Source: Bradyrhizobium quebecense (GTDB taxonomy: Bacteria; Pseudomonadota; Alphaproteobacteria; Rhizobiales; Xanthobacteraceae). Taken from it: a stretch of 64,000 nucleotides of DNA. Below the pieces are notes generated by a model. That model did not search any database. It saw only the letters and a list, made by a program, of their open reading frames with translations, and was not told where the DNA came from. A program made the position numbers and the translations under genes. Numbering within the stretch: position 1 is the first letter of the stretch; the number at the start of each line of letters is the position of its first letter. Of this stretch, positions 1-64,000 are shown piece by piece. The stretch covers positions 8,067,501 to 8,131,500 of the forward strand of contig NZ_CP088022.1 in assembly GCF_013373795.3 (NCBI RefSeq). The letters are read 5' to 3'.

Positions 1-500
1 ATTGACTTGATCTCCTTCCGGAACCAGCCGCCCATCTGGGCGCCGGTCGAGCCGGTCGGAATGCCGACGCAGTTGTATTCCGCAAGCAGGTTGTTGATCA
101 GATCGCTGCCGCCGCCCCATTGCAGCCAGGAAATATGCTGGCGCGTGTTGAGGCCGAATGGCAGCGAGGTGCCGAAGGTGAACGCGGGATTCTTGCCCCA
201 GTAATAATACAGCGCGGTGTTGCCCATCTCCACCGTGCCGTTGGAAACGGCGTCCAGCACCTGCAGGCCTGGCACGATCTCGCCGGCGGCGAAGGACTGG
301 ATCTGGAAACGGTTGTCGGTGATTTCGGCGACGCGCTTGCAGAAGAATTCACAGCCGCCGTAGAGCGTATCGAGCGCCTTCGGCCAGCTTGCCGCGAGCC
401 GCCACCTGACCTCCGGCATCGATTGCGCGACCGCGGGCGCAGCCACCGCCGTCGCAGCCAGCCCGACGCCGCCTGCCCTCAAGAAATCACGACGCTTCAT
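1..500 (-). CDS. TRAP transporter solute-binding protein (DctP type), 3' end outside window
   Basis: N-terminal 166 residues of a periplasmic binding protein for a tripartite ATP-independent (TRAP) transporter, which delivers an organic acid-like substrate to membrane subunits not seen here. The start is the ATG at 500, preceded by a strong AGGAGG about 7 nt upstream. The protein opens with a twin-arginine signal (M-K-R-R-D-F-L), a hydrophobic stretch and an A-V-A-A-P-A-V-A-Q cleavage region, so export by Tat is likely. The mature part begins E-V-R-W-R-L-A-A-S-W-P-K, typical of DctP proteins. The family is usually about 360 residues, so over half of the gene lies beyond position 1. The substrate cannot be deduced. 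Confidence 0.9.
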   Translation of the reverse strand, partial: MKRRDFLRAGGVGLAATAVAAPAVAQSMPEVRWRLAASWPKALDTLYGGCEFFCKRVAEITDNRFQIQSFAAGEIVPGLQVLDAVSNGTVEMGNTALYYYWGKNPAFTFGTSLPFGLNTRQHISWLQWGGGSDLINNLLAEYNCVGIPTGSTGAQMGGWFRKEIKS

Positions 501-796
501 GCGTATTCCTCCTGTGTGCCGATGCCTCGACAAGGGGAACGATCTTGATGCCGTCTTCCTTCGCCGATCGATCGACGTTGCTGTGGTGATGTGTCCGGTG
601 GCCCTCGACGGGCTCTTGTGTGTGGAATCCGAGCTTTCGGTTCCGCTGGTCAGGATGATCGTTTGCCGGAGGAAATCAAGCGTCCGCCTTCGTTGCAGCT
701 GCGAAGGAAAATCGGCGCTGTTGGTCTCATCTGATACCTGTCGGTCTTGCCGTGATCTGCTAGGCAGGGCAGGTGAGTTGATGGGAGTTCAAGGAC
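501..796. other. Intergenic region between divergent genes
   Basis: About 296 bases separate the leftward TRAP binding-protein gene from the rightward SDR gene, so both promoters should lie here. I see no clear operator, repeat or RNA structure. Confidence 0.5.
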
Positions 797-1882
797 ATGG
801 CCAACAAGAAAGTCGTGGTCGCCGGCGCGACGGGCCTCGTGGGCAACGCCGCCTTGCGACACTTCGGCGCATCCGGCGAGTGCGAGCGCGTTGCGCTGTC
901 GCGCCGCAAGCCGCGCGATCTCTACGGTGCGCAGCATGTGCGGATCGACCTCACCAGCGCCGAGGATTGCCGCCGCGCCGCGGCCGAGCTCGCTGGCGCA
1001 ACGCACCTGATCTATGCCGCGCTCTATGAAGCGCCGAGCCTGGTCGATGGCTGGCGCGATGCCGGGCAGATCGAAACCAACGACCGCATGCTGCGCAACC
1101 TGATGGGCGTGCTCGAGCCCGTCGCGCCTGATCTCAAGCATGTCGCGCTCTTGCAGGGTACCAAGGCCTATGGCGTGCATGTCCGGCCGCTCACGGTGCC
1201 GGCGCGCGAGGGCCGCTCGGAAATGTACGAGCAGCCGAATTTCTATTGGGCGCAGGAGAATTTCCTGCGTGAGCTGCAACGCGGCAAGAGCTGGCACTGG
1301 AGCATCCTGCGTCCGGTGCTGATCATCGGCGAAGCCATGGGCGGTGCGATGGATTTGATCCCGCCGCTCGGCGTCTATGCGGCGGTGTTGCGCGCGCAGG
1401 GCAGGCCGCTCGATTATCCCGGCGGTGCGCCGCGCGTCGCGCAGGCGGTCGACGTCGATCTCTTGGCGCGCGCGATCGCCTGGTCGGGCGATGCCAAGGC
1501 CGCACGCAATGAAGCCTTCAACGTCACCAACGGCGACGTCTTCACCTGGGAAAATATCTGGCCCGCGGTATCGGATGCGCTCGAGATGACGCCGGGCCGG
1601 CATGTGCCGCTCTCGCTGGCGCAGGAGTATCCGAAATGGATCCCGCTGTGGGACGAGCTGCGCAGGAAGCACGACCTGATCGCGCCGGGCTTGGAAGAGT
1701 TCGTCGGCCTGTCGTTTCAATATGCCGATTACAGCATGCGCTACGGGCAGACTGAATCCGGTCCACCCTCGATCGTTTCGACCGTGAAGATCAACCAGGC
1801 CGGCTTCACCGAGATGATGGATACCGAAGCGATGTTCCGCAAATGGTTCAAGCTAGCGAAAGCGCGCCGGCTGCTGCCGTGA
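797..1882 (+). CDS. PRISE-like SDR family oxidoreductase
   Basis: 361-residue extended short-chain dehydrogenase. The N-terminal nucleotide-binding motif is G-A-T-G-L-V-G (residues 9-15). The segment N-F-Y-W-A-Q-E-N-F-L matches the region around the catalytic Tyr of the progesterone 5-beta-reductase/iridoid synthase-like (PRISE) group, which reduces activated C=C bonds with NADPH. Length fits that group. The start at 797 has AAGGA a few bases upstream. No operon partner is adjacent: the next gene is on the opposite strand beyond a repeat. The physiological substrate is unknown; the family is promiscuous towards enones. Confidence 0.85.
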   Translation: MANKKVVVAGATGLVGNAALRHFGASGECERVALSRRKPRDLYGAQHVRIDLTSAEDCRRAAAELAGATHLIYAALYEAPSLVDGWRDAGQIETNDRMLRNLMGVLEPVAPDLKHVALLQGTKAYGVHVRPLTVPAREGRSEMYEQPNFYWAQENFLRELQRGKSWHWSILRPVLIIGEAMGGAMDLIPPLGVYAAVLRAQGRPLDYPGGAPRVAQAVDVDLLARAIAWSGDAKAARNEAFNVTNGDVFTWENIWPAVSDALEMTPGRHVPLSLAQEYPKWIPLWDELRRKHDLIAPGLEEFVGLSFQYADYSMRYGQTESGPPSIVSTVKINQAGFTEMMDTEAMFRKWFKLAKARRLLP

Positions 1883-1895
1883 GCCGATCGGGCAC

Positions 1896-2062
1896 CGCTC
1901 TCTCGTCTCCCTCGCCCCGCGCTTGCGGGGAGAGGGCGGGGTGAGGGGCATCCATCCGGCGAGCACTTCGCTGCTTGTTGAGCAGCGTGCTTCGCCCCTC
2001 ACCCGGATCGCATCTGCGATGCGATCCGACCTCTCCCCGCAAAAGAGCGGGGAGAGGTGAAA
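1896..2062. repeat. Palindromic intergenic repeat (CTCACCCGGATCGC family)
   Basis: Compound inverted repeat. One hairpin has arms CCCCGC / GCGGGG near 1915-1930; a second is built on CGGATCGCATC / GATGCGATCCG near 2004-2028; a third (CTCTCCCCGC / GCGGGGAGAG) closes at about 2056. Related units recur near 8.2, 15.9 and 18.2 kb. It lies between convergent genes and may act as a bidirectional terminator. Confidence 0.8.
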
Positions 2063-2094
2063 AAACTCTGCGTTTGAGCTAACGGCAGGAAACG

Positions 2095-3402
2095 CTAGCG
2101 CGAGAACGCCTTCTCCATCGCCTTGCGCGTCTTGATCGTGTCGTTGCTCTCGTCGACCTCGACGTCGCTCCAGCGCACGACAGCGCCATGGGCGATGTCG
2201 TTCTTCAGCTTGACGCGATGCGCGATCCCGATCGGCAATGCGCCGGCGGCGAGGCTGGCGGAGGCGGGCATCAGCTTGCCCCATACCGTGTAGCCGCCTT
2301 CGCCGTCGAGCATCTCGCCGGCACGCAGATTGCGCTTCGCCACCGCTGCGACGTCGCCGCGGAAGCCGCGCGGCTGCCCGGTCGGCTCGTTGCGCAGCGC
2401 CGCCGACAGGACGGAAATATTCAGCTCGAGCCCGATCAGATGATACGGCTTGTACATCGCCGCATAGCGGCCCGACGCATCGGTCTTGAGGCCGTATTGC
2501 TTGAAGCAATCGGCGGCATAATCGTTCGGTGCCTCCAGCACCACATAGACGCCCCAGCGCAAATCACGAAACACCGGACGGCCGTCGCGTTCCAGCGACG
2601 ATACCACCTCGACGATTCCGGATTTCTCCAGCACGCCGCCCTTGTCGCGCGGCCGCATCACATGCGGCAGGTCGTCGACGCCGCAGGGCGGAAACAGCAA
2701 GCCCTCCGAGGGCACGTCGAGCGTGCAGGCATTGGCGATCGCCGCCATCTCGATCGCTGATTTGGTGCCGTCGAGGAAGGAGTTGAACATCTGCGGGTTC
2801 ATGCCGGCGGATTGCGCCTCCCCGGCGGTGAGCCCGTAATGCTGCCACACGCCTGCCGGCGTCACGTCGTGATAGGCGGGCAGGTATTTCGTGCCCTTGC
2901 CGGCAGCGACGACGCGGAATCCCGTCGCGCGCGCCCAATCGACCATCTCCGCCGTCAGCGCCGGCTGGTCGCCATAGGCGAGCGAATAGACCACGCCGGC
3001 CTTGCGCGCCTCCTCGGCGAGCAGCGGGCCGACCAGCACATCGGCCTCGACATTGACCATCACGACATGCTTGCCGGCGGCGATCGCCGCGCGGGCATGG
3101 CGGATGCCGACCGCGGGATTGCCGGTGGCTTCCACCACGACGTCGAACGCGCCGCCTGCGATCGCGCGCGCACCGTCGTCGGTAAAGGTTGTCGCGCCGA
3201 TCCGCGCATCGTCCCAGCCGACCGTGCGGCACGCCTCGCGCGCACGGTCGCGGTCGAGATCGACGATCACCGGCACCTCGAGCCCCGGCGTGTGCGGCAC
3301 CTGCGACAGGAACATAGAGCCGAATTTTCCGGCGCCGATCAGGACGACGCGAACCGGCTTGCCGGCGGCGGCGCGGGTTTTGAGGAGGTGATGCAGGTTC
3401 AT
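2095..3402 (-). CDS. NAD(P)-dependent oxidoreductase with C-terminal SAF domain (homoserine dehydrogenase-like)
   Basis: 435 residues. An N-terminal Rossmann fold shows V-L-I-G-A-G-K-F-G (about residues 19-27) followed by a second strand ending I-V-D-L-D. The central part resembles homoserine-dehydrogenase-like catalytic domains, and the last 90 residues (from K-R-N-L-R-A-G-E-M-L-D) look like a SAF domain; relatives are often mislabelled FlgA-like. I choose ATG 3402 because the 23 codons upstream translate a dispersed repeat (M-D-G-R-D-K-P-G-H-D) rather than conserved protein. It lies downstream of a PhyH dioxygenase and a GntR regulator in the same direction, so a small catabolic operon is likely. 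Substrate unknown. Confidence 0.85.
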   Translation of the reverse strand: MNLHHLLKTRAAAGKPVRVVLIGAGKFGSMFLSQVPHTPGLEVPVIVDLDRDRAREACRTVGWDDARIGATTFTDDGARAIAGGAFDVVVEATGNPAVGIRHARAAIAAGKHVVMVNVEADVLVGPLLAEEARKAGVVYSLAYGDQPALTAEMVDWARATGFRVVAAGKGTKYLPAYHDVTPAGVWQHYGLTAGEAQSAGMNPQMFNSFLDGTKSAIEMAAIANACTLDVPSEGLLFPPCGVDDLPHVMRPRDKGGVLEKSGIVEVVSSLERDGRPVFRDLRWGVYVVLEAPNDYAADCFKQYGLKTDASGRYAAMYKPYHLIGLELNISVLSAALRNEPTGQPRGFRGDVAAVAKRNLRAGEMLDGEGGYTVWGKLMPASASLAAGALPIGIAHRVKLKNDIAHGAVVRWSDVEVDESNDTIKTRKAMEKAFSR

Positions 3403-3440
3403 GATGGGTGTCCGAGGTGTAGCGCAGCTCCCTGGATTTC

Positions 3441-3533
3441 CGTCATGGCCGGGCTTGTCCCGGCCATCCACGTCTTCGGTGCCGCGAGCATGTTAAGACG
3501 TGGATGCCCGGGACAAGCCCGGCCATGACGACG
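3441..3533. repeat. Palindromic intergenic repeat (GGGCTTGTCCCGGCC family)
   Basis: Long imperfect inverted repeat with arms GTCATGGCCGGGCTTGTCCC (from 3443) and its complement ending at about 3528, plus inner arms CCACGTCTT / AAGACGTGG. Translated, it yields the M-D-G-R-D-K-P-G-H-D peptide that falsely extends the neighbouring gene. It lies within the putative operon and may attenuate transcription between the dioxygenase and oxidoreductase genes. Confidence 0.85.
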
Positions 3534-3552
3534 TTTGGGGGTAGGCGTCAGT

Positions 3553-4353
3553 CTACTCCGCTGCCTGCCGCGGCGCACGGGCGAGCCGCAGCAGCGCGTC
3601 GTCGGCAACCGTCTGGATCGGTGTGAAGTCGCGGTGCGCGATGTAGTCGGGCCGCGTCGGGGTACGGATGTAGTTCGAGACCGCGTTCAGCGTCAAATAG
3701 ACGATCTTGCGCGGGTAGGGCGTGATGTTGCCGCTCGAGCCGTGCACCAGATTGCCGTGGAACATCAGCATGCCGCCGGGCTTGCCGGTCGGCGCGACGA
3801 TGCCGCCCTGCTTCACGAGCCGCGTCACCGTCTCTTCGTCCAGCGTCCACAGTGGGTAGGACGTGGTTTCGAGATCGTGCGACGCCTTCAGGTCGCCCGC
3901 GGTCTGGCTCTGCGGCACCAGCATCAGCGGGCCGTTGATCGGCATCACCTCGTCGAGGAAGATCGCGATGTTCATTGCGCGCGGCTCCGGCATGCCGTCG
4001 TCACGCTTCCAGGTGCCGTAATCCTGGTGCCACTGCCAGACGTCGCCGGTGAAGGCCGCCTTCGCGTTGATCTTGAACTGATGCATGTAGACCTTCTCAC
4101 CGAACAGCTGCTCGATGGGGTCGATCATGCGCGGATGCGCGCCGAGGAGGCCGAACGCCTCGTTGTAGAGATGCGCGGCAAAGGCCGTGCGCGGCGCGCC
4201 GCTCTTCTCGCGCCACACCTCGGGGCGGTTGGCGTCATAGATCGAGACCGCCTCGCGTGCGAGGAAATCGACCTCTTCCTGGCTGAACAGCTCGGGCAGG
4301 AACAGCCAGCCTTCGCGATGGAAAAATTCGATCTGCTCCGGCGTCAGTTTCAT
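3553..4353 (-). CDS. Phytanoyl-CoA dioxygenase (PhyH) family protein, EctD-like
   Basis: 266-residue Fe(II)/2-oxoglutarate-dependent dioxygenase. The iron-binding His-x-Asp is in W-Q-W-H-Q-D-Y-G-T-W (His109, Asp111), the distal His is His204 in N-L-V-H-G-S, and a 2-oxoglutarate-binding Arg follows at about 215. The stretch F-K-I-N-A-K-A-A-F-T-G-D-V-W-Q-W-H resembles ectoine hydroxylase (EctD), but no ectoine genes are nearby, so the substrate should be left open. It follows the GntR gene by 55 bp in the same direction and precedes the SAF oxidoreductase, suggesting oxidative breakdown of a small hydroxylated or N-containing compound. Confidence 0.88.
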   Translation of the reverse strand: MKLTPEQIEFFHREGWLFLPELFSQEEVDFLAREAVSIYDANRPEVWREKSGAPRTAFAAHLYNEAFGLLGAHPRMIDPIEQLFGEKVYMHQFKINAKAAFTGDVWQWHQDYGTWKRDDGMPEPRAMNIAIFLDEVMPINGPLMLVPQSQTAGDLKASHDLETTSYPLWTLDEETVTRLVKQGGIVAPTGKPGGMLMFHGNLVHGSSGNITPYPRKIVYLTLNAVSNYIRTPTRPDYIAHRDFTPIQTVADDALLRLARAPRQAAE

Positions 4354-4408
4354 GGTGCTTTCCTCCTTTGATTATTGGTTTTCGTTCTTGGCGCCGTGAC
4401 GGTCCTGC

Positions 4409-5083
4409 TCACGCCGCCACGTCGATCGCCCTCAGCTTCTCTTCGGTCATCTGCCCCGCCGTCTGCGCATGGGCCAACGCGGCGGCCTCAGCGGCGGCGG
4501 CGTTGCCGGAGAAAATGTGCGCGGCGATGGTCTCGTGCTCGGTCCAGGCGCTGCCGCGGTAATCGAGCTCGGCGAGCACGGTCGCCATCGAGCGGCGCAT
4601 ATGCGGCCATTGCGGCGCGATCATTTCCTCGATCGCGGTATTGCCGGCCAGCCGATAGATCGCGCTGTGGAAGTCGACGTCGAGCGCGATCAGGCGCGCC
4701 AGCGGCGCGTTGTCGTCGATCGCGCGCCCGGCTTCCAGCGCGCCTTCGAGCTGCGTACGTGCCGCGGAATCCTCTTTCACACGCGTCGCGGCAAGCCGTG
4801 CCGCCAGCGCATCGATGGCGCCGCGCACTTCATAGAGCTCGCGGATGCGCTGCGGATCGAGCTGCGTCACCTCGAAGCCGCGCTTGCCGCTCTCCGCGAC
4901 AAGGCCCTGGCGATGCAACAGGTGCAGCGCGTGCGAGATCGGCTGGCGCGAGACGCCGAGCCGATCGGCAAGTTCGTTCTGGGTGATGCGCTGGCCGGGC
5001 AGCAGCGTGCGGTCGATGATCGCTTCGAGCAATCGCCCGTAGACCTGGTCGATCAGGTTCGGAAGCGGGTCCAACGGGATCAT
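4409..5083 (-). CDS. GntR-family transcriptional regulator with FCD domain
   Basis: 224 residues. The N-terminal winged helix (about 8-75) contains the GntR signature P-G-Q-R-I-T-Q-N-E-L-A-D-R-L-G-V-S-R-Q-P. The C-terminal all-helical FCD domain (about 85-215) has D-V-D-F-H-S-A-I-Y-R-L-A-G-N and H-E-T-I-A-A-H-I, whose Asp/His residues usually bind a metal and an organic-acid effector. It is first in a leftward cluster with the dioxygenase and oxidoreductase and probably controls them and itself. A perfect 5-5-5 inverted repeat lies just ahead of the start codon. Confidence 0.92.
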   Translation of the reverse strand: MIPLDPLPNLIDQVYGRLLEAIIDRTLLPGQRITQNELADRLGVSRQPISHALHLLHRQGLVAESGKRGFEVTQLDPQRIRELYEVRGAIDALAARLAATRVKEDSAARTQLEGALEAGRAIDDNAPLARLIALDVDFHSAIYRLAGNTAIEEMIAPQWPHMRRSMATVLAELDYRGSAWTEHETIAAHIFSGNAAAAEAAALAHAQTAGQMTEEKLRAIDVAA

Positions 5084-5099
5084 GCCAACAGTCCAAATT

Positions 5100-5114
5100 G
5101 GAATACAGAATTCC
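5100..5114. promoter_or_regulatory. Candidate GntR operator
   Basis: Perfect inverted repeat GGAAT-ACAGA-ATTCC, 17-31 bases upstream of the gntR start codon at 5083. FCD-type GntR repressors commonly bind such short palindromes near their own start. Binding is inferred from position and symmetry only. Confidence 0.45.
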
Positions 5115-5381
5115 GTGTTCGAAAATGGAGGCTACTGCGGGTTGCAGGAGCGGTCAAGGCGGGAGTTGCGGAAATGCTAAGTGATTGAAATCATGAGGAT
5201 TTGCAGGGGAAAATTGCGGCGTCCGTTGCGGCTGCAGTCGCGCCTTGGCCACGCAGCGACAAGCGGCACCCCTCCCTGTGCTTCCCCGACTGTTCAGCCC
5301 GGGGAGATGGTGGACGGGTGTTCTGAGACATCGTGGACACTTTCGCCAGCTAAGCATGGCGGCTATCGGATGCCGCCCCCG

Positions 5382-6632
5382 CTACTTCGCCTTGCCAAGC
5401 TCCATCAGGATCCGCGTCATCAGATAGAGCCGCGGCACGATCGAGTTGGTGTCGATGTATTCGTCGCGCGCGTGATAGCCCCAGCCGGCGAGGCCGAAGC
5501 TTTCGACCACGGTGGCCTTGCCGCTGCGCGCGGCGTAGCCGGCATCGGTCGCGCCGCCGGTCATCTCCGCGATATCCAGCGTGCGGTCGAGCTCGGCATA
5601 GATCGCCTGTCCCTGCTTGGCGAGCGCGCGGCCACGATCGTTCGCGACGAAGGGCGGGCGGCCCGCGGTGACCTTCACGGTTACCTCAGTGTCAGGGATC
5701 AGCTTGTCCTTCACCTTTTCGTCGAGCGCCGCCTGCAGCTTTTGTACGCCGTCCGGAATGGTGAGGCGGATGTCGGCGCCGGCGCTGGCGTGATCCGGGA
5801 TCTGGTTGCGCACGGTGCCGGCCTTCGCGGTGGTCCAGTTCAGCTGCGTGCCTGGGATGGATTTCGCGACGTCCTGGGTCTGCAGCAATTGATGCGCGAG
5901 CTCGAGCAGCGCGTTGCGGCCGAGCTGCGGCGCGGCGCCGGCATGCGAGGCCTTGCCCTTCACATCCATCGTGCCGGTCGCGGTGCCGCTGGCGCCGAGC
6001 AGCAGGCTTTCGTTCTTGGCCACCGGCGGCGCGACCGTCGGCTCGCAGGACAGCACCACGTCGTGCTGGTCGGCGAGCTCGGCGATGACCTCGCCCGAGC
6101 CGATCGAGCCGACCTCTTCATCCGGGTTGAACGATACCGTGAGTTTTGCGTAGTCGTGCCAGCCCGCATCGTTCAGGATCTTGAGCGAATGCAGGATGAC
6201 GGCGATGCCGCCCTTGTCGTCGGCAATGCCGGGCCCGTAGATCCTGTTGCCGTCGACCTTGTAGGGCTGGGTGTCGAGGATGCCGTGCTCATAGACCGTA
6301 TCCATATGCGCGATCAGCATCAGCTTCTTGCTGCCGGTACCTTCGAAGGTGCCGATCACCATGTCGGCGCCGGCGCCCTTCGTGGTCTTGCGCCGCTCGG
6401 TCCTGGCGCCGAGCGCCTTCAGCCGCGCTTCGGTGTAGTCGGCCATCTTCTTCAGGCCCTCGACGTCGCTGGAGCCCGATTCGATCAACACCATGTCGTG
6501 CAGGCTTTCGATCACGGCCGGCTGGGCCTGCTCGGCGGCCGCGCGCAGCTTTTCATCCGCGGCGGCAAAGGCGGAGGCGAAGGCGAGCGAGAACAGACCG
6601 GCCGACGCGAGCAATTTGATGGATAGTTTCAT
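5382..6632 (-). CDS. M20 family metallopeptidase (glutamate carboxypeptidase-like), exported
   Basis: 416 residues starting at ATG 6632, preceded by GGGAGGATACTC. A Sec signal peptide covers about the first 25 residues (M-K-L-S-I-K-L-L-A-S-A-G-L-F-S ... A-F-A-A-A-D). Metal ligands are recognisable: A-H-M-D-T-V, G-P-G-I-A-D-D-K-G-G, the catalytic base in D-E-E-V-G-S, and a C-terminal His in G-Y-H-A-R-D-E-Y. A dimerisation domain interrupts the catalytic domain (K-G-K-A-S-H-A-G-A-A-P). Relatives cleave C-terminal Glu from peptides or folates in the periplasm. Reading this frame upstream crosses into the sigma-factor gene, so the upstream extension is not real. Confidence 0.9.
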   Translation of the reverse strand: MKLSIKLLASAGLFSLAFASAFAAADEKLRAAAEQAQPAVIESLHDMVLIESGSSDVEGLKKMADYTEARLKALGARTERRKTTKGAGADMVIGTFEGTGSKKLMLIAHMDTVYEHGILDTQPYKVDGNRIYGPGIADDKGGIAVILHSLKILNDAGWHDYAKLTVSFNPDEEVGSIGSGEVIAELADQHDVVLSCEPTVAPPVAKNESLLLGASGTATGTMDVKGKASHAGAAPQLGRNALLELAHQLLQTQDVAKSIPGTQLNWTTAKAGTVRNQIPDHASAGADIRLTIPDGVQKLQAALDEKVKDKLIPDTEVTVKVTAGRPPFVANDRGRALAKQGQAIYAELDRTLDIAEMTGGATDAGYAARSGKATVVESFGLAGWGYHARDEYIDTNSIVPRLYLMTRILMELGKAK

Positions 6633-6696
6633 GAGTATCCTCCCTGTACAGCGCTGGGAGGACACTAACATCGCAAACCATCTGTCTCCAGCCGCG

Positions 6697-7563
6697 TCAG
6701 GCCTGATCGAGCACCTCGACATCGAGTGTCTCGATCTGCGCGGGCTCGGCGGTCGCATCGATCGCCGCGATCCTGTCGCCTGATATCGTGACCCGCAGCA
6801 CGATGCGCAGCGCGCCGCCGAAGATGACGGCAACGCCGATCTCGCCGTCGACCAGCGCTGGCTTCGCCGCCTGCGCGCGTCCCTTGAAGCTTTCGGCGAC
6901 AGCCGCGGCGCCACGGATGACCGGCAGCGAGCCGAGCCGCTGCGCCGCCTGATCGGCGCGTACCACGACGTCGGGCGCCAGCACGGCAAGCAGCCCCTCG
7001 AAATCGCCGTTGCGGGACGCTGCGAGGAAGGCCTCGACGATGCCGCGCTGCCGGCTGAGATCGGCATCCGGCGCGGGCGGCGCGCCCTGCACGCGGCGTC
7101 TGGCGCGGCTCGCCAGTTGCCGCGCGGCGGCCGGCGTGCGTCCGACGATCGGCGCGATCTCCTCGAACGGCACCGCGAACATGTCGTGCAGCACGAAAGC
7201 CAGCCGCTCGGCCGGCGCCAGCGTCTCCAGCACCACGAGCAGCGCCGCACCGACCGAGTCAGCCATCTCGGTCTCGCGCTCGAACGGATTGTCCGCCATC
7301 GGCTCCGGCACGTGCGCACCCATCGGCTCCTCGCGGCGCGACTTGCGCGAGCGCAACATGTCGAGGCAGATCCGCGCGACCACCGTGGTCAGCCAACCCC
7401 CGAGATTGTCGACCGTGGCAGCATCGGTGCGGCCGAGCCGCAGCCAGGCCTCCTGCACGGCGTCGTCGACCTCGGCGGTCGAACCCAGCATGCGATAGGC
7501 CACGGCCCGCAAGCGCGGCCGGTTGGCCTCGAACTGTTCGGCCAGAAATTCTTTCTCGTCCAT
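6697..7563 (-). CDS. ECF41-type RNA polymerase sigma factor with fused SnoaL-like domain
   Basis: 288 residues. Sigma region 2 is at about 10-80 (R-A-V-A-Y-R-M-L-G-S ... D-D-A-V-Q-E-A-W-L-R) and region 4 at about 115-165 (L-A-P-A-E-R-L-A-F-V-L-H-D ... I-A-P-I-V-G-R-T-P-A-A-A-R). A 110-residue SnoaL-like C-terminal domain follows (E-A-F-L-A-A-S-R-N-G-D-F). This fused architecture and a divergent carboxymuconolactone-decarboxylase-like gene define ECF41 sigma factors. In that group the C-terminal domain, not an anti-sigma factor, modulates activity. A sequence matching the ECF41 promoter lies directly upstream, so autoregulation is expected. Confidence 0.93.
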   Translation of the reverse strand: MDEKEFLAEQFEANRPRLRAVAYRMLGSTAEVDDAVQEAWLRLGRTDAATVDNLGGWLTTVVARICLDMLRSRKSRREEPMGAHVPEPMADNPFERETEMADSVGAALLVVLETLAPAERLAFVLHDMFAVPFEEIAPIVGRTPAAARQLASRARRRVQGAPPAPDADLSRQRGIVEAFLAASRNGDFEGLLAVLAPDVVVRADQAAQRLGSLPVIRGAAAVAESFKGRAQAAKPALVDGEIGVAVIFGGALRIVLRVTISGDRIAAIDATAEPAQIETLDVEVLDQA

Positions 7564-7599
7564 CGGTCACATTCCCTTTGTCCGCTCCGTCATGGCCAT

Positions 7600-7626
7600 G
7601 ACGAACGAAACCAGGCCGATGTGACA
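7600..7626 (-). promoter_or_regulatory. ECF41 promoter for the sigma factor gene
   Basis: Read leftwards, TGTCACA (7626-7620), exactly 16 bases, then CGTC (7603-7600). This is the published ECF41 consensus TGTCACA-N16-CGTC as I recall it. It lies about 37 bases upstream of the sigma factor start codon, a normal promoter distance. Confidence 0.8.
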
Positions 7627-7647
7627 GCAGATCGGCATGGCGGCGTC
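7620..7647 (+). promoter_or_regulatory. Probable ECF41 promoter for the CMD-family gene
   Basis: Read rightwards, TGTGACA (7620-7626), 17 bases, then CGTC (7644-7647), 24 bases before the ATG at 7671. It differs from the consensus by one base in the -35 element and one base of spacing. Its -35 heptamer is the same seven base pairs used in the opposite direction by the sigma-factor promoter. Confidence 0.6.
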
Positions 7648-7670
7648 AAAAGGCAAATCAGGAGAGTGAG

Positions 7671-8129
7671 ATGATGAAAGCCCGCATGAACCACCCGGTG
7701 ATGGTTGTTCCCGATGCGATGAAAGCGCTGCAGGCGCTCAGCGAGAGCACCAAACAGGCTTTGCCGGAAAAGCTGCTCGAGCTGGTCCATCTGCGCGCCA
7801 GCCAGATCAATGGCTGCAGCGTCTGCGTCGACATGCACCCGAAGCTTGCCAAGCGTGCCGGCGAGACCGATGAGCGGCTGTTCGCGGTCGGCGCCTGGCG
7901 CGACACGCCGTATTTCACCGAAGCCGAGCGCGCCGCGCTGGCGCTGACCGAAGCGGTGACCCGCCTCAGCGACCGCGAGGATCCGGTGACGGACGCGGTG
8001 TGGGACGAGGCGGCGAAGCATTTTGACGAGCAGCAGCTCGCGTCGCTGGTGCTGGGGATCGCCGCGATCAATGTCTGGAACCGGCTCAACGTCGCCGTGC
8101 GGCAGCCGGTCGGCGCGTGGAAGGTGTAA
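7671..8129 (+). CDS. Carboxymuconolactone decarboxylase/AhpD-family protein, ECF41 partner
   Basis: 152 residues of the AhpD-like fold. The redox C-x-x-C is in N-G-C-S-V-C-V-D-M-H, with the following His in its usual place. AhpD-type proteins act as peroxidase-like alkylhydroperoxidases; ECF41-linked members are thought to be the main targets of the adjacent sigma factor. The start at 7671 follows AGGAGAGTG; a second ATG at 7674 is possible. Divergent placement and the shared promoter region argue for direct control by the sigma factor. Its true substrate is unknown. Confidence 0.9.
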   Translation: MMKARMNHPVMVVPDAMKALQALSESTKQALPEKLLELVHLRASQINGCSVCVDMHPKLAKRAGETDERLFAVGAWRDTPYFTEAERAALALTEAVTRLSDREDPVTDAVWDEAAKHFDEQQLASLVLGIAAINVWNRLNVAVRQPVGAWKV

Positions 8130-8138
8130 AGGTCTGTT

Positions 8139-8295
8139 CTCCCTCTCCCCGTTCTTACGGGGTCGAGACGAGCGAAGCTCGCTCTGAGAGGGTTGGGGTG
8201 AGGGGCTCTCTCCGCGAGTGGTGTGCGTGGACGGACCTGTACCCCCTCACCCGGATCGCATCTGCCGATGCGATCCGACCTCTCCCCGCAAGCGG
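8139..8295. repeat. Palindromic intergenic repeat, left part, interrupted by IS4 element
   Basis: Same family as 1896-2062 and 15925-16076: CCCTCTCCCCG..., the CGGATCGCATCTGCCGATGC hairpin and CCTCTCCCCGCAAGCGG. The last arm stops at the IS insertion (8295) and resumes after it at 9761 with GGCGAGGTGAAG. Confidence 0.8.
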
Positions 8296-9750
8296 CTATC
8301 GCATTCACACATCTGGGTTGCGATTAGCGGTAAAGCGGGATTCTCTATCGGTAGGCAAGCCGGTGGAGGTTTTGATGGCCGGGGTGGCATATGGACTGGG
8401 ACGATTTGGCGATCGTCGCCTGGAAAAAGGGGGGCGCGGCTGCATGCGGCGCTGGTGGCCCGGCCTGGCTCGTGCATCCGCCGCCTCGGTGAGGACCGTG
8501 CGGGCGAGATGCAGTTTCGCCGGCTTCTTCACAATCCGTCGGTGACGGCCGCAGAGATGTCACGGCATGCCGGAGACCTCACCGGGCAGCGAGCGGCTGG
8601 TCGGCATGTTGTTGTCGCACAGGACACGTCGGAATTGATCTTGGGCGGCCGGCGGTCGCGACAATGCTACGGACCGGTCGCCAAAGGCAATGCCGCGGGT
8701 TTGTTGCTGCATGTGGCACTGGCGGTAGAGGCCGAGACGCAAGGGTTGCTCGGTCTGGTCTCGATGCAGGTCTGGAACCGTAACCGAGAGGAGTTGGCAC
8801 CACGGCGCAAGCGGGCGACGGCGGCTAAGGAATCGCAACGATGGATCGAGAGCAGCGAACGGGCGGGTGAGGTACTGGCTGCGGCGGCCAGCGTCACGAT
8901 GGTATCGGACCGCGAAAGCGACTTTTACGAACTGTTCGTGAAGCGTCCGCAAAACGTCGAATTGGTTGTGAGGGCCTGCCAGAATCGGCGGATCGAGGGG
9001 TCCGAAGAAGACCCGGATTTGCTGTTCACCTTCATCGACGCCCAGGCCGAACAAGGGCGCGTTGCCATGACGGTCCCCGCCGCACCAGGACGGCGCGCGC
9101 GCGATACCGAGTTCGCAGTGCGCTTCGCGCCGGTGGCCGTATGCCGGCCGCTCCATGGAGCCGATCCGACGTTGCCCGAGACGGTTCACCTGACGCTGGT
9201 CGATGTCCGCGAGGTATCGGAGCCGAAAGACGGTAGCGCACCTGTGCATTGGCGGCTTTTGACTACCCACGCTGTCGCTACATTGAACGACGCGCGTCAA
9301 GTGGTCGGCTTCTACCGGACGCGTTGGGTGATCGAGGAGTTCTTCCGTACGCTCAAGACGGCAGGCTTCGATATAGAGGAAGCCGATATCGGCGACCCGC
9401 AGGCCATGATCAACTTCGTCGCTGCTGCAGCCGTTGCGGCCATCACCATCAAGCAACTCGTCCAGGCCCGCGACGGCAACACGGATCAGCTCCTGAGCGA
9501 TGCCTTCGAGCCGGACGACCAACCCATCCTCGAAGCCGTCTCCGCCCGGCTCGAAGGCAAGACCGAGCGGCAACGCAATCCGCACCCGAAGGGATCCCTG
9601 GCCTTTGTCGCTTGGGTCATCGCACGCCTCGGCGGCTGGACCGGCTACTACGGCAAGCCGGGTCCCAAAGTCATCCGCATCGGCCTTGCCAAGTTCCACG
9701 CCATCAAATACGGCGCCAATCTAAGGCTTCAGAATGTGTGAATCTGATAG
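8296..9750 (+). mobile_element. IS4-family insertion sequence with 10-bp target duplication
   Basis: 1455 bp. The ends are imperfect inverted repeats: CTATCGCATTCACACAT at the left, and the complement of the right end reads CTATCAGATTCACACAT. The target duplication CCGCAAGCGG is present at 8286-8295 and 9751-9760. The duplication length and transposase type both fit IS4. The element sits in the loop of a palindromic repeat. Confidence 0.88.
8375..9741 (+). pseudogene. IS4-family transposase, frameshifted near the N-terminus
   Basis: The conserved start is ATG 8375 with GGAGG upstream (M-A-G-V-A-Y-G-L-G-R-F-G-D-R-R-L-E-K). That frame is lost at an A5G6 run (8424-8434). The rest, from R-G-A-R-L-H-A-A-L-V, continues in another frame to the stop at 9741, which lies inside the right inverted repeat. 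DDE residues are visible in A-Q-D-T-S-E, S-D-R-E-S-D-F-Y-E and W-V-I-E-E-F-F-R-T-L-K (the YREK-type block). One extra base in the run would restore a transposase of about 455 residues. This may be inactivation, a sequencing error in a homopolymer, or slippage. Confidence 0.8.
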
Positions 9751-9787
9751 CCGCAAGCGGGGCGAGGTGAAGAGGTGTACCGCCGCC

Positions 9788-10597
9788 TCAGCTCGCCAAG
9801 AAATCCAGCACGATCTCGCAATAGCGCTGCGGGGCCTGCTCGAACATCGGGTGCGTGGTGCCCGGGATCATCTCGGTGCGCGCGCCCTTCACATTGGCGG
9901 CAAGCGCGTGCAGCACCTTCGGCAGAATGCCCTTGGTGTTGGCGCCGCCGATGAACAGCGTCGGCGTCCTGATCGCCTCCGCGTCGGCCTTCGAGAACGG
10001 CGGGCGCTGGTCGCGGGTCTGGCCGAGCAGGGTGGTCGCGTTGTCGCGCAACAGCTGCTTGGATGTCGCCGGAATCCGCTTCCAGGCGCCGGGCCCTTCG
10101 AGCGCGTCCATGAAGATCTGCAAGCCGCCGTCGATGTCGCCCTTGGCGATTTCTGCGGCACACGCCGCAAAGCGCGCCGCCAGCGGCGAGGGGCCCGGCT
10201 TGAAATTCGGATCGAGGGTTGCGTCGAGCTCGCCGCCGGGCTCGGCGAGGATCAGCTTGCGCAGCAGGTCCGGCCGGCGCTGCGCGACGCGGAAGCAGAT
10301 ATGGCCGCCGCGGGAATGCCCCATCAGGTCGACCGGCCTTGTGTCGAATGTCTCGATGAAGGCGATGACGTCGTCGACATGCTGCGCGATCGAATAGGTG
10401 TCGCCAACGCCGTCCCAATGCGCCGGGAAGAAATGCCGCAGGCTGACCGCGATCACCCGATGCCGCCGCGTCAGCGGGCCGAGCACCGCCGACCAGATCC
10501 GGAAATCGCACAGCGAGCCGTGCACGCAGACCAGCGGCGGGCCCTCTCCGATATCGAGATAAGGCATGTCGAAACCGTTGACGTGGAGGCTGTGCAT
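9788..10597 (-). CDS. Alpha/beta fold hydrolase
   Basis: 269 residues. The oxyanion loop is V-C-V-H-G-S (about 23-28), the nucleophile elbow is M-G-H-S-R-G-G, and the C-terminal catalytic His is in G-T-T-H-P-M-F-E. I start at ATG 10597 because residues encoded upstream (from 10672) are not protein-like. The ribosome-binding site is weak. It is flanked by the IS4 element and a divergent methyltransferase gene. Substrate unknown; the family includes esterases, haloperoxidase-like enzymes and C-C hydrolases. Confidence 0.88.
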   Translation of the reverse strand: MHSLHVNGFDMPYLDIGEGPPLVCVHGSLCDFRIWSAVLGPLTRRHRVIAVSLRHFFPAHWDGVGDTYSIAQHVDDVIAFIETFDTRPVDLMGHSRGGHICFRVAQRRPDLLRKLILAEPGGELDATLDPNFKPGPSPLAARFAACAAEIAKGDIDGGLQIFMDALEGPGAWKRIPATSKQLLRDNATTLLGQTRDQRPPFSKADAEAIRTPTLFIGGANTKGILPKVLHALAANVKGARTEMIPGTTHPMFEQAPQRYCEIVLDFLAS

Positions 10598-10752
10598 TTG
10601 GAGGCTCGCGCAGGGGAGGAGATGTTGTTGATTTAGCCCAAGTTCCCACGGAATTCGGGTGGATAGCAACATTCTCCAAGCCTAGATTTCAGATCAGCAA
10701 CAGGCTCGAATGTGTGAGCCCAAACGATATGAAGGAACATCTGGAGCGAGCC

Positions 10753-11295
10753 ATGACCGGCCAGCATTTTGCAATCTTCGAGACCATGATCGGCGCCTGC
10801 GGCGTCGTCTGGGGCGAGCACGGCGTCACCGCCGTACAGCTTCCGATGGGCACCGAGGAGAAGACCCGCAAGCGCATCCTCCAGCGCAACGGCGACGTCA
10901 CCGAGGCGGCGCCGCCGGCCGAGGTGCAGCACGCGATCGACGGCATGATCGAGCTGCTCGCCGGCAAGCCGAACGACCTCGCCGACATCGTGCTCGATCT
11001 CGACGGCGTGCCCGAGTTCAACCGCGGCGTCTACGACATCGCGCGGAAGATTCCGCCGGGCAAGACCGTGACCTATGGCGATATCGCCAAACAGCTCGGC
11101 GGCGTCGAGCTGTCGCGCGACGTCGGCCAGGCATTGGGCCGCAACCCGTGCCCGATCGTGGTACCCTGCCACCGGGTGCTGGCAGCCGGCAACAAGCCGG
11201 GCGGCTTCTCGGCCAATGGCGGTGTGGTGACCAAGCTGAAGATGCTGCAGATCGAAGGCGCGGTGGTGAACCACACGCCGAGCCTGTTTGATTGA
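10753..11295 (+). CDS. Methylated-DNA--[protein]-cysteine S-methyltransferase
   Basis: DNA-repair suicide enzyme that moves O6-alkyl groups from guanine to its own Cys. The active site P-C-H-R-V is in I-V-V-P-C-H-R-V-L-A-A, preceded by the helix-turn-helix region G-K-T-V-T-Y-G-D-I-A. From ATG 10753 the protein has 180 residues, a usual length. In-frame ATGs at 10729 and a start at 10714 are alternatives; I favour 10753 because GGAG lies about 8 nt upstream and the conserved fold starts there. No adaptive-response (Ada) regulator domain is present. Confidence 0.9.
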   Translation: MTGQHFAIFETMIGACGVVWGEHGVTAVQLPMGTEEKTRKRILQRNGDVTEAAPPAEVQHAIDGMIELLAGKPNDLADIVLDLDGVPEFNRGVYDIARKIPPGKTVTYGDIAKQLGGVELSRDVGQALGRNPCPIVVPCHRVLAAGNKPGGFSANGGVVTKLKMLQIEGAVVNHTPSLFD

Positions 11296-11305
11296 GCGGG
11301 GCGCG

Positions 11306-11478
11306 CTCTTCTTATCCTCCCCTGGAGGGGGAGGATCGGTTCGCATGAAATGCGAACCGAGGTGGGGTGAAGGTCTCTCGTATCGGGTGCTGCCCGTGTT
11401 GAGAAATCACCCCACCCCGTCTCACATCTCGCTGCGCTCGCTGTGAGCCGACCCTCCCCCTCCAGGGGAGGGTGGATC
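11306..11478. repeat. Palindromic intergenic repeat (CCTCCCCTGGAGGGGGAGG family)
   Basis: Compound palindrome: outer arms TCCTCCCCTGGAGGGGGAGG (from 11315) and the matching CCCTCCCCCTCCAGGGGAGG at about 11452-11471, with inner hairpins GGTTCGCAT / ATGCGAACC and GAGCGCAGCGAG-like arms. It lies between convergent genes and probably serves as a terminator region. Confidence 0.8.
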
Positions 11479-11494
11479 GAGCAAGTGGCCTCAG

Positions 11495-12364
11495 CTACAC
11501 CGTCTCACACACAAACCCGTTGCCTTTCCGCCTGATCTTGCCGACCGTCGGCGAGGGGAAGTGTGCGGGGCAGCACAGCGTATCGGTGTCGCAATAGCGC
11601 TCGAGGAAGCTGCGCCGCGTCTTCGCGGCCAGTGCCGGGTCGACGTCGAACTTCGGCGACAACTCCGGATAGAGCGTCTGGATCGGCGAGTGCATCAAAT
11701 CGCCGGCAAACACCGCATCATCCTTGCCGCGGCCGAAGGTGAAGGCGACATGACCCGGCGTGTGGCCGGGCGTCGGCAGCACGCGCATATGATCGCCGAT
11801 CGCAAAATCATTGCCGACCAGTTCGGCCCGCTTGGCTTCGACCACCGGCAGCACGCTGTCGACGAAGGGCGGGACCTCTGCCTTGGCGTTTGTCTCGGTC
11901 CAGTAGTCGAACTCGCTCTTGTCGAATACGTAGCGCGCGTTCGGGAAGGTCGGCACCCAGCGGCCGTTCTCGAGCCGCGTGTTCCAGCCGACATGGTCGA
12001 CATGCAGATGCGTGCACATCACATAGTCGATGTCGCCGACCGAAAAGCCGGCCGCCGCGAGGCCACGTCGATAGTTGTCGTCGGTCTTCATGTTCCAGCT
12101 CGGCCGCCCCGGCCGCGGCTTGTCGTTGCCGATGCAGCTGTCGATCAGGATGGTGTGGTGCGGCGTCTTCACGATGTAGGACTGGAACGCCAGGATCAGC
12201 GTGTCGCTGTCATCGAGTGCGCCGGCCGCCTTCATCCAGGCGCGGTTCTCCGCGAGCAGCTCCGGTGTCAATCCGGGCAGCATGTCGTGCGCGGGCAGGA
12301 ACAGGCCTTCCTCCTCGACAATGCGATGAATGGTGAGATCGCCGGCGGCAAATTTCAGGCTCAT
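11495..12364 (-). CDS. MBL-fold metallo-hydrolase (lactonase-like), first paralogue
   Basis: 289 residues. The dinuclear metal site H-x-H-x-D-H is in C-T-H-L-H-V-D-H-V-G-W; further ligands are in T-P-G-H-T-P-G-H and F-A-G-D-L-M-H-S. The order fits the AttM/AiiA-like metallo-beta-lactamase branch, which includes quorum-quenching lactonases, but similarity by eye cannot assign that function. It shares the T-H-L-H-V-D-H-V-G-W-N-T block with the second paralogue at 14527-15375. The next genes in the same direction (GST and FAH hydrolase) suggest a degradative neighbourhood. Confidence 0.9.
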   Translation of the reverse strand: MSLKFAAGDLTIHRIVEEEGLFLPAHDMLPGLTPELLAENRAWMKAAGALDDSDTLILAFQSYIVKTPHHTILIDSCIGNDKPRPGRPSWNMKTDDNYRRGLAAAGFSVGDIDYVMCTHLHVDHVGWNTRLENGRWVPTFPNARYVFDKSEFDYWTETNAKAEVPPFVDSVLPVVEAKRAELVGNDFAIGDHMRVLPTPGHTPGHVAFTFGRGKDDAVFAGDLMHSPIQTLYPELSPKFDVDPALAAKTRRSFLERYCDTDTLCCPAHFPSPTVGKIRRKGNGFVCETV

Positions 12365-12436
12365 GGTGATTCCTTGGCGTTGGCGTTTCGAGCGAAGTGG
12401 AGTCCGGTTCGCGGGAAGAGAACGCGAAAAAAAATG

Positions 12437-12682
12437 CTAGTGCGCGTCGCGCACGGCGGGAATGATGATGTTGGCGAGGATGTCCCTTGCCGCAAGGCCT
12501 TCCTTCGGTTGGCCGTACCGGGCTGCCGTCGTCATCATCACAAGGTCGAGATCGGGACGAGGGAGGCGGGCAATCGTCCGGCTGTCGTCGCGCTTGGCCG
12601 GCGATCCGCAAGGCTGGCTCTGTTGTCCAGCTTTCATGTCGTCGGCTCGCAGAGCTGTGCCAAAGACGGTCGACGCGAGCAC
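12437..12682 (-). CDS. Possible small exported hypothetical protein
   Basis: Open frame of 81 residues beginning at a GTG. The start is hydrophobic and ends A-L-R-A-D-D, which could be a short signal peptide, followed by a polar region. No family recognised. It fills the 387-base gap between the MBL hydrolase and GST genes in the same direction. GC-rich DNA produces such frames by chance, so it may not be a gene. Confidence 0.3.
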   Translation of the reverse strand: MLASTVFGTALRADDMKAGQQSQPCGSPAKRDDSRTIARLPRPDLDLVMMTTAARYGQPKEGLAARDILANIIIPAVRDAH

Positions 12683-12751
12683 AACGCTCGCCGGGACGTT
12701 AGAGGCGGGGGGAGACTTCGCGCATCGTCGTTCTCCCCACGCGTAGCCTTG

Positions 12752-13366
12752 CTACGCCGGCGGCGGCGCCGAGATCTTCACCGAGGGCCGCTCCAGCATT
12801 TTCCGGTAGAACGCATCGAGCTTGGGATAGGCCTTGCGCCAGCCGCAGTCGGCAAAGCGGAAATCGGCGTAACCGAGCACGCAGACGAGGCCGATCTGCG
12901 CGATGTCGAACGACGCGCCGTTCAGCACGTCCGGCCGGTTCTCGAACCGCGCCATGCCGGCCCAGGCCCTGTTCCAGTGATCGTCATACCAGGCCTGCCA
13001 CAGCGAGCCCTGCGGCCGCACCATCTTCTCGTAGCGGCACAGCAGCATGGAATCGAGCATGCCGTTGAGCAGCGAATGATCGGTCTTCAGCTGCCAGCGC
13101 CGCGGACCGTAGCCGGGGATCAGCCGGCCGCCGCCGATCTCGTTGAGATATTCGACGATGACGTAGGAATCCAAAATGACGTCGCCATGATCGAGGATCA
13201 GCACCGGCAGCTTCTTCAGCGGCGAGATCCTGGAGTATTCGTCATTGGCCGTGCCCGGCGCGACGCTGGCCGGCACCAGCTCGATCTTGTCGATCAGGCC
13301 AAGCTCGATCGCCGCGACGCGCACCTTGCGGGCGAACGGGGAGGCGGGAGAGAAGGTGAGTTTCAT
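12752..13366 (-). CDS. Glutathione S-transferase family protein
   Basis: 204 residues. The N-terminal thioredoxin-like domain starts M-K-L-T-F-S-P-A-S-P-F-A-R-K-V-R, where Ser/Pro near the start normally contacts glutathione; it contains the cis-Pro region L-K-K-L-P-V-L and the D-S-Y-V-I-V-E-Y-L motif. A helical C-terminal domain follows from about residue 85. Such enzymes conjugate glutathione or use it in isomerisation and dehalogenation. Nearby FAH-family and MBL genes are consistent with aromatic degradation, but the link is inferred. Confidence 0.9.
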   Translation of the reverse strand: MKLTFSPASPFARKVRVAAIELGLIDKIELVPASVAPGTANDEYSRISPLKKLPVLILDHGDVILDSYVIVEYLNEIGGGRLIPGYGPRRWQLKTDHSLLNGMLDSMLLCRYEKMVRPQGSLWQAWYDDHWNRAWAGMARFENRPDVLNGASFDIAQIGLVCVLGYADFRFADCGWRKAYPKLDAFYRKMLERPSVKISAPPPA

Positions 13367-13395
13367 GGTAATGACCTCTTTCCGAGTACACCGCC

Positions 13396-13533
13396 GTCAT
13401 CCTGAGGAGCGCGCCATCGGCGCGCGTCTCGAAGGATGGGCAACGACCAATACTATCTCGTCACCCATCCGCTGAGATGACGGTGTGCTGGGCTCATCCT
13501 TCGAGACGCCGCTTCGCGGCTCCTCAGGATGAC
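13396..13533. repeat. Palindromic intergenic repeat (GTCATCCTGAGGAGC family)
   Basis: Inverted repeat with outer arms CGTCATCCTGAGGAGC and the complement GCTCCTCAGGATGACG ending at about 13533, and inner arms GTCTCGAAGGATG / CATCCTTCGAGAC. This is a widespread intergenic type in Bradyrhizobium-like genomes. Confidence 0.82.
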
Positions 13534-13543
13534 GGACCGGCAA

Positions 13544-14386
13544 CTACGCCGCGACGATTTCCTGGCGCTGCTCGCCGAGGCCTTCGATGCCGAGCGTCAC
13601 GATGTCGCCGACATTGAGGAAGGTCGGCGGCTTCATGCCCAGGCCGACGCCGGGCGGGGTGCCCGTCGTGATGATATCGCCGGGGAGCAGCGTCATGAAC
13701 TGCGAGACGTAGGAGATGCATTTCGCCATCGTGAAGATCATGGTCTTGGTCGAGCCGGTCTGGCGGCGCTGACCGTTGACGTCGAGCCACATCGACAGGT
13801 TCTGCACGTCGGCGATTTCGTCCTTGGTGGCGAGCCAGGGGCCGACCGGACCGAAGGTGTCGTGCGACTTGCCCTTGGTCCACTGTCCGAGGCGCTCGGT
13901 CTGGAAGTTGCGCTCGGAGACGTCGTTGCAGACGCAATAGCCGGCGACGTGGTTGAGCGCGTCGGCTTCCGAGACGTATTTGGCGCGGGTGCCGATGATC
14001 GCGGCGATCTCGACCTCCCAGTCCAGCTTGGTCGAGCCGCGCGGCTTCTCGACGGCATCGTTCGGGCCGGACAGCGAGGTATTCGCCTTCATGAAGATGA
14101 TCGGTTCGGTCGGGATCTGAGCGCCGGTTTCCTTGGCGTGGTCGGAATAGTTCAGGCCGATCGCGACGAATTTGGAGATGCCGGTGACAGGGGCGCCGAA
14201 GCGCGGCTTGCCGGAGACGGCGGGCAGGGAGGCGGGATCGAGCGCGGAAAGCTTCTTCAGCGATTCCGGCGTGTAGGCGTCGCCGGTCAGGTCCTTCAGA
14301 TGGGCCGAGAGATCGCGGAGCTGGCCGGATTTATCGATCAGGCCGGGCTTTTCCGCACCCTTTTCGCCATAACGAACAAGCTTCAT
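13544..14386 (-). CDS. Fumarylacetoacetate hydrolase (FAH) family protein
   Basis: 280 residues from ATG 14386, with GGGAG about 8 nt upstream; a GTG at 14395 is an alternative start. Metal ligands are in D-W-E-V-E-I-A-A-I-I-G and C-N-D-V-S-E-R, and the C-terminal block T-G-T-P-P-G-V-G is typical. The family cleaves or hydrates 2-oxo acids (fumarylpyruvate hydrolase, hydratase or ureidoglycolate lyase-like activities). The exact substrate is not determinable. It lies between the two MBL-fold paralogues. Confidence 0.9.
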   Translation of the reverse strand: MKLVRYGEKGAEKPGLIDKSGQLRDLSAHLKDLTGDAYTPESLKKLSALDPASLPAVSGKPRFGAPVTGISKFVAIGLNYSDHAKETGAQIPTEPIIFMKANTSLSGPNDAVEKPRGSTKLDWEVEIAAIIGTRAKYVSEADALNHVAGYCVCNDVSERNFQTERLGQWTKGKSHDTFGPVGPWLATKDEIADVQNLSMWLDVNGQRRQTGSTKTMIFTMAKCISYVSQFMTLLPGDIITTGTPPGVGLGMKPPTFLNVGDIVTLGIEGLGEQRQEIVAA

Positions 14387-14526
14387 GTTGATCACTCCCT
14401 ACGATGTCTTGAGGATTGTTACTGCTATACCTCGACACGCTTCATGGAACAGCACGCCGGGAAATTCAACCGCCATGAGCGCGCTGCATTGCAGCCAAGC
14501 CTTAATTCAAGGTCAGTTCGGTCCGA

Positions 14527-15375
14527 TCACCCCAGCGCGACGAACCTGAAGGCGTCGCCGTCGCGCTTGATGTGGCCGGCATTGAAATGCCCGCCGATCA
14601 CCAGCGTCGGCGTGTCGGCAAAGCGCGAGAACAATTCGCGCCGCGTCGCGGCCGATTGCTTCTGGTCGGAGTCCGCGGTCGACGACCAGTCGAGGTGATA
14701 CATCTGGCAAGGATGATGGGCGACGTCGCCGGTCAGCAGTCCTTCCGCGCCGCCGGACTTGATGTGGATGCTCATGTGGCCGGGGCTGTGTCCCGGCGTC
14801 GGGATCAGCGTGATCTCCTCGGTCAAGCGATGATCGCTCGGTACCAGCTCGGCCTTGCCGGCATCCGCGATCGGCTTCACCGAGTCGGCGAACACGGCCG
14901 CATGCGCGGCATCGTCGCTGTGGTCGCGCCAGTGCTCGAATTCGGTCTTGCCGAACACGTAACACGCATTGGCGAAGGTCGGCACCCATTTGCCGCCGGA
15001 GAGTTTCGTGTTCCAGCCGACATGGTCGACATGCAGATGCGTGCACAGCACGGTGTCGATGCTGTCAGGCGCAAATCCCGCCGCGGTCAGCTTCTCCAGG
15101 AACGGATCGCTGCGGTTGTTCCAGGTCGGCACGTTGCGGCCCTGCTTGTCATTGCCGAGACCGGTGTCGACGATGATGCGGTGCTCCGGCGTCTCGACCA
15201 GCAGCGAATGGATCGACATTTTCAGCCGGCCATCCTCATTGGCGAAATGCGGGATGAGCCAGGGCAGGCTCTGGATCTCTTCCCGGCCGGCCAGCGGCAG
15301 GATGAAGCGCGTGCTGCCGACGGTCTCGAGCTCGACGACTTTTGTGATTTTGACCTTGCCGATCGTCCAGTGCAT
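14527..15375 (-). CDS. MBL-fold metallo-hydrolase, second paralogue
   Basis: 282 residues. The metal-binding H-x-H-x-D-H is in C-T-H-L-H-V-D-H-V-G-W, with ligands in T-P-G-H-S-P-G-H and L-T-G-D-V-A-H-H. It resembles the protein at 11495-12364 throughout, so the pair probably arose by old duplication, with the FAH and GST genes between them. The function may be a lactonase or esterase of a ring-opened intermediate; this is inference. Confidence 0.9.
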   Translation of the reverse strand: MHWTIGKVKITKVVELETVGSTRFILPLAGREEIQSLPWLIPHFANEDGRLKMSIHSLLVETPEHRIIVDTGLGNDKQGRNVPTWNNRSDPFLEKLTAAGFAPDSIDTVLCTHLHVDHVGWNTKLSGGKWVPTFANACYVFGKTEFEHWRDHSDDAAHAAVFADSVKPIADAGKAELVPSDHRLTEEITLIPTPGHSPGHMSIHIKSGGAEGLLTGDVAHHPCQMYHLDWSSTADSDQKQSAATRRELFSRFADTPTLVIGGHFNAGHIKRDGDAFRFVALG

Positions 15376-15490
15376 GCGGCGTGCCCTCTCTTTCTTTTAT
15401 GGCCGGACCATGCGGGTTTCCGCGCGCCGGCGCAATGGATCAAGTCGGCGCCTCCCGCGTTACCGCTTCGTCGGACGAAGGAGTGCGCAA

Positions 15491-15904
15491 ATGCCGGAAC
15501 TCACAATCTCCCCTGAAAAAGTTGGTTTCTTGATCGAGAAGGCGCGGGAATTCGACGTCAAGGAGGGGATCGTCGATCCGGACTCCGGCTCGAACGGGGC
15601 CGATGATGAGATGATCGACGTGCTGGAGGACGACGGTAACGATCCGGTGGCGCGCGAGATCACGGGCTTCATCGATGCGCTGAGCGAGGACGAGCAGGTC
15701 GACCTCGTCGCGCTGATGCGGCTCGGCCGCGGCGACGGCACGATCGAGGAATGGGCCGATCTCCGCCGCGAGGCTGCGCGCGGGCGCAACGGCCGCACCG
15801 CGAGCTATCTCTTGGGTGAACCGATGCTCGGCGATCTCCTTGCCGAAGGGCTCGACGAGTTCGGCATACCGCCGAGCGACGAGCGCATCACCCCGATCCA
15901 GTAG
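15491..15904 (+). CDS. DUF3775 domain-containing protein
   Basis: 137-residue acidic cytoplasmic protein of the DUF3775 family; function unknown. The start at 15491 begins the conserved block P-E-L-T-I-S-P-E-K-V-G-F-L-I-E-K-A-R-E; the frame remains open further upstream, but that stretch is antisense to the MBL gene. The G-F-I-D-A-L-S-E-D-E-Q-V-D-L-V-A-L-M segment is typical. Monocistronic: a repeat follows directly. Confidence 0.85.
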   Translation: MPELTISPEKVGFLIEKAREFDVKEGIVDPDSGSNGADDEMIDVLEDDGNDPVAREITGFIDALSEDEQVDLVALMRLGRGDGTIEEWADLRREAARGRNGRTASYLLGEPMLGDLLAEGLDEFGIPPSDERITPIQ

Positions 15905-15924
15905 GAAGCAGAAGTGTGTTGTTC

Positions 15925-16076
15925 TTACCTCGCCCCGCTTGCGGGGAGAGGTCGGATCGCATCGACAGATGCGATCCGGGTGAGGGGGAGCTTCCGCAGT
16001 CCCTGCCGTCACCTTCTTCGCGGTGACAGCCCCTCACCCCAACCCTCTCCCCGTAAGAACGGGGAGAGGGGGAAGT
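15925..16076. repeat. Palindromic intergenic repeat (CTCACCCGGATCGC family)
   Basis: Arms CCTCGCCCCGCTTGCGGGGAG, the CGGATCGCATC / GATGCGATCCG hairpin and CTCTCCCCGTAAGAACGGGGAG. It lies between convergent DUF3775 and quinone-reductase genes. Confidence 0.8.
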
Positions 16077-16089
16077 AGAGCAACGCGAG

Positions 16090-17079
16090 TTACCGCGCGC
16101 AATCGACGATCACGGTGCCGATCTTGTCGCCCTTCTCGACGGCGAGGTGGGCCTCGGCGGTCTCCGCCAGCGCAAATTGGCCGGCGATGTTGTGCACACG
16201 GGTGCCCGACGCCAGCCAGTTCGTGATGTCGGCCTGCGCGGCCGCGAGCAGCGGCGGCGGCAGTGCGAACAGCACCAGCGAGCGCACCGTGATGCACTTT
16301 TCCATCAATTCGCGCACCGGCAGTGTCGGCGTGCGGTTGCCGTTGGTGGCGTAGACCGCGATCGTCGAGTTCGGCGCCATGATCTTCAGCGTGATCGCGA
16401 GGTTGCCGCCGAAATCGACGTCGATCACGCGGTCGACGCCGCGGTTCTCGGTGAAGGCCATTACCTTGGAGACGACGTCCTCGGTCCGGTAGTTGACGAC
16501 CGTATCGGCGCCGGCAAGCCGCGCTTCCACGTCCTTCACTTGTGAGCTCACGGTCGCAATCACACGCGCGCCGCCCCACTTGGCGAGTTGCACTGCATAG
16601 TGGCCGACGGCGCCGGCGCCGCCGGTGACGAGCACCGTTTGCCCGGAGATCGGACCGTCGGCAAACAGCGCGCACCACGCGGTCATGCAGGGGATGCCGA
16701 GCGTCGCGCCGGCCGCGAACGACACGTCCTGCGGCAGCGGCGTCACCAGGTAGTCCGCGAGCGTAATGTACTCGGCCGCGGTGCCGAAGGCGCGTCCGTT
16801 GCGCTGGCCGTTGAACAGCCAGACGCGGTCGCCGACGGCAAAACGCGTCACGCCTTCACCGATCTGGTCGATGATCCCCGCGCCGTCGCTGTTCGGGATC
16901 ACGCGCGGAAATTCCATCGCGCGATAGTTGCCGCTGCGGCGGCCGACATCGGCCGGATTGACGCCGGAGGCCTCGAGACGAACCCTGACTTCGCCAGGGC
17001 CGGCGTCAGGCGTCGGCATCTCGCCGACGGTGAGTACCGTCGGCGCCGCGCCTGTTCGTTCGTACCAGACCGCCTTCAT
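16090..17079 (-). CDS. Zinc-independent quinone oxidoreductase / MDR-family dehydrogenase
   Basis: 329 residues of the medium-chain dehydrogenase/reductase superfamily. A GroES-like N-terminal domain (A-S-G-V-N-P-A-D-V-G) is followed by a Rossmann domain with V-L-V-T-G-G-A-G-A-V-G-H-Y-A-V-Q-L-A-K (about 147-165). The structural and catalytic zinc Cys residues of alcohol dehydrogenases are missing, which fits NADPH:quinone reductases. The ATG at 17079 is followed upstream by a hairpin repeat. Confidence 0.9.
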   Translation of the reverse strand: MKAVWYERTGAAPTVLTVGEMPTPDAGPGEVRVRLEASGVNPADVGRRSGNYRAMEFPRVIPNSDGAGIIDQIGEGVTRFAVGDRVWLFNGQRNGRAFGTAAEYITLADYLVTPLPQDVSFAAGATLGIPCMTAWCALFADGPISGQTVLVTGGAGAVGHYAVQLAKWGGARVIATVSSQVKDVEARLAGADTVVNYRTEDVVSKVMAFTENRGVDRVIDVDFGGNLAITLKIMAPNSTIAVYATNGNRTPTLPVRELMEKCITVRSLVLFALPPPLLAAAQADITNWLASGTRVHNIAGQFALAETAEAHLAVEKGDKIGTVIVDCAR

Positions 17080-17249
17080 CTAGCGCCCCTTTCCGAAGTT
17101 CGTGAACTCGTCCAGCGACCTCTTGCGCGAACTTCGGAAAGCAAGAGGGCGCTAGAAGACTCGTGAATCTCTAGTGCCGCTTGACCGATTTGAAGCTCCC
17201 AATCGGCCTCGCCGCATATAGTGCAGGAGCTTCAAATCGGCGGCACTAG
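17080..17249. repeat. Two adjacent CTAG-bounded hairpin repeats
   Basis: Hairpin one (17080-17155) is bounded by CTAGCGCC and its complement, with arms TTTCCGAAGTTCG / CGAACTTCGGAAA. Hairpin two (17171-17249) has arms CTAGTGCCG / CGGCACTAG and CGATTTGAAGCTCC / GGAGCTTCAAATCG. Each is a separate palindrome, and the second supplies the TAG stop of the downstream SDR gene. Confidence 0.8.
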
Positions 17250-18028
17250 AGCGTACCCGGGAAGGCGCCGCCGTCGAGCAGCAGGTTCTGTCCGGTGATG
17301 AAGCCGGCCTTGGCGCCACACAGGAAGGCGCAGGCGTAGCCGAACTCGTCGGGATGGCCGAAGCGGCCGGCGGGGTTCAGCTTGGCGCGCTCGGCCAGGA
17401 CCTGCTCGGTCGAGATACCGCGCTTCTCGGCCTCGGGCTTCGCAGTGCCGCGCAGACGGTCGGTCTCGAACGGGCCCGGCAGCAGGCCGTTGATGGTGAC
17501 ATTGTTGATCACGGTCTTGCGCGACAGGCCTGCGACGAAGCCGGTGAGGCCGGCGCGGGCGCCGTTCGACAGACCGAGAATCTCGATCGGCGCCTTCACC
17601 GCCGCCGAGGTGATGTTGACGATGCGGCCGAACTTGCGCGCCATCATGCCGTCGACGGTCGCCTTGATCAGCTCGATCGGCGTCAGCATGTTGGCATCGA
17701 TCGCCTTGATCCAGTCGTCGCGGGTCCAGTTGCGGAAATCGCCGGGCGGCGGGCCGCCGGCATTGTTGATCAGGATGTCCGGATCGGGGCAGGCCTTGAG
17801 CACGGCTTCGCGTCCGGCCACCGTCGTGATGTCGCCGACGATTTCGGTGACCGTGATGTCGGGATGGCCTTTACGGATCTCGTCGGCGGTCTGCTTCAGC
17901 GCCTCGGCGCCGCGCGCCGTCAGCGTGACATGCACCCCCTCATTGGCGAGCGCGATCGCGCAGGCGCGGCCCAGTCCCTTGCTCGATGCGCAGACGATGG
18001 CGCGGCGGCCTTTGATTCCAAGATCCAC
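17246..18028 (-). CDS. Atypical SDR family oxidoreductase lacking the Tyr-x3-Lys motif
   Basis: 260 residues starting at GTG 18028, with AGGGAG upstream. The Rossmann motif is degenerate (C-A-S-S-K-G-L-G-R), and I-L-I-N-N-A-G-G is present. Where classical SDRs have Tyr-x3-Lys this protein reads G-L-S-N-G-A-R-A-G, so catalytic Tyr and Lys are not in place. This matches the SDR subgroup usually annotated 3-oxoacyl-ACP reductase-like without a full catalytic tetrad. A stretch upstream of the GTG is also open but looks non-coding. Function unknown. Confidence 0.88.
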   Translation of the reverse strand: MDLGIKGRRAIVCASSKGLGRACAIALANEGVHVTLTARGAEALKQTADEIRKGHPDITVTEIVGDITTVAGREAVLKACPDPDILINNAGGPPPGDFRNWTRDDWIKAIDANMLTPIELIKATVDGMMARKFGRIVNITSAAVKAPIEILGLSNGARAGLTGFVAGLSRKTVINNVTINGLLPGPFETDRLRGTAKPEAEKRGISTEQVLAERAKLNPAGRFGHPDEFGYACAFLCGAKAGFITGQNLLLDGGAFPGTL

Positions 18029-18208
18029 GAGTTCACTCCCTGTGATGTCGGGTTGGTTTGTAAAGCTTCGATGGCGCCAGTCTAGCCAAGCCCGGCGGCG
18101 CCGGTAAGGGACGTGCAATGCATAAGTGCATGCCGGGTCGGAACAGGCGGGGGAATGCGCTCGGGCAAAGCAGGATGAGTTTTGGTTGAATCGGCTTGGC
18201 GCGGTCTC

Positions 18209-18345
18209 GGTTCACCTCTCCCCGCCGGGGAGAGGTCGGATTGCGAAGCAATCCGGGTGAGGGCTCTCGTTCTCTCGATAGATCGTAACCCCTCACCCGA
18301 TTTGCTGCGCAAATCGACCTCTCCCAAGGGAGAGGTAACCCTCCG
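18209..18345. repeat. Palindromic intergenic repeat
   Basis: CACCTCTCCCCGCCGGGGAGAGGT hairpin at about 18211-18234, then GGATTGCGAAGCAATCC, and a closing CGATTTGCTGCGCAAATCG hairpin near 18297-18315. The rest of 18029-18379 holds no recognisable gene. Confidence 0.8.
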
Positions 18346-18379
18346 ACGCCGTTCCAGCTGAACCTAATCTCATCACGCT

Positions 18380-18895
18380 TTAGATGCGCTGCTCGCGCCG
18401 CAGCCGCTCGATCGCCATGGTGGCTTCGGGCGGCAGCGACCGGAATCCGGCCTGTCCGGCCGCGGAGAACAGCGGCCGCAATTGCGATCCGTTGAGGAAT
18501 TGCGGCTGCCTCGCCAGCGGCACCAGTTGATCGAACACCAGCACCAGCGTGGTCACGACGAGGCCGACCCTGATCGCGCCGAGCAACGCGCCGCCGAGCC
18601 GGTCACCGATCCCGATCTCCGAGCCGATGGTGTCGTCGAGCATCGTCCGCGCCATCTTTCCGAGGAAGACGCCGATCAGAAGGAAGAGACCGAACAGCAG
18701 CACCCCGTTAGGCGGAAACGGTGACGACGGCAGCGTCGCGATGTGGGGCCCGATCATCGCCATTGCCGCGACTGCGAGCGGCATCGCGACGAGATAGGCC
18801 AGGATGGTAACCGCGCTGCGCAGCAGGCCCGTCGTGAAGCCGGTGACGACCGCAAACAACAACCCGAGCGTCACGACGATGTCGAAGAGGTTCAT
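18380..18895 (-). CDS. CvpA family membrane protein
   Basis: 171 residues from ATG 18895 (M-N-L-F-D-I-V-V-T). Four hydrophobic segments are visible at about 5-25, 30-50, 65-85 and 100-120, and the early G-x-x-x-G-x-x-R block (T-G-F-T-T-G-L-L-R-S) is typical of CvpA. The family is linked to colicin V production and envelope stress; its molecular role is not settled. The 27 codons upstream in frame look non-coding. It is divergent from the SDR gene at 19005. Confidence 0.85.
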   Translation of the reverse strand: MNLFDIVVTLGLLFAVVTGFTTGLLRSAVTILAYLVAMPLAVAAMAMIGPHIATLPSSPFPPNGVLLFGLFLLIGVFLGKMARTMLDDTIGSEIGIGDRLGGALLGAIRVGLVVTTLVLVFDQLVPLARQPQFLNGSQLRPLFSAAGQAGFRSLPPEATMAIERLRREQRI

Positions 18896-19004
18896 GGATA
18901 AGGATTCCTGCCCCGATCTCCTGCGGTCCCCTGGTTGATCAAACCTGCTTACATCAGGGACAATTGTCGCTATCACTCGTCCGCTTCAATCCGGGAACCT
19001 GCCG

Positions 19005-19766
19005 ATGTCCGACCTATTCGATGTCAGTAAAGAAATCATCCTCATCACCGGTGCCTCGCAGGGGCTTGGGCGGCAATTCGCCCGCGTGCTGGCGGCGCAT
19101 GGCGCTGCCGTGGTGCTGGCGGCACGCCAGACCGCAAAGCTGAAAAGCCTCGCGGAGGAGATCAAGGCCAAAGGCGGCCGCGCAGCCGCGGTACAGATGG
19201 ACGTTGCGGATATTTCCAGCATTGCGAAGGCACTCGACGCCGCGGAGGCCACACTCGGTCCGGTCTCGGTGTTGATCAACAATGCCGGCATCGCGATCGA
19301 GAAGCTCGCGACCGAGCAGACCGAGGCCGATTGGGACGCCGTGATCAACGCCAATCTGAAGGGCGCCTATTTCCTCGCGACCGAGCTTTCGCGGCGCATG
19401 ATCCTGCGCAAGCAGCCGGGCAACATCATCAATGTCGCGTCCGTGCTCGGGCAGGGCGTGCTTAAGGCGGTCTCGCCCTATGCGATCTCCAAGGCCGGCA
19501 TGATCCAGGGCACCAAAGCGATGGCGCTGGAACTCGTCGGCAGCGACATCCGCGTCAACGCGCTGGCACCGGGATACATCGACACCGAGATGAACCATGA
19601 TTTCTGGTCGACGCCGGCAGGCGAGCGGCTCGCAAAACGGATTCCGCAGCGCCGCGTCGGTGCCGAATCCGATCTCGACGGTGCGATCATGCTGCTCGCC
19701 TCCAACGCCTCGCGCTACATGACCGGCACGGTCGTGACGGTCGATGGCGGGTTTTTGTTGAATTAA
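19005..19766 (+). CDS. Classical SDR family oxidoreductase
   Basis: 253 residues. The NAD(P) motif is T-G-A-S-Q-G-L-G-R (about 16-24), the structural motif I-N-N-A-G, the catalytic Ser in N-V-A-S-V-L, and Tyr-x3-Lys in Y-A-I-S-K. The C-terminus G-T-V-V-T-V-D-G-G-F is standard. A glucose-1-dehydrogenase or 3-oxoacyl reductase label would fit by similarity, but the substrate is unknown. Unlike the SDR at 17246-18028, the catalytic residues are intact. Confidence 0.9.
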   Translation: MSDLFDVSKEIILITGASQGLGRQFARVLAAHGAAVVLAARQTAKLKSLAEEIKAKGGRAAAVQMDVADISSIAKALDAAEATLGPVSVLINNAGIAIEKLATEQTEADWDAVINANLKGAYFLATELSRRMILRKQPGNIINVASVLGQGVLKAVSPYAISKAGMIQGTKAMALELVGSDIRVNALAPGYIDTEMNHDFWSTPAGERLAKRIPQRRVGAESDLDGAIMLLASNASRYMTGTVVTVDGGFLLN

Positions 19767-20141
19767 CTTCGCAGCCCGGATGAAGCGCAGCGAAAACCGC
19801 GAACGAAATCTCATCCTGCGGGAACCGTCCTCATCGTCGTCCCTGCTTTCGTGCGCAATTGCGCACTACGCAGGGACGACGTGTTGGAGGGGCCGCGGGG
19901 CGTCTGCACGATTTCGGAATAATGGAAGAATGCCGCTGATTTGCCCGACGAGTCAAGTTGCCCTGTCGAACGCCGGCAGCCGCCGGCACCTTTGCATGGG
20001 GTTGTTTTCGATATTTTGGCAGTGCGCCCCTGCGACGGCAGTCTCATAGGGTGCGCGAAGGCGCTCTTGCACTGTGCCCACCATCAAGAGCCGCCGACGA
20101 AGAGGTAGGCACGCCTTGCTTTGCCCACCCTGCGCATTTGG
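19767..20141. repeat. Intergenic region filled with repeat-like segments
   Basis: Three segments that look like dispersed Bradyrhizobium repeats: CCCGGATGAAGCGCAGCG (about 19775-19792); a palindrome with arms GTCGTCCCTGC / GCAGGGACGAC (about 19839-19882); and a third containing TTGCATGGGGTTGTTTTCG (from about 19992), followed by AAGGCG-type arms around 20054-20120. No gene is supported in these 375 bases. Confidence 0.6.
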
Positions 20142-21749
20142 TCAGCCCGCCCGCATCTCGGCCTTGATCATGTCGGCGGCCTTCTCGCCGATCATGATGG
20201 TCGGCGCGTTGGTGTTGCCGCCGATCAATGTCGGCATGATCGAGGCGTCGACCACGCGCAAGGCCTCGAGCCCGTGCACGCGCAGCTTAGGATCGACCAC
20301 CGCAAGCGGATCGCCGGTGCCCATCCTGCAGGTGCCGACCGGATGATAGACGGTGTCGGAGCGCGCCCGCAGGATGCTGCGGATGTCGTCGTCGGTGCGG
20401 ACATCCGACGTGAACATGTCCTTCTGCTGCAGCGCGCGCAGCGCGGGCGTATCGAGCAGCCGCTTCGTCATCTTGAAGCCCGCGACCATGGTCTCGACGT
20501 CGCTGTCCTCGCCGAAGAAATTCGGATCGATCGCGGGGGCCGCCAGGGGATCGGCGCTGTTCAGCCGCACGCTGCCGCGGCTGGCCGGGCGCAGCAGGCA
20601 GACATGGCAGGAGAAGCCGGTGCCCCAGCGCGGCTTGCGGCCGTGGTCTTCCACCATGGCCATGCAGAAATGCAGCTGGATGTCGGGGACGTCGAGCTCA
20701 GGTCGCGTCTTCAGGAAGCCGCCGCATTCGGCGACGTTCGAGGTCATCGGGCCGCGCCGCTCGCGCCGGTATTGCCCGATACCCTTGATGATCCGCCCGA
20801 TGCCGCTCCACGACAGTCCCGAAAAATAAGGTGCGTCGGAGGAGAAGCCGAACACGAAATCGGGGTGATCCTGCAGGTTCTGTCCGACACCCGGCAGATC
20901 ATGCACGCTGGCGATCCCGTGCTTGCCGAGCGCCGCGGCGTCGCCGACGCCCGACAGCATCAGCAATTGCGGCGACTGGAACGCGCCGGCCGAGAGGATG
21001 ACCTCGCGCCGCGCGCGCAGCACCTTCTTCTCCTTGCCCTGCATGTATTCGACGCCGACGGCGCGCTTGCCCTCGAAGATGATGCGGGTCGCCTGCGCCT
21101 GCGTCTCGATCCGCAGGTTGGGCCGGCGGCCCATGTGGGGATGGATATAGCCGCGCGCGGCGCTCCAGCGCTCCCCATTCCTCTGGGTCACCTGGTAGAT
21201 GCCGAGGCCTTCCTGTTCGGCGCCGTTGAAATCGTCGCGGATCCGGAACTGCGCCTCGCGCGCGCCCTGCAGGAACGTCTCCTTGACCGGATTGTCGGAC
21301 TGCAGGCCCGTGACGTTGAGCGGTCCGCCCTTGCCGTGATATTCGCCGTCGAGCTCGGTGTTGTTCTCCGAACGCTTGAAATAGGGCAGGACGTCGGCGT
21401 AGCTCCAGCCGGTGTTGCCGAGCGAAGCCCAGTGATCGTAGTCGGCGCGATGACCGCGGATATAGACCATGGCATTGATGGCGCTTGAGCCGCCGAGCCC
21501 CTTGCCGCGCGGCTGATAGCCGATGCGGCCGTTCAGGCCCTTTTGCGGCACTGTGTCGAACGCCCAGTTATTAAGCTTGCTCGAGAGCATGAGAATGATG
21601 GCGCCGGGCGTGGTCACCACCCAATTGTCGTTCTTGCCGCCGGCATCGAGCACCGCGACCGAGGTCGCCGGATCCTCCGACAACCGCCCCGCCACTGCGC
21701 AGCCGCCGGAGCCTGCGCCCACCACCACGAAATCGAATGTGTCAGTCAC
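20142..21749 (-). CDS. GMC-family FAD-dependent oxidoreductase (choline dehydrogenase-like)
   Basis: 535 residues. The FAD-binding beta-alpha-beta motif is V-V-V-G-A-G-S-G-G-C-A-V-A (about 8-20), and the GMC signature is R-G-K-G-L-G-G-S-S-A-I-N. The C-terminal active-site region has Y-H-P-V-G-T-C-R-M-G and G-G-N-T-N-A-P-T (His and Asn pair). Such enzymes oxidise primary alcohols to aldehydes. It lies upstream of a coniferyl aldehyde dehydrogenase-like gene in reverse order on the same strand, so the two could act in sequence on an aromatic or aliphatic alcohol. Confidence 0.92.
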   Translation of the reverse strand: MTDTFDFVVVGAGSGGCAVAGRLSEDPATSVAVLDAGGKNDNWVVTTPGAIILMLSSKLNNWAFDTVPQKGLNGRIGYQPRGKGLGGSSAINAMVYIRGHRADYDHWASLGNTGWSYADVLPYFKRSENNTELDGEYHGKGGPLNVTGLQSDNPVKETFLQGAREAQFRIRDDFNGAEQEGLGIYQVTQRNGERWSAARGYIHPHMGRRPNLRIETQAQATRIIFEGKRAVGVEYMQGKEKKVLRARREVILSAGAFQSPQLLMLSGVGDAAALGKHGIASVHDLPGVGQNLQDHPDFVFGFSSDAPYFSGLSWSGIGRIIKGIGQYRRERRGPMTSNVAECGGFLKTRPELDVPDIQLHFCMAMVEDHGRKPRWGTGFSCHVCLLRPASRGSVRLNSADPLAAPAIDPNFFGEDSDVETMVAGFKMTKRLLDTPALRALQQKDMFTSDVRTDDDIRSILRARSDTVYHPVGTCRMGTGDPLAVVDPKLRVHGLEALRVVDASIMPTLIGGNTNAPTIMIGEKAADMIKAEMRAG

Positions 21750-21779
21750 GTATGTTTCCCCTGGTCTTCGTTCTTATCC

Positions 21780-21862
21780 GTCATTGCGAGGAGCGTAGCG
21801 ACGAAGCAATCCATCCCTCCGTTGTGCGTCGCTATGGATTGCTTCGCTTCGCTCGCAATGAC
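21780..21862. repeat. Palindromic intergenic repeat (GTCATTGCGAGGAGC family)
   Basis: Arms GTCATTGCGAGGAGCG and the complement CGCTCGCAATGAC, with inner ACGAAGCAATCC / GGATTGCTTCG. It lies between the aldehyde dehydrogenase and GMC genes. Confidence 0.85.
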
Positions 21863-21872
21863 ACTCTGCGCG

Positions 21873-23306
21873 TTACGACAACAACCGCATCAGCTTCTCC
21901 AGTCGCGCGATCTTCGCGCCATAGGGCGGATAGAGATCGGCGAGCCGGTTGAAGCGCGAGCGGTAGAACACCGGCTTCAGCTTGGTCAGCGTCTTGAATC
22001 CCCATTCGCCGTGATAGGCGCCGGTGCCGGACGCGCCGACGCCGCCCATCGGCTGATAGGCCTGCGCGAAATGGAACAGGCAATCGTTGACGGTGACGCC
22101 GCCCGACACCGTGCGCGCCAGCACCGCATCGCGGGCGGCGTTGTCGGTGCCGAACCAGTACAGCGCCAGCGGGCGGTCGCGCCGGCTGACGAAGGCGATC
22201 GCCTCGGTGGCGTCGCGGGTGCCCAGGACCGGCAGCAGCGGGCCGAAAATCTCCTCCTGCATCACGGTCATCTCGGGCGTCGTATCGACGATCACGGTCG
22301 GCGGGAATTTGCGCCTCGCCTTCCACTCGGGATCGTTCGGCGCCGCCGGCTGCATGATGGTCGCGCCCTTTGCGGCGGCGTCGGCGACGAGGCCCTCGAG
22401 CCGGGCATAGTGCCGGTCCGAGACGATCGAGGTGTAGTCGGGATTCTTTGGATCGGTGCCGAACATGTGCTGCATGTGGCCTTGCAGCCGCATCGCGAAC
22501 GGCTGCACCGAGGCTTGCGGCACCAGCACGTAATCGGGCGCGATGCAGGTCTGGCCGGCATTGAGCAGCTTGCCATAGGCGATGCGCTGCGCGGCCTCGT
22601 CGAGGTCGGCCGAGCCGTCGACGATCGCGGGCGATTTGCCGCCGAGCTCGAGCGTCACCGGCGTCAGGTTGCGGCCGGCCGCCTCCGCGACCAGCCGGCC
22701 AACGCGGGTCGAGCCGGTGAAGATCAGATGATCGAACGGCAGGGCGGCGAAGGCCCTTGCGATCTCGTCGTCGATATCGGTGACCGCGAGCTCGGTGGTG
22801 TCGAATTTCTTCTCGATCACCTCGCCCAGCAGCTCGGCGAAGCGCGGCACCAGCTCGCTCGGCTTGATGATGGCGCGGTTGCCGGCGGCGATCGCGGCGA
22901 CCGCGGGCGCCAGGGTCAGCTGCAGCGGATAATTCCAGGGCGCGATGATCCCGACCACCCCGAGCGGCTGCGGGATCAGCCGGTTCCTGGCCGGCGCGAA
23001 CTGCAGCGTGGTCGGAATCCTCTCGGGCGCCATCCAGCCCTTGAGGTGCTTGGCCGCATGCTTGATCTCGCCGAGTACCAGCATGGTTTCGGCGATCGCG
23101 GTCTCGACGGTGGAGCGGTGGCCGAAATCGGCCGAGATCGCCGCCTCGAATCGCGCCTCGTTCTCGGTCAGCGCGGCGCGCAGGCGGCGCAGCCGGTCGA
23201 GCCGCGCCTGCAATGTCGGCGCCGGCTCACTGCGCGACAGCTCGAACTGGCGATGAAAGGCGTCCTCAAGCGCATGCAGCCCCGGGCTCTTCAATGGCCG
23301 GTCCAT
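21873..23306 (-). CDS. Coniferyl aldehyde dehydrogenase
   Basis: 477-residue aldehyde dehydrogenase without a signal peptide. The catalytic Glu is in L-E-L-G-G-K-S-P, the catalytic Cys in N-A-G-Q-T-C-I-A-P-D, and the cofactor region is G-I-I-A-P-W-N-Y-P-L. The I-A-P-D sequence after Cys and the membrane-type C-terminus are typical of the CalB/fatty-aldehyde group, to which coniferyl aldehyde dehydrogenases belong. It would oxidise a phenylpropenal such as coniferaldehyde to ferulate with NAD(P). Substrate specificity is inferred from family resemblance. Confidence 0.88.
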   Translation of the reverse strand: MDRPLKSPGLHALEDAFHRQFELSRSEPAPTLQARLDRLRRLRAALTENEARFEAAISADFGHRSTVETAIAETMLVLGEIKHAAKHLKGWMAPERIPTTLQFAPARNRLIPQPLGVVGIIAPWNYPLQLTLAPAVAAIAAGNRAIIKPSELVPRFAELLGEVIEKKFDTTELAVTDIDDEIARAFAALPFDHLIFTGSTRVGRLVAEAAGRNLTPVTLELGGKSPAIVDGSADLDEAAQRIAYGKLLNAGQTCIAPDYVLVPQASVQPFAMRLQGHMQHMFGTDPKNPDYTSIVSDRHYARLEGLVADAAAKGATIMQPAAPNDPEWKARRKFPPTVIVDTTPEMTVMQEEIFGPLLPVLGTRDATEAIAFVSRRDRPLALYWFGTDNAARDAVLARTVSGGVTVNDCLFHFAQAYQPMGGVGASGTGAYHGEWGFKTLTKLKPVFYRSRFNRLADLYPPYGAKIARLEKLMRLLS

Positions 23307-23622
23307 GGCGTTTCCCCTCGAATGACGTGTCCTTGACGGATTTTGTTGGGTGCCAAGCTCCGCTTTTGCGCGCGATCTGGCAAGAGCGGGTTCCCGGCGG
23401 TAGATTTGCCAGGAAAACCATCGATTTCGGCGTCACAAAATCCTCAAAAACCCGCATCCGGGGCTTTCCAAACCGTACTCACGTTGATACATACCCCTCG
23501 CACCCGACGGCTTCGGTCCGGGTCGCCTTCTCAGGAAGCCCTCCGGACGGATCGATCGGCGCCATCTGATGCGTTGGCCGACCGGCTCGGGCACTCTTTC
23601 TGCAAGGCACGCAACGGTTTAA
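23307..23622. other. Intergenic region upstream of tRNA-fMet
   Basis: 316 bases between the aldehyde dehydrogenase start and the tRNA. It must hold the promoters of both. I see no repeat or coding signal. Confidence 0.5.
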
Positions 23623-25259
<1,637 letters not shown>

Positions 25260-25263
<4 letters not shown>

Positions 25264-25433
25264 TGGTTGTCGCCCCCCTCAACGCCGCCATTCCGGGGCC
25301 GATGATCCTCGATTGCGTCGGCACGCGCAAGCGCCCGTACTAGGGCCTTCAACGCTTCCCGCGACGAGTCTCGCGGCGCCGGCGGCGGCAGCGTACTGCC
25401 GCGCGCACGCGCGCTTGATTTCTCGTCGAGCAT
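25260..25433 (-). CDS. Small protein translationally coupled to the recombinase
   Basis: 57 residues from ATG 25433 (M-L-D-E-K-S-S-A-R ... E-G-G-D-N-Q). Its TGA overlaps the recombinase GTG start in GTGA. The middle, S-R-E-A-L-K-A-L-V-R-A-L-A-R-A-D-A, is a probable helix. I associate short proteins with an A-L-V-R-A-L-A-R core with rhizobial recombinase genes from memory. The overlap implies co-translation; a role as recombination directionality or accessory factor is speculative. Confidence 0.6.
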
Positions 25434-25598
25434 GGTGATCTAGCCTGGAAATTAAAGTACGGTCGTGCAAGCTGCAAGGCAGGAAGGTCCGCGGGAGAAC
25501 TGCCGCTTTGAAGTAAGGACGCACGGTAGCGCGGCTCGTGTCCGCGCCGGTCCTGGAGGCGCTTTAGGCGCCGGGATGCGAATAAATGGCTTTGCCGC

Positions 25599-25868
25599 TC
25601 ATAGTGCCGGCGCCGAACTCGAGACGGCACTTCGCCTCAAGGCCGTGGACTCCAGCCTTCGAGGTGCGTCGGTCAGGCCGTTGCTGCCACTGAGATACCT
25701 GATCACCTTCGACGCGTATTTCGGTAGCTTCGACCAACAACCCCAAGCGTTATCGGCGGGCGCAGCCCGATGTGCAGCATGAACGCTGTTTGCAATCGGC
25801 TTGACCTTGACGGTCTCCATCACCGATAGAGTGTGGAGCGCCTGTTCGGCGATGGTTTCGAGCGTCAA
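25599..25868 (-). CDS. Possible hypothetical protein
   Basis: Frame of up to 89 residues starting at TTG (M-T-L-E-T-I-A-E-Q-A); an internal ATG at codon 17 is an alternative. Not recognised. It occupies part of the 490 bases between the recombinase accessory gene and the next hypothetical gene. The weak start and lack of a known family keep confidence low. Confidence 0.3.
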   Translation of the reverse strand: MTLETIAEQALHTLSVMETVKVKPIANSVHAAHRAAPADNAWGCWSKLPKYASKVIRYLSGSNGLTDAPRRLESTALRRSAVSSSAPAL

Positions 25869-25923
25869 TCAATCACCAAATGCTTAGCATTGGTGTTCGT
25901 CTTTCTCTGATTTTCGGCACTGC

Positions 25924-26565
25924 TTAGTGGGGGCGCGTCCAAGGCGCCGGCAGAGCTGCTGGCGGCAGAGCCACGTAATTCCTCAGTTTGCCGTCAAGAG
26001 ATCTCGCTAGCCGATCAAGCGATCCGCGCCAAACAGTGTATTCCGCTCTCGCGCGCGCAATGCCGGCAAGATTGATCCATTGCAAAGGGCAATATGCGCC
26101 CTCGCTGTAGCGATCTTTGCCGTATCGCTTGCCGTAAACTTTCTGCTTTCCGTTCGCGCCAATCTCAGGCATCGCCTTGGGAGGATAGCGATGCCAATCG
26201 GGCGAAACTCCGGCGCGTGAGTGATTTTCGATGAGATCGACTTCATCCACACTGATCCAAGGATTAGCGATTTCATCCGCGAGAGTAAGGAGATCGCCCA
26301 GCAGGAATGCTTTCCACTCATGGAGATTGATGGCGATGCTTCTCCGAAGTCCCGTAACGTGATCCGCGATGATCAGCGCGTCGCGATGGGGAATTGCCGA
26401 CGTTGAGGCCGAGAGACTCGTGCGGATCAGGCACCCGAGCCGAGCATAACGCTCGGTTGCTTGCCAAGCGCTCTGCGGACCACGCGGGCCGAGGCCGGCG
26501 CGCTTTGGCAACTCTTCGCGAAATGCCCATTGCAACAGACGCTCAATTTCGACCGAATGCCCCAT
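25924..26565 (-). CDS. Conserved hypothetical protein of rhizobial mobile elements
   Basis: 213 residues, ATG 26565 (M-G-H-S-V-E-I-E-R-L-L-Q-W-A-F-R-E-E-L-P-K-R). I recall proteins opening V-E-I-E-R-L-L-Q-W-A-x-R-x-E-L-P in prophage-like and integrative regions of Rhizobiales, but not their function. No membrane segments or catalytic motif are visible. It is transcribed towards the recombinase with small frames between, so it may share the integration module's transcript. Confidence 0.65.
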   Translation of the reverse strand: MGHSVEIERLLQWAFREELPKRAGLGPRGPQSAWQATERYARLGCLIRTSLSASTSAIPHRDALIIADHVTGLRRSIAINLHEWKAFLLGDLLTLADEIANPWISVDEVDLIENHSRAGVSPDWHRYPPKAMPEIGANGKQKVYGKRYGKDRYSEGAYCPLQWINLAGIARARAEYTVWRGSLDRLARSLDGKLRNYVALPPAALPAPWTRPH

Positions 26566-27054
26566 TCGTTTTCCGCCTGGTTATGATGATGTAGGAGGCT
26601 GACACCCTTTTTAGGGTTGCGTCTTCCCAATGCACCCAACCGTGCTGGCAGTCAAAGACCCCCTGACAAATTCAAAACCAGAAAATGAAAGAAAAGCCTG
26701 CGGCACAGGCACCTTTTGCATTTTAGTTTGCTTTGCCCAAAACTGATAAGTAAAAATCTCGCCGACCACTATGAACGTAAAGCTTTGTAAAATATGCGAA
26801 TCTGGGCTCGACATTTTTGGGTAACTCCACAAGCCGTTAAAGAGGGCTGCACCCAAGCGCTTGGCATTTTCAGTACCCATGCAACCTGCGTCGTTGGCCA
26901 GTGCGGCCTCCGTTTTGACGTGGCGCGCTGCGATACCCAGGCTTGGATTTTAAACTCAAGGCCGCCTCGCGCTGCGAAGCCTAGCGGCCTTCCAGCGGCT
27001 GGTACGCCCGGCCGCCTTGGGCCTCGACCAACCCGCCAAGCACGCGTCGGTACG

Positions 27055-27082
27055 ATCGACGCCTTAGAGCAGAGGCGTCGAT
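27055..27082. repeat. Perfect 10-bp stem hairpin
   Basis: ATCGACGCCT, loop TAGAGCAG, AGGCGTCGAT. No T-tract follows, so a terminator is unlikely; it could be a protein-binding site or part of an RNA. Confidence 0.5.
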
Positions 27083-27830
27083 GGTGTTGCTGAATCCTCC
27101 ATCGCCCAAAACTTGGAACTCGCCTTAGTTGCCACCGTAGATTCCAAGCTCGGCAACTTCCTCGATGATGGCCTTGGCGGGGCCAGGTGCCGACTCAGGC
27201 ATAACGCGTAAGGTCGTGCCCCCGCTTGGGATTCCACGCTCCCGTAATTTAAATAATTGATTTCGCTGTGAGAAATGGTCTGGTTACCATTTTGGCTCTC
27301 TAAGGGCGAACGTGTGATCGCTCGGGCTAAGCGTTGCGTTTGGATGTCGTACCGTGTGTTTGAATCCATCTCGGTCCGCCAGTTTGCCCCAAAACTTCGT
27401 ACCTCGACAGTGAGGGAGGCTCGAAAACGCGCCTGTTTTCGCGTGTTTTTCCGATTCGGAGAATGCCGGCCGTACTTAAAATGCGCCGCGAATGGGCCTG
27501 GAGAATGCATTTTTCTCCGAATCCTAGAACGTCGGGAGTCGGTACGGTACGGCATTTTTGCGGGAAACAGAGCCTTTATTGAGAGCTGGTTTTGAATCTC
27601 TCTCGCTCAACCAACTACGCGCGACGAACAGTTGGGCTCGGCCACTGTCGTTGCGAGTTGAATTTCGAACTCGCCTTGCCGCCGCATCTGAATCCGAGCA
27701 ATTGTTCAATTTTCGGTGCATGTGGACGACTAAAAGTTCAGTCGTTTTCAAATAGTTTCTAGGCCGCACCGAGATGGGCTGTTCATGAAGTGGCCGAATT
27801 ACGAACAGAATGAAAGTGCGACTTTGGCCT

Positions 27831-27873
27831 ACCCGTTGACACCCTCTGCGTCCCCTCAACGGGTCCCCTTTTT
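27831..27873 (+). terminator. Candidate rho-independent terminator upstream of hsdR
   Basis: Stem ACCCGTTGA / TCAACGGGT (9 bp) around a 16-nt loop, then CCCCTTTTT. It would stop rightward transcripts entering from the gene-poor region before the hsd operon. The large loop makes it moderate. Confidence 0.45.
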
Positions 27874-28049
27874 GTTCCGGGGGCCCCTCGGGAAATTCAT
27901 GGCATCCCCCAGTTTCAAAGATAGGGCTTAAAGGGCCGCCGCCGCCAAGCCGCTTTCAGCAGAGTGCGTCTCGGCGTTTCAAAGAGTACGACCTTCTTTC
28001 AGGTTGCAGCGGCGCGCCTTATCGCAGATAGATAGCGCGCGGGGGAGGA

Positions 28050-31000
28050 ATGACGCAGGCTGGCAACTTTCAATTCCTAAGGCTTCACGACGCTCGTTTG
28101 CAGGCATACGGAGCGGCCGCCGAGCGTTACCTACACGATGACCCCAACACTGCAATTTTCAAGCTTCGACAGTTCGCCGAGCTGCTTTGTAAAATCGTCG
28201 CTGCTCGTCATGCCCTATACCTCGGTGAACGAGAGACTTTTGAAGATACGCTTAGGCGGCTCAGCCTCGAACGGATAACACCCAGAGAAGTTGCCGACGT
28301 TTTCCATGCCATACGGAAGATAGGCAATCGTGCCGTTCATGAAGGCGAAGGAAGCTTCAAAGAAGCCTTGTCGGCCCTGAAGTTTGCGTGGCAGTTGGGC
28401 GTCTGGTTTCACCGGGCTTATGGGAAGCAGCCAAATTTCAAGCCATCACAGTTCGCAGAGCCGTCGAAACCCACCAAGACGGAGATTGATCAGAACGCCG
28501 CGCGACTGAGCGAGCTCGAGAAGGAGCTGGCGGCTGCTGTGCGAGCGCTTGAGACTGCCCGCGGCGAAGCGCACGAGAGCGCGCGTGCCCGCGAAGGTAT
28601 CGAAGAAAAGCTCAAACAAGTTCAAGAGGAGCGAACGCTGTGGGAGGCGCTGGCGCAAGAAGCTGAGCAAGAAAAACTTCGCAGCGTAGCACGGAGCCAA
28701 GACTTTAAGCCTCAATTCTCGGAGGACGTATCTGCAATATCGAATGCGCTTCGCATCGTGCGTGATCCGCTCGACCAGGTCCAAGAGCTTGCAAAGCAGA
28801 CTTCGCAGGTGGAGTTGTCCGAGTTGGTGGTTCGCGGCGAAGAAGCTGCCAAAAAAATCGATCTCGACGAAGCGTCTACCCGAGACCTCATCGACCAGCA
28901 GCTCCGCGACAGTGGTTGGGAAGCTGACACAAAATCCTTGCGCCATAGTGCGGATGCTCGACCTGCAAAGGGACGCAATCTTGCAATTGCCGAGTGGCCG
29001 ACCGCGAGTGGTCCGGCAGACTACGCATTGTTCGTAGGTTTAACGCTGGTCGGCGTGGTCGAGGCAAAGCGGAAACGTAAGAACGTATCGGCCGCCATCG
29101 ATCAGGCCGAGCGCTATTCGATGGGAATGAAACCCGACGCGGCGTTCTCATTTGCGGAAGGTAGGCCGTGGGGCACCCACGGTGTGCCGTTTGTTTTTGC
29201 GGCGAATGGCCGTTCCTATCTGAAGCAGATCGAAACTGAGAGTGGTATCTGGTTTCGCGATACGCGACGTTCGGCCAATCACCGCCGAGCGCTGGTGGGT
29301 TGGCCAACCCCTGAAGGCCTTCTCGGGCAGCTCGAAATCAATCCAGATGCCGCTGACACTGCTCTGAAGGACATGCCCTTCGAGTTTGGCTTTCCGCTCC
29401 GAGAATACCAACAGGGCGCGATACGGGCCGTGGAAGGAGCCTTGGGCGGTGGTCGCCGTTCGATGTTGCTCGCTATGGCGACGGGTACGGGAAAGACTAA
29501 GCTAGCGATAGCAATGCTCTACCGCCTGCTCGAAACGAAGCGGTTTCGGCGCGTCTGCTTTGTCGTTGACCGATCAGCTCTTGGTGAGCAAGCCGCTGGG
29601 GAGTTTACGACGACAAAGGTCGTATCGGGAAAGGCCTTTGCCGACATCTTCGGCCTCAAGAGGCTCTCCGACGTGACACCTGAGAGTGAAACGAAGGTCC
29701 ACATTTGCACCATACAAGGTCTCGTCAAGCGCGTATTGTATGCGGCCGACAGCTCGGAAGCGCCGCCAGTGGACCAATACGACCTCATGGTAATCGACGA
29801 GTGTCACCGCGGCTACTTGCTTGATCGGGAAATGTCCGACGCCGAGCTGAGCTTCCGGGGTCAAGAAGACTACATTTCCAAGTATCGCCGCGTACTTGAG
29901 TACTTCGACGCTGTGAAAATTGGGCTTACGGCCACACCAGCATTACACACCACTGAAATCTTTGGCGATCCGATTTTCAAATATTCATATCGGCAGGCGG
30001 TCATTGACGGCTATTTGATCGACCACGAGCCTCCTGTGCGCATCGAGACGGCATTGGCGCGTGCCGGTATCATCTTCGAGAAAAACAAGCAGTTGGACTT
30101 GTTGAATACCCGCACCGGCGAAATCAACTTAGCTCATGCACCCGATGAAATCCGGTTTGATGTCGAGCAGTTCAACAAGCAGGTCATCACTGCGGAATTC
30201 AATCGTGTGGTAGCTGAGGAGCTTGCGAGCCACATCGACCCATCGGCCCCGGGGGCTGGGAAGACATTGATCTTTGCTGCTACCGATGCCCACGCTGATA
30301 TTGTCGTGGCCGAAATAAAAAGGGCGTTCGCGAAGAAATACGGTGATATCGATGACGCGACGGTGAGGAAGATTACCGGGAGCGTAGATCGGGTGGGAAC
30401 GCTTATTCGTTCGTTCCGCAACGATGCCGATCCTAAGATTGCCGTCACTGTCGACCTGCTTACGACCGGGGTGGATGTACCATCCATCACAAATCTGGTG
30501 TTTCTGCGAAGGGTCAACAGCCGCATCCTCTATGAGCAAATGATCGGCCGAGCGACGCGGCTGTGCCCCGATATTGGCAAGGAAGTGTTCCGCATCTTCG
30601 ATGCCGTGGACCTGTATCCGCATTTGCAGGAATTGACGGACATGAAGCCGGTGGTGGTCAACCCATCAATTAGCTTCGAGCAGCTCCTCAAGGAGCTGGT
30701 GACGGCAGATAAAGACGCTCACCGGGAAACCATTCGCCAGCAGCTTGCTGTGAAGCTTCGCCGAGCCATGAAGAGGCTATCGCCCGAAGCGCGCGTCAAG
30801 TTTGAAGCCGCGGCCGGAGAAGCGCCTGAGGCGACCCTGAAGCGCATATTGGACGCAAAGCCCGCAGCGCTGTCGGAATGGTTCTCGTCTCGGTCGGCGG
30901 TTGGGCCGATCCTGGATTGGCAGGGTGACGGAGACGGGCAACCACGCTTCATGCCTATCTCGCATCACCCCGACGCGGTTATAGCAGTCACGCGCGGATA

Positions 31001-31520
31001 TGGCGCGGCGAATAAGCCGGAAGATTTTCTAGAGGGCTTTGAAGCCTACGTGCGCGACAACGTTAACACTGTAGCAGCCTTGAAACTCGTGGTTCAGCGG
31101 CCGCGCGACCTAACGCGGGCGGACTTACGAGACCTTCGCGCTGCGCTCGATTTGAAGGGGTATTCGGAGGTTAATCTCCGTCGGGCGTGGGCCGACGCCA
31201 AGAATGTGGATATCGCCGCTTCCATCATTGGCTTTGTCCGGCAGGCGGCCTTAGGTGACCCGCTGGTGCCTTATGCGGATCGGGTGAAAGCCGCGATCCA
31301 GCGGGTGTTGATCGGCAAGAATTGGAGTGATCCTCAAAAGAGGTGGCTCCGCCGCATCGCCGAGCAAGTCGAGAAGGAAGTCGTGGTTGACCGCGACGCC
31401 CTTGATCGGGAACCTTTCGCAGCTGATGGCGGATTTGCGCGCCTTAATAGGGTTTTCGATGGCGAGCTTGAGAGCTTGCTGAGTAGCATCAACGAGGAAA
31501 TGTGGAAGAAGGCGGGGTAA
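28050..31520 (+). CDS. hsdR: Type I restriction endonuclease subunit R (HsdR) with DUF4145 N-terminus
   Basis: 1156 residues. Residues 20-125 form a DUF4145-like helical domain, followed by a coiled coil at about 150-225. The PD-(D/E)xK nuclease is near 300-350 (P-A-D-Y-A-L-F ... V-V-E-A-K-R-K). The SF2 translocase has Walker A in A-T-G-T-G-K-T (about 477-484), V-I-D-E-C-H (about 580) and G-L-T-A-T-P (about 625), with helicase C motifs Q-M-I-G-R-A-T-R-L. It resembles the EcoEI-type subunit. The ATG is almost abutted by GGGGGAGGA. It cuts unmethylated DNA after translocation in complex with HsdM and HsdS, its two operon partners. Confidence 0.95.
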   Translation: MTQAGNFQFLRLHDARLQAYGAAAERYLHDDPNTAIFKLRQFAELLCKIVAARHALYLGERETFEDTLRRLSLERITPREVADVFHAIRKIGNRAVHEGEGSFKEALSALKFAWQLGVWFHRAYGKQPNFKPSQFAEPSKPTKTEIDQNAARLSELEKELAAAVRALETARGEAHESARAREGIEEKLKQVQEERTLWEALAQEAEQEKLRSVARSQDFKPQFSEDVSAISNALRIVRDPLDQVQELAKQTSQVELSELVVRGEEAAKKIDLDEASTRDLIDQQLRDSGWEADTKSLRHSADARPAKGRNLAIAEWPTASGPADYALFVGLTLVGVVEAKRKRKNVSAAIDQAERYSMGMKPDAAFSFAEGRPWGTHGVPFVFAANGRSYLKQIETESGIWFRDTRRSANHRRALVGWPTPEGLLGQLEINPDAADTALKDMPFEFGFPLREYQQGAIRAVEGALGGGRRSMLLAMATGTGKTKLAIAMLYRLLETKRFRRVCFVVDRSALGEQAAGEFTTTKVVSGKAFADIFGLKRLSDVTPESETKVHICTIQGLVKRVLYAADSSEAPPVDQYDLMVIDECHRGYLLDREMSDAELSFRGQEDYISKYRRVLEYFDAVKIGLTATPALHTTEIFGDPIFKYSYRQAVIDGYLIDHEPPVRIETALARAGIIFEKNKQLDLLNTRTGEINLAHAPDEIRFDVEQFNKQVITAEFNRVVAEELASHIDPSAPGAGKTLIFAATDAHADIVVAEIKRAFAKKYGDIDDATVRKITGSVDRVGTLIRSFRNDADPKIAVTVDLLTTGVDVPSITNLVFLRRVNSRILYEQMIGRATRLCPDIGKEVFRIFDAVDLYPHLQELTDMKPVVVNPSISFEQLLKELVTADKDAHRETIRQQLAVKLRRAMKRLSPEARVKFEAAAGEAPEATLKRILDAKPAALSEWFSSRSAVGPILDWQGDGDGQPRFMPISHHPDAVIAVTRGYGAANKPEDFLEGFEAYVRDNVNTVAALKLVVQRPRDLTRADLRDLRAALDLKGYSEVNLRRAWADAKNVDIAASIIGFVRQAALGDPLVPYADRVKAAIQRVLIGKNWSDPQKRWLRRIAEQVEKEVVVDRDALDREPFAADGGFARLNRVFDGELESLLSSINEEMWKKAG

Positions 31521-32992
31521 TGTCAAACACAACCGACATCGTCGCGAAACTTTGGTCATTATGCCATATCCTGCGTGACGATGGCATCACGTACAACGAG
31601 TATGTGACCGAGCTGACATACTTGCTCTTCCTCAAGATGCTTGAGGAGACAAAGAAGGAAGAGCGGCTTCCCAAGGCATACCGCTGGCGCGAACTGGCGA
31701 AGCGCGACGGCCTCGATCAACTCGACTACTACAAGCGTCTGTTGCTCGACCTTGGCAAGGCAGAGGTAAAAGACGGTTTGGTCCGTGCCATCTTCGTAGA
31801 TGCGCAGACGCGCCTTCGCAAGCCGACCAATCTGAAGGCGCTGACTTCAAGTATTGATCAGCTTGACTGGTTTTCTGCTCGTGAGGAGGGGCTCGGTAAT
31901 CTTTACGAGGGTCTATTGCAGAAGAATGCCGAGGATAAGAAGTCAGGTGCCGGACAGTATTTCACGCCGCGACCTCTGATCGATTGTGTGGTGCGCTTGC
32001 TGAGACCGCAGGTCGGTGAGGTAGTACAAGACCCCGCCGCAGGTACAGCAGGCTTTCTGGTCGCGGCTGACCGCTATATTAAGGATAAGACCGACGATTT
32101 GTACAAGTTGACGGAGCAACAAGGCCATTTCCAGCGGCATAGTGCGTTCATTGGCGCGGAGTTGGTCCCCGACACCCATCGTCTTTGCCTAATGAACCTT
32201 TTGCTTCATGGCATTGAGGGCGGCGTGGACCTCGCGGATACCCTTTCGCCGGATGGAGAGCGGTTACCAAAGGCCGACCTTGTGCTGACCAATCCGCCGT
32301 TTGGTACCAAGAAGGGCGGCGGCAGACCAACGCGATCCGATTTCTCGATTACGGCCGATACATCTAATAAGCAATTGGCTTTCGTCGAACACGTTGTCCG
32401 CGCCTTGAAGCCGGGTGGCCGGGTGGGGATGGTCGTGCCCGACAACGTTCTATTTGAGGATAATACAGGCCGTCGAATGCGCACATGGTTGATGGAGCTT
32501 TGCAATCTCCACACCATTCTTCGGCTGCCGACCGGTATCTTCTATGCGCAGGGCGTTAAGACAAACGTCCTGTTCTTCCAGCGTGGCAAGACTGACAAAG
32601 CGAATACCAAGTCGACTTGGGTTTACGACATGCGTGCGAACATGCCTGCTTTTGGCAAAACGCGGCCGCTCACAGTCGACGATTTTGCAGCGTTCGAGAA
32701 AGTCTATGGTAGGGATGCGAACGGCAGAGCCGCGCGGAAGGACGAGGGCGAAGGTGGACGTTGGCGTTGCTTTACGCGCGAAGCAATCGGGGCGAGAAAC
32801 GATAGCTTAGATATTTCGTGGTTGCGCGACACAGAAGCCGAAGCCGAAGAAAAGTTGACCGATGCAGAGGATATAGCAGCAGCAATCATTGGGCACTTGA
32901 AGGCTGCGCTTGAAGATATCGAAACGGTTTCTGAAGAATTGGAAATCAACGAAGCTGAAGGAGCCGCCGGTCTATCGGAGGCGGCTGAATGA
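31520..32992 (+). CDS. hsdM: Type I restriction-modification DNA methyltransferase (HsdM)
   Basis: 490 residues from ATG 31520, which overlaps the hsdR stop by one base (TAATG). An HsdM N-terminal helical domain (about 5-140) precedes the N6-adenine methyltransferase domain: the SAM motif D-P-A-A-G-T-A-G-F-L (about 171) and the catalytic N-P-P-F (about 258). An upstream GTG at 31502 is an alternative but lies inside hsdR. It methylates adenine in the recognition sequence and forms the M2S core with HsdS. Confidence 0.95.
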   Translation: MSNTTDIVAKLWSLCHILRDDGITYNEYVTELTYLLFLKMLEETKKEERLPKAYRWRELAKRDGLDQLDYYKRLLLDLGKAEVKDGLVRAIFVDAQTRLRKPTNLKALTSSIDQLDWFSAREEGLGNLYEGLLQKNAEDKKSGAGQYFTPRPLIDCVVRLLRPQVGEVVQDPAAGTAGFLVAADRYIKDKTDDLYKLTEQQGHFQRHSAFIGAELVPDTHRLCLMNLLLHGIEGGVDLADTLSPDGERLPKADLVLTNPPFGTKKGGGRPTRSDFSITADTSNKQLAFVEHVVRALKPGGRVGMVVPDNVLFEDNTGRRMRTWLMELCNLHTILRLPTGIFYAQGVKTNVLFFQRGKTDKANTKSTWVYDMRANMPAFGKTRPLTVDDFAAFEKVYGRDANGRAARKDEGEGGRWRCFTREAIGARNDSLDISWLRDTEAEAEEKLTDAEDIAAAIIGHLKAALEDIETVSEELEINEAEGAAGLSEAAE

Positions 32993-34341
32993 CCATTCCG
33001 AACAATTGGAGCCAAGTTACGATTTCGGATGTAACCGAAAAATTTGAGACGGTTGATCCCAGAAAAACGCCGAACAAAACATTCAAGTACGTGGACATCG
33101 GATCGATTGACAATAAGTCTTGTACAATCGCCAATCCGAGCGCGATCCGGGGTGCGAAGGCCCCATCGAGAGCGCGCCGCGTCATTCGCGCTGGAGATAC
33201 GCTGTTTTCGACCGTCAGAACCTACCTCAAGAACATTGCGATTGTTCCCGCGGAGCTTGACGGACAGCTAACATCTACCGGCATTGCAGTGCTCAGGCCC
33301 AATGGCGCCGTCGATAGTAGATATCTTTTTCGATGGACCTCAGCGGATCAATTTGTAGACGCGGTATCGCTGTCGCAGGACGGCACGATGTATCCAGCTG
33401 TTTCGGACCGCGATGTTTCTGAAGCAGCGATCCCTCTGCCTCCTCTGCCGGAACAACGGCGAATTGTGGCAAAAATCGATGGCCTGCTCTCAAGCACGGA
33501 TCGTGCGCGCGAACAGCTCGACTGCGTTTCGCGGCTGGTAGAGAAGTATAAGCAAGCAATCTTGGCGGCTGCTTTTCGAGGCGAATTGACGCACGAGTGG
33601 CGCACTGCGAATGCGTGCAATGGATCATGGGAGAAAACTTCTCTCGGCGCGGTCATAACAGACATCAGGTACGGCACTGCAAAGAAGTGTAGCTACGATG
33701 GTGGGCCGGTTAACGTGTTGCGAATTCCAAATGTGCAGCGCGGCCGCATTACGCTGGACGACATTAAGTCAGCCAAGTTCAGCCGGGATGAGGTGAACGC
33801 CCTTCAACTTGAGGAGGGTGATATCCTCGTAATCCGGTCGAACGGGAGCCTCGATCTGGTGGGACGTTCTGCCGTCGTTCAACGACAAGCGAAGGGAATG
33901 CTTTTTGCGGGATATCTTATCCGTCTAAGATTAGATCGTACCTTGGCGTATCCTGAGTTGATCCAATATTGGTTGCGGGCTCCGGAAACGAGAGCGCAGA
34001 TCGAGAGCTTGGCTAAGTCCACAAGCGGCGTGAACAACATCAACAGCACCGAAATTCGGAACCTCACACTATTGCTTCCCAGCCTCGATGAACAGTGCGA
34101 ACTCGTCCGTCGTATCGGAGCGTCATTCGCTTGGATCGACGGTTTATCTTCCGAGGCGGCCAACGCGCGAAAGCTGATTGATCACTTGGATCAAGCCATC
34201 CTTACCAAGGCGTTCCGAGGTGAACTCGTCCCCCAAGACCTAAGGGATGAGCCGGCAAGCGCGCTCTTGGCGCGTATCGGCGACCAGCGTCAAAATGCTC
34301 CCGCGCCCGGTGCCGCGCGCCACCGCTCAAAGGTTAAATAG
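32989..34341 (+). CDS. hsdS: Type I restriction specificity subunit (HsdS)
   Basis: 450 residues; the ATG overlaps the hsdM stop in ATGA. Two target-recognition domains (about 1-150 and 205-360) are each followed by a conserved helical region, P-P-L-P-E-Q-R-R-I-V-A-K-I-D (about 153-166) and L-P-S-L-D-E-Q-C-E-L-V-R-R-I (about 363-376). The two halves read a bipartite sequence; the target cannot be predicted here. Both domains look intact, so the system is probably functional. Confidence 0.94.
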   Translation: MTIPNNWSQVTISDVTEKFETVDPRKTPNKTFKYVDIGSIDNKSCTIANPSAIRGAKAPSRARRVIRAGDTLFSTVRTYLKNIAIVPAELDGQLTSTGIAVLRPNGAVDSRYLFRWTSADQFVDAVSLSQDGTMYPAVSDRDVSEAAIPLPPLPEQRRIVAKIDGLLSSTDRAREQLDCVSRLVEKYKQAILAAAFRGELTHEWRTANACNGSWEKTSLGAVITDIRYGTAKKCSYDGGPVNVLRIPNVQRGRITLDDIKSAKFSRDEVNALQLEEGDILVIRSNGSLDLVGRSAVVQRQAKGMLFAGYLIRLRLDRTLAYPELIQYWLRAPETRAQIESLAKSTSGVNNINSTEIRNLTLLLPSLDEQCELVRRIGASFAWIDGLSSEAANARKLIDHLDQAILTKAFRGELVPQDLRDEPASALLARIGDQRQNAPAPGAARHRSKVK

Positions 34342-34592
34342 GCCGCTTGGGTGTGGTACACGTTTGTGGTATCAAGGGACAGGCAAGACGAAGAATTTTA
34401 CTTGGAAAACAAGGGTTTCCTATGTGACGCGCCGCCTCGTTCCGGGCGCGCCAACCATGTTGTCGGCGGTCGAATAGACCGATATTCCATAACGTTCGAT
34501 GAGCGAAATCGAGCCGAGGAAGTCTGCGCCTGACGCTTCGGTCTTTCCTCAGTCTCAAGCAGTGGGCGAGGCGGCAGCGTCAGTCGATAAAG

Positions 34593-34618
34593 AGAGGCCG
34601 CAGATTTATGCGGCCTCT
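34593..34618. terminator. Hairpin terminator shared by the hsd operon and convergent small gene
   Basis: AGAGGCCGCA, loop GATTTA, TGCGGCCTCT, followed by GTCTTCT on the + strand. It lies between the convergent hsdS and His/Gly-rich protein genes. The remaining bases 34342-34592 hold no gene I can support. Confidence 0.7.
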
Positions 34619-34635
34619 GTCTTCTAATCAGTGAG

Positions 34636-34863
34636 TCACCACCAATGGCGGTGATGATGCCGCCAACCGTAGTGATGGCCACGACCACCGTGATGGCCCC
34701 ACCCGTGTCCATGCCCATGCCCATGGCCGCCTCTGACCTGGATAACTCCATCGTCTGTGCTACCCAGGGTATGCGGCGTTGCCATCGGCATGGCCGATGC
34801 CGACAAAATTGGCGAGAGCGAAAAAGCACAGCCAATAAATGCGATTGCGAGAAGCCGTTTCAT
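34636..34863 (-). CDS. Small exported His/Gly-rich protein
   Basis: 75 residues from ATG 34863. A Sec signal covers about residues 1-25 (M-K-R-L-L-A-I-A-F-I ... A-S-A). The mature part ends in a run of Gly-His pairs and W-x-H-H segments (from G-G-H-G-H-G-H-G-H). Such proteins are common in Bradyrhizobium. Metal binding in the periplasm is plausible from composition but unproven. Confidence 0.75.
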   Translation of the reverse strand: MKRLLAIAFIGCAFSLSPILSASAMPMATPHTLGSTDDGVIQVRGGHGHGHGHGWGHHGGRGHHYGWRHHHRHWW

Positions 34864-34998
34864 CTTATAAGTCTCCACCCGTTTTGACTAATAACCCAAC
34901 AGATTATCAGTTGCGTGTTGGAATGCCCGCTGAACGATGCGTTCACCTCCGGTTCACGACGGCTGCGTCCGCAAAATAGAACTCGGCAAGCTCTTGCG

Positions 34999-35361
34999 AT
35001 GGCATCGACCAAGAGCCTGATGAGCAACATTCATGGAACGTCGTTCGGATCGGGTGGTTGGTTGGCGGGCTCACTCTGGAGTAAAACGAAGCGCGCGATC
35101 ATCGCACTTTCTGCGGCATGCCTGATGGCTTCGAGCACCGCCTTCTTCGCACAAGGCGTCTCGAGCAAATCTCCCGGCCATGAGATGCAAGACAGGGGCT
35201 CCAAGAAGGGAAGCCCTGGCGCCTCGGGCTATGCGCCTGGACAGGAATTGCAGGCAAGAGGCTCGAAGGCTGGCGGCCCCGGCGCCTCGGGATACGCTCC
35301 CGGTCAGACGACAGGGACCAACACTGGAATGAAGTCGGGCGGCTCGACCAGGTCCAAGTAG
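34999..35361 (+). CDS. Exported small protein with G-A-S-G-Y-A-P-G repeats
   Basis: 120 residues from ATG 34999; an ATG at 35020 is equally possible. A hydrophobic signal-like segment (A-I-I-A-L-S-A-A-C-L-M-A-S-S) precedes a low-complexity region with two near-identical repeats, each G-S-K-x-G-x-P-G-A-S-G-Y-A-P-G-Q. Similar repeat proteins occur in Bradyrhizobium, function unknown. The N-terminus before the signal is unusually long, so the true start may be further downstream. Confidence 0.65.
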   Translation: MASTKSLMSNIHGTSFGSGGWLAGSLWSKTKRAIIALSAACLMASSTAFFAQGVSSKSPGHEMQDRGSKKGSPGASGYAPGQELQARGSKAGGPGASGYAPGQTTGTNTGMKSGGSTRSK

Positions 35362-35404
35362 CCGGCTTGCGGGTCTTCCCAGCATTCGGCTGGGACGACC
35401 CGCG

Positions 35405-35587
35405 TTATCTCGGCCTGGGGCCGCGCGGCGCGGTGGCAAAGTTTAGACCTAGAACCTTGGCTCTGAGCCGTACTGCTGATTCGCTGCGGCTCATCTCGAC
35501 GGCGATGTCGACAGCGTAGCGACCTTCCGTGATGAGCTTATGCAGAAGGTCGTCTTCAGCGGGATCCCAGGGGCGGTTCTTTGGCAT
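35405..35587 (-). CDS. SANT/Myb-like small DNA-binding protein
   Basis: 60 residues from ATG 35587. W-D-P-A-E-D-D-L-L-H-K-L-I and S-E-S-A-V-R-L-R-A-K-V-L-G-L give a helix-turn-helix of the SANT/Myb-like type. Its start overlaps the end of the 58-residue gene upstream by 32 bases, so the three genes 35907-35405 are probably one operon. It is a distant paralogue of the decayed gene at 35994-36268. Confidence 0.7.
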   Translation of the reverse strand: MPKNRPWDPAEDDLLHKLITEGRYAVDIAVEMSRSESAVRLRAKVLGLNFATAPRGPRPR

Positions 35588-35732
35588 CGTGATGCAAAAC
35601 AGTCTGTAGGGCCAATTCGTACTGGCGAGCCTTTTCAAGCAGCGCGTCTCTGACTGGACCAGGCGGCAGCAGCGCGGCCTGCCTGCGCGCCTCCCGTGCA
35701 CATTCAGCGCTGACTTCTTGTTCTCTCGTCAC
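35556..35732 (-). CDS. Small hypothetical protein overlapping its operon neighbours
   Basis: 58 residues from GTG 35732 (V-T-R-E-Q-E-V-S-A-E-C-A-R-E-A-R-R-Q). It is predicted helical, with A-L-L-P-P-G-P-V-R-D-A-L-L-E-K-A-R-Q-Y-E. It overlaps the DUF3606 gene by 29 bases and the SANT-like gene by 32, which supports a real gene in a compact operon. Function unknown. Confidence 0.6.
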   Translation of the reverse strand: MTREQEVSAECAREARRQAALLPPGPVRDALLEKARQYELALQTVLHHDAKEPPLGSR

Positions 35733-35907
35733 GATTCGCCTCCAGCTCCTTGCGGACGGCCGCGGCAGAATTCCCGACTTTATCGACGACCTTACGAAGC
35801 TCTTCCTTCGAGACACCCAGCGCATGAGCCCAGCATTTCATTTGATCGGGCGCGTGCAGATCGATTTTTGAGCGTTCGAATTGATCTTTCTTCGTAAGGC
35901 TGTTCAT
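35704..35907 (-). CDS. DUF3606 domain-containing protein
   Basis: 67 residues from ATG 35907. The DUF3606 pattern D-L-H-A-P-D-Q-M-K-C-W-A-H-A-L-G-V-S-K-E is clear. The function of this short helical family is unknown. First gene of a three-gene overlapping cluster. Upstream in-frame Met codons at 35934 lack support. Confidence 0.85.
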   Translation of the reverse strand: MNSLTKKDQFERSKIDLHAPDQMKCWAHALGVSKEELRKVVDKVGNSAAAVRKELEANRDERTRSQR

Positions 35908-35993
35908 TCTCAAACAACTGCGGCTTAGGCGCAACGTTCCTAAGTAGGAACTGGTGGTCTGTTTCGTGTGTTCATCCGATCAGGAGGTGCCCC

Positions 35994-36268
35994 ATGGCAA
36001 ACGCAAGCGACCGGGCTCACTTATCGGCAAGAAGGGCCCACGCAAAGCCAACCCAAAGTACAAGCGCCGTTCGCGCCAGCCCTGGACGGATAAAGAAGTC
36101 AAACAGCTTCGGTCGCTGGCGAGAGCGAACATCCCAACAGGCGTCATTAGCCTAAAGATGGAGAGGCCGAAGGGCTCGATCGCGAGCAAAGCGTAGCGGG
36201 AAGGCATCTCGCTACGGCCGATAAACCGCTCACCGTACAACCGCCGTAAGAAGATCACGCGGCGCTAA
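35994..36268 (+). pseudogene. Decayed SANT-like small protein gene (frameshift and nonsense)
   Basis: A perfect AGGAGGT precedes ATG 35994, but the conserved frame (K-R-K-R-P-G-S-L-I-G-K-K-G-P-R-K-A-N-P) is one base out from that ATG; a single A missing from the run after ATGGC explains it. The frame continues through R-Q-P-W-T-D-K-E-V-K-Q-L to S-K-A, meets TAG at 36194-36196, then reads R-E-G-I-S-L-R-P-I-N-R-S-P-Y-N to TAA at 36266-36268. Two independent lesions make loss of function very likely. Confidence 0.7.
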
Positions 36269-36471
36269 TTCTTGGGAGGCGGGTTCTCCTCGAGGACCCC
36301 GCTCACATCGGGCTTCTCAACGCCTACATCAATGTCGTCGGAGCTGTTGCACGCGCACCTCATCCCTGCGCCACACTGGCACCCCCGCGGATCCTTCGTC
36401 CACGGCAAATGCGGATGGTTTTCGCAGACCGAGCCCAAACCGCCGCAGATCGAACAATTAGGATTGATCAT
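36265..36471 (-). CDS. Small Cys-rich (probable zinc-binding) protein
   Basis: 68 residues. C-S-I-C-G-G-L-G-S-V-C-E-N-H-P and C-Q-C-G-A-G-M-R-C-A-C give eight Cys plus a His spaced like zinc ligands. Its ATG overlaps the stop of the upstream gene (ATGA at 36468-36471), so the two are co-translated. Small proteins of this pattern are familiar from Bradyrhizobium; function unknown. Confidence 0.72.
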   Translation of the reverse strand: MINPNCSICGGLGSVCENHPHLPWTKDPRGCQCGAGMRCACNSSDDIDVGVEKPDVSGVLEENPPPKN

Positions 36472-36683
36472 GCTGCGAGCAGGCGCTTGTAGCGCCGATA
36501 TGCGTCGATGGCATGGTTCGCTAGCATCAGTGGCCGATGCTCACCAGCCCGCGCCATGTCGTCGATGTTTCGAAGAAGGAAGCGGCTCGCGTCGACAGGA
36601 TCTGTGATTTCGCCGGAGCGCTCAAGGAAGTCCCAGGCGATCTGAATCGACTTCTCGACGAGGATTGGCAACAGCTCACTCAT
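36468..36683 (-). CDS. Small hypothetical protein
   Basis: 71 residues from ATG 36683 (M-S-E-L-L-P-I-L-V-E-K-S-I-Q-I-A-W-D-F-L). All-helical by appearance, ending Y-R-R-Y-K-R-L-L-A-A. Coupled to the Cys-rich protein gene downstream through ATGA. The frame is open upstream to 36749, but 36683 fits the conserved start better. No known domain. Confidence 0.65.
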   Translation of the reverse strand: MSELLPILVEKSIQIAWDFLERSGEITDPVDASRFLLRNIDDMARAGEHRPLMLANHAIDAYRRYKRLLAA

Positions 36684-36877
36684 AGGAGTCAAGAACAGAC
36701 GTCGATCTCGATGGTTCCTGTTGCAAATTTCGCCGACTCGCAGGCGCATTATCTGCCCCTGCCGGAATAACTTAGCGTGCCATCGGGCACGCCGCGAATG
36801 GCGCCCCCGGGGTAATTGACCCGTCGATGCCTGTATTGTCCTATTCCTGACCGTTGCTGAACGGGCAATATCGGATC

Positions 36878-37265
36878 ATGAAAGCACGAAATCGAAGTCT
36901 GCTCATCTTTCTTGTAGCCGTTGTCGGTGTTGGTTGGCTGATCGGCGCAACCAACTTGCCGGGCGCATGGTACGCTGGGCTGCAGAAGCCGTCATTCAAT
37001 CCTCCAAACTGGGTGTTCGCGCCACCTGGTCCATTCTGTATGTGATGATCGCAATCGCCGGATGGCGTACCTACCTACAGGAGATTAATGGCCCCGCCTT
37101 GCAAGTTTGGCTCGGACAGATGGTGCTTAATTTTCTTTGGTCTCCCATCGTTTTCCGATTGCACAGCCTGGCTATGGGACTTTCGGTCATCGTTCTGCTG
37201 CTGGGTTTGATACTGTTTTTTATAGTCCTGCAACGGCAGGCCAATCGGCTCGCTGCGCTTCTATT
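36878..37265 (+). pseudogene. tspO/MBR family gene, frameshifted and cut by IS21
   Basis: Starts [12 protein letters not shown] and shows the TspO motif [20 protein letters not shown] one-base loss at about 37023-37027 shifts the frame, after which [10 protein letters not shown] and N-F-L-W-S-P-I-V-F continue in a second frame. Translation then runs into the IS21 end at 37266, before the final transmembrane helix. TspO proteins are five-helix tryptophan-rich membrane sensors of about 155 residues; this copy is dead. Confidence 0.82.
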
Positions 37266-37267
37266 TG

Positions 37268-38131
37268 TCAATCGGCGTTCGACTGGGACCCCCTATCGGC
37301 ATCCAAAAGTGACCCCTTTGATCGGCGTGCTCTGCTGGTAGCGCTCGGGTCGTCGGAGCTGGTCGGGGTTGCGGAGACGGCGCGAGCGCGGGTTGTTTGA
37401 ACATCGTCGCGGCTTTTGAATCGCCAGCTGTCGTTGCCGGTCTCGACGATGTCGCAGTGATGGGTCAATCGGTCGAGTAGCGCGGTGGTCATTTTGGCAT
37501 CACCGAACACACTGGGCCATTCGCCGAACGCAAGATTGGTGGTGACAATGATGGAGGTGCGCTCGTAGAGCCGGCTGATGAGATGGAACAGGAGCTGACC
37601 GCCGGATTGCGCGAACGGCAGATAGCCCAGCTCGTCGAGAACGATGAAGTCCATGCGGGTCAGATGCTCGGCGAGCCGTCCCTGCCGACCGTTGCGGGTC
37701 TCGGTCTCGAGCCGGTTGACGAGGTCGACTACGTTGTAGAAGCGTCCTCTGGCGCCATCGCGGATGCAACTTCTGGCGATGGCAATGGCCAGGTGGGTTT
37801 TGCCTGTACCGGTGCCGCCAACCAGCACGACGTTGCGTTGTTGGGCGATGAAGCCGCCGCCAGCGAGATCATTGACGAGAGTCTGATTGATCGGCGTGCC
37901 GTCGAACTGGAAGTCGGCGATGTCCTTGGCGAGCGGCAGCTTTGCAATGGTGAGCTGGTATTTGATCGACCTGGCTTGCTTCTCGTTGATCTCGGCGTTG
38001 AGCAGGTCGCCGACAATGCGTTGAGGCTCGTGCTGGCGCTTGACGGCAGTTGCCATGATCTCGTCGAAGGCAGCCTTCATGCCGTAGAGCTTAAGTTCGC
38101 CCATGAGGTCGAAGATTTGGGTTCGTTCCAT
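37268..38131 (-). CDS. istB: IS21 helper ATPase IstB
   Basis: 287 residues from ATG 38131. AAA+ ATPase with Walker [10 protein letters not shown] (about 105-113), Walker [10 protein letters not shown], and T-T-N-L-A-F-G-E-W. It recruits and regulates the IstA transposase. The ATG overlaps the istA stop, and its own stop lies in the terminal inverted repeat (37268-37270). The C-terminal Arg/Ser-rich tail is typical. Confidence 0.93.
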
Positions 38132-39648
38132 CAGATGGTCCTCCGGAGGTTGTCGTAGCGGGCACAATCGGCGATCGGTGCATGACGGAGCGTCAGTGCG
38201 GCCGGCGTCATGATGTTGGCCGGTGGGGCGGGTTCACGTTGACGGGCCAGGATATTGAGAACGACATCGGCGGAATGGACGCTGTGACTGAGCGCTTCGG
38301 CACAAGCCGCTTCCACCGCGGACAGACCGTCAGTCAGCACCGCGGTGAGGATGTCGACCATCTGCCGATTGCCATCGTCGGTGCTGGCCAGCTTGCGCCG
38401 GATCCGCTCGATCGCGGCCGGCAGCACCCAGTCTTTGAAGGGAGCACCGTTGCGCAAGGCGCCGGGTTTGCGGGCGAGCACCGGCACATAATGCCAGGGG
38501 TCGTAGACGGTATCGCCGCGGCCAAAGGATCGCGGGTGCTCGGCAACGATACGTCCATCCTGACGGATCACGATGCGATCGGCATAGGCTTGAACCTCGA
38601 CCGGTCGTCCGACTGCACTGGCTGCGACCGAGTACTTGTTGTTGTCGAAGCGCACCAGGCAGGTCTTCGAGACCGATGCTGTCACCGCATGGAAGCCGTC
38701 GAAGCGGCCGGCATAGGGAACGAGTTTGGGGCGTTCGGCTTCGAACACGTCCCAGATCGTCTGATCGACCAGCTCCGGATGGCGATGAGCCTTGGCGTAG
38801 GCGATGCACTTGTCGAGCAGCCAGGCGTTTAACTCGTCGAGGTTTTTGAACCGCAGCCGCGGCGTGAAGAGGCGCTCCCGGACCAGCCCGACCTGGTTCT
38901 CGACCTGCCCCTTCTCCCAGCCCGACGCTGGCGTACAGGCGACCGGATCGACCAGATAGTGGCTGCACATCTGCAGGAAGCGGCGATTGTAGAGACGGCC
39001 TTTACCGACAAAGATCGTCTCCACCGCGGTCTTCATGTTGTCGTAGATGCCGCGGGTGCAGGTGCCTTTGAACAGGGCGAATGCCCGGTCGTGGGCGTCG
39101 AACACCATCTCCTGCGTCTCCCGCGGATAGGCCCGCACGAACAGCATGCGACTGTGACAGAGCCGAACATGAGCAGCCTTCACCATCACCGTGGTGCCGC
39201 TCAGCAGGACCACCTCGTGGCTCCAGTCGAACTGGTAGGCTTCGCCTGGTGCAAAGCTCAGCGGCACATAAGCCGACGCTGTCGAGGTGCCGCGTTCCTT
39301 GGTCCACCGTCGGGCGTATCGACGAACCGCATCATAGCCGCCGGCATAACCCAGGCCGCGGAGTTCCTCGAATAGCCGGATCAGCGTCAGCCGTTCCCGC
39401 GCCGCCTTGCTCTCATTCCCTGCCAGCAACCGATCAAGCTCGGCACTCCAGGCACCCATCTTCGGGAGCGGCTGCGTCTCGCGCTCGTACCGGAACTCCG
39501 TCGCTTGAGAACGAATGACCTTGCGAACCACCTTCCGCGATACGCCAAGTTCTCGGCAGATCGCCTTGATCGGACGACCATCAACAAAGTAGGCGCGACG
39601 GATCTTACCAATCGTCTCCACCACCAGCATCCCAACCTCGGCTTCCAT
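38131..39648 (-). CDS. istA: IS21 transposase IstA
   Basis: 505 residues from ATG 39648. N-terminal HTH ([18 protein letters not shown]), then a DDE integrase core with [15 protein letters not shown] and [12 protein letters not shown], followed by a beta-rich C-terminal domain. Intact, so the element may still move. Confidence 0.93.
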
Positions 39649-39741
39649 GACTCGATGGAAGCCACTGTGGACCCTTATCCCGGGGTCCCGATTGGATGCC
39701 GATCACCCCGAAACGGGGTCCTTATTCCATGCCGAAACACA

Positions 39742-39898
39742 CCTCGGCCGCTTCGTACAGGTTTCACCAAAGCTGTATGCTGCCTTTGATGCCGACGATC
39801 GCCCACTGGGCCGCTTTCGTGGCCGACGCGCTGCATACGCTGCAATCTCCAATCATTCGAACTGCCCGAAAAGCTGTTCCGATACGGGCAAGTTCTGA
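39742..39898 (+). pseudogene. Remnant of a small gene truncated by IS21
   Basis: The frame L-G-R-F-V-Q-V-S-P-K-L-Y-A-A-F-D-A-D-D to G-K-F and TGA 39896-39898 is open from the IS21 edge and has no start codon of its own outside the IS. Its TGATG stop/start overlap with the HTH gene indicates the two were co-translated before the IS removed the 5' end. Function unknown. Confidence 0.55.
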
Positions 39899-40641
39899 TG
39901 AGTTGGCAGGTAACAGCGTGGGCATTGCACCAGAAAGTCGGCCATTGCGGGCGGAAGCTTTTGCTCCTCGCAATCGCGAACTATGCCGACGAACACGGTT
40001 ATTGTTGGCCCTCGCAGAGGACACTCAGCGAGCATGCTGAAATGTCTCTCGATACGGTTCAGAGACAGACCAAAAAGCTGATCACTCAGGGCCTAATATC
40101 CGTCACGAGGGCGCCCAAACGCCGCGGTCAATGGCAAACGTTTCACTACCAGCTCAATATGTCCGACGCGGCAACCAAGCCGCAGATCGCGGCTACGCCT
40201 GAAATCGTCCCGCCAGCTACGGGTAACCCGTATCTGGTGAGTGCAGATTGCGGCTTGACCAGGCCGCACCGCGGACGAAGCCCGGGCCGCATAGCTGTGC
40301 GGCTTAAACCTTCAATAGAACCTTCAATAGAACCTTCAATTGTTATAGCCGATGAGCGTTCGCGAGCGAGCGCCCATCCACCTACGGCTAACCCGCACAT
40401 GGACCGGAGTACAAAGGCGACGACTAGCGTTACCGAGCGACTGAAGGCCTTCCAAGCTAAGCAGGAGCCCACCGAAGTCACCCAGAACCGCATAGCTCAA
40501 CGTGTTGGCGGCTGGGAAGTGCTTATGCGGATGACTGATCGCGAACTGGAGCACATCACAGCATTGGAGCGACGTAGGCAACTCGACGACGGGACGCTCT
40601 ATGAGGCGGTCTTGCGGTCGATGTCCGTCGATCGGTCGTAA
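39898..40641 (+). CDS. Helix-turn-helix protein, replication-initiator-like (HTH_36)
   Basis: 247 residues. The winged helix at about 1-85 contains M-S-W-Q-V-T-A-W-A, K-L-L-L-L-A-I-A-N-Y-A-D-E-H-G-Y-C-W-P-S and L-D-T-V-Q-R-Q-T-K-K-L, as in plasmid/phage replication initiators and HTH_36 proteins. A linker contains P-S-I-E-P-S-I-E-P-S-I, encoded by tandem 12-bp units. The C-terminal part (W-E-V-L-M-R-M-T-D-R-E-L) is conserved in rhizobial relatives as I recall them. It could start replication of an excised element, or regulate it. Confidence 0.72.
   Translation: MSWQVTAWALHQKVGHCGRKLLLLAIANYADEHGYCWPSQRTLSEHAEMSLDTVQRQTKKLITQGLISVTRAPKRRGQWQTFHYQLNMSDAATKPQIAATPEIVPPATGNPYLVSADCGLTRPHRGRSPGRIAVRLKPSIEPSIEPSIVIADERSRASAHPPTANPHMDRSTKATTSVTERLKAFQAKQEPTEVTQNRIAQRVGGWEVLMRMTDRELEHITALERRRQLDDGTLYEAVLRSMSVDRS
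40309..40344 (+). repeat. Tandem 12-bp repeat within the HTH gene
   Basis: Three units of CCTTCAATAGAA, the last diverged to CCTTCAATTGTT, encoding P-S-I-E. In-frame, so copy-number change would only lengthen the linker. Confidence 0.8.
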
Positions 40642-41004
40642 CAGGCCGCCCGCAGCTTGCTACAAAGTCGGAGCACCATTAGAGCTCTAAAGTCGGGCTC
40701 TTTGCTGCTTGGACTTCGAGCCCCGGGGGGTGGGCAAAAGTCTGGAAGCTTGGATACGCGACCGGTCTCCATGGTTCACACGCAAAAAGTTCGGAAATAA
40801 AAACAAAAAGCCCATTTGAACAAAAGGTGGGGGGATCGCACGGGGGTGTTGGTTAACCGCAAAAAGTATCGCTGGTACTGCTCGGCCGCTGAAAAGCGGG
40901 GTATCAATCGGAAGGCGTTTAGTAGTGGTCGACTTGACCTTGGGAACCAGTTTTCCTTGCGAGCGTTGGGCTACGTTTTAAATCACCTAACCTGAGATTT
41001 ACAA
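40642..41004. other. Intergenic region without recognisable genes
   Basis: 363 bases, moderately AT-rich around 40795-40825. It contains TGGTTCACACGCAAA, which recurs slightly altered (TGGTTCACGCGCAAA) at about 42876 on the far side of the kinase gene. No gene or structured RNA seen. Confidence 0.4.
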
Positions 41005-42831
41005 TTGAGTGCTTTGACACAAGATGCTGGATCAGACGTGCACCGGCTGCTCCGGCAATTGCAAGCGCGCGAAGCGGAGCTGGCGCTGATCCACCGGATC
41101 GCCGGTATTGGTGGAGTAGAGGTCGACCTTCGAGACGGCTTCCGCAACCGCAGGTCGCCCGAATATTTGATAATCCACGGCCTCCCTCCGACGGCAGCCA
41201 ACGAGACTCATGAGGACTGGGTTGCGCGCATCCATCCTGAGGATCGAACTCGCGTCGAAAGCCAGTTTCTCGATTCTTTGGCAAGTACCGCCTCGGACTA
41301 CTCAGCTGAATATCGCATTATTCGGCCGAGCGACGGCCGGACACGCTGGGTCCGGGTCGCGGCTCAAATCGACCGAGATACCGATGGTCGACCGATCCGT
41401 CTGATAGGCGCGCACTTCGACGTGACGGACGCAAAACTTGCCGAACAGGCTCTCCGTGAGAGCGAGGAGCGATTTCGAACGATAGCCAACAGCGCGCCGA
41501 TTCCAATGTGGGTCACCAAACTCGACGGCGATCGCTCATTCGTAAATCAGGCGTACACGGAATTCTTTGAGTTGAATTACGAGGAGGCGCTTAGACTTGA
41601 TTGGCGCGCCCGGGTGCACCCGGAAGATGCCGAGCGAATCCTGAAGGCCGAGCAGCTGCGAAAGCTTGTGCCAGTGAGCCGTGATCCACCTAAGAACTTA
41701 TTCGCGGTCGAGATCAGAATCTTGCGAACGAATGGAGATTGGAGATGGATCAAAGCCGTATCCCAGCCTAGGTTCGATGAGCACGGAGAGCATGTCGGCT
41801 TTATCGGTGTGGCACTCGACATCACCACGGCCAAACAGGCCGAGATTGAGCTTCGCTCGTCCGAAGAGCGTTTCCGACTCATGGTTGAGAACGCACCCGT
41901 GATGATCTGGATGAGCGATGCGGCCGGGAAATGCGTCCAGCTCAATCAGATGCTACGCGAGTTCTGGGGCGTTTCAGCGCAAGGAGTTCCAGAATTCGAT
42001 TGGAGCGATACATTGCACCCGGAAGACCGCGCGAGCGTAGTCAGCAAAGTCTCCTGTGCTCTAAATGCACGTAGCGACTTCGAGCTGAAGGCCCGTTACC
42101 TCGATGCGAAGGGCCGCTATCGCATGCTTGAAACTCGCGCCCATCCTCGCTTTTCGACTTCGGGCGAATTTATGGGAATGATTGGAGCAAATGTCGACGT
42201 CACCGAGCGCGACGAAGCTGAGAAGGCCCGCGAGCTGCTCGTGGACGAGCTCAACCATCGCGTCAAAAATACGCTTTCGATTGTCCAAGCCATCGCGCAC
42301 CAGACTTTCAGGAATAATGCCGATCCTATTGAGGCACGACATGCGTTTGAGGGGCGGCTTATTGCACTAGGGCACGCACACGATCTGCTCACGCATGCAA
42401 ACTGGGAGAACGCGTCGCTGGCGGAGCTCGCCGAGACAACTCTTGATGCCAAGGGGACAAACGCGAATCGGATATCGCTCGCCGGCCCGAGAGTTCTGCT
42501 GACGCCAAAACAGGCCGTTTCGATTGCGATGGCGTTGCACGAGTTGTGTACGAATGCGAGGAAATACGGAGCGCTCTCCAAGGACGAGGGCCGCGTGCAA
42601 GTTGACTGGAGAAGAACTAGCGGTGCAGGGGCACAGCTCGGTATCATTTGGCAGGAAGTTGGCGGCCCGGTGGTCTCTCCGCCGGCTCGCCGCGGCTTTG
42701 GATCTACGCTGCTCGAACGTACCTTGGCTCATGACCTTGACGGGGAGGTGACCGTCAAGTTTGACCCTGAGGGGCTTCTTTGTCGAATAGCACTTCCCCT
42801 GGATGGCGCAGTCGCAGGGCTTGGCGACTAG
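41005..42831 (+). CDS. Sensor histidine kinase: three PAS domains and an HWE kinase core
   Basis: 608 residues, apparently cytoplasmic (no signal or membrane segment). PAS/PAC domains lie at about 25-140, 150-275 and 285-400, each closing with a G-x-x-x-D-V/I-T-x-A/E-K motif. The HWE kinase follows: H-box E-L-N-H-R-V-K-N-T-L-S-I-V-Q-A-I, N-box A-L-H-E-L-C-T-N-A-R-K-Y-G-A-L, and the Trp-x-Glu in I-I-W-Q-E-V-G-G. The apparent start is TTG 41005 with a weak ribosome site. No response regulator is adjacent, so its partner must be elsewhere. Confidence 0.88.
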   Translation: MSALTQDAGSDVHRLLRQLQAREAELALIHRIAGIGGVEVDLRDGFRNRRSPEYLIIHGLPPTAANETHEDWVARIHPEDRTRVESQFLDSLASTASDYSAEYRIIRPSDGRTRWVRVAAQIDRDTDGRPIRLIGAHFDVTDAKLAEQALRESEERFRTIANSAPIPMWVTKLDGDRSFVNQAYTEFFELNYEEALRLDWRARVHPEDAERILKAEQLRKLVPVSRDPPKNLFAVEIRILRTNGDWRWIKAVSQPRFDEHGEHVGFIGVALDITTAKQAEIELRSSEERFRLMVENAPVMIWMSDAAGKCVQLNQMLREFWGVSAQGVPEFDWSDTLHPEDRASVVSKVSCALNARSDFELKARYLDAKGRYRMLETRAHPRFSTSGEFMGMIGANVDVTERDEAEKARELLVDELNHRVKNTLSIVQAIAHQTFRNNADPIEARHAFEGRLIALGHAHDLLTHANWENASLAELAETTLDAKGTNANRISLAGPRVLLTPKQAVSIAMALHELCTNARKYGALSKDEGRVQVDWRRTSGAGAQLGIIWQEVGGPVVSPPARRGFGSTLLERTLAHDLDGEVTVKFDPEGLLCRIALPLDGAVAGLGD

Positions 42832-43495
42832 AAGAAGGTACGGCATACGCCGATCTTCGTAGAATCACGTAGCGGTGGTTCACGCGCAAAGAGACCGCGA
42901 TGAGGCTCGAGTTCAACCGTTCTGTCCTCGAAAAGCCGTCGATTGATTGGGTGGGGGGTGGCTAATTCCTCAGGCGCGTCTCCGCTCGCGGACCGGCCCC
43001 ACTCTCATTCAGGGATTTTTTTTCAGCGGAGCTAGGTTTTGGGCCCATATCGTTGGACCATCCGGTGGTCTTTGGTTTGACGCCGGCAGAAATGCTCGCT
43101 CTGTCCGGTACTTACAGAAACACAAAAGGGCGACAAGCTTGGCAAAGTGCTGTGGCGGAGGAAAAGCCCGGCATTAATTTGCTGCCCGTCTAGTCGATCA
43201 ACTCGCTCCGGTAATAACGCCGGGCTTGTACGGACCTACTTTCGTCGGGAGTGGGCATAATCTTCTGGACACAACGCGCGGCTGTACAACATAAAAAGGT
43301 AGCGGTTGAGCATAACTCGCAGCTTTAAAAGCGAGATGTCAGGGGCGGTAGTGAACTTCGATCCACAAGCATTTGCGCTGAATTTGAGCTCGCTTCGACC
43401 TTTCCGTTCGTCCGGGCGGCTTTTCGCCCCAATATCGCTGCACCACTAGGACCTTTTGGTCCTAAGCTCCCCGATAATTGAAGGTCAGCTCCAAC
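42832..43495. other. Intergenic region without recognisable genes
   Basis: 664 bases before the large helicase gene. Short frames occur but none with a plausible start and family. It shares a TGGTTCAC-CGCAAA motif with the stretch upstream of the kinase gene. The promoter of the helicase should lie near its right end. Confidence 0.4.
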
Positions 43496-46400
43496 ATGAA
43501 GCCTGGATCTGAAAGTCTCGACACGCTGATCCGCGCGAGAATCGAGAATCTTCGTCCAAAGCTGCTCGATCTGAGTAGGCGCAATCCTCTTATTTCGACC
43601 AAACTCGGTCCACGCTCGAACGCTCATCTGAGAACCGTGGACGAGCTTCCGGACGTGCTGTTCTTTGAACTCTGTAATGGGCAAGAACTGGAACTGATAC
43701 CTCTTCCACCCCTCGAAGGGGATCCTCGTGACGAACAGGCAGACGCGTTCCGCGAAGCGCTCATCAACGCGCGACTAACAGACGACGACTACGTTGTCGC
43801 TATGGAAGCCGTCGATCGAGACGGCGATGATTATCTCGACAAGACCCGCACTGCAGAACGCGCTCTTAAAGACCGAGTGAGACAGCAACTCGGAATGCCG
43901 CCGCGAGTGCAAAAGTCCGAAATTAATCTTACCCAGCACGCCAAGAATAACGGCATCCTTCCTTCTTACGATCTGCCCGCGGTCGAAGCCGAGCACGCCG
44001 ACGGACGCCATACGGACGACAAGATCCAAACCCTATTGCTGCCTAGCGATCTCGAGCGAAAGCTAAATGCGATCATGTCCAAGAGCCGGACCTGGCTACA
44101 GGAAACCGGCATGAACGTGCTCCATGTTGCGTTCGGGTTTCTGGAGTGGTCGGAGGATGATCGGGGTGAGAGCTCGTTCGCGCCTCTTATCCTTCTGCAG
44201 GTCGAAATCAAGCGTGTCCGAACGGCGCAGGGCCCCAAGTATTTCATCGCTGGAATGGGTGATGTGCCAGAGTTGAATGCTGTCCTCACTGAGAAGCTGA
44301 GCCTCGAATTTTCGATAGAAATGCCCAGATTCGACGGAACGTCGGTTGAGGCTTACCTCGCCGACGTTGGGAGCGTCCTGCCTAAAAACAGGAAATGGCG
44401 CGTCAGACGTCAGGTCGCGATCGGCGTCTTTCCTTCTGCTCGAATGGCAATGTATCACGATCTCGATCCGAGCCAGCCCGGCTTTCCGCAAAACGATGTT
44501 GTGCAGTCACTTCTTGCTGGCTCGGAAGCCGCTGGAGCCTCGCCCTTCGCCGACGAGTATGAAGTAGATAAGCCCGACATCGAGGCCAAGGTGCCGTGCC
44601 TCGTCATGGACGCTGACTCATCCCAATTCAGCGTTCTGGTCGATATAGCCGACGACCGGAATTTGGCAGTTGAGGGCCCACCAGGTACGGGCAAGTCTCA
44701 AACGATTGTAAATGCGATTGCCGGAGCGCTTGCAGCGAACAAAAAGGTTCTCTTCGTCGCCGAGAAGCTTGCCGCTTTAAACGTGGTCAAATCGCGGCTC
44801 GAGGCAGTCGGCTTGGGCGAATTCTTGTTGCCGCTTCAAGCTGAGAAGTCGACGCGTGAACAGGTGATTGAGTCCATACGGGCTCGACTGGATATGCAGC
44901 AGAGCCAGGCAATTCGGGGCTATGACACTAAAATCGATGAGTTCCGGCGTGTTCGTCAAGAACTGGCGGACTACATCGACCTGCTGACAACCGAATTTGG
45001 TCAATCCGGACTGACGGTCCACGCCATCCTTGGGAAGAGCATCGCGACCAGTGATCGGCTAACCGGAATTTCGAACGAAGCGCTCGAGCGTTGTAAGCTT
45101 CGGAGCGAGACGCAAACAGCTTCAGGTTTATCGGGGCTCGTGCAAGTGGGCCTACAGATCGAGAAGGCTCATGCAGAGGTACTCGTCTCGGGTCTTGCGT
45201 GGAAGGACACCCAGCTTGTTAATCCCGACCGCTTTACCGTTGAAGAGGTGTGCGCACTTGCCGCCAAAGCTTCCAACGAAGCTCGAGCACTTTCGATTGC
45301 ATTGGAAGCACTCCAGCCTTGGGGCCTTGAGAATCAGATTCGTTCGAGCTTAGAGGCGCTTCGGGAATTCCTGCCGGCGTGTACCGAGCATTTGCAGATG
45401 CACTCACCAGAGCTGGTTCGCCAGGTGCTCGCCGAGGGTAAAGCGAGCCAACTAGCTTCGTTTCTCAAGGAATGCGACGATCTGAATGCAACCGAAGATC
45501 GACTTGCGTCCGAACTTGCGGAGGAACCAGGCGCGGCGGCCTTAAAGAAGATCCGGCGATTGGAGGAGATCTGCGTACGCGCCACACTTTCCTCCATCAG
45601 CGAAGGCGAGCTAGCCCAGGAGGCGCAGAGCCACCGAGCATCAGCAAATACAGCTCGTGGGATAGCGGCTAAGTTGTTGCCGCTCGTCAGCGCTCATGAG
45701 GCCGCAAAAAGTTGGTCGCTGGATGATATAGGCAGGGCGCACGCTTTATGTCGAGAAGTCGGGCGCGAAGCACTTGCGATGAGGACTGGAAAGCATTCGC
45801 AAGAGGACGCTCACTTTCACTTGCGCCGATTGTGCGAGGAGGGGCAGCAGCTACAGAGTCTGCGGACAAGCCTTTCGGAGAAGATCTCCCTATCTGCCGA
45901 TGTTTCGCCTGGATCACTTGTCGCTTGCGTTTCAACTTTCCGCAGCGCCGGAACATTTTCCTTTCTTTCATCTAAGTACCGCGAGGCAAAGCGGCTTTTC
46001 AGGTCGATCTCGCGTTCGTCAAGGTTCTCTAAAGCAGAGGCAATCCAAAGCCTCGATGAGTTTCTTTCATTCCAGCGCAGATCTGCCGAGTTCAACACGC
46101 AGGCCGATGCGAGTGGCCTATTTGGGTTTTACTATCGTGGTTTGGACACCCACTTCGAGCCGTTCGTTCGCTTGGCGCGGTTTCTTGAGGGAATCTCAGG
46201 GGAATTTGGTGGACCCGAGCACATCTCATTGCGCGGGCTTTTGCGCGACGGCCCATTGAGCCAACTCGACCTATTTCCCGCAATTCCTGCCACGGGTATT
46301 TCGATCAGCTTTGCATCCCTGGATGAGCGGATCGCCGCTGCGGAACAGGACGCTGCACGGATTGACCATGCGATAGGCGAGATCGAGCAAGTTGCCGACG

Positions 46401-48949
46401 TGATCAGAAATCGGGAGGTCGGGCTCGCCGAAATCCGAGATGTAAGGCTGCGGTTGGAAAAGCTTATATCGCAGCGCCGCGGCCTCGACGATCACCAACA
46501 AGCGCGCGAACTCTTGGGCGAGCGTTTCGCCGGTCACAAGACCCAAAGCGAGCACCTGGGGGCGCTGAGCAAATGGGCGCAGTCGACCGAAAATCACGCC
46601 TCTCTGCTCCGGAATGTCCTCTTCAGGGGAGACCCGCTGGCGGCTTCTCAAGCTATCAGCGCGGCGCTGTCCTCAGAGGACAAGCTCACGACCACTTTGG
46701 CCAAGCTGGCCGAAATTGCAAAGATTGAAGCGGATGCATTTACGCGCGATCGGAGCCTCTCCGAGGCCGCCGAAGCACTCGAACAAGCATCCTTGGACGG
46801 AAGTGGTCTATTTGCGTTCGCGACCTTCGCGACAGCGCTTACCGATGCCGGCCCGGAAGGAATCCTGCCCCTCGTACAGGAAAGACAGCGGCATGGCTCC
46901 TTAATAGGGTTGGGCTCTCAAGTTGAAGCGCTTGCTATACGCCAGTTGGCTAAGGCCGTGTACGCGCAGTTGGGTCGCAAGCTCAGCCGATATCGAGGTG
47001 CGAGGCTGGACGAACTCAGAGCTACCCTCGTCGAGAAGGATCGAGAATTAATTCAGTTGTCGCGTAAGCAGCTTCGCGCCACGGTGCAGGCCACTGCGCG
47101 TCCACCGATGGGCAATGGGATTGGCAGAAAGTCCACCTGGACGAACATGTCGCTGATTGAGAATGAGATCAACAAAAAGCAGAGGTTCATACCCGTTCGC
47201 GATTTAACGCAACGGGCCGGAGAGGCGCTGATCGAACTCAAGCCCTGCTGGATGATGTCACCCTTGGCGGTTGCGCAGTACGTGCCAAAAGGCAGCATCC
47301 AATTTGACCTTTGCATTATCGACGAGGCCTCCCAAATGCCACCGGAGTCTGCGATCGGCGCTCTTTTGCGCTGTTCGCAAGCTGTGGTTGTTGGCGACAC
47401 TAATCAGCTTCCACCGAGCAGCTTCTTCAAGACGGTGATTGATGACGAGGAGGCAGACGAGGATGAAGCTGTCTCAAACGAGTCGATACTGGAAATGGCC
47501 AATGGCTCATTCCGTCCAGCCCGGCGCCTTCGTTGGCACTACCGCTCGCGCCATTCGGGTCTCATCAAATTCTCAAACAGATTAGTCTACGATGACTCTC
47601 TCATCGTGTTCCCCTCCCCGACAGAGGCGATCGCGCATATGGGGGTCGAGTCTAGGAACGTGAAGGGACGCTACAAAGCCGGCACCAATCCGGTTGAAGC
47701 GAAGGCGATGATCGACGCGATTGTCGAGTTCATGCAAACGGATCCTGATAGGTCGCTTGGTGTGGTTACCCTGAATCAGAAGCAGCGTGACCTTATCATC
47801 GAGGAGTTCGAATACGCGGTCGCGAACAGCCGTTCGGTACAGAAGTATGTCGACGCGTGGAGGGAACGGAACGACGGTCTCGAGGAGTTTTTCATCAAGA
47901 ATCTAGAGAATGTACAGGGCGATGAGCGCGACGTCATATTCATAGGGACGGTATACGGTGCGGAGGAACCAGGCGCTCGCGTCATGCAGCGTTTTGGTCC
48001 CATAAATGGCCTCGCGGGCAAGCGGAGATTAAACGTCCTGTTCACCCGTGCGAAGCAAAAGATCGTGACGTTCTCGTCAATGACTGCTGGAGATATCGAG
48101 GCGGAGGAGAATAGCAACGCCGGTGCGCACATGCTCAAGCGCTGGCTGGAGTATTCGGCGAGCGGTGTTCTCGATTCCGGTGAGACAACTGAGCGAGAGC
48201 CAGACTCAGACTTTGAGCTATTTGTCATTGAACAGATAAAGGCGATGGGCTGTACCCCCGTGCCGCAGGTAGGGGTGGCCGGCTATTTTGTCGATATTGG
48301 CGTTCGTCATCCGGATTGGCCACATGGGTTTGTTCTCGGGGTCGAGTGTGACGGCGCGAGCTATCATTCGGCTAAGTCAGCGCGCGACCGTGACCGGCTT
48401 AGACAAGAGATCCTTCAAGGTTTGGGTTGGAGGCTGCATCGAATCTGGTCAACGGACTGGTTTAACAGCCCCCGTCAAGAAGCAGAGAAGCTCCGGAAGG
48501 CAGTAATCGATCAGCTTTCTGCTTTGAAACGCCGTGAAAAGGAATTTCTTAGGACCCCCCAACCCGGCGCCACGTCTCCCGAAATCAGGTTAAAGCCCGA
48601 ACGACGTGCGTCCGATGTTCTTAGCGATAGCAGGCCGATTATTGTCGCGCCGTCTGATGCAAAGCAACCGAGCTCGAACAATGACCGAAGAGTGGAAGTC
48701 GGAGACACGGTGAAGTTTCGCTATCTGACTGATGACAAGAGGACGATCAATGTGACCATCAGTAAGGCGCAATCCGATACCTCGCGCGGAATTATCCACC
48801 ACCTCACGCCAGTGGCGACGGCTTTGCTCGGTGCGGAAGAAGGCGACGAGGTCGAGGTCCTTGTAGGAAGTTACATCCGGCCGGCCATCATAGAGAGGAT
48901 CTCAAAGGGTAATCCTGAATCAAATATCTCAGCGGGGCACGGTCTCTGA
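43496..48949 (+). CDS. DUF4011 - SF1 helicase - Vsr-like nuclease protein with GreA-like tail
   Basis: 1817 residues from ATG 43496 (a TTG at 43478 is an alternative). A DUF4011 domain opens the protein (L-R-P-K-L-L-D-L-S-R-R-N-P-L-I). SF1 helicase motifs are split by a long helical insert: Walker A G-P-P-G-T-G-K-S (about 394), Walker B I-I-D-E-A-S-Q-M-P (about 1273), Q-L-P-P-S and R-R-L-R-W-H-Y-R-S-R-H. A Vsr/MTES_1575-like nuclease follows (G-V-E-C-D-G-A-S-Y-H-S ... R-D-R-L-R, about 1615-1660). The last 70 residues (V-E-V-G-D-T-V ... G-D-E-V-E-V) look like a GreA/GreB C-terminal fold. The DUF4011-helicase-Vsr arrangement recurs in bacterial defence islands and would target foreign nucleic acid. 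Confidence 0.9.
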   Translation: MKPGSESLDTLIRARIENLRPKLLDLSRRNPLISTKLGPRSNAHLRTVDELPDVLFFELCNGQELELIPLPPLEGDPRDEQADAFREALINARLTDDDYVVAMEAVDRDGDDYLDKTRTAERALKDRVRQQLGMPPRVQKSEINLTQHAKNNGILPSYDLPAVEAEHADGRHTDDKIQTLLLPSDLERKLNAIMSKSRTWLQETGMNVLHVAFGFLEWSEDDRGESSFAPLILLQVEIKRVRTAQGPKYFIAGMGDVPELNAVLTEKLSLEFSIEMPRFDGTSVEAYLADVGSVLPKNRKWRVRRQVAIGVFPSARMAMYHDLDPSQPGFPQNDVVQSLLAGSEAAGASPFADEYEVDKPDIEAKVPCLVMDADSSQFSVLVDIADDRNLAVEGPPGTGKSQTIVNAIAGALAANKKVLFVAEKLAALNVVKSRLEAVGLGEFLLPLQAEKSTREQVIESIRARLDMQQSQAIRGYDTKIDEFRRVRQELADYIDLLTTEFGQSGLTVHAILGKSIATSDRLTGISNEALERCKLRSETQTASGLSGLVQVGLQIEKAHAEVLVSGLAWKDTQLVNPDRFTVEEVCALAAKASNEARALSIALEALQPWGLENQIRSSLEALREFLPACTEHLQMHSPELVRQVLAEGKASQLASFLKECDDLNATEDRLASELAEEPGAAALKKIRRLEEICVRATLSSISEGELAQEAQSHRASANTARGIAAKLLPLVSAHEAAKSWSLDDIGRAHALCREVGREALAMRTGKHSQEDAHFHLRRLCEEGQQLQSLRTSLSEKISLSADVSPGSLVACVSTFRSAGTFSFLSSKYREAKRLFRSISRSSRFSKAEAIQSLDEFLSFQRRSAEFNTQADASGLFGFYYRGLDTHFEPFVRLARFLEGISGEFGGPEHISLRGLLRDGPLSQLDLFPAIPATGISISFASLDERIAAAEQDAARIDHAIGEIEQVADVIRNREVGLAEIRDVRLRLEKLISQRRGLDDHQQARELLGERFAGHKTQSEHLGALSKWAQSTENHASLLRNVLFRGDPLAASQAISAALSSEDKLTTTLAKLAEIAKIEADAFTRDRSLSEAAEALEQASLDGSGLFAFATFATALTDAGPEGILPLVQERQRHGSLIGLGSQVEALAIRQLAKAVYAQLGRKLSRYRGARLDELRATLVEKDRELIQLSRKQLRATVQATARPPMGNGIGRKSTWTNMSLIENEINKKQRFIPVRDLTQRAGEALIELKPCWMMSPLAVAQYVPKGSIQFDLCIIDEASQMPPESAIGALLRCSQAVVVGDTNQLPPSSFFKTVIDDEEADEDEAVSNESILEMANGSFRPARRLRWHYRSRHSGLIKFSNRLVYDDSLIVFPSPTEAIAHMGVESRNVKGRYKAGTNPVEAKAMIDAIVEFMQTDPDRSLGVVTLNQKQRDLIIEEFEYAVANSRSVQKYVDAWRERNDGLEEFFIKNLENVQGDERDVIFIGTVYGAEEPGARVMQRFGPINGLAGKRRLNVLFTRAKQKIVTFSSMTAGDIEAEENSNAGAHMLKRWLEYSASGVLDSGETTEREPDSDFELFVIEQIKAMGCTPVPQVGVAGYFVDIGVRHPDWPHGFVLGVECDGASYHSAKSARDRDRLRQEILQGLGWRLHRIWSTDWFNSPRQEAEKLRKAVIDQLSALKRREKEFLRTPQPGATSPEIRLKPERRASDVLSDSRPIIVAPSDAKQPSSNNDRRVEVGDTVKFRYLTDDKRTINVTISKAQSDTSRGIIHHLTPVATALLGAEEGDEVEVLVGSYIRPAIIERISKGNPESNISAGHGL

Positions 48950-49053
48950 AGCCGGTCATCCTCTCGGCAGTGTGGCGTCTGTCGGCCATTGGACGACTTC
49001 TTCCATACCATCTCATTTGCGAATCTAGGAAGATCAAGCCCTTCCTAAGGGCT

Positions 49054-49809
49054 TTACTGATTGCTCGCAGTCCGCACCTGCTCAGCATAGGGAAGCAGGG
49101 ACTCCGCGGCCTGCATTGCAGCGTCGATAGCATCTCTTTGAGTTTCGACGGGAGAAGCAATATCGACCGGAAGAGTGCGTGTGACGAGGTGAACCGTCTT
49201 GTCGTGCCGTTCGATCCTTACCGAAGTCGGCAAGTTTACTAACGTCGCCAAAGCTATTTCCTTCCAACGGCCCTCGCATACCAGAGCGACCGTAGATTTC
49301 GCAAAACTGTGTACCAAGCGCATGTACGTCGGAAAGTCCGTTGCTTTGAAGTAGCATGCTTTATCCCTGCCGCTCTGGCGCGTGATGTCGAATCTGTTGT
49401 ATTTGGCTAGCACATAGGTGCGGTAATCCGCCTTGAATCTGCTTAGCGAGCTATCCTCGTCGTTCGATCCGGGGTCCAATTGCTGCAAGAGAGTCACAGT
49501 CACGACGTGGCCGCGTGGCCCATCGTTGGGGGCCTCGATTGCTCCTGCCGCGACGGCGTGGCCGAGGCAGCCTTTGTCCATACGCAGCTGCTTGCCATTG
49601 AAGTTCAAAAATACGGGGATCTCGTCGGTGCCGAGATGCCACGCAATGTTCCTCAACTGCTTTAAGAAATGCTCCTGGCGCTCAGGATTAGCCGGAGATG
49701 TATTCTTTTTTATAGAGCGAGCGTCAAAAGTGGCGTCTGATGCGACGAACGTCTCGCTTCCTCTGCCGTATTCCTCATAATCTAATGGTACGGCCGTCCA
49801 ATCGGGCAT
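49054..49809 (-). CDS. Unrecognised protein between helicase and McrBC
   Basis: 251 residues, ATG 49809 (M-P-D-W-T-A-V-P-L-D-Y-E-E-Y-G-R-G-S-E-T-F). I recognise no family. It has no signal, membrane segment or classical nuclease motif. Notable blocks are R-M-D-K-G-C-L-G-H-A-V-A-A-G, H-S-F-A-K-S-T-V-A-L-V-C-E-G-R and a helical C-terminus. It is transcribed against its neighbours and shares a 59-base divergent promoter region with mcrB. Its position inside the defence cluster suggests a regulator, immunity or accessory protein; this is inference. Confidence 0.75.
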   Translation of the reverse strand: MPDWTAVPLDYEEYGRGSETFVASDATFDARSIKKNTSPANPERQEHFLKQLRNIAWHLGTDEIPVFLNFNGKQLRMDKGCLGHAVAAGAIEAPNDGPRGHVVTVTLLQQLDPGSNDEDSSLSRFKADYRTYVLAKYNRFDITRQSGRDKACYFKATDFPTYMRLVHSFAKSTVALVCEGRWKEIALATLVNLPTSVRIERHDKTVHLVTRTLPVDIASPVETQRDAIDAAMQAAESLLPYAEQVRTASNQ

Positions 49810-49868
49810 TGTTCGAAATCCGGCTGCGCTATCTACTTTCGTTCGTATGATAATTTGGAAAATTACCT

Positions 49869-52049
49869 ATGAGTCAAGCTGACGATATCCGTTGGTTCGT
49901 ACGTGCAAATTTCATTGAACCGGCAAGGGCCCGTGGGGACACGTCCGTTTCTGTCAGAGCGGGTGATGTACAAAAGCAAATGGGTCTTAGTGACGCCATC
50001 CCAGCTGTGTGCAGTGCAATTGGGAGCGACAAATTTCTTGTCGACGCAAGCGTTTCGCAGATTTCGCGGGAAGGACCTCAGAACAGCTCGACGACGGTCT
50101 TTGCATTCGCGCCGAACAACAATGAGCAAATCGATACTGAGAGCGCAGAAGCCGAATTGCGTCGCCGCTATGGAACGCCTGACGTGGATACCAAATACCT
50201 GGTGTCATTCGATTTGTCGGACAAGAGGGCGATAGCGCTGCAGCGCGGCAATTCGATTGTACAGCTCTGGTTTGAAGACAGCGGAGCTAAAATCCCAGTC
50301 GTTGAACAAAGATTGTATGAGGCAAATGAGGGGCGACATTCGAACTTGCCTAATCGCCTGACTCATCAACCCGCAGTTTCTTTCAGAGAGAAGGGATTTC
50401 CCCGACCCGTGCGAAGCGTGCGGGTGACGAGCGCAGCGCAGCTAAAGTTTGCGTTGGACTGGTACGAGCGCTTTGACTTCGCAGATGAAGCGGCAAAACG
50501 TAATGCAACAGAATTGAAGGACGAGAATATCGTGGCTGGCCAAACGGCGACCAACTTGATCCTTTATGGCCCGCCAGGCACTGGGAAGACATACTCGAGT
50601 GCGCGTGAAGCCGTGTTGCTGTGTGATGGAAAGTTGCCAGATGGCGTTGGTCGCGGAGCAGTTATGGCGCGATTCAATGCGCTCAAAAGAGCTGGTCGCA
50701 TCGCTTTCGTAACGTTCCATCAGAGTTATAGCTATGAAGAATTTGTGGAGGGGCTGAGGCCTGATACGAGCCCCGACCAGGAGGCGGACAATCAGACAAG
50801 CACGGGTTTCAGATTGAAGCCGACAGATGGCGTCTTTAAGCGTGTGGCGTCAGTGGCTAAACAGGCCGGTCATGCGGCTTCAACGGACATTGATCTAAGC
50901 AAACGTGACTTCTTCAAGATGTCGTTGGGCGCGGCGGACGGCGATGAGGAAATTTATCGGGCGGCTATAGAGGGAAGCTACATCGCCCTAGGATGGGGTA
51001 CGGGATTCGATTGGAGTAACTCCGCTTATGAGCAATTTGATGCGATCTTGAATGAGTGGCGAACCAAAGACCCGGACGTCAACAGCCAGAGTTCTCGGGT
51101 CCGTCAGTCTCACTACATGCGTGCGGTAATGAAGGAAGGAGACATTGTCATTATCGCGTATGGGAATACGGAATTTCGAGCGGTGGGCGAAGTTATCGGG
51201 CCGTATGAGTACCATGGTAATGCGCCCCAATTTCGTCATCGACGAAAAGTTCGCTGGCTACGCGTGTTTGAGCGGGCTCTCCCCGTCGAGACGATCTTAC
51301 AGGGGAAGTTTACGCAGGCCGCGCTCTACAAGCTGGATACGGCAAAGCTCAATCGCTCCGCGCTTGCAACGCTTATTGGCGAGACTGAAAATGAGGGTCG
51401 ACCTGGAGGCGCGCCACTTCCCTACGTTCTGATTATCGACGAAATCAATCGAGCAAATGTTTCGAAGGTCTTCGGCGAGCTTATAACGCTTCTAGAGCCG
51501 GATAAGCGCCTCGGCCGCATCAACGCGTTGACCGTCACCCTGCCCTATTCCGGAGAAGATTTTGGAGTGCCTCCGAACCTGCACATCATTGGCACGATGA
51601 ATACAGCGGATCGTTCTATTGCGCTGCTAGATACAGCCCTGCGCCGAAGATTTCAATTCAAAGAGCTAATGCCCGACGCAATTCTTCTTAGCAGAGATGT
51701 AGAGGGAGTTGACCTGTCGTCTGTTTTGCTTCGCCTGAACGAGCGTATCGAGTATTTATTCGATCGAGAGCACCAGATAGGACATGCTTACTTCATGGAG
51801 TGCGATACGCGGGAGAAGTTGGATGACGTGATGCGAAAGAAGGTCATCCCGCTACTGGCCGAGTATTTCTATGACGATTGGGAAAAGGTGCGAATAGTAC
51901 TTGGGGAGACAAGCGATGAGGGGCGTTTTATCAATCGCATCAGACTGCCCGCGCCATCGATGCTTCCGGAAGCCGATATAACCGAGCGATTTCGGTATGC
52001 AATCCGTTCGAAGTTTGAGGATGGAGCCTTCGAAGGCCTGATGCAATGA
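49869..52049 (+). CDS. mcrB: McrB-type AAA+ GTPase with EVE-like domain inserted in the motor
   Basis: 726 residues. An N-terminal winged-helix-like domain (about 1-85, R-G-D-T-S-V-S-V-R-A-G-D-V) precedes the McrB motor: Walker A L-Y-G-P-P-G-T-G-K-T (about 233-242), Walker B V-L-I-I-D-E-I-N-R-A-N (about 518-528), and the McrB signature M-N-T-A-D-R-S (about 577-583). Between them, about 348-478 resembles an EVE/PUA-like modified-base reader (F-F-K-M-S-L-G ... Y-I-A-L-G-W-G ... M-K-E-G-D-I-V-I-I-A-Y-G). It would form GTP-driven rings that recognise modified DNA and activate the adjacent McrC nuclease. Confidence 0.9.
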   Translation: MSQADDIRWFVRANFIEPARARGDTSVSVRAGDVQKQMGLSDAIPAVCSAIGSDKFLVDASVSQISREGPQNSSTTVFAFAPNNNEQIDTESAEAELRRRYGTPDVDTKYLVSFDLSDKRAIALQRGNSIVQLWFEDSGAKIPVVEQRLYEANEGRHSNLPNRLTHQPAVSFREKGFPRPVRSVRVTSAAQLKFALDWYERFDFADEAAKRNATELKDENIVAGQTATNLILYGPPGTGKTYSSAREAVLLCDGKLPDGVGRGAVMARFNALKRAGRIAFVTFHQSYSYEEFVEGLRPDTSPDQEADNQTSTGFRLKPTDGVFKRVASVAKQAGHAASTDIDLSKRDFFKMSLGAADGDEEIYRAAIEGSYIALGWGTGFDWSNSAYEQFDAILNEWRTKDPDVNSQSSRVRQSHYMRAVMKEGDIVIIAYGNTEFRAVGEVIGPYEYHGNAPQFRHRRKVRWLRVFERALPVETILQGKFTQAALYKLDTAKLNRSALATLIGETENEGRPGGAPLPYVLIIDEINRANVSKVFGELITLLEPDKRLGRINALTVTLPYSGEDFGVPPNLHIIGTMNTADRSIALLDTALRRRFQFKELMPDAILLSRDVEGVDLSSVLLRLNERIEYLFDREHQIGHAYFMECDTREKLDDVMRKKVIPLLAEYFYDDWEKVRIVLGETSDEGRFINRIRLPAPSMLPEADITERFRYAIRSKFEDGAFEGLMQ

Positions 52050-53383
52050 TCCGTCGGACAGTAAGGGAGTGGACGGGGTTACCAATTGAGGCGCCGTCGA
52101 GTGGGGCGGGTGCTTTTACCCGGCCTCTCGCTGAAAACTTGCTGCGAGTCGCTCGGCGGACAAAGCTAGGAGGTGATGGCGGAGCGAGGATCTTAGTGGA
52201 TAGATCCTCAAGCCTTTTGGCGCAACAGGTTGTTGGAGTTCTCGTTGCGAATGGAGTGACCCTGGAGATTTTGCCAAAGATCGAGGGCGCAAGTGACGAT
52301 CAGGCAGTTCGCCGAAGCTTAGTACATATGCTGGCGAAGGTTCTCGATCTTGATATCGCCACAGGTCCGGTCACAGCGCTTGGTTGGCAGAGTGACAATA
52401 TGCTCGAGATCATCATTCGCATGTTTTGCGGAAAGCTGTTTGCCGCGCTCCGCCAGGGAATTCCGCGGCAGTACACGGAATTGGAGGAAGACGTTACAGC
52501 GCTGCGTGGGACCCTCGATGTAGTTCGACAGTTTACGATCATGGTGTCGACGCCACAAAAGCTGGCGTGTCGATTTGATGAATTGAACCAGAACGTCCCT
52601 CTAAATCAGATCATGAAGGCGGCGATATCGCGTCTTCGTGCAATCTCCTCGAATATTGAGAATCAACGAAGATTAGCCGAGCTCATGTTTGCTTATGATA
52701 GTGTGGCGACTGTCCCGATTGGCTCGCTGCGCTGGGATCGGGTTCTCATCGATCGAACCAATGCGGCTTGGGCAGAACTGCTCCGATTTGCGAAGCTGTT
52801 TCTCCAACATCAGTTCCAATCGACAACGTCGGGCTCGGTTGAAGGGTTTTCGCTACTCTTTGAAATGAACACGCTTTTTGAAGAGTTTGTCGGGCGGATC
52901 CTGCGGAGCGCTTTACGAGGGACAGACCTTGCGGTGCAGTTGCAAGGACCTAGGAAACACGCGCTCATAGATCTGCATACGGGGGCGGCGCGCTTTGCGA
53001 CGCGACCTGACATCGTTGTGAGTCGAAATGGCAAGCCCCTGTTAGTGATCGATACAAAATGGAAACGGCTCAAGGGAGCAATCGACGATGCAAAGCGAGG
53101 AGTAGGTCAGGCCGATGTCTACCAAATGATGGCCTACTCCCATGTTTACGAGTGCGATCGCCTGATGCTGCTTTATCCTCACCATCACGAGCTAGCGGAA
53201 CACGAGGGCCTGATCTCGCTTCATCAGATTACCAATAAAGCGGACAACTTGATCGGAATTGTGACTGTAGGGCTGGTGGACCCCCAAAAGGTGGGAGTGG
53301 TTCTTAAGGGATTACTACTCGGTGAGAATGGCGCATTTGATTTGAGGTCGGGCCGGTCGGCGCTGACATCGAGCCGTCACTGA
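52046..53383 (+). CDS. mcrC: McrC-type restriction endonuclease subunit
   Basis: 445 residues; the ATG overlaps the mcrB stop (ATGA at 52046-52049). The N-terminal McrC domain stimulates the McrB GTPase. The C-terminal PD-(D/E)xK nuclease shows R-P-D-I-V-V (about 320) and V-I-D-T-K-W-K (about 335-341), with the usual D...D-x-K spacing. Cleaves DNA when loaded by McrB. All catalytic residues are present. Confidence 0.93.
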   Translation: MIRRTVREWTGLPIEAPSSGAGAFTRPLAENLLRVARRTKLGGDGGARILVDRSSSLLAQQVVGVLVANGVTLEILPKIEGASDDQAVRRSLVHMLAKVLDLDIATGPVTALGWQSDNMLEIIIRMFCGKLFAALRQGIPRQYTELEEDVTALRGTLDVVRQFTIMVSTPQKLACRFDELNQNVPLNQIMKAAISRLRAISSNIENQRRLAELMFAYDSVATVPIGSLRWDRVLIDRTNAAWAELLRFAKLFLQHQFQSTTSGSVEGFSLLFEMNTLFEEFVGRILRSALRGTDLAVQLQGPRKHALIDLHTGAARFATRPDIVVSRNGKPLLVIDTKWKRLKGAIDDAKRGVGQADVYQMMAYSHVYECDRLMLLYPHHHELAEHEGLISLHQITNKADNLIGIVTVGLVDPQKVGVVLKGLLLGENGAFDLRSGRSALTSSRH

Positions 53384-53524
53384 ATAGTTGAGGCACTCCG
53401 GAAACGTTCGTTTTAGGCTGGTTCATTGTAGGCTGTCGCTATAATTGGAGCACCTTCCGCTCACGCTTTGCTGTTCCATCCTGCGTGAACCGCCCCGGGA
53501 TTGCCGGAGGCCATTTGGTTTAAG

Positions 53525-53624
53525 TTATGCCGCCATGGCGGGTTGTTCCAGCATGGCGTAGTAGCGTTGCTCGGCCTCGGCCGGCGGTATGTTGCCGATG
53601 GGCTCGAGGAGCCTTCGGTTGTTG
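53525..53624 (-). pseudogene. 3' fragment of the IS3 transposase orfB
   Basis: Encodes N-N-R-R-L-L-E-P-I-G-N-I-P-P-A-E-A to the stop at 53525, the usual C-terminus of IS3-type OrfB. The rest of the gene lies at 56758-57571. Excising the IS66 with one GGTTGTTG copy rejoins W-F-N-N to R-R-L-L in frame. Confidence 0.88.
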
Positions 53625-53761
53625 GTGAGCGTCACGAGAGGATCACGGGTGCCTGGGCTTGACTTGCGCGGAATGCTCTGGATAGCGCGGTCGGGATGAT
53701 TGACGCCGCCGGCGCGCGGTGATGGGTTGATCCCGGTTCGGAGCGGGCAACGGGGATCAGA

Positions 53762-54199
53762 ATGACCAGCGAGTCGCAGCTGCGCGAGAAGCTTCGGAAG
53801 ATCGAGGCGTTGTTCGTGGGTGCCGGAACTGCTGGTGAGCGCCTTGCAGCGGAAGCCGCGCTGCAGCGGGTGCGGGCCCGGGTCGAGGAACTTGCTCGCC
53901 ACGATCCACCGATCGAACAGCAATTCTCACTTCCCGACCAGTGGTCTCGGCACCTGTTTCTGGCGCTTTGCCGCCGATATGGGCTGCGGCCGTTTCGATA
54001 TCGCCGACAGCGACGTAACACGGTGATGGTCCGTGCGTCACGGGGCTTCGTTGATCGAGTCCTGCTGCCCGAGTTCACCGAGCTGGAGGGTGCGCTGCAA
54101 GTGTATCTGCACGAGGTAACGCTGCGCGTGATCCGCGAAGAGATCTACGACGACGCCAGCGATGCGCAGGAAGTTCCCGACGCCTTGCCGTCGAACTGA
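53762..54199 (+). CDS. IS66 passenger gene, hypothetical protein
   Basis: 145 residues (M-T-S-E-S-Q-L-R-E-K-L-R-K-I-E-A-L-F). The N-terminal 45 residues are helical and recall DUF2786-type repeats (K-I-E-A-L-F-V-G-A-G-T-A-G-E-R-L-A-A-E-A-A); the rest is Arg-rich (R-R-Y-G-L-R-P-F-R-Y-R-R-Q-R-R), suggesting nucleic-acid binding. It lies inside the IS66 ends, convergent with tnpC, whose stop is the next base. Function unknown. Confidence 0.7.
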   Translation: MTSESQLREKLRKIEALFVGAGTAGERLAAEAALQRVRARVEELARHDPPIEQQFSLPDQWSRHLFLALCRRYGLRPFRYRRQRRNTVMVRASRGFVDRVLLPEFTELEGALQVYLHEVTLRVIREEIYDDASDAQEVPDALPSN

Positions 54200-55828
54200 T
54201 CAAGCGGCGAGCTTTGGCTCCGAACCATCGCGCTCGGCTTTCCAATTCCACGGCAGCAGCGTGTTCAGCTGATTGATCTTGGTACGTCCGGAGACGATGC
54301 GCTCGAGAACATCAGTAAGATAGTGCCGTGGGTCGATGTCGTGAAGCTTTGCGGAGTTGATGAGTGATGCGAGAGTGGCCCAGGTTTCGGCGCCGCCCTC
54401 ACTGCCTGCGAACAGATAGTTTTTCTTTCCCAGCCCGATCGGCTTGATGCTGCGTTCGACCGTATTGCTGTCGATCTCGATGCGCCCATCATCGATGAAT
54501 CGCGTCAGGCCATCCCAATGGTTGAGGGTGTAGCGGATCGCCTTGCCAAGGCCGGATTTCTTCGAGACTTCCAGCAGTCGCGCCTCGAGCCAGGGCTTGA
54601 AGTCCTCGATCAGCGGTCTGGTGTCGGATTGTCGCACCGCAGCTCGCTGCGTCGCCGGCAAACCGCGAATGCGATCCTCAATGGCGTAGAACATCGCGAT
54701 CCGCTGCAGCGCTTCCGCGGCAATCGGCGATTTCGTCGCGATGTGGACGTCCCAGAACTTCCGCCGCGCATGCGCGAAGCAGAACGCCAGTTGTACCAGA
54801 CGGCCGCCGTTTTTAATCAGCCCCTTGTACCCGGCGTAGCCGTCGACCTGCAGGATGCCGTCGTAGTCTCCAAACAGCTGCCTGGCGCGGATTGCCTTGC
54901 GATCCTCGGCGAACACGTAGACTACTGCCGGCGGCGCCGGGCCGCCCCACGGGCGGTCGTCGGTGGCGATCGCCCAGAACTGGCAGACTTTGGTTCTGCC
55001 ACGGCCGGGATCGAGAACTGGCAGCGGCGTCTCGTCGGCAAACAGCCGCGGGTAGGACATCACTGCGCGGCGCAACAGCGCGTGAAGCGGCTTCAGCCAC
55101 CAGGCGACGCGGCCCATCCACGAGGCCAGCGTTTGCCGGTCGAGCGTGATGCCTTGGGCGGCAAACATCTGTTCCTGGCGATACAGCGGCAGCTGGTAGC
55201 CGTATTTCATCACCGCGACGTGGGCCAGCAAGGCTTCCGTCACCATTCCACCGTCGATCGCCTGGGCCGGCGCGGGTGCCTGCAGAACACCCTGGCGGCA
55301 TCCCCGGCAGCCGTACCGTGGACGCATGATGCGCTTGACCCGGTACTGCATCGGAATGACGTCGAAGGCTTCCTTGACGGTCTCCCCGATCTTGTGCAGC
55401 TGCTCGCCGCAGCAAGGGCAGATGTGGCTCTCGATATCGATCACGACATCGATGCGCGGCAAATGCTCCGGAAGCTTCCCCCGGTTGCGTCGCGCCGGTC
55501 GCTTTCCACGGCCCTCCGCTCCGTCAGGCAGCCTGCCTCCGGTCACGTCGTCGTTGGCGGCGGCACGAACCGCCTGTGCCCTGATGGTGAAGAGAGACAG
55601 CTGTCCGATATCCAGTGTCTCGGAGCGCGGACCGAAGATCGTGCGCTTGTACTGGGACAGGATTATCAGGAGCTTGTCGTTCTCCTGGATCGCAGCGTCG
55701 CGTTGGGCGATCGCTGCATCACGCTCGGTCGCCAGCGTGCTGCATTCCTCCGACAACGCCGCAAGCCGTGACGATAGCGTCATCACGGCTTGTCGGAGCA
55801 ATGCTGGATCGGAAGGCAAATCACTCAT
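54200..55828 (-). CDS. tnpC: IS66 transposase TnpC
   Basis: 542 residues. Coiled-coil N-terminus (about 20-60), zinc-finger C-P-C-C-G-E-Q-L with downstream C-R-G-C, then the catalytic domain with A-D-E-T-P-L-P-V-L-D-P, V-D-G-Y-A-G-Y-K-G-L and S-N-T-V-E-R-S-I-K-P-I-G-L-G-K-K-N-Y (DDE residues), and the C-terminal L-L-P-W-N-W tail. Complete, so the IS66 is probably functional. Confidence 0.94.
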   Translation of the reverse strand: MSDLPSDPALLRQAVMTLSSRLAALSEECSTLATERDAAIAQRDAAIQENDKLLIILSQYKRTIFGPRSETLDIGQLSLFTIRAQAVRAAANDDVTGGRLPDGAEGRGKRPARRNRGKLPEHLPRIDVVIDIESHICPCCGEQLHKIGETVKEAFDVIPMQYRVKRIMRPRYGCRGCRQGVLQAPAPAQAIDGGMVTEALLAHVAVMKYGYQLPLYRQEQMFAAQGITLDRQTLASWMGRVAWWLKPLHALLRRAVMSYPRLFADETPLPVLDPGRGRTKVCQFWAIATDDRPWGGPAPPAVVYVFAEDRKAIRARQLFGDYDGILQVDGYAGYKGLIKNGGRLVQLAFCFAHARRKFWDVHIATKSPIAAEALQRIAMFYAIEDRIRGLPATQRAAVRQSDTRPLIEDFKPWLEARLLEVSKKSGLGKAIRYTLNHWDGLTRFIDDGRIEIDSNTVERSIKPIGLGKKNYLFAGSEGGAETWATLASLINSAKLHDIDPRHYLTDVLERIVSGRTKINQLNTLLPWNWKAERDGSEPKLAA

Positions 55829-55882
55829 GCAGAGCGATTCTACAACAACTCCGCATGAGTGACGAACGACTCTTGATAATGA

Positions 55883-56233
55883 TCAACCAGCTCGCATCGG
55901 CTGATCCACAACTCGCATCGGCACACGCTTCCAGTCCGAGCCATCGAGCAGCACCGAGAGCTGAGCATGAGATAGCGACATGACGCCTTCCTTGATCGGC
56001 GGCCAGGTGAACTGCCCCTCGATTCTTTTGTAGTAAAGGACAAGGCCGCTTCCATCCCAAGTCAGGATCTTCACGCGATCTCGGCGCTTGGAGCGGAAGA
56101 CATAAAGTCCGCCGTCGAACGGATCGGCTCCAAAGGCCTCGCTCACCAGCATCGCCAGCGAGTCCATGCCGCGGCGGAAATCGACCGGCTGCGTCGCAAT
56201 CCAGATCGACAACCCAGCTCGAAGCCCGATCAT
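55883..56233 (-). CDS. tnpB: IS66 Orf2 / TnpB
   Basis: 116 residues from ATG 56233, overlapping the tnpA stop in ATGA. The hallmark Q-P-V-D-F-R-R-G-M-D-S-L-A is present, followed by L-Y-V-F-R-S-K-R-R-D-R-V-K-I-L. An accessory protein needed for efficient transposition in this family, mechanism unclear. Confidence 0.93.
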   Translation of the reverse strand: MIGLRAGLSIWIATQPVDFRRGMDSLAMLVSEAFGADPFDGGLYVFRSKRRDRVKILTWDGSGLVLYYKRIEGQFTWPPIKEGVMSLSHAQLSVLLDGSDWKRVPMRVVDQPMRAG

Positions 56234-56673
56234 CGACCAACCGTCCCGACCGCCGCCAGCACCTCGCACAGTGCCTCCCGGTCCACTGTCCCCCTGACAC
56301 GGATGCGAATCGCGCCGACCTCGATCTCGATCGCCGCCTGCTCCTCACTCGGGCGCCCACAGCCGGTGATCGCGACCGGCACAAAGCCAGGTGGCATGCC
56401 TCTGTCCCCGCGCTCCGCGACCTGCGCCCGCGTAGCCTGGCGACGCCAGAGAAACAACAGGCTTGGACTGATGTCGTGTCGCCGCGCCACTGCGGACACG
56501 CTTGCGCCCGGCGCAAAACTCTCCGCAACAATCGCCGCCTTCGCATCGGTCGACCAGCGCCGACGTCGGCCCGTCCCGGTGATGATCTCGACACGCTGCA
56601 GCGTGTCGGCGCCGTGTTCGAGGATAGGCATATGCCTATCCTTATCGCTATCCTTACGACTATCCTTTGACAT
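56230..56673 (-). CDS. tnpA: IS66 Orf1 / TnpA
   Basis: 147 residues from ATG 56673; an internal ATG (M-P-I-L-E-H-G) is an alternative. The helix-turn-helix is R-R-R-W-S-T-D-A-K-A-A-I-V-A-E-S and V-S-A-V-A-R-R-H-D-I. The first codons derive from short tandem AAGGATAG units (K-D-S-R-K-D-S-D-K-D). Unrelated in sequence to TnpA of other IS families. Confidence 0.9.
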   Translation of the reverse strand: MSKDSRKDSDKDRHMPILEHGADTLQRVEIITGTGRRRRWSTDAKAAIVAESFAPGASVSAVARRHDISPSLLFLWRRQATRAQVAERGDRGMPPGFVPVAITGCGRPSEEQAAIEIEVGAIRIRVRGTVDREALCEVLAAVGTVGR

Positions 56674-56757
56674 TGTGACCTCGCGACAAACCATTCCGCG
56701 AGATCTTCCTAGCCGACCAGATCAACCCTCAGCGCGTGGTCTCCGCATGACGCTCAC

Positions 56758-57571
56758 GGTTGTTGAACCAGTCCACCCATTCCAGAGTCGCGAACTCGAC
56801 GGCCTCGAAGTGTCGCCATGGTCCGCGCCGATGGATCACCTCGGCCTTGTAGAGGCCGTTGATCGTTTCGGCGAGAGCATTGTCATAGGAATCTCCGACG
56901 CGGCCGACAGAAGGCTCCACGCCTGCTTCAGCCAGGCGCTCGGTGTACTTGATGGAGACGTATTGGCTGCCTCTGTCGCTGTGGTGCACGAGCCCGCCAC
57001 GATGGAGCGGTCGTCGATCATGCAGCGCCTGCTCCAGTGCATCGAGCACGAAGCCGGCATGCGCCGTGCGCGAGGCCCGCCAACCCACGATCCGGCGGGC
57101 ATAGGCGTCGATGACGAAAGCGACGTAGACGAAGCCGCTCCAGGTCGCGACATAGGTGAAGTCGGAGAGCCACAGGACATTCGGCCTTGGCGCCTTGAAC
57201 TGGCGGTTGACGTGATCCAGCGGGCATGGCGCGGCCTTGTTACTGATCGTGGTTTTGACGGTTTTGCCGCGGATTACCCCTTGTAAAGCCATGTCCCGCA
57301 TCAGTCGCGACACTGTGCAACGGGCAACATCAAAGCCTTCGCGCTTGAGCTGCCGCCAGACCTTGCGCGCGCCGTAGACGGAGAAGTTCTCCTCGAACAC
57401 GCGCCGGACCTCGATCTTCAGCCTGGCATCCTGCCTGGCGCGGGCCGACAACTTGGCCGGATCGCGCCGCTTGGCGACATGAGCGTGGTAGGTCGAGGGG
57501 GCGATCGGCAACACCTTGCAGATCGGCTCGACCCCATGCGCCCCACGATGATCGTCGATGAAGGCGATCAT
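56758..57571 (-). pseudogene. IS3 transposase orfB, 5' part, interrupted by IS66
   Basis: Integrase-type DDE transposase: W-L-S-D-F-T-Y, H-H-S-D-R-G-S-Q-Y, and D-N-A-L-A-E-T-I-N-G-L-Y-K-A-E (D-D-E). The sequence runs to W-V-D-W-F-N-N-R and then enters IS66 DNA, stopping at 56729 after E-R-H-A-E-T-T-R. The missing 30-residue tail is at 53525-53624. The catalytic residues remain, but the C-terminal end is replaced. Confidence 0.9.
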
Positions 57572-57897
57572 GGCTTGGACCGGCGGTCGAGCTCCGCCAT
57601 CGCAAAATAAGCGCTTGCCTTACGCAGGATCTCGTTGGCTTGCCGAAGCTCGCGGTTCTCCCGCTCAAGGGCCTTCAGCTTGTCGGCCATGTCGGTCGGA
57701 ACGCCGGCCCGCTGCCCGCTGTCGACCTCGGCCTTCTTGACCCAGTCATGCAGCGTCTGCGGCGTGCAGCCAATCTTCGCCGCAATCGATGTCACGGCCG
57801 CCCAGCGCGAGGGGTGATCGCTTGCGTGATCCAGAACCATCCGAACCGCACGGGCCCGAACCTCGGGTGAAAACTTGTTCGTCGTCTTGCTCGTCAT
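57568..57897 (-). CDS. IS3 transposase OrfA
   Basis: 109 residues. Helix-turn-helix ([16 protein letters not shown]) followed by a leucine-zipper helix ([22 protein letters not shown]). The orfB start overlaps its end by four bases. Intact, but the element lacks a complete orfB. Confidence 0.92.
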
Positions 57898-57947
57898 GGC
57901 TCCACCTTCTCAAGAGTTGGAGCCTCCGGCAATCCCGGGGCGGTTCA

Positions 57948-58790
57948 AAGCGCTTTGTCGTCGCAGCGGCTGGTAATGAAGGCGGTAGTGGATGTTCGGC
58001 GAAACGTATTCTGCTTGCCAATGAGCCCGAATTCCTCGTCCTGCAGACTGGGCAGAACTGCAAGGAGGTTCTGATTGAATTTTGGTGGGATGACTCGTTT
58101 GCAAAGGGAGTTTCGATCGAGGCGGAGATCAATGAGGTTCTTGCAAATGGCAAGCTAGCCAAGCATGGCACGCTTGTAATCGACCCGGCCAATGCGGGAG
58201 CCACGCTAGCAACCAATTCCATCGGCCTTCCCTCCAACATAGTCACGCACTCACTCTTCGGGGCCCCATGCCAAGATGGTTTCAGGTGCATCGCCTTTGG
58301 ACTGAGTTCATCTCCTTTGAGCTCCCGTTTGCCTCCGCTTCGTGTAAGGTTCAAATTGAATGCGACTACTGATGTCGCGATCAACAGCTGGATTGTGGTA
58401 GCCGAAGAACCTCGCCTGACAGCATTCGTGGAGGGCGGCCCCGAAGGAAGCATCGCGGTGCCGGCTAGCGATGAAAAAGTACTCAGCGTTGCTGGACTTG
58501 GGCACTTGGGAAAAATTTGGGAAGGGTCATCCCGTGGTCCAGCAGCCGAATACGACACGACGAGAGCTCCATCAGGAAGCCCGTACATGGCCCATCTAGC
58601 CAACCTGAGTGGAACTCTGGGTACTAGTTTCGCAAGTCCGCGAGCTTGCGGGGACGTAGTTGAGGCGCTCGCAAATCCAGCCAAGCTAAAGAACTGCGCA
58701 GATGTCAAATCTCTGTTGGCCGAAACGTATGGCCTGAAAGCTCTGCGCAAATGGAATCCTCGGATCGGCTATCACAAACAAACCAAGTAA
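57948..58790 (+). pseudogene. Subtilisin-like serine protease (S8), 5' end missing
   Basis: Begins at the IS3 edge with [12 protein letters not shown], the oxyanion-hole region of subtilases, and contains the nucleophile block [11 protein letters not shown] at about 225 codons in. The Asp and His catalytic blocks, normally in the preceding 150 or more residues, are absent, and no matching DNA remains on the left of the IS3. About 280 codons of the C-terminal part persist. Cause: IS3 insertion with deletion of the 5' part. Confidence 0.82.
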
Positions 58791-58856
58791 GTTGCAAATG
58801 CCGAACCGAGTGCGAGGCCTCGTGAAAGCGTGGAAAGGCCTTACTGTAATGAGCAG

Positions 58857-61800
58857 CTATGGAACGTCCTTAGCTCCGGAGCAATCACTAGTCGCCAAGT
58901 GAGATGTCGCATTCGGTTGGTTCAAATCGGCCAGAAACATCAAAGCCGACCGGCTGGGCAGGAAAAAATAACCCCCACCGCGCGCCGTGACAAAGTTGCT
59001 ACTTCCGGCCAGCGACAGCGATCCGGCCGATGTTGGGATCGTGAAGCGCGTCGAACGATCTTCAGACTTCACCGACGCGATCGGATCGGGCTCATTAGTG
59101 AGGCCTGCAAAGCCGGGAGCATTCAGCCAGGATTGTTGTATGAACTCAAATTGGCGCTCGAGATCGGCGCATATACCTACAAACAGAAGCCCCTGCTCGT
59201 TCTCTTGCTCGTAAGGCCTGCCGCGTCGCAGAAGCCGATGGCGATTGGTGATTTCCAGTTGGGAACTGTCGTCGGGAGCAAGACTGCCGCGCGGGTTTGC
59301 TCGTCGAATATGGGCGCCAAACGGGCAATAATAGCCCTGAGGATCGTCAACGCCGAAATCCAAATCGGTATCGGAGCGCAACCGGCGCTCGTTGCGATGT
59401 ATGTGATGGCCCGATCGATCCTCGCGAGCCTCTGCCTCGTCGTGGTGCTCGCCCGCAGGGGGCTCGGATGTATCGTGTTTCTTTGATGGCGCGATGGGAC
59501 GGTCGATTAGCGGCACGCCATCATGCCAACGGCCCATCATCTTTGCTTCGACCCACTCCCGTGTGACCGGTCCTCCCAGTTGATCCGCAAGGCGCGGCGT
59601 CTCGCGCAGCTTTTCGGCGCGTTCCTCAGCGAAATCATGAAAGTCTTTGACGCGCTGCCGAAGTTGGCGGATCGCAAGAAAGCTTCCATTCCGCCCAAAG
59701 TCACGAACTTGGGGCCGTGGGTCCTGGAATGCCGAGAAGCGAGTGTCGGCGGAGATCGGAACGGAGCCCAGCCTGTTTCTGATATCTTTCTCGCGCGCGA
59801 TGACGGGGGTCGGCGGATAATATCCCTGATTGTTCTTGTAACCGAGCAAGAACTCGCCCGGCTCCATGATGTCGCGGGGTTGCACGCCTCGGACAAATCG
59901 CTGCGTCCCGCGGATGACGGGCTGGGAGATGCCGTCGCGAAAACCGAAAGGCTCGTAGCCGAACCCCTTCTTGGTCGGCTGGGTATCAAGCTGGTACAAG
60001 ATGCGGGCGCCGCTTGGCAGATTGTCCTGATGGCGGCGAAAAAGAGCATCGACCTCTTCCTTGGACCTCCCATATAACAGGAGGATGGCGTGTGCCCCGT
60101 TTTCGGTGCTGGCATCCGACCATCTCCATGATGCATCGGTGTCCTCAGGTTTGATGTCCTCGGGATCTGGATCCCCCAAAATGCGATGTCGTGAGGCCAT
60201 CCCCATATTGAAGACGGCAGGAAACGTCGCGACCGCAGAGGAATTCTTCGGGCCAGGTAAGCCGAGATTGGACAGGCCCGACGCGGTGAACGCGACAAAG
60301 GTCGCTGTGTTCTCGCCATCGCCCATCGAGGGACGGTCGCCGAACGTTATCTCGAAAGGGCCATGCGCAAATGTGAGGTTGGCACCTGTATGCGTGTCCA
60401 AACTCGGTACGAGAGTCCTCAACCATTCGGCGCACGCTGTGCGCTCGGGAAGGCGGATCTCTACAAATTTCATGTGCTCAAGATGTCTGAAGCCGCGGAA
60501 GATGATCGACTGCACCTCCTGCGTCTCGAGCTCCGCATCGGTCTTCGGCATTGAGCCGAAATAGCTGAGCCATGCGCGAGCCTGCGTGTCGGTGGAGGCG
60601 CGCGCCAACTCCCAGCAGATGACGGCATGGTTGCGGATCTGATCGGCTGTAAGGTCCGGAAATCGGTTGAACCAGAACTGCGTTGGCTCCTGCTGACGGC
60701 GGACCCATCGCTTGAAGCGGTCCCCGTCCTCAGCTCCGCCACCAACGAGAAATTGCGTCCGTGGGAAGCCGACCGCGTTGCTCCACGCCGCACTTTGTCC
60801 GGCATGAGCTTTGGTGATGAAGTCCTCCAGATAGCTTTCCCAGCTGCCGTCGTAATTGGAGAGGAAAACGAGGTGCTCCGACCGGGGCGGACGGAACCAG
60901 CGCGCGAAATGGATGGTCCCCATGTTGAAAATGAACCCGGGGCGGAACGCACGCGCAACGACTAGCTCGATGCCCCAGAGAGCAATCCCCAGGGTCAGCT
61001 TCCGGAAAACACCTGGCTTGAGCGGGGACACGGACAGAAAGTGGTTTTGTACAAAGCCTGGAACGCTCTCGTGTTTGGCGATCTCGCGAAGCTTGGCAAG
61101 ATCCGGTTCGAAGTCCTGCGGCTTGTCGTGGATGTCGGCGTAATGGAGCCTCAACAAGAACGCGGTGACCACGATGCCAACCAGCGTGACGGTGCCGAAA
61201 CATCCCGCCACCAGCGCGATCGCGCATTGCCCAAGAGTCATCGGCAGGTCGTCTACGGCAAAGGAAAAGCCGAGCCATTCGAAGCAGGCGACGCTGATGA
61301 GGATCGCAGCGAGGCTCAGCCATCCATAGACCGGAAACAGCGTCGGCGAACCGAGGATCGCCAACGTGCGGCTTGGCGGTGCTTGCCAGGCCAAGGTTTG
61401 TGGCTGCTGGCGGCTCGGGATCATGAGATAACGTCTGAATTCGCCGCCCTCGGACAGGAATTTCCTGATGTCCGGGTCAGTATTATTCCGCCATCTCGGA
61501 TCGCCCTGAATGAGACCCCGAACAAATTTCAGGATGTCCACGGCATGACTGCCGAATCCAGCATGAAGCGAGACGAAGTAATCGACAGTGCTGCGGCAGT
61601 ACCGCGCCAAAAGCTTCTGCCGCTCGATGTCATCGATGGATTGCCCCGGTATGCCATAGAAGCACAGCCCGGTCGTCCCCCATGGCCGCGCATGAAGGTC
61701 GAGCATGTGAGCCTTCAGCATGGTGACGAGCGATCGTTTGCTGCTTGTCTCGCGCGGTGCGATGTTCCCATCGGCTGCGGATTCGAACAACGGTTGCAGC

Positions 61801-63416
61801 CATTTGCTTGCGTGCTGGCCAACCGCGTCGATCAGGGAATCTGCGTCGCCGTCGCCGTTGAGTTCCAACAGGAGATGGGGGGCAGGTACTTGTGATTCTC
61901 CAAGGTCAATCAGGTTTAGCGAGGCAAAGTGGACGACGCCCGTTGCTCGAAAGGCCTCTGCAATGTCTGGGTTGGCCGGATTGCCGAAACTACAAATTCT
62001 GTCTCGCCAGGCCTTTTGGTCGGCGTTCTGCGCCAATGGCGCAAGGATTGTGACCATGCTATGGCTTCGCGAGCAGCCTTCAGGCGCAAATTCCATGTCG
62101 AGCCGGCGTGGAAAGGGCCCGACGCGATAAATACGTCCCCATCGGTCATTGCTTGCAGTTAGCTTCTCCTGCTGCAGCAGCACTGCGAGCACCTCGGTGA
62201 CTTGCGCCATCGCCAGCGCCTTTCCGAGGCACGCATGGACCCCCGATCCGAAAACCAATTCATACCCCTTGTCGGGTCTGTCGCGCATCGCCGAAGCCGT
62301 TGCGACAAGCAGCACGGAATTCTTGCGAATCGACCGCTCGCTCAAGCCATGACCGATCGTTCCACCGTCCTTGGCATAGCGCCACTGCCCCGGATTCAAA
62401 GCCGGATTGAGCTGCGCCGCCGCGAAGAGAACGGAAGTCAGCTTCTCGCGTGCTCCGCCGGCGTCTTGCTCTACGGCATGGCCCATGCTTTTTGCGGCAG
62501 CCTTGGCGGCCCGCATTTTGGCAGGGTGCGTCAACAATTCCTCGACGATGTTGCCAGCGGCCAGAGTGGTCGTTGGAATAAATCCGGTGATCATACCGAC
62601 CATGATGGCGCGAACTGCGTCGTCAGAGATGCCCGCCGCGACGAGTCTTTGGAGAATTGTACTGTCAAGACCGCTGGGGGGTGGTTGGCTCGGAGCAGCC
62701 GAGAGGCGCGCCACAGAGTCGTCGATGACCGATCGGACGCGCGCAGCTCCCGCAAGTGCCAGCTTTCGGATGGCAGGTTTGCCAAACGGATCGGCGAAGA
62801 GCAGCGCGGAAATGGACATCGCCCACTCGGCGAAAGCGTCGGTGTCGTCGATCCACAGCCCGAAAAACTCGGCGCATGTTTCCGCCGCGACCCGGGTGAT
62901 GAGATCTTTCATCACGTCGATGCGGCCACCGGACGCGTGTATCAGCGTGGTCGCGATTTCCCCCGATCGGCGAATGAGCCATTCGGTATCCCCGTCGTGT
63001 GAGAGGTCAGCAATTAGCTTGTGTTGGCAGCGCTGCTGATCGCCGTTGAGACCGAGCACAAAGGTTACCGTGCCACCTCCCAGCTCCTCCATCTCAGGGC
63101 CATAGGGCACCGTGAAGGTGGCCGGATTCGAAAGCACCTCGCGGACGTCGGCGTCGCGCGTGACGATGACGAGGCGGCCGAACCTTGGGATGGGCCAGAA
63201 TATCCGGAAAAATGCCAAGATGGCCCGCAGGGCCCACAGCCAAATGCGCCTTGTGATTGGCGACAAAAGCCCGTCGGGTCCCAGATCATCAAAATCAAAG
63301 CTGCCGGCAGGCGTGGTGTCTTCGTCCCTGGGCTTCTGTTCGGCCGCCGTGATCTTGTCGAAATATTTTAATGTCCACGCCTGCTGAATATCCCCAAACG
63401 CTCTTACGGGCCCCAT
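58857..63416 (-). CDS. Cytochrome P450-like / membrane / DyP-type peroxidase fusion protein
   Basis: 1519 residues. A P450-like domain (about 80-445) has the heme loop F-G-S-G-V-H-A-C-L-G with Cys396; I see no clear Glu-x-x-Arg in the K-helix position. A central region contains V-V-H-F-A-S-L ... L-L-E-L-N-G-D-G (about 494-523), two membrane segments (about 696-718 and 727-756) and a related block T-I-H-F-A-R-W ... L-S-N-Y-D-G-S (about 834-858). A DyP-type peroxidase (about 960-1500) shows F-R-D-G-I-S-Q-P (Asp1161) and the proximal His1369 in G-A-H-I-R-R-A-N-P-R. Two heme sites in one membrane protein suggest coupled peroxide-dependent oxidation, possibly of lipids; the substrate is unknown. 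Confidence 0.85.
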   Translation of the reverse strand: MGPVRAFGDIQQAWTLKYFDKITAAEQKPRDEDTTPAGSFDFDDLGPDGLLSPITRRIWLWALRAILAFFRIFWPIPRFGRLVIVTRDADVREVLSNPATFTVPYGPEMEELGGGTVTFVLGLNGDQQRCQHKLIADLSHDGDTEWLIRRSGEIATTLIHASGGRIDVMKDLITRVAAETCAEFFGLWIDDTDAFAEWAMSISALLFADPFGKPAIRKLALAGAARVRSVIDDSVARLSAAPSQPPPSGLDSTILQRLVAAGISDDAVRAIMVGMITGFIPTTTLAAGNIVEELLTHPAKMRAAKAAAKSMGHAVEQDAGGAREKLTSVLFAAAQLNPALNPGQWRYAKDGGTIGHGLSERSIRKNSVLLVATASAMRDRPDKGYELVFGSGVHACLGKALAMAQVTEVLAVLLQQEKLTASNDRWGRIYRVGPFPRRLDMEFAPEGCSRSHSMVTILAPLAQNADQKAWRDRICSFGNPANPDIAEAFRATGVVHFASLNLIDLGESQVPAPHLLLELNGDGDADSLIDAVGQHASKWLQPLFESAADGNIAPRETSSKRSLVTMLKAHMLDLHARPWGTTGLCFYGIPGQSIDDIERQKLLARYCRSTVDYFVSLHAGFGSHAVDILKFVRGLIQGDPRWRNNTDPDIRKFLSEGGEFRRYLMIPSRQQPQTLAWQAPPSRTLAILGSPTLFPVYGWLSLAAILISVACFEWLGFSFAVDDLPMTLGQCAIALVAGCFGTVTLVGIVVTAFLLRLHYADIHDKPQDFEPDLAKLREIAKHESVPGFVQNHFLSVSPLKPGVFRKLTLGIALWGIELVVARAFRPGFIFNMGTIHFARWFRPPRSEHLVFLSNYDGSWESYLEDFITKAHAGQSAAWSNAVGFPRTQFLVGGGAEDGDRFKRWVRRQQEPTQFWFNRFPDLTADQIRNHAVICWELARASTDTQARAWLSYFGSMPKTDAELETQEVQSIIFRGFRHLEHMKFVEIRLPERTACAEWLRTLVPSLDTHTGANLTFAHGPFEITFGDRPSMGDGENTATFVAFTASGLSNLGLPGPKNSSAVATFPAVFNMGMASRHRILGDPDPEDIKPEDTDASWRWSDASTENGAHAILLLYGRSKEEVDALFRRHQDNLPSGARILYQLDTQPTKKGFGYEPFGFRDGISQPVIRGTQRFVRGVQPRDIMEPGEFLLGYKNNQGYYPPTPVIAREKDIRNRLGSVPISADTRFSAFQDPRPQVRDFGRNGSFLAIRQLRQRVKDFHDFAEERAEKLRETPRLADQLGGPVTREWVEAKMMGRWHDGVPLIDRPIAPSKKHDTSEPPAGEHHDEAEAREDRSGHHIHRNERRLRSDTDLDFGVDDPQGYYCPFGAHIRRANPRGSLAPDDSSQLEITNRHRLLRRGRPYEQENEQGLLFVGICADLERQFEFIQQSWLNAPGFAGLTNEPDPIASVKSEDRSTRFTIPTSAGSLSLAGSSNFVTARGGGYFFLPSRSALMFLADLNQPNATSHLATSDCSGAKDVP

Positions 63417-63468
63417 AAGGTCCTCTTGATTTTGAAAAATGCCTCGCTAGCGGAGAGCTCCAAACAAT

Positions 63469-64000
63469 TTACAGCGTATGATGTACCGAGACTGAAAACA
63501 CGGTTTCGGCGAACTCACGATTGTGGCAACGATCGGAAAACGGAATCCAATCAATATAGGCGCCCGAAAACCGGGGCCTTATGCTCATCAGCTCGTCGAA
63601 TGCGGAACGGGCCTGCTCTCTTTCTCCGAGCCGGACCAGCGAGTCGATCTTGACCATATGGGCGTACCAATATTGCTCTCGCCGCACGATGGCGAGGTCC
63701 GCGTAGGTGATCGCGTCGCTGTATTTTTTCAGAAGATTGCTCATCATCGCCAATTCGCCCAGGACGAAGAAGAGATGGACGTCGAATGGGCTAAGCCGTC
63801 GAGCAAGCTGGAGCGGCCGCTCCGCCTGATCCGCCTTACCTGAGAGGTTCAGTGTGCAACCGATCTGCGCGTGTGCAATGGCGAGGCTCGGCGTCAGTTC
63901 GACCGCCTGGAGGAGGAGGTCGAGGGCGGGTTGCATGTGTCCCAGCCAAGTCTCTGCGGTGCCCGCGAGCCAATAACCCCGTCCATCCCCGGGATCGGCC
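63469..64000 (-). CDS. TPR-repeat protein, 3' end (adenylate-cyclase-type C-terminus), 5' end outside window
   Basis: The frame is open to the window edge. Visible are about 176 C-terminal residues with TPR-like helices (A-L-D-L-L-L-Q-A-V-E-L-T-P-S-L-A-I-A-H-A-Q-I-G; K-A-D-Q-A-E-R-P-L-Q-L-A-R-R-L-S-P). The D-P-G-D-G-R-G-Y-W-L-A-G pattern resembles C-terminal parts of rhizobial class III adenylate cyclases or regulators with TPRs, but no catalytic domain is in the window. The P450-DyP gene starts 52 bases downstream on the same strand and may be co-transcribed. Confidence 0.7.
   Translation of the reverse strand, partial: ADPGDGRGYWLAGTAETWLGHMQPALDLLLQAVELTPSLAIAHAQIGCTLNLSGKADQAERPLQLARRLSPFDVHLFFVLGELAMMSNLLKKYSDAITYADLAIVRREQYWYAHMVKIDSLVRLGEREQARSAFDELMSIRPRFSGAYIDWIPFSDRCHNREFAETVFSVSVHHTL

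Follow-up and report, generated by a model that had tools for sequence, protein, structure and literature searches.

A P450-like domain and a DyP-type peroxidase joined in one bacterial polypeptide by a membrane module of unnamed domains

In the window, the 64,000-nucleotide stretch of Bradyrhizobium quebecense DNA analysed here, one frame of 1519 aa encodes, in this order, a P450-like domain, a domain termed here X, a membrane hairpin, a second domain termed M, and a DyP-type peroxidase (Table 1). An earlier note, made from the letters alone, had read a single polypeptide with a P450-like part, a membrane module and a DyP-type peroxidase; Pfam, PDB sequence and fold searches bear this out, and both the P450 fold and the DyP fold are recovered. 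Such fusion genes already stand in public records as "cytochrome P450" or "Dyp-type peroxidase domain-containing protein". Two heme enzymes in one gene, coupled repeatedly and in both orders among relatives, point to an uncharacterised oxidising machine, probably run by peroxide.

Table 1. Features of the fusion gene and its upstream neighbour (positions in the window)
Feature	Position	Strand	Remark
Whole fusion gene, 1519 aa	58857..63416	-	
P450 fold, residues 49-447	62076..63272	-	AF2 model and structure-alignment ranges
I-helix region, residues 270-290 (GFIPT)	62547..62609	-	Pro281 at the usual acid position, Thr282 kept
K-helix residues 332-335 (A-A-A-Q)	62412..62423	-	E-x-x-R in 43/49 relatives' rows
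Heme-ligand Cys396	62229..62231	-	Cys in 49/49 P450 parts
Domain X, residues 449-647, unnamed	61476..62072	-	Predicted beta-alpha-beta-beta-alpha-beta
Two hydrophobic spans, residues 693-711 and 732-750	61167..61340	-	Hydropathy
Domain M, residues 774-958, unnamed	60543..61097	-	Homolog of X; most conserved segment
D-type DyP peroxidase, about residues 963-1504	58905..60530	-	
DyP distal Asp1161	59934..59936	-	Asp in 71/72 rows, one gap (truncated row)
DyP proximal His1369	59310..59312	-	72/72 rows
DyP distal Arg1397	59226..59228	-	72/72 rows
C2, co-directional upstream gene, 583 aa	63469..64000	-	Runs off the window; whole in L026 8970-10721

The same P450-X-M-DyP architecture was found in one frame at 16 of 62 loci, the window included (L002-L005, L026, which is the window, L027, L046-L048, L100, L102, L104, L106, L108, L109 and L116). 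Profile searches with the X-M module gave matches in 25 of 397 order-level and 25 of 398 phylum-level genomes, 40 different genomes in total, and we examined 41 X/M loci, at least one from each genome. DyP is adjacent (gap of at most 1.2 kb) in 40 of them; the only locus without it, L172, is cut by a contig end. A P450 lies within about 2.1 kb of DyP in 25 of the 41, and the stretch fetched holds no P450 in 16, which indicates that the DyP-M pair can do without it. No M, X or P450 was detected at 30 control loci (best canonical matches of a DyP scan of 200 genomes, with flanks of about 1.5 kb), which are mostly of other DyP types and have short flanks.

Analysis of the remaining layouts reveals several arrangements of the same parts: three separate genes (L030, L033), a P450 gene plus an X-M-DyP gene (L028, L029, L101, L105), DyP-first fusions of the form DyP-P450 (L128, L168), and DyP-first proteins with an M-like N-terminus followed by DyP and a P450-like part (L165-L167, L169, L170). 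In the last group the only matches to the M profile (about 7e-5) were L166 and L170, the only two likewise for the P450 profile, and the other members were assigned by alignment and eye. At the C-terminus a GDSL-type hydrolase follows in L166 (5e-8, above the cut-off) and L165 (7.4e-6, below the cut-off). Together with L170, where the hydrolase was recognized by eye, these are giant M-like/DyP/P450-like proteins of one genus with a C-terminal GDSL/SGNH-type hydrolase. M-DyP pairs also have a recurrent neighbour (L044, L045, L035), whose L044 copy (L044:6040-7536, minus strand) has both a DUF4331 and a polyketide-cyclase/lipid-transport domain.

To place the fusions, we calculated a quick tree of 71 DyP domains, from which the truncated row L051 was excluded. 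Each DyP-first group forms one starred branch, the 16 P450-first rows fall within a starred set of 23 alongside seven X-M-DyP rows, and the label fused or not fused requires at least four changes on this tree. The AU test rejects one clade of all fused rows (p-AU 8.5e-8), from which we infer a minimum of two origins of the P450-DyP fusion, with the enzymes in opposite orders. A single clade made up of the 16 P450-first rows is rejected as well (p 0.0198), so later splitting or a further fusion is likely. The recurrence of the fusion in both orders provides strong natural evidence for one chemistry shared by a P450-type enzyme and DyP, a link that is not stated in the open-licence PMC matches listed. 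Three independent fusions were also considered and are not upheld, since a single origin of both DyP-first groups is compatible with the AU test (p 0.346).

The C-terminal enzyme has the fold of the D-type (V-class) DyPs, as found in the fold search of the AF2 model. Its two signatures, F-R-D-G-I-S-Q-P and G-A-H-I-R-R-A-N-P-R, had been picked out in the earlier note, and D1161 (distal, in the GxxDG motif) and H1369 prove conserved, as does the distal R1397, in a 72-row alignment that excludes DyP segments of 250 aa or less. Judged by these residues, the domain appears catalytically intact. The source genome has a second, canonical DyP (L137, G000:C1:5171260-5171751, in a 386-aa frame), with no M or P450 within about 1.5 kb. 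Elsewhere, a 900-aa ORF (L118:8688-11390, plus strand) comprises DyP followed by about 400 residues, and a Pfam search of the full ORF at 0.001 lists no family.

X, the two hydrophobic spans and M sit between the two enzymes. The spans were seen in the earlier note and are present; the segment, a membrane module in that note, does more than anchor the protein, with two homologous domains flanking the spans. The M domain of the window matches the X domain of L030 (6.5e-4), and a comparison of X and M profiles with 16 rows each gave 91.5% (E 8.5e-7); an earlier comparison gave 98.9%, with an X set that may include single-domain M rows. In the AF2 model both domains show the ferredoxin-like order of strands and helices (see Table 1 for X). 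No other part of the protein is as conserved as M, which is under strong constraint: its identity to L027 and L100 is 80-82%, versus 65-67% for the P450 part, 65-69% for DyP and 52-54% for X. Pfam has no family for either domain in the fusion protein, nor in five stand-alone X-M proteins except for two sub-threshold matches in one of them. A PDB sequence search with the X-M profile reached E 0.076 at best; in the fold search of a joint X/M-DyP model DyP filled the match list, and X/M may have a known fold. PADLOC gave no match for the fusion protein, C2 or three X/M proteins, and PHROGs none for four X/M proteins. We also considered X or M as degenerate halves of DyP and rejected this by sequence (hhalign probability 0.1-0.2%), the likeness being confined to a similar order of strands and helices.

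The loop between the spans is acidic (no K/R, three D/E), which together with the two spans suggests that both enzymes face the cytoplasm. Hydropathy places hydrophobic spans between X and M in both fused and split proteins; at the threshold used some show one span (e.g. L029, L101, L116) and others up to six or seven. The one-span proteins are at odds with a hairpin that keeps both enzymes on one side, except if a further span escaped detection.

The P450 fold of the N-terminal part is found in the AF2 model and in the fold search, and the heme-Cys loop FxxGxxxCxG, read earlier near residue 390, is present as FGSGVHACLG, with Cys396 as the ligand. We compared 49 P450 rows, of which 40 are every ORF of the 62 loci that the P450 profile matched and nine come from later loci. 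The residue before the I-helix Thr, usually an acid, is Pro in 43 rows, Ala in four, Met in one and Asp in one (L103); the acid is thus absent in 48 of 49, and the Thr is retained in 37. The trait of having no I-helix acid-alcohol pair, which characterizes CYP152, is therefore seen in the window copy. In CYP152 a conserved I-helix Arg sits beside Pro; such an Arg is absent at columns 277-284 from all 49 rows. The protein L103:4828-6789 (plus strand) is the sole P450 partner with an apparent acid-alcohol pair, and its P450 has perhaps been replaced.

The reading that we favour, with slightly less than even confidence, is a two-heme membrane-bound oxidase, in which a peroxide-using P450-like domain and an intact DyP are held at the membrane, need no reductase and are regulated by C2; the "peroxide-linked membrane oxidase" of the earlier note thus stands as a working hypothesis. 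The X/hairpin/M module would hold the acid-less P450-like domain and DyP on the same, cytoplasmic, membrane face. DyP would activate a peroxide, either H2O2 or an organic hydroperoxide; the P450 domain would act on a hydrophobic (hydro)peroxide, probably of lipid origin, and oxidise or rearrange it with no reductase involved, much like dioxygenase-P450 fusions. The upstream TolB-TPR regulator would set the expression or activity of the fusion protein, seemingly through a head that binds DNA in this copy and is a class III cyclase in some relatives. The observations behind this model are the two folds, the conserved DyP residues and heme Cys, the recurrent coupling, the hydrophobic spans and the constraint on M. 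Peroxide-driven P450 chemistry is suggested by the I-helix lacking the acid as in CYP152, though without its Arg, and a lipophilic substrate by the membrane module and the GDSL fusion, which sits in another clade. Against the oxidase model stand the missing Arg, the pair in L103, the P450-free loci, the one-span proteins and, as described below, the losses in the window P450 and the reductase-type genes. A wider version, which we consider doubtful, would have a membrane-bound, peroxide-run lipid-oxidation enzyme (DyP, acid-less P450 and duplicated X/M) originate at least twice, as a counterpart of the phospholipase/cyclooxygenase/P450 cascade, with a GDSL hydrolase in one clade and products that act as signals.

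The absence of the K-helix Glu-x-x-Arg pair from the window copy, suspected in the earlier note, is confirmed by the alignment, and we therefore call this part P450-like, a P450 fold. Its proposed bearing on peroxide-shunt chemistry fails, as ExxR is retained in most P450 parts (Table 1), including the nearest same-genus orthologues L027 and L100, which rules out its loss as the key to the mechanism; the missing I-helix acid is the better sequence hint. The six parts without ExxR are those of the window and of L165, L166, L167, L169 and L170, five DyP-first fusions of another clade. A meander segment is missing in the window, L027 and L100, and the window P450, devoid of both ExxR and meander, may not hold heme normally; the P450 of this particular copy may be impaired. 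These losses, together with a weak match to TIGR04515 (36.6 versus a cut-off of 343 bits), are what one rival builds on, namely that DyP is the sole catalyst and the P450-like domain a scaffold, decayed or put to new use, for substrate binding or regulation, like the P450-derived glycosyltransferase activators. A parallel is offered by an Aspergillus dioxygenase fused to a partner without the heme-thiolate ligand, as described in the available part of PMC13049297. However, the ligand Cys is invariant and ExxR prevalent in the P450 parts, the window P450 is about as conserved as DyP, and CYP157, which lacks ExxR, is still counted as a P450 (PMC3599690, in the part available). We regard this rival as unlikely, and as the most serious of those considered.

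According to a second rival, the P450 part is an ordinary reductase-driven monooxygenase, and the fused DyP clears the peroxide of uncoupling or further oxidises the P450 product. The pair in L103 agrees with this, as does a gene of Fer2/FAD/NAD reductase type, which in L100, the nearest DyP relative, lies about 0.5 kb upstream of C2. Three of 88 pooled neighbour proteins matched Pyr_redox_2, a family in which P450 redox partners are found. The general lack of the I-helix acid argues against it, and Fer2 and FNR-type families are absent among the 25 most frequent of 74 Pfam families in 71 pooled neighbour proteins and among the 25 most frequent of 117 in the 88. We therefore find a reductase-driven enzyme improbable.

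C2 is separated from the fusion gene by 52 nt and consists of a winged-helix-like N-terminus and a TolB-like middle, both recognized by eye, and a TPR region. It lies directly upstream, on the same strand, in all 16 full P450-X-M-DyP fusions. The window protein and that of Pararhizobium share 30% identity over the C-terminal two thirds. For the N-terminus, matches to class III cyclases were obtained in L047 and L102 but not in the window C2, and the Novosphingobium homologue is annotated as SARP. We observe that the C2 genes have homologous TPR bodies with an exchanged head, a class III cyclase in some and a SARP-like DNA-binding domain in others. In PADLOC the L028 cyclase gene is hit by models of Pycsar cyclases (9.6e-15), as may happen with a class III cyclase. 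The constancy of C2, the presence of a cyclase-AAA-TPR or C2 gene in 16 of the 41 X/M loci, and cNMP_binding domains in five of the 88 and two of the 71 pooled neighbours speak for a third rival, in which the protein senses peroxide or lipid peroxide and its heme chemistry signals to the TolB-TPR partner, leading to cyclic nucleotide or transcription control. Neither a cyclase nor C2 occurs in the stretch fetched at 25 of the 41 loci and DyP keeps its catalytic residues, which leaves a sensor about as improbable as a reductase-driven enzyme.

The weakest rival, a chimera of two genes through assembly or frameshift, or a stop between the domains, which the earlier note had raised against itself, can be dismissed almost with certainty: nothing was found in its favour, the gene is a stop-free single copy in the source genome, full-length homologues occur in separate records (at 62-63% identity in the same-genus genome L027, at 46-48% on four Rhodopseudomonas contigs, and on plasmids of Novosphingobium, Pararhizobium and Sulfitobacter, plus others), and dN is below dS against L027/L100 for both the P450 segment (dN 0.29/0.26, dS 1.35/1.11) and the DyP segment (dN 0.26/0.24, dS 2.0/2.4), where dS is near saturation and the ratios are rough.

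A tRNA-Met (23623-23699), a serine-recombinase-like ORF (23656-25263, minus strand) and a fall in GC from about 65% to 53-60% probably mark where a genomic island begins. Besides the fusion gene, the part of it in the window (23623-64000) includes HsdR-like (28050-31520) and McrBC-like (49869-53383) ORFs. IS66-like and IS3-like transposase ORFs (54200-57897) adjoin the fusion gene, and an ORF with a GTSFASP subtilase-like motif (57789-58790, plus strand) is convergent with it; all these ORFs were assigned by eye. The Rhizobium plasmid L051 likewise has an annotated S8 peptidase close to its X-M-DyP genes.

A characterised family with this architecture was not found among the open-licence PMC matches listed, and a DyP-P450 fusion is not named in their titles or abstract openings (subscription journals and preprints are outside this scope). 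What is new is a fusion of heme-thiolate enzyme and peroxidase with this P450/DyP pair and an unnamed partner domain. To our knowledge, the natural substrates of DyPs are mostly unsettled; the fusion offers a lead to a physiological role for these enzymes, a candidate reductase-free P450, and an undescribed X/M family, named by no Pfam family, that accompanies D-type DyPs.

Solved D-type/V-class DyP chains (D. radiodurans DyP, Bjerkandera DyP, DyP2) share the fold and the catalytic Asp/His/Arg with the domain described here but are free-standing, without P450 or membrane module. The CYP152 peroxygenases (OleT, P450 BS-beta) likewise lack the acid-alcohol pair (PMC10988616, in the part available), but they are stand-alone, and their conserved Arg, which helps to activate H2O2 according to the accessible text of PMC13394420, has no counterpart beside Pro281. 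The oomycete CYP5619 shares the order, a P450 followed by a C-terminal heme peroxidase/dioxygenase (PMC5919972, accessible text), and differs in peroxidase family, in organism and in having no X/M module.

The overall layout is most similar in the DOX-CYP fusions of fungi (linoleate diol, allene oxide and epoxy alcohol synthases; CYP6001-6005) and in the BUPO-CCP proteins. The former are two-heme polypeptides in which a peroxidase-type domain is paired with a P450 that works without a reductase (PMC13049297, in the part available); their dioxygenase belongs to the peroxidase-cyclooxygenase superfamily and is N-terminal in CYP6001-6005 (PMC5919972, likewise), whereas the peroxidase here is a C-terminal DyP in a bacterial protein with an X/M membrane module. 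A 2026 report (PMC13394420) describes, in its accessible text, many proteins of Bradyrhizobium in which a heme-thiolate peroxygenase (BUPO) and a peroxidase are combined with a transmembrane helix. Those of BUPO clade VI with a diheme cytochrome c peroxidase likewise have the heme-thiolate enzyme first, a membrane span and the heme peroxidase last in one polypeptide, and nearly all come from Bradyrhizobium, a close relative of Rhodopseudomonas, which holds the nearest named homologues here. This precedent makes the plan of the fusion less surprising. The enzymes are not the same: BUPO-CCP proteins have a UPO-like domain and CCP, the fusion a P450 fold and DyP by Pfam, PDB sequence and fold searches, and the same text neither describes X/M nor names a DyP-P450 fusion. 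Neither family thus shares both enzymes with the fusion reported here, and together with the BUPO-CCP report our findings suggest a recurring design in bacteria, in which a heme-thiolate enzyme is paired with a peroxidase and both are tethered to the membrane.
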